Source: an uncultured Oligoflexia bacterium
Lineage (GTDB): Bacteria; Bdellovibrionota; Bacteriovoracia; Bacteriovoracales; Bacteriovoracaceae
Reading direction: 5' to 3'
DNA: 9,483 nt
Assembly: GCA_950060715.1 (NCBI GenBank)
Contig: CATLVA010000035.1
Coordinates: 1-9,483 of the forward strand
How positions within the stretch are numbered: position 1 is the stretch's first letter; every line of letters begins with the position of its first letter. Below, piece by piece: positions 1-9,483 of the stretch. Under the pieces are notes generated by a model. That model had not been told where the DNA came from and ran no database searches. It saw only the letters and a list, made by a program, of their open reading frames with translations. The position numbers were made by a program, and so were the translations under genes.

Positions 1-187
1 TTTCACGAGAGGCATTCGGGTATGTTTGAATCCATTCCAAAATTATTGCTACCGTGACATTTTTATATTTATTTTTTGAGCAAAAGCTTGCAAAGTTTAA
101 AAGTGTTGTGGCCCCTGCCTGAAATTTAAGGCCATAAGCTCTTTTTAATTGAATATACTCCTCAATACCATGTTTTATACTTTTCAT
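1..187 (-). CDS. Second tyrosine recombinase, N-terminal fragment (cut by window edge)
   Basis: The reading frame opens at an ATG (187-185) that overlaps the stop of the upstream recombinase as ATGA, and stays open for 62 codons to the window edge. The protein begins MKSIKHGIEEYIQLKRAYG and continues with a helical stretch (LLNFASFCSKN...). From family knowledge, a 'YLxLRRxLGFK...L..F..F' opening is the SAM-like core-binding domain of tyrosine recombinases that occur as overlapping pairs or trios (RIT elements, NGR234 y4r-type genes). The catalytic domain lies outside the window, so activity cannot be judged. The ATGA overlap implies translational coupling with the gene at 184-1443 and a joint role in site-specific recombination of a mobile element. 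Confidence 0.72.
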   Translation of the reverse strand, partial: MKSIKHGIEEYIQLKRAYGLKFQAGATTLLNFASFCSKNKYKNVTVAIILEWIQTYPNASRE

Positions 188-1443
188 AATTCTTTCCCCC
201 AAGTAGTAGGCCAGGCAAGCGGAACTTGTTTAAGCCTATTCATATCTAGTCTTGTGTAACGCACAGAGGTATTCATTGAGGTATGCCTTAAAAGCTCTGA
301 TACTTCTTGAAGGCTTCCACCCTTATTTAAAATGTTTGATGCGACTGAATACCTTAGTAGTCGTGCTCCTGATATTGGAGGCTTTAAATTACAGCGATCT
401 AATGCATGCCGAACTACTGACGATATTGCTCCAGATTGCTTAAAACGAACGAAAGGCGCTTTGCCACGAATAAAGACTTCTTTATCTTTAGAGCCGGGCC
501 TTGCATATTTGATATATCTTTTTAGCGCCTCCTTAACATCTGATTCTAAAGGTAAGATGGTGCGTTTGCCTTTTCCTTGGATAACTATCTTTTTTTCCTC
601 CCAAAGAATATCTTTCAATTTGAGATTAATAACTTCAATTGGTCGAAATCCATATCTCATTAATAGTATGAGTATTGCAAAATCACGAATTCCAATTGCA
701 TGGTTTAAGTCACAGCACTCAAGCATTTTAACCATCTCATTTTCGGAAATGGTATGAATGACATTTTGATTCCTCCATATTGAAAATTGAGGAACAGCAT
801 AGGAAAGATCAACATTTATTATCCCCTTGCCGTAAAGAAACTTCATGTAACATTTGATAGCACTACCATCGCATCGAAGGGTTCTGTCATTGTGGTGTTT
901 GCCTCGTTCCCTTAAGAAATTTAGAATATCAGTGGCTTGTATTTTTTTAGGATTACAATTTGACTTTGGGAAAGAGAAAGTTAGAAATTGTCTAATCGTT
1001 GTTTTAAAACGAACAATAGATGTATTTGTAAGGCCTCGATCATTTTTCATGTATTTTTCAAAGATGTGAACTTCGCTCTGAATCTTTTTACATCCACGAA
1101 ATCTACTGAGCTTTTTATCTATCAATTTAAGTCGATGCTTTTTCTCAACGATAGAAAGGAAACGATGTAAAGAAAGCCATGACCCATTCTTTATCTTGTG
1201 AGTCTGTTGAGACAGCTTTGTTTTAAAGTCTTGAACATGAGATTTTCTTAGCTTTGTTGGTGTGATCGAATTGTAGGCTGACCACCTGATAAACTTCAAT
1301 ACAATAATAAGTTTTGTTTTGATAGTTGGGATTTGATACCCCTCATTGAAATGCTCAATAGTGAATGTCTCTATTGATGCTGAAAACGGGCTTTGCCGAA
1401 ATTCGTTAATTAGACTCTTGGATGAATAGATTGCTTCAATCAT
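184..1443 (-). CDS. Tyrosine recombinase/integrase, RIT-type first gene
   Basis: A 419-aa site-specific recombinase that would cut and rejoin DNA through a tyrosine 3'-phosphate intermediate. About 120 N-terminal residues form an arm-type domain, residues ~125-215 resemble the SAM-like core-binding domain, and ~230-405 are catalytic. Visible catalytic positions are R267 (YGFRPIEV), K291 (QGKGKRTILPL), R364 (RLLRYS), H387 (LLRHTS) and Y396 (VRYTRLD). The box II histidine of the usual HxxR is replaced by arginine (R361). The tail 'YTRLDMNRLKQVPLAWP' matches the style of recombinases found in overlapping pairs/trios. The ATG at 1443 has a strong SD (GGAGG about 8 nt upstream), and the gene overlaps the next recombinase by 4 nt. 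It is transcribed away from the tandem-HTH regulator at 1820, sharing a 376-nt control region. It could be a transposase of a RIT-like element or the integrase of a larger element. Confidence 0.9.
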   Translation of the reverse strand: MIEAIYSSKSLINEFRQSPFSASIETFTIEHFNEGYQIPTIKTKLIIVLKFIRWSAYNSITPTKLRKSHVQDFKTKLSQQTHKIKNGSWLSLHRFLSIVEKKHRLKLIDKKLSRFRGCKKIQSEVHIFEKYMKNDRGLTNTSIVRFKTTIRQFLTFSFPKSNCNPKKIQATDILNFLRERGKHHNDRTLRCDGSAIKCYMKFLYGKGIINVDLSYAVPQFSIWRNQNVIHTISENEMVKMLECCDLNHAIGIRDFAILILLMRYGFRPIEVINLKLKDILWEEKKIVIQGKGKRTILPLESDVKEALKRYIKYARPGSKDKEVFIRGKAPFVRFKQSGAISSVVRHALDRCNLKPPISGARLLRYSVASNILNKGGSLQEVSELLRHTSMNTSVRYTRLDMNRLKQVPLAWPTTWGKEL

Positions 1444-1502
1444 GATAAAACCTCCACCATTTTTCCTTAGAATTTCTGACCATTATTCAAACAACTACTT
1501 AA

Positions 1503-1520
1503 AATCATTCACGAATGATT
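1503..1520. promoter_or_regulatory. 18-bp palindrome upstream of the recombinase genes
   Basis: AATCATTC-AC-GAATGATT is a perfect 8-bp inverted repeat with a 2-nt centre, 60 nt upstream of the recombinase start. Its size and symmetry fit a dimeric repressor operator; it could also be part of a recombination or binding site. Function is inferred from form and place only. Confidence 0.4.
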
Positions 1521-1543
1521 CCAATATCTTATCGAAAAAAGGG

Positions 1544-1571
1544 CTACGATTTATTTCTCAATATTTCGTAG
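1544..1571. repeat. Inverted repeat CTACGA...TCGTAG
   Basis: Six-base perfect arms (1544-1549 and 1566-1571) flank a 16-nt AT-rich centre. The right arm runs into an AGAATTTC motif (1570-1577) that also precedes the phased repeats of the second control region (8310-8317), and occurs once more at 1469-1476. No T-run follows the repeat, so it is not a typical terminator. Confidence 0.3.
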
Positions 1572-1583
1572 AATTTCAGGCGT

Positions 1584-1612
1584 TGGCTACTTGCTGGCTA
1601 CTTTTTGGCTAC
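1584..1612 (+). repeat. TGGCTAC direct repeats at 11-bp period (locus 1)
   Basis: Three exact TGGCTAC copies start at 1584, 1595 and 1606, exactly 11 bp apart, with a degenerate fourth (TGACCCAC) at 1617. One-helical-turn spacing places all copies on the same face of DNA, as for cooperative regulator sites or iterons. The same motif, preceded by the same AGAATTTC plus 6 nt, is found upstream of the paralogous regulator at 8324-8352. The protein bound is unknown. Confidence 0.6.
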
Positions 1613-1702
1613 ACGCTGACCCACCTTACACTTCTCCTCTTTAACAGCGACCTTTTGGCATCTAAGTCATCCAAATTAATAAGAAAAGTTCACAGCATTG
1701 CG

Positions 1703-1767
1703 CTGGCAGAAAGTGGTTCACACTTTCGAGCGCAAATGTGGCAGCGACTGGCTCATAAGTGGTTCAC
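1703..1767 (+). promoter_or_regulatory. Two bipartite direct-repeat sites, probable operators of the tandem-HTH regulator (locus 1)
   Basis: Two sites have the form CTGGC - spacer - AGTGGTTCAC. Site a: CTGGC 1703-1707, 4-nt spacer, AGTGGTTCAC 1712-1721. Site b: CTGGC 1748-1752, 5-nt spacer, AGTGGTTCAC 1758-1767. A further lone GTTCAC lies at 1688-1693, and extra TGGCA half sites at 1656-1660 and 1740-1743. The sites end 53 nt before the ATG of the regulator, a position that suits autoregulation. The shared CTGGC half recurs with a different partner half at locus 2 (8442-8494). That the adjacent HTH protein binds here is inference. Confidence 0.5.
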
Positions 1768-1778
1768 TTCAGAGAGCC

Positions 1779-1789
1779 TGCCACTGGCA
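1779..1789. repeat. TGCCA-C-TGGCA palindrome
   Basis: An 11-bp palindrome made of two inverted copies of the common TGGCA half site lies 31 nt before the regulator start. The equivalent place at locus 2 (8473-8484, about 31 nt before that start) also holds a palindrome, AGTGC-TG-GCACT, containing CTGGCAC. The conserved position supports a promoter-proximal operator. Confidence 0.4.
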
Positions 1790-1819
1790 CATCAAAGGTC
1801 AGAAAGGAGGATCTAAAAA

Positions 1820-2548
1820 ATGGAAATTATCAAATTACAAAACCCAAACGAAGCAGTGATAAAAAAAACTGTTACAAAAAATAGAGAGAAAGAGAACAAA
1901 CTCAAAAATAAAAAAAGAACAACTATAACCTACTTTAGCAGTCACACTGAGATTTCAAACGACGCAAGTTTTTTAAAGCAACTACGACTAGCTCTTAATC
2001 TAAACAGAACAGAAGCAAGCAACATTCTTGGTATGTCTGTTTCTACAATAAAAAGATATGAAACAGGAATCAGTGAAATTACTACGGATAAGCTAGATTA
2101 CTTTTTGAAGTGTTATTGTGTCAGCCGAATTGAATACATGAGTTTCAAAGCTGGAAAGGAAGTCTCTTTTTCTAAAGAAAAACTCACTCCGAAAGTCAAA
2201 GTCATCGAGAACAACTTACTAAGAAGAAGTTATAAGAAAATTATAACCGAGGAAGTCAGAGCGATCACTCATTTAAGAACCATTAAAGGACTCAATCAAC
2301 AAGAACTTACTACAAAATGTGGTTGGTCTAGAACAGCAATTAGTCATATTGAAAATGGAAGAATTGAACTTACCGAAGAGAAACTTAAGCATATCTTAAA
2401 AGCTCTTGAGGTAACTTTAAAGAAGTTCAAACAGTACCTCGATTCGTCTTTTGACAGAACTTTTATTGAAAAGAAATGTATTAAGAAAATTCTAGATATG
2501 GATAGTTCAAAATTAAAAAGCATAGAAACAATTTTAGAAAACTTTTAA
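1820..2548 (+). CDS. Tandem-HTH (XRE-like) transcriptional regulator, module 1
   Basis: A 242-aa DNA-binding protein with two helix-turn-helix domains. A Lys/Arg-rich N-terminal tail (1-45) leads to HTH1 at about 51-105 (GMSVSTIKRYETG in the turn and recognition helix). A basic linker NLLRRSYKKIITEE (132-145) precedes HTH2 at about 146-207 (CGWSRTAISHIENGRIEL). The tail CIKKIL...KLKSIETILENF follows. The ATG has a strong SD (AGGAGG). Its paralogue at 8515-9156 keeps the linker, HTH2 and tail closely but has a different HTH1. It is followed after 18 nt by a small RHH-like gene, and the same order is repeated at locus 2. It probably autoregulates through the bipartite sites at 1703-1767 and may control mobile-element functions. 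No named family is recognised beyond XRE-like HTH. Confidence 0.85.
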   Translation: MEIIKLQNPNEAVIKKTVTKNREKENKLKNKKRTTITYFSSHTEISNDASFLKQLRLALNLNRTEASNILGMSVSTIKRYETGISEITTDKLDYFLKCYCVSRIEYMSFKAGKEVSFSKEKLTPKVKVIENNLLRRSYKKIITEEVRAITHLRTIKGLNQQELTTKCGWSRTAISHIENGRIELTEEKLKHILKALEVTLKKFKQYLDSSFDRTFIEKKCIKKILDMDSSKLKSIETILENF

Positions 2549-2566
2549 CACCTAACGAAAGGAAGC

Positions 2567-3001
2567 ATGATGGAAAAAGCAAAAAAAACACCAAAAAATA
2601 AAATCGCTAAAGATTCAGATTTAACAAACATAAGAGCAAGAGTGAGCTTTAAAGAAAGCATAAATTCTGAAGTCTCAAAACTTAACAAAAGAAAGAAAGG
2701 GAGCAAGAAAATCATACCAGCGGATATTTTAGAAATTTTACTTCCACTATTAACTGATGAGCATAGAGAGCAACTTTTATCAAAAACTGTAACAGGCTCA
2801 GATCGCAGGAAAAGAGCAAGACAGGGTTACATTAAGAAGCATGGATCTATTAGTGAAATAGCATTTCTTGATCTTATTCAGGACAGAGAGGTGGAACTCG
2901 ACGACTATCTCCCAGAGGAGCTAAAACTACAAAACCTCAAGGGAAAAAAGAGCTTGACCAAAGTTAACAAAAATGTTAACCTTGAGGAGAAATCAGCTTG
3001 A
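2567..3001 (+). CDS. Small basic ribbon-helix-helix-like protein, module 1
   Basis: A 144-aa protein of unrecognised family. After a Lys-rich start, residues ~20-65 follow a ribbon-helix-helix pattern: strand TNIRARVS, helix KESINSEVSKLNK, helix IIPADILEILLPLL. Next come TVTGSDRRKRARQGYIKKHG and an acidic segment ending in a Lys-rich tail. It aligns along most of its length with the partial gene at 9178 (shared IR.., KLNK/KINK, KI..D.L, V/IT..D.R.KR, KK.G..SE). An SD (AAAGGAAG) serves ATG 2567 or ATG 2570. The 18-nt gap to the tandem-HTH gene suggests one operon, and the stop overlaps the TTG start of the toxin gene. It could be a second regulator, a relaxosome accessory protein or a partition-type DNA binder; the sequence does not decide. 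Confidence 0.75.
   Translation: MMEKAKKTPKNKIAKDSDLTNIRARVSFKESINSEVSKLNKRKKGSKKIIPADILEILLPLLTDEHREQLLSKTVTGSDRRKRARQGYIKKHGSISEIAFLDLIQDREVELDDYLPEELKLQNLKGKKSLTKVNKNVNLEEKSA
2954..2996 (+). promoter_or_regulatory. Possible internal promoter/operator and SD of the toxin-antitoxin pair
   Basis: Inside the 3' end of the preceding gene are two GTTAAC palindromes (2963-2968 and 2975-2980) with centres 12 bp apart, flanked as AAAGTTAAC...GTTAACCTT. TTGACC (2954-2959) and TAACCT (2977-2982) with a 17-bp gap could form a weak sigma70 promoter overlapped by the palindromes. HigA-type antitoxins normally repress their own promoter, so this is a candidate operator. The SD GAGGAG (2984-2989) supports the downstream TTG start. 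Confidence 0.4.
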
Positions 3002-3312
3002 AGCAAATAAAACTGTTTCATAACTCTGAGGATATTGTTCCATTTAGTGAGTGGTTTAATAAGCTTTCTATGGCTTCTCAGGCTCGTATAGACGTTTATA
3101 TTAAACGTGTGGCTGCTGGAGGCTCAAAGAACAACATTAAATCTCTCGGAGATGGAGTTTTTGAGATAAAGATTAATTATGGCCCAGGATTCAGGGTCTA
3201 TTTTGGTGAAGTTCAAAACGCTATTATTCTGCTTCTTTTAGGTGGCGATAAGTCGTCTCAAAAAAGAGACATCATAAAAGCAAAAAGTTATTGGAGGCAA
3301 TTCAATGAATAG
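2998..3312 (+). CDS. higB: HigB/RelE-family toxin (type II toxin-antitoxin)
   Basis: A 104-aa RelE/ParE-fold protein of the Gp49-like HigB group, whose known members are ribosome-dependent mRNA interferases. Diagnostic segments are FSEWFNKLSMASQARIDVYI, IKSLGDGVFEIKINYGPGFR, VYFG and the C-terminal LLLLGGDKSSQKRDI followed by the YW motif. The start is TTG at 2998, supported by GAGGAG 8 nt upstream; its TTGA overlaps the stop of the previous gene, so translation may be coupled. The antitoxin follows with an 8-nt overlap, giving the toxin-first order typical of HigBA. In an element like this the pair would act as a stability or phage-defence module. Length and all core motifs look intact. Confidence 0.92.
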   Translation: MKQIKLFHNSEDIVPFSEWFNKLSMASQARIDVYIKRVAAGGSKNNIKSLGDGVFEIKINYGPGFRVYFGEVQNAIILLLLGGDKSSQKRDIIKAKSYWRQFNE

Positions 3313-3601
3313 AACATCTTCTTATGATGAAATGTTATCAAAGCGACTTCAAAATCCTGAGTATGCAAGAGAGTATATTGTTGCATCAATGGAGGGAGAA
3401 GAGGGTCAAACACTGATTAGCGCATTACTTAGTATGATTGAGGTTATGGGTATCAAAGAATATTCAGAACTCGTGAATATGCCTAAGTCTGCTATATCAA
3501 GACTACTTTCCGTTGGTGACATTCCCAAAATAGAAACTCTCAATAAACTTTTAGCTCCTTTTAAGCTCAAGGCAAAACTTGACATAGAAGAAGTGGCTTA
3601 A
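3305..3601 (+). CDS. higA: HigA-type HTH antitoxin
   Basis: A 98-aa antitoxin paired with the toxin gene it overlaps by 8 nt. The N-terminal part (LSKRLQNPEYAREYIVASMEG) matches the toxin-contacting region of the addiction-module antidote family, and ~40-85 is an XRE-like HTH (LLSMIEVMG, YSELVNMPKSAISRLLS, PKIETLNKLLAPF). It should neutralise the toxin by direct binding and repress the operon. The ATG lies within the toxin's 3' end with GGAGG upstream (3293-3297). Its stop TAA overlaps the stop of the convergent acidic-protein gene in a shared TTAA (3598-3601). I see no terminator between the two. Confidence 0.9.
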   Translation: MNRTSSYDEMLSKRLQNPEYAREYIVASMEGEEGQTLISALLSMIEVMGIKEYSELVNMPKSAISRLLSVGDIPKIETLNKLLAPFKLKAKLDIEEVA

Positions 3602-4062
3602 GCTGCTTCTTCTAAATTTAGTTCAACAAATCTCTCAATATCACTCACCCAGTAATCATCACCGTCAACTTCCACAATTTCTCCGTCTGCTCTCAATGAG
3701 TCCATATACTCATCAAGTGCGATCCTGTAAGAGATTGGATCTAGAATCTCAATTGCTGACATCATGTCATACTCAATCCAACCAATCTTTACAGTTTCTT
3801 CGTAACAAGATGTTAGAGATTCCTTTGCGTATTCATCATCAATAGGTGCACAATTCTCAGATACTAAATGTTCAATGACCCACTCTATACCGTATTCAAC
3901 CCCAACACCATCAAGTAGCCTCATATTGTCATCTGAGCTGCAACTTGAGCAGTTTTTCTCTTTCACTTCTTTGCAACAGGAGTAGCAAAACGGCTTTGAT
4001 TTTCGATACGCAACAGTTACAAGGTTTTCATAAGTTTTTTGATCTAGTGTTTCAGTTAACAT
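3598..4062 (-). CDS. Small, strongly acidic protein with Cys4 zinc-ribbon-like motif, function unknown
   Basis: A 154-aa protein. I chose the ATG at 4062 because AAAGGAG lies just upstream; an in-frame ATG at 4134 would add 24 residues without an SD. Residues 26-41 carry CYSCC and CSSC, a CxxC-x8-CxxC spacing suited to one zinc ion. The rest holds EYGIEWVIEHLVSENC, a helical middle and an acidic C-terminus (VEVDGDDYWVSDIERFVELNLEE). By count there are about 36 Asp/Glu against 13 Lys/Arg. Proteins of this kind seem familiar from conjugative elements, but I cannot name the family. The charge would fit a DNA-mimic such as an anti-restriction protein; that is inference from composition and mobile context only. 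It is convergent with the antitoxin gene and has its own upstream region. Confidence 0.75.
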   Translation of the reverse strand: MLTETLDQKTYENLVTVAYRKSKPFCYSCCKEVKEKNCSSCSSDDNMRLLDGVGVEYGIEWVIEHLVSENCAPIDDEYAKESLTSCYEETVKIGWIEYDMMSAIEILDPISYRIALDEYMDSLRADGEIVEVDGDDYWVSDIERFVELNLEEAA

Positions 4063-4096
4063 TTTCTTCTCCTTTAAGTTTTTAATGCCTCTTAGG

Positions 4097-4127
4097 GCGA
4101 AATAAACGAGGAGCGAAGTAGAGCGAA
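4097..4127. repeat. Three GCGAA direct repeats upstream of the acidic-protein gene
   Basis: GCGAA occurs at 4097-4101, 4113-4117 and 4123-4127; the last two sit in a 10-bp tandem (GAGCGAAGTA, GAGCGAAAAT). They lie 35-65 nt upstream of the minus-strand start at 4062, where a regulator site could be. The repeats are short and may be chance. Confidence 0.25.
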
Positions 4128-4143
4128 AATCCACAAAAAAGTT

Positions 4144-4166
4144 GGGGGAAACCTTTAGGGGGAACC
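4144..4166. repeat. GGGGGAAACC / GGGGGAACC direct repeat
   Basis: Two near-identical G-run motifs at 4144-4153 and 4158-4166, starts 14 bp apart, stand out in AT-rich DNA. They lie 80-105 nt upstream of the acidic-protein start and could belong to its control region. No known site is recognised. Confidence 0.3.
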
Positions 4167-4370
4167 GACTGTTTTTGTTGATTTTTTAGCGATCGAAGCG
4201 GACGATAAATGGAGCCTAGAGCTTTTTAAAAAATGTTTAGGAGTAAAGGTTAATTATAGATTTAAGCTTCAAGCCTTGTCGTTTCAAAATATATATCTTA
4301 TTTGACACTTTTAATTATTTGATGAGTATTATTTTCTCACATTTGATTGTGGATTCCCTACTGAGCAATT

Positions 4371-4408
4371 AAAAAAACCTTGGGCCAGTAATAGCGACTC
4401 AGCCCAAG
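4371..4408 (-). terminator. Rho-independent terminator of the copZ-like gene
   Basis: Read on the minus strand, CTTGGGC pairs with GCCCAAG around a 16-nt loop (with a further AGT/ACT pairing possible inside it), then a run of seven T follows after GG. It sits 74 nt beyond the stop of the minus-strand copper-chaperone gene. The plus-strand side has no equal T-run, so termination is mainly leftward. Confidence 0.8.
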
Positions 4409-4481
4409 TTTAAGACGTAGTTTTTCCTATTAGGATAAGATAAATCGGTCTAATCAGCAGCTAAAATTGAAAAAATTGGCT

Positions 4482-4679
4482 TTAAGCAGTTTTAAACTCA
4501 TATCCTGCGACTTCAATGGTTTTTTTTATTGCATCTTGATCGAGTGTGGATTTCACATACAGTTCGGACTTTTCTATATTACCATCCACTTCAGCAGAGC
4601 TGTCCTTTTCTTGTAATGCTTCTTTGATAGCTTTTACGCAGCTCATGCAATGCAAGTCTTTCATCTCAAATGTATACAC
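4482..4679 (-). CDS. copZ: CopZ-like HMA copper chaperone
   Basis: A 65-aa single heavy-metal-associated domain (HMA fold), the usual size for free copper chaperones. The metal site is CMSC (C11, C14) in the first loop, reading LHCMSCVKAI instead of the more common GMxCxxC. The C-terminal part (AGYEF) is typical of the fold. It should bind Cu(I) in the cytoplasm and pass it to the divergent CopA and its sensor. The start is GTG at 4679, chosen because AGGAG lies 6 nt upstream; the next Met (residue 6) has no SD. It is transcribed from its own promoter with a MerR-type operator (4710-4740) and ends in the hairpin at 4371-4408. Confidence 0.87.
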   Translation of the reverse strand: MYTFEMKDLHCMSCVKAIKEALQEKDSSAEVDGNIEKSELYVKSTLDQDAIKKTIEVAGYEFKTA

Positions 4680-4709
4680 TTTTTTCTCCTTTGTTAGTTC
4701 TAGAATATA

Positions 4710-4740
4710 AATATGAGGTCTCCCCCGGGGGAAGGGTCAA
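4710..4740 (-). promoter_or_regulatory. CueR-type promoter/operator of the copZ-like gene
   Basis: On the minus strand, TTGACC (4740-4735) is followed after 19 bp by CATATT (4715-4710). The spacer is an imperfect GC-rich dyad centred on CCCCC/GGGGG (4722-4731). A 19-bp spacer that needs DNA distortion by the activator is the mark of MerR-family promoters. The -35 boxes of this promoter and of the copA promoter form an inverted repeat (GGGTCAA...TTGACCC, 4734-4754). Confidence 0.75.
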
Positions 4741-4748
4741 GAAAAAAT

Positions 4749-4779
4749 TTGACCCTCCCCTTGGGGGAGGGTCTATGCT
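4749..4779 (+). promoter_or_regulatory. CueR-type promoter/operator of the copA operon
   Basis: TTGACC (4749-4754), a spacer of exactly 19 bp, and TATGCT (4774-4779). Between and overlapping them is a perfect palindrome (4751-4773) with 10-bp arms GACCCTCCCC and GGGGAGGGTC around TTG. This matches the known design of CueR sites (inverted CCTTCC-type arms in an over-long spacer). The leader to the ATG at 4801 would be short, about 15 nt, and includes the SD AAAGGAG. Confidence 0.85.
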
Positions 4780-4800
4780 ATATTCAAAGGAGTGGAAAAT

Positions 4801-6981
4801 ATGGAAACAATTGATGTAAATATCCACGGCATGACATGTGCTTCATGTGTTGGAAGAATAGAAAAAAAATTAAAATCAAATAAGTCAGTATCCAGCGTAA
4901 GCGTAAACTTAGCCACTGAGATGGGTAAGATTGAATTTGATGATACACAAGTCAAAACAAAAGATATAATTGGGCTAATTGAAGAAGCTGGTTATAAAGC
5001 TAGTGCTCAAACTGAGTCACGTGACAACAAAATCAATGACCTAAAAAAAGAAAAGAGAATTTTAATTATTTCCTCTATTCTCACCCTTCCGTTGGTTATA
5101 CCAATGCTTCTGATGCCCTTTGGTATCAACTATAATTTAAATCCTTGGATTCAGATGGCTCTGGCTACCCCCGTTCAATTCATAATTGGGTTTCGTTTTT
5201 ACAAGGCGGCTTGGTCAGCTGTTAAAAACAAAAGTGGAAACATGGAGCTTCTGGTGGCTATTGGTACAAGTGCTGCTTATTTTCTAAGTCTATACATTGT
5301 TTACCAGCACATAGATCACCTGAATCATCACATGCATCTGTATTTTGAAAGTTCAGCGGTGATCATTACCTTGATTCTTTTAGGAAAATACATGGAGTCT
5401 CGCGCAAAAATGCAAACGACTGAAGCCATCAGAGCGCTTCAAGATCTTAAGCCAGAGACTGCGTTAGTGAAAATCAATGGATCTCAAGAAATAAAATCAA
5501 TAGATGAAATCCAAGTTGGGCAAATTGTAATAGTTAAGGCCGGTGAAAGAGTTCCTCTTGATGGAATCATTTCTAGTGGAGAAACAGAGATTGATGAATC
5601 TATGATTACTGGCGAGAGTATTCCAGTTTCCAAAAAAGTTGGTGATAAAGTTGTTGGTGGATCTATTAACGCTGATGGACTGATTGAGGTAGAAGTTAAG
5701 TCAGTCGGCGCTGAGACAGTGCTTTCAAAAATAATTAGACTTGTTGAAGATGCTCAAGCAGAGAAAGCTCCCATACAAAGAATGGTGGATAAAGTGAGTT
5801 ATTACTTTGTACCTATAGTTGTTTTAATAGCTTTAGCTACAGTGGCAGTGACTTTCCTCTTAACTAATGATCTTGAAGCTTCAATACTCAACGCTGTTGC
5901 AGTTTTGGTCATTGCTTGTCCTTGTGCTCTCGGTTTAGCAACCCCAACTTCCATTATGGTTGGCACTGGGCAGGCTGCAAAAAACGGTATACTTATCAAA
6001 AATGCAGAAGCATTAGAGCTTGCCCACTCCATTGATGCAGTTGCGTTTGATAAAACAGGAACCTTGACTGAAGGTAAACCTGTGTTGAGCAAAATTGAGT
6101 ATTACAAGAGTAATCAAGCTCTAGTAGATAAGGTTTTACTAAGCATACAGTCCAATAGCGAACACCCATTGGGTGCAGCACTTGTTAAACACATGAAAGA
6201 TAAGAATACTACACTGGTAAATACTGAAAATACTAAGACAATTAGAGGTAAAGGTATCCAAGCAGAAGTTGAAGGCAATACCTATCTCATTGCAAGTAAA
6301 AAAGCACTCACTTCTGAACCGCAAGAAGAAAGCGTTGAAACCTTCATCACAGAAAGAGAAGATATAGGTGAAACTGTTTCAGTGCTCATTGACGTAAATC
6401 AAAATAAAGTACTTTCGGCATTCAGCTTCATAGATAAAGTTAAGCCTACTGCACAACAAACTGTCGATGAACTAAAAAAACTTGGTGTCAAACCAGTTTT
6501 GATCTCGGGAGACAACAAAGGAAGCGTCGAAAAAGTAGCTGGAGAACTTGGAATCACTGAGTTTTACTATGAAGTGCTTCCAGAAGAAAAATCAGACATT
6601 ATTAAGAAGCTTAAAACGAAGCACAAAATTGTTTCAATGGTCGGAGATGGTGTTAACGATGCTCCAGCTTTGGCTCTTAGTGACGTCGGTTTTGCTATGG
6701 CAACGGGCACTGATGTGGCAATGCATAGTGCTGAGGTCACTCTAATGCGCGGAAACCCTCTGCTCATTCCAGATGCGATTTCTGTTTCAAATGCTACTTA
6801 CAAAAAAATAAAGCAAAATCTTTTTTGGGCTTTTTTCTACAATGTCGTAGGCATACCTTTAGCTGCGGCAGGTCTTCTCAATCCTATGATTGCTGGTGGA
6901 GCTATGGCCCTAAGTTCTGTGAGTGTATTAGCAAACTCACTACTTCTAAAAAGGTGGACTGCTAAGTCAGGAGTTAATTAA
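4801..6981 (+). CDS. copA: Cu(I)-exporting P1B-1-type ATPase CopA
   Basis: A 726-aa inner-membrane ATPase that pumps Cu(I)/Ag(I) out of the cytoplasm. One N-terminal HMA domain has GMTCASC (C13, C16). The actuator motif is TGES (270-273) and the transmembrane metal site is CPC (373-375), followed by ALGLATP. The phosphorylation site is DKTGT (D417), the nucleotide-binding HP motif is SEHPLG (H455-P456), and the hinge is GDGVNDAP (615-622). YN in TM7 (680-681) and MxxSS in TM8 (703-707) are the P1B-1 copper signature. A His-rich periplasmic loop between early TM helices (H170, H173, H176, H177, H179) may receive or release metal. ATG 4801 is preferred over GTG 4792 because AGGAG (4788-4792) lies 8 nt before it. 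First gene of a copper operon; its TAA overlaps the cueR ATG by one base. Confidence 0.97.
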   Translation: METIDVNIHGMTCASCVGRIEKKLKSNKSVSSVSVNLATEMGKIEFDDTQVKTKDIIGLIEEAGYKASAQTESRDNKINDLKKEKRILIISSILTLPLVIPMLLMPFGINYNLNPWIQMALATPVQFIIGFRFYKAAWSAVKNKSGNMELLVAIGTSAAYFLSLYIVYQHIDHLNHHMHLYFESSAVIITLILLGKYMESRAKMQTTEAIRALQDLKPETALVKINGSQEIKSIDEIQVGQIVIVKAGERVPLDGIISSGETEIDESMITGESIPVSKKVGDKVVGGSINADGLIEVEVKSVGAETVLSKIIRLVEDAQAEKAPIQRMVDKVSYYFVPIVVLIALATVAVTFLLTNDLEASILNAVAVLVIACPCALGLATPTSIMVGTGQAAKNGILIKNAEALELAHSIDAVAFDKTGTLTEGKPVLSKIEYYKSNQALVDKVLLSIQSNSEHPLGAALVKHMKDKNTTLVNTENTKTIRGKGIQAEVEGNTYLIASKKALTSEPQEESVETFITEREDIGETVSVLIDVNQNKVLSAFSFIDKVKPTAQQTVDELKKLGVKPVLISGDNKGSVEKVAGELGITEFYYEVLPEEKSDIIKKLKTKHKIVSMVGDGVNDAPALALSDVGFAMATGTDVAMHSAEVTLMRGNPLLIPDAISVSNATYKKIKQNLFWAFFYNVVGIPLAAAGLLNPMIAGGAMALSSVSVLANSLLLKRWTAKSGVN

Positions 6982-7385
6982 TGAATATAGGGGAAGCATC
7001 TAAACTCAGTGGTATATCGGTTAAAATGATTCGCAAATATGAAGACTCAGGAATTATTCCCAAGGCACGTAGGAATGAATCTGGCTACCGTAGCTATTCT
7101 GAAAAAGATGTTCACACGCTTAAATTTGTTAAAACAAGTAGATCTTTAGGTTTTTCAATGAAGGACATTAAAGAGCTTTTAAGTCTCTGGAAAAATACGA
7201 GTAGAACTAGTGCGAATGTGAAAAGGATTGCCGAAAAACACGTTGAAAGCCTTGAGCAAAAAGTGGATGAAATTAACATGATGCTAAAAACTCTGAAACA
7301 CCTAACTAAGAACTGCCACGGTGATAACAGGCCTAACTGTCCTATACTAAGCAATTTGAGTGGTGAACAGGATAAAGGCTTATGA
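6981..7385 (+). CDS. cueR: MerR-family Cu(I) sensor CueR
   Basis: A 134-aa activator. An N-terminal winged HTH (MNIGEASKLSGISVKMIRKYE, then GYRSYSEKDV) is followed by a dimerisation coiled coil (~75-110) and a metal loop. Ligand cysteines C112 and C120 (CHGDNRPNC) and S77 stand at the same residue numbers as in E. coli CueR; Ser rather than Cys at 77 is the known mark of a monovalent-metal (Cu(I)/Ag(I)/Au(I)) sensor. It should remodel the two 19-bp-spacer promoters at 4710-4779 and so activate both copZ and its own operon. The start overlaps the copA stop (TAATG), with CAGGAG upstream; the stop overlaps the next gene as ATGA. Being inside copA's operon gives positive feedback. Confidence 0.95.
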   Translation: MNIGEASKLSGISVKMIRKYEDSGIIPKARRNESGYRSYSEKDVHTLKFVKTSRSLGFSMKDIKELLSLWKNTSRTSANVKRIAEKHVESLEQKVDEINMMLKTLKHLTKNCHGDNRPNCPILSNLSGEQDKGL

Positions 7386-7735
7386 TTTTTGTATTGAAGG
7401 TAGTGTTTGCGTCGGTAGTTATTAGCTCACTTTCATGGCTCTCTGGAAAAAAGCCAGAGTTTGCAGGCTTTTTAACAGCACTTCCACTCACTTCTCTCCT
7501 TGCTCTGGCCTTCTCGCAACTTGAGTGGCAAGACAGCTCAAGGTCAGTGGATTATGCTAAAAGTATCTTTGTGGCTATTCCGCTAAGCTCACTGTTTTTT
7601 GTACCTTTTTTATTTGCTCATAGATTTGGCCTTTCTTTTTGGCAAACCTATGCATCTGGAGTGGTATTTCTTTCAATTGGATTTTTTCTCCATAAATATT
7701 CAATGATTCTATTATCTTATAGTGATGGAGTCTGA
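7382..7735 (+). CDS. DUF3147-like small inner-membrane protein
   Basis: A 117-aa membrane protein with about four hydrophobic segments (roughly 2-20, 27-46, 60-79, 86-105). The segment GKKPEFAGFLTALPLTSLLA and the later IPLSSLFFVPFLF resemble the DUF3147 family, for which I know no established function. The ATG overlaps the cueR stop as ATGA, and the next gene begins one base after its stop, so it is a fixed part of the copper operon and should be induced by copper. No Cys or Met cluster for metal binding is visible. A role in metal transport or membrane protection is inference. Confidence 0.8.
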   Translation: MIFVLKVVFASVVISSLSWLSGKKPEFAGFLTALPLTSLLALAFSQLEWQDSSRSVDYAKSIFVAIPLSSLFFVPFLFAHRFGLSFWQTYASGVVFLSIGFFLHKYSMILLSYSDGV

Positions 7736-7736
7736 C

Positions 7737-8255
7737 ATGGAAAAATTCAACTTAACGTCACAAATGTCCGATTTAATAAGAGTATGCACGTCATCAGGCC
7801 TTTTGACCAAAAACCCAAACAAGTGGTACCCTAAACACATGTCAAAGCCTTTTGCTTCGTTTTTTATTATCATTTCACTTGTGTCTGTTCAGGCTTTTGG
7901 TCTTGTATGTGAAACAAAGTGTAGTCTAAATGAAGCAGGTGTAGAATCAAATATGTCTCAAGATGTTTCGCACTCCGATTGCCATTCAAACAGTGAAGAA
8001 GAATCAAATGATTCAGACTCTGAGGAGTGCAACAAGGTTTGTGCCGTAGATGAGATTTTTACCGACATTAAAACGTTAAATGTAGAAGCCCATTCAAAAC
8101 AAGCTGTGGTTTTCACAGACTTGAATAAATACTTATCTCTGAGTAGCGACCTTAAGGAAACACCAATTAGATCCATTTCTGATCCACCATTTTTCGGGAT
8201 TAAAAAAGCAAAATTTGGAAGACTACTTGTTAAGACATTGATTTTAAAACACTAA
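7737..8255 (+). CDS. Exported Cys/acid-rich protein of the copper operon, function unknown
   Basis: A 172-aa protein of no recognised family. I place the start at ATG 7737, one base after the previous stop, with GGAG (7727-7730) upstream. A better signal peptide would start at Met35 (ATG 7839): SKP, then hydrophobic 39-57, with a possible cleavage after AFG; no good SD is seen there, so the start is uncertain. The mature part has cysteines C58, C62, C82, C98 and C102, an HSDCH motif (79-83) and an acidic Ser/Glu/Asp-rich stretch (84-99), all suited to metal binding. It ends in a basic segment (IKKAKFGRLLVKTLILKH). Last gene of the copper operon; likely a periplasmic or membrane-anchored metal-binding protein, by inference. 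No terminator is visible after it. Confidence 0.72.
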   Translation: MEKFNLTSQMSDLIRVCTSSGLLTKNPNKWYPKHMSKPFASFFIIISLVSVQAFGLVCETKCSLNEAGVESNMSQDVSHSDCHSNSEEESNDSDSEECNKVCAVDEIFTDIKTLNVEAHSKQAVVFTDLNKYLSLSSDLKETPIRSISDPPFFGIKKAKFGRLLVKTLILKH

Positions 8256-8323
8256 TGGATTCAAGTAGTTACTTCCAATTCTTCAGTTTAAAATTTCAGA
8301 ACATTTCTAAGAATTTCTCCCAT

Positions 8324-8352
8324 TGGCTACCTATGGCTACTTCTGTGGCTCC
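8324..8352 (+). repeat. Phased TGGCTAC direct repeats (locus 2)
   Basis: TGGCTAC at 8324-8330 and 8334-8340, and TGGCTCC at 8346-8352, at steps of 10 and 12 bp, again about one helical turn. AGAATTTC (8310-8317) precedes the first copy at exactly the same 6-nt distance as at locus 1 (1570-1577). They lie 163-191 nt upstream of the second tandem-HTH gene. The conservation between two otherwise diverged control regions argues for a real binding array. Confidence 0.58.
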
Positions 8353-8354
8353 CT

Positions 8355-8389
8355 GATTAGCAGGCACTTTTTCCGAATTCAAATTAGCA
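8355..8389 (+). repeat. Two upstream TTAGCA half sites (locus 2)
   Basis: GATTAGCA (8355-8362) and AATTAGCA (8382-8389) repeat the private half site of this locus that recurs in the bipartite sites nearer the gene (8451-8494). Each is followed by a CACTTT-like stretch. They may be extra operator half sites. Confidence 0.4.
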
Positions 8390-8441
8390 CTTTCTAAGTC
8401 GCAATCCATTTAAATCACTAACAATTTTTGTCGGCGTAACA

Positions 8442-8494
8442 CTGGCAGAAGTTGCTAATTTTTAGCCAGTGAAGTGCTGGCACTGATTAGCAAC
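8442..8494. promoter_or_regulatory. Bipartite sites, probable operators of the tandem-HTH regulator (locus 2)
   Basis: Site c, minus strand: CTGGC (8469-8465), 5-nt spacer, ATTAGCAAC (8459-8451). Site d, plus strand: CTGGC (8477-8481), 4-nt spacer, ATTAGCAAC (8486-8494). The two are head to head with 7 nt between, so the whole is an inverted array with outer arms GTTGCTAAT and ATTAGCAAC. A third CTGGC (8442-8446) with AGAA, as at locus 1, abuts the left arm. The array ends 20 nt before the ATG, so it covers or follows the promoter and suits autorepression. Binding by the adjacent HTH protein is inference. Confidence 0.5.
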
Positions 8495-8514
8495 ATTTAA
8501 CAAATGGAGGCTTT

Positions 8515-9156
8515 ATGGAAGCACAGAATTTAAGGAGATCACAAAAGAAAGTGATTACTAATGAGGTAACTGCTCTCAAGAAAATGAGGGAAATGAAAGG
8601 ACTGAGCCGCAAAGACGCGGCCCCTCTCGTTGGCGTAACTTTTAAGCTAATTGAACAACTTGAAAATGGCAGAGTCGAACTAACAAAGCAGAAAATTGCA
8701 CAATACTGTTTAGCTTATGGCTTCACCCAAAATCAGTATCGTGACATTTGTGAAGGAAAAATCGGCAAAGTTCAAAAAGAGATTTGCAAAGTTCGCACTA
8801 AGGTTATTGAACAAAACAATCTTAGAAGAAGTTACAAAAAAATTATCACAAAAGAAGCAAAGGTACTTCAAGTTTTGAGAAGGTTAAAAAACCTAACTCA
8901 ATATGATGCAAGTATTCTTTGTGGCTATAGCAAGACTGCTATTGGTCACATTGAAAATGGACGTATTGAAATACCAAATAGCCGAATAAAGTTTATTGTG
9001 GAGTCCTATGGTTTCACGATGAATGACTTTGAATATCACATGAAATCAGAAAAATTTGTCACTGATATTCAAGACGATTGTATCAAAATTATCAAAGGAC
9101 TTGGTGAAGAAAAACTAAAAGCCGTTTACCCACTATTATCAACTTTTAAGAACTAA
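8515..9156 (+). CDS. Tandem-HTH (XRE-like) transcriptional regulator, module 2
   Basis: A 213-aa paralogue of the protein at 1820-2548 with two HTH domains. HTH1 is at about 17-77 (GVTFKLIEQLENGRVEL) and HTH2 at about 112-176 (CGYSKTAIGHIENGRIEI). Each domain is preceded by the same basic lead, NLRRSQKKVITNE at 5-17 and NLRRSYKKIITKE at 102-114, so the protein is an internal tandem duplication. The tail CIKIIKGLGEEKLKAVYPLL matches that of module 1. HTH2 and its lead are close to module 1; HTH1 is not. It lacks the 45-residue Lys-rich N-terminal tail of module 1. The ATG has a clear SD (GGAGG, 8506-8510). The RHH-like partner starts 21 nt downstream. Probably a dimeric, autoregulating DNA-binding protein; target genes beyond itself are unknown. 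Confidence 0.85.
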   Translation: MEAQNLRRSQKKVITNEVTALKKMREMKGLSRKDAAPLVGVTFKLIEQLENGRVELTKQKIAQYCLAYGFTQNQYRDICEGKIGKVQKEICKVRTKVIEQNNLRRSYKKIITKEAKVLQVLRRLKNLTQYDASILCGYSKTAIGHIENGRIEIPNSRIKFIVESYGFTMNDFEYHMKSEKFVTDIQDDCIKIIKGLGEEKLKAVYPLLSTFKN

Positions 9157-9177
9157 TAAACATTAAGGAGAACACCA

Positions 9178-9483
9178 ATGAAAACAGCTAATGAAAATTC
9201 AAAAACAAAAAATAATGACTACACTTCTATTAGAGTTAAAGGAGATACTAAAAATAATGTTAATAAATTTTTGGATAAAATTAACAAAACTGAAGACTGT
9301 GGAAAAATTACTTTCGATGCTCTTGTCAGCTATTTTTTAGAAAATGTAACTCAAGAGGATATTGAAAATCTTCAAAAAGGGGCCATCACTTGGGCACATG
9401 AAGATAAGAGACTAAAACGCCTTTGGGAAAAAAAGAAAGGCAAAGTCTCAGAAAATAAATGGAAGGAAATGCTCTATATCGGT
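9178..9483 (+). CDS. RHH-like protein, module 2 (partial, cut by window edge)
   Basis: The frame opens at ATG 9178 with AAGGAG upstream and stays open for 102 codons to the window end. Residues 14-60 fit a ribbon-helix-helix plan: strand DYTSIRVKG, helix TKNNVNKFLDKIN, helix ITFDALVSYFLENV. Then follow ITWAHEDKRLKRLWEKKKG and KVSENKWKEML. It aligns over most of the visible length with the gene at 2567-3001 and has the same place directly after a tandem-HTH gene. The C-terminus is missing. Role as for module 1: a DNA-binding partner or accessory protein, function unknown. Confidence 0.75.
   Translation, partial: MKTANENSKTKNNDYTSIRVKGDTKNNVNKFLDKINKTEDCGKITFDALVSYFLENVTQEDIENLQKGAITWAHEDKRLKRLWEKKKGKVSENKWKEMLYIG

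Follow-up and report, generated by a model that had tools for sequence, protein, structure and literature searches.

The window analysed here, a stretch of 9,483 nucleotides from an uncultured Oligoflexia bacterium of the family Bacteriovoracaceae, carries two paralogous regulator genes with two helix-turn-helix (HTH) domains per chain, each preceded by sites in which a common word, CTGGC, stands beside a word private to that gene. This raises the question of which part of the sites each HTH domain reads, and what the regulators do. The features concerned are:

184..1443, minus: tyrosine recombinase of a neighbouring element (PF00589, E 4e-21)
1454..1459, plus: CCACCA, tRNA-3'-end-like junction, start of the gene-1 module (L085 and L095 have a tRNA-Ala at the corresponding place)
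1584..1612, plus: TGGCTAC three times at 11-bp spacing, perhaps recombinase arm-type sites
1616..1625, plus: CTGACCCACC, proposed first private-word copy of gene 1 (found by eye, missed by the automatic search)
1703..1721, plus: composite site CTGGC-N4-AGTGGTTCAC upstream of gene 1, spacer agaa
1748..1767, plus: composite site CTGGC-N5-AGTGGTTCAC upstream of gene 1
1820..2548, plus: gene 1, tandem-HTH regulator, 242 aa (two HTH_3 stretches, E 2e-20)
2567..3001, plus: gene adjoining gene 1, unknown family (cluster 5) with relatives in other loci, no Pfam family above cut-off
2998-3312, plus: RelE/ParE-type toxin (TIGR02683, above cut-off)
3305-3601, plus: probable HTH antitoxin, paired with that toxin (PF21716, below cut-off)
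8184..8189, plus: CCACCA, tRNA-3'-end-like junction, start of the gene-2 module (by alignment with L017)
8324..8352, plus: TGGCTAC, TGGCTAC and TGGCTCC, perhaps recombinase arm-type sites
8356..8362, plus: ATTAGCA, private word copy P1 of gene 2
8383..8389, plus: ATTAGCA, private word copy P2 of gene 2
8442..8459, plus: CTGGC-N4-GTTGCTAAT (CTGGC-agaa-GTTGCTAAT)
8451..8469, minus: CTGGC-N5-ATTAGCAAC upstream of gene 2
8477..8494, plus: CTGGC-N4-ATTAGCAAC upstream of gene 2
8515..9156, plus: gene 2, tandem-HTH regulator, 213 aa (profile match and AlphaFold2 model)
9178..9483, plus: gene adjoining gene 2, start only, unknown family (cluster 2)

Genes 1 and 2 are members of the tandem-HTH (XRE) family of Bdellovibrionota, with two stretches per protein matching PF01381 (72.8 and 54.2 bits against a Pfam gathering score of 23); the AlphaFold2 model of gene 2 has a mean pLDDT of 87.4 and a pTM of 0.52. 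The recognition helices of gene 2 lie at residues 43-50 (HTH1) and 142-147 (HTH2), and in gene 1 the HTH1 helix is placed at about residues 73-79 and HTH2 at about 149-204. As the initial annotation of this DNA had noticed, HTH2 is nearly identical between the two proteins and the HTH1 recognition helix has diverged (helix identities of 9/11 and 2/9, respectively). An assignment as MqsA antitoxin was rejected, since gene 1 exceeds the PF15731 cut-off (35.7 versus 30) through its HTH part only (profile positions 59-108 of 131), gene 2 falls under it (25), both are below cut-off for TIGR03830, and the adjoining toxin is of the RelE/ParE type where an MqsR partner is required.

The same annotation had claimed four CTGGC composite sites, two per gene; all four were found at the positions and on the strands given for them, and they exceed chance in dinucleotide shuffles, two CTGGC-N4/5 sites with an identical 10-mer appearing in 0/5000 shuffles of 1444-1819 and two with an identical 9-mer in 0/5000 shuffles of 8256-8514. 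The site at 8442..8459, absent from that annotation, is the counterpart of CTGGC-agaa-AGTGGTTCAC at gene 1. The window as a whole shows no enrichment of CTGGC by itself, with 15 copies against 10.2 expected. As for the geometry thought common to both genes, the word and its 4/5-nt spacer are present, but the private half is seemingly reversed relative to CTGGC in that annotation's two gene-2 sites as compared with the gene-1 sites, so that the common spacer alone is no proof of one geometry. The private word of gene 2, ATTAGCA, also forms a direct repeat upstream (8356 and 8383), and CTGACCCACC at 1616, which is related to it, holds the position equivalent to P1 of relatives (L095 has CTGACCTACC). 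A genome-wide search for the site pairs, run in the nearest of the compared genomes (G001, 3.9 Mb, with 90% of the window's sampled 31-mers), found both patterns only at their own gene: the two matches to CTGGC-N4/5-AGTGGTTCAC lie at gene 1 and the two to CTGGC-N4/5-ATTAGCA at gene 2. The reversed control of the latter, shorter pattern also gave two matches, so that this count is not above chance and the clustering alone is telling.

Element setting of the regulators

On the plus strand of the window, CCACCA occurs only at 1454 and 8184 (four more copies are on the minus strand), and in L017 the CCACCA that ends a tRNA-Ala is followed immediately by a stretch homologous to the gene-2 module. 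Three relatives could be read through from regulator to integrase (33-43 kb) and look like integrative conjugative elements (ICEs). Genes for a type IV transfer ATPase, a coupling protein and a relaxase are all present in G276 and G001:C111; G099 has the first two, relaxase not being among the proteins tested. A tyrosine integrase lies downstream on the same strand in 8 of 21 regulator loci from 12 genomes (seven at 33-44 kb, G110:C10 at 26 kb). Among the remaining 13, ten contigs end within 20 kb, and in three loci (G035:C81, G061:C1 and the tRNA-Gly locus G083:C24) an integrase is absent from at least 34 kb downstream; counting the loci whose contig continues downstream for more than 20 kb, this amounts to 8/11 with an integrase and 3/11 with none. 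Behind the integrase, tRNA-end repeats of 14 bp (G276) and 13 bp (G099) were found, and in G001:C111 the only such repeat is TCCACCAT, not longer than other matches in the same stretch. In downstream stretches of 12-19 kb, no tRNA 3'-end repeats of at least 12 bp were found, the sole exception being, in L099, a 13-bp match to sequence behind a tRNA-Cys.

In the window, the unit at 1454-8184 contains a regulator module, the toxin-antitoxin pair and copper genes; ICE transfer genes were not found in it, and it is a remnant or non-autonomous unit. Of a possible RIT (recombinases in trio, three overlapping tyrosine recombinase genes), the window would hold one complete gene and, at its edge, the beginning of another; the recombinase-like frame at 2-202, start only, has no Pfam match and was grouped with recombinases through similarity to L009.

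P1 and P2 follow directly on the arm-like repeats, with the att-like core on one side and the gene on the other, and gene 2 has a hit to a Xer recombination activation factor family that stays well under cut-off (E 2e-4). Both speak for a protein working chiefly as a recombination accessory or directionality factor, which would bind P1/P2 beside the att core and control integration or excision, with promoter control secondary. We consider this unlikely, since arm-like words turn up again close to the far att of three relatives (a count made without a chance control), whereas of three whole elements two showed composite P sites, there solely ahead of the regulator gene, and the third showed none. 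A role as local autoregulator of the ICE family is likely.

Private words and the first HTH domain

The relation between private words and protein was followed across 88 upstream regions, two of 90 having been left out as too short before the covariation, column and class counts. Directly repeated words were gathered without reference to the protein by a bag-of-words caller that excludes words with TGGC or GGCT by design; it superseded a first repeat caller, whose pick in three gene-2 relatives, GCACTTT, was discarded. Later upstream analyses were anchored on an HTH1 codon. The initial annotation had tied its proposal to covariation of the private half with HTH1, and such covariation is present: with the rest of the protein controlled, word similarity follows the HTH1 recognition helix (partial r 0.188, 0/2000 permutations) and shows no association with the HTH2 helix (partial r -0.012, p 0.62). 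The best three of 201 columns, namely E47 (rank 1), R53 and K44 (rank 3), all lie in the HTH1 recognition helix or just behind it. Taken as a block, the nine HTH1 helix columns are unexceptional (equal mean rank in 22/193 blocks of the same length) although K44 and E47 rank high, and thus the signal is confined to few positions.

A private word could be classified in 56/88 loci, the other 32 being absent from the residue list below; the words were first called by eye and only later automatically, and the class labels use words first noticed by eye. Residues 44 and 47 are distributed as follows:

GTACC: E..K in 6/6
TAGCA: K, Q or R..E in 32/32
TAGCC: K..G in 7/8, K..Q in 1/8
TCGCA: K..E in 4/4
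TTAGC: K..G in 5/6, S..K in 1/6

Since K44 and E47 are kept in the TCGCA loci, other positions must matter. In gene 2, K44 and E47 align with residues 29 and 32 of the 434 repressor (a weak match, E 0.02), which we take to touch bases.

Such a pattern could also be a phylogenetic artefact, upstream DNA and HTH1 being inherited together with neither reading the other. The private-word class is indeed strongly clustered on the tree, with about 7 changes versus 22.7 when shuffled and thus few independent events, and the unexceptional HTH1 block points the same way. However, co-inheritance fits poorly with top columns that fall on the HTH1 recognition helix while the HTH2 helix lacks association, and K44 and E47 stay near the top after thinning: among loci below 60% identity their median ranks are 4 and 1.5 of 209 columns, the best of seven HTH2-helix columns reaching 25.5. 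Under 45% identity, in contrast, they drop to 8 and 14 of 206, which speaks against HTH1 as reader. Moreover, L058 shows a separate E47-to-Q change with TAGCC amid TAGCA/GTACC relatives, and composites are formed with a locus's own word (see below). An artefact therefore appears quite improbable.

Predictions written beforehand for 14 loci came true in nine (L108, L109, L124, L128, L072, L147, L052, L066, for which two words were allowed, and L156), partly in two (L084, L111) and failed in three (L143, L144, L036); this set is a weak hold-out, as the upstream DNA of L036, L072, L084 and part of L066 had been seen, and close relatives of L108, L128 and L147 were in the first set. HTH1 is well supported as the predicted reader of the private half.

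The further suggestion that private halves insulate paralogous modules from each other found no statistical support, because 8/30 within-genome pairs share the same word and mean within-genome similarity is 0.068 versus 0.085 in identity-matched pairs; on these figures, selected avoidance of shared words between co-resident paralogues was rejected.

The shared word and the second HTH domain

Composites were counted in the 39 loci with an assigned class and CTGGC in the leader. The locus's own private word stands 2-8 nt from CTGGC in 17/39, versus 0/122 trials with words of other classes and 0.06 in shuffles; in the other 22 it was not found within that distance. One clade has a different HTH2; there CTTGC takes the place of the partner word and the private word is still TAGCA, with CTTGC-TAGCA composites in 6/7 loci (close relatives included). 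When the shared word is set against protein columns, S106, K113, R157, Y107 and H145 of the linker and HTH2 lead and K44 and E47 fall to ranks 198 and 196, a ranking given without a permutation test. L147 has CTAGC as shared word despite an unchanged HTH2 helix. The initial annotation had assigned the private half to HTH1 and CTGGC to HTH2; the covariation supports the first assignment, and the second, predicted mainly from one deep split between CTGGC and CTTGC loci, is suggestive.

The composites are nested inverted repeats in the leaders of gene 2 and its relatives, as an RNA-level action (leader hairpins or an attenuator, the protein being incidental) would have it, but P1 and P2, well upstream of the gene, repeat in direct orientation and the word changes along with HTH1 residues, which makes this reading highly improbable.

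The shared word was also compared with the target tRNA. Leaders of 37 tRNA-Ala(ggc) loci match their own tRNA with a mean best score of 9.9, versus 7.6 in shuffles and 7.9 with other tRNA types; a neighbouring control stretch, whose score is inflated wherever it includes part of the tRNA, gives 9.1. In 30/37 of these loci the leader's match ends at tRNA positions 28-50. The 14 tRNA-Gly loci average 8.9 (shuffled 7.6, control 9.9), with ends at positions 28-50 in 5/14. For the four Cys loci, the one Val locus and the one Ala-tgc locus, the match is on average no better than in shuffles; CTGGC is present in 3/4 Cys loci and in the Ala(tgc) and Val loci. tRNA mimicry was rejected as a rule for the shared word. 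That the shared word is anticodon-arm DNA of the target tRNA (CTGGC of tRNA-Ala-GGC, CTTGC of tRNA-Gly-GCC), with HTH1 reading the element and HTH2 the chromosomal target as independently evolving parts, is decidedly doubtful; if it were true, the composites would be an address code of where the ICE lives and which ICE it is.

A proposed two-word recognition system

The reading that we favour, and hold to be probable on balance from sequence comparisons, is that of a tandem-HTH autoregulator of an ICE-like family in which HTH1 would read the private and HTH2 the shared word. Genes 1 and 2 would each be the resident autoregulator (an immunity-type repressor) of their own integrative element, these elements forming one ICE-like family of Bdellovibrionota whose insertion sites are tRNA gene 3' ends. 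In one chain with two 434-like HTH domains, HTH1 would recognize the element-private word chiefly via the equivalents of K44 and E47 of gene 2, and HTH2 with the basic linker RRSYKK the lineage-shared word (CTGGC, or CTTGC in another clade), the joined sites consisting of the shared word, about 6 nt and the private word ahead of the regulator's own gene. Beyond the observed words, positions, setting and covariation, the protein would bind at these joined sites and repress, and divergence of the private words would determine which elements are indifferent to one another.

ICE repressors such as SetR/ImmR are single-HTH XRE autoregulators of mobile DNA. Like the single-HTH autoregulators of the 434 type and the controller C proteins of restriction-modification systems, the regulators described here have the HTH_3 fold and candidate operators near their own gene (profiles match C.BclI at E 2e-5 and the 434 repressor at E 0.007); unlike them, they have two HTH domains per chain and words that vary separately. 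AraC/MarA-type activators use the two HTH motifs of one chain to read two adjacent half sites. The arrangement proposed here is similar in both respects, but the 50 PDB matches listed for the model do not include AraC/MarA; most of them are XRE-type domains, and none has an E of 0.001 or better. Among phage regulators, phrog_8 (PHROG 8) matches gene 1 at E 1.5e-18 across its two HTH domains, and the match to Wmk (NCBIfam) is far below cut-off. In the P. putida Xre-RES repressor complex, several XRE HTH domains jointly bind an inverted repeat at their own promoter, the domains there coming from four Xre chains complexed with the RES toxin; the available part of that report mentions no two-word code (PMC12204516). 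Covariation of recognition-helix residues with operator bases is described for the MerR family in a study that also cites the LacI recognition code, and no tandem HTH chain appears in the available part of it (PMC5045206). In the open-licence literature, no description was found of a two-word tandem-HTH recognition code or of specificity groups for this ICE-like family.

A natural family with separately evolving words for each HTH would offer a testable recognition code, in which, for example, K44E together with E47K would shift TAGCA towards TACCC, and the private words would define specificity groups within an ICE-like family of predatory bacteria.

Composite sites upstream of the window regulators

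The initial annotation had described four CTGGC-N4/5-private word sites upstream of the two paralogous tandem-HTH (XRE) regulator genes (gene 1, 1820..2548, and gene 2, 8515..9156, both plus strand), and their coordinates were confirmed exactly. An identical 10-mer or 9-mer following CTGGC-N4/5 arose in 0 of 5000 dinucleotide shuffles of either upstream region. In a genome-wide pattern search of G001, the nearest of the genomes compared, each composite pattern was confined to its own gene, the number for the shorter gene-2 pattern not being above the control. A fifth site, overlooked initially, is CTGGC-agaa-GTTGCTAAT (8442-8459), the counterpart of the first gene-1 site, and the gene-2 private word has further direct-repeat copies at 8356 and 8383. 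The proposed common 4/5-nt spacer is present at both genes; it is no proof of a single geometry, since the private half seems oppositely oriented in the originally described gene-1 and gene-2 sites.

Covariation of the two words with the two HTH domains

HTH1, the first domain, had been proposed to read the private half and HTH2, the second, CTGGC. Private words were defined, without using the protein, as 5-mers directly repeated at 14-33 nt spacing in a fixed upstream zone, TGGC/GGCT words being excluded. Word-set similarity followed the HTH1 recognition helix as proposed (partial r 0.188, 0/2000 permutations, after correction for HTH2 and the remainder of the protein) and was not correlated with the HTH2 helix (-0.012, p 0.62). 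The top three of 201 alignment columns were E47, R53 and K44 (gene-2 numbering) for all pairs, E47, K44 and R53 for pairs below 50% identity, and K44, E47 and R53 below 40%; as a block, the nine HTH1-helix columns were unexceptional, equalled by 22, 15 and 25 of 193 blocks. K44 and E47 lie in the predicted recognition helix 43-50 and correspond in alignment to 434 repressor residues 29 and 32. When loci were thinned to below 60, 50 and 45% identity (about 41, 27 and 24 left), the median ranks of K44/E47 were 4/1.5 of 209, 6.5/7 of 206 and 8/14 of 206, and the best of seven HTH2-helix columns ranked 25.5, 15 and 26.

Residues 44..47 by private-word class (56 of 88 loci with a class)
GTACC: E..K in 6/6
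TAGCA: K/Q/R..E in 32/32
TAGCC: K..G in 7/8, K..Q in 1/8
TCGCA: K..E in 4/4
TTAGC: K..G in 5/6, S..K in 1/6

The shared word differs between tRNA settings: leader CTGGC occurs at 32/37 tRNA-Ala(ggc) vs 2/14 tRNA-Gly loci, and at least one CTTGC at 5/37 vs 13/14. Four columns around the linker and HTH2 follow this contrast best (S106, K113, R157, Y107), with H145 of the HTH2 helix next, in a ranking that has no permutation test and reflects few evolutionary events; K44 and E47 stand near its bottom. The own private word lies 2-8 nt from CTGGC at 17/39 loci (mononucleotide-shuffle expectation 0.06), and other-class words in 0/122 locus-word trials. CTTGC is joined to TAGCA at 6/7 loci (shuffles 0.0), among which L003/L005/L006 and L077/L080/L125/L128 are close relatives. 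Thus, where HTH2 differs, the shared-word partner of an unchanged private word differs as well. A literature search largely limited to non-subscription papers yielded no account of the family or of tandem XRE domains reading a separable two-word code, and neither is described in the available portions of PMC12204516, PMC5045206, PMC3189940, PMC5760749 and PMC12642874.

The leader site GAGCGnnACGCTGGCAG, in the tRNA-regulator gap of L088-L107 and other loci, resembles the D-stem/anticodon 5' half of the adjoining tRNA-Ala(GGC), and the CTTGC of tRNA-Gly loci is as in tRNA-Gly(GCC); the Cys, Val and Ala(tgc) loci do not follow this pattern. In a divergent family member, L046 (G001:C43), matches are confined to the HTH2 half.

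Genomic setting and ICE-like elements

The family is present in 71/289 genomes around G001 and, at a stricter cut-off, in 66/368 genomes of the phylum, an overlapping set. A same-strand tRNA gene lies within 900 bp in 57/88 upstream regions (37 Ala(ggc), 14 Gly(gcc), 4 Cys, 1 Ala(tgc), 1 Val). Within the window, two tandem modules begin at CCACCA junctions (1454 and 8184); the second aligns over its full length with L017, there preceded by tRNA-Ala (90% mean column identity, four sequences). Unit 1 (1454-8184) has no transfer genes. Positions 4482-8255 hold a copper cargo (small HMA protein, heavy-metal P-type ATPase, and CueR over its cut-off) and an ORF whose C-terminus crosses the tRNA-like junction at 8184. 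A 154-aa protein with no family assigned (3598-4062, minus strand; cluster 1) has relatives in 11/27 stretches near these regulators, some records overlapping.

Among 21 near-full-length regulator loci of 12 genomes, a same-strand downstream tyrosine integrase was found at eight, 26 kb away at G110:C10 and 33-44 kb away at the other seven. The contig ends within 20 kb in ten of the remaining 13; no integrase was found within 34 kb or more at G035:C81, G061:C1 and the tRNA-Gly locus of G083:C24. Three Bdellovibrionota elements (G276, G001:C111, G099; L165-L172; 33-43 kb) were read through; they are ICE-like, and their transfer genes are F-type-like. All carry a TraC-type ATPase, a coupling protein and an integrase; a relaxase was found in G276 and G001:C111, the proteins tested in G099 not including it. 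The tRNA end is repeated behind the integrase over 14 bp in G276, directly followed by a second regulator module, and over 13 bp in G099; in G001:C111 the repeat is TCCACCAT alone, a length within the chance matches of that stretch. Single arm-like words just inside the far ends (GCCTAGAG; TGGCTA with ATTTCT; TTTGCT with ATTTCT) are given without chance control. The G099 element carries an RND efflux gene. Past the att core behind its integrase, in L168, a stretch containing CACCGTACCCC and words of the TTTGGCCA type looks like a remnant of another element with a different private-word class. In Micavibrio, also a predator, islands are said to be ICEs, 4/9 adjoining tRNA genes (PMC3189940, available part).

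Proposed insulation and probable regulatory role

The suggested insulation of paralogues would be a natural consequence and is statistically unsupported: 8/30 within-genome pairs have a common word, and word similarity is 0.068 in within-genome vs 0.085 in matched pairs. In the three elements (124 kb), the own-word composite pattern has three matches, in two elements and none in that of G099, and all lie in the regulator-gene leader. Since chance alone would give about 2.4, the position of the matches is informative and their number is not. A role as autoregulator or immunity repressor accounts for this leader position better than control of a wide regulon or action at both ends does.
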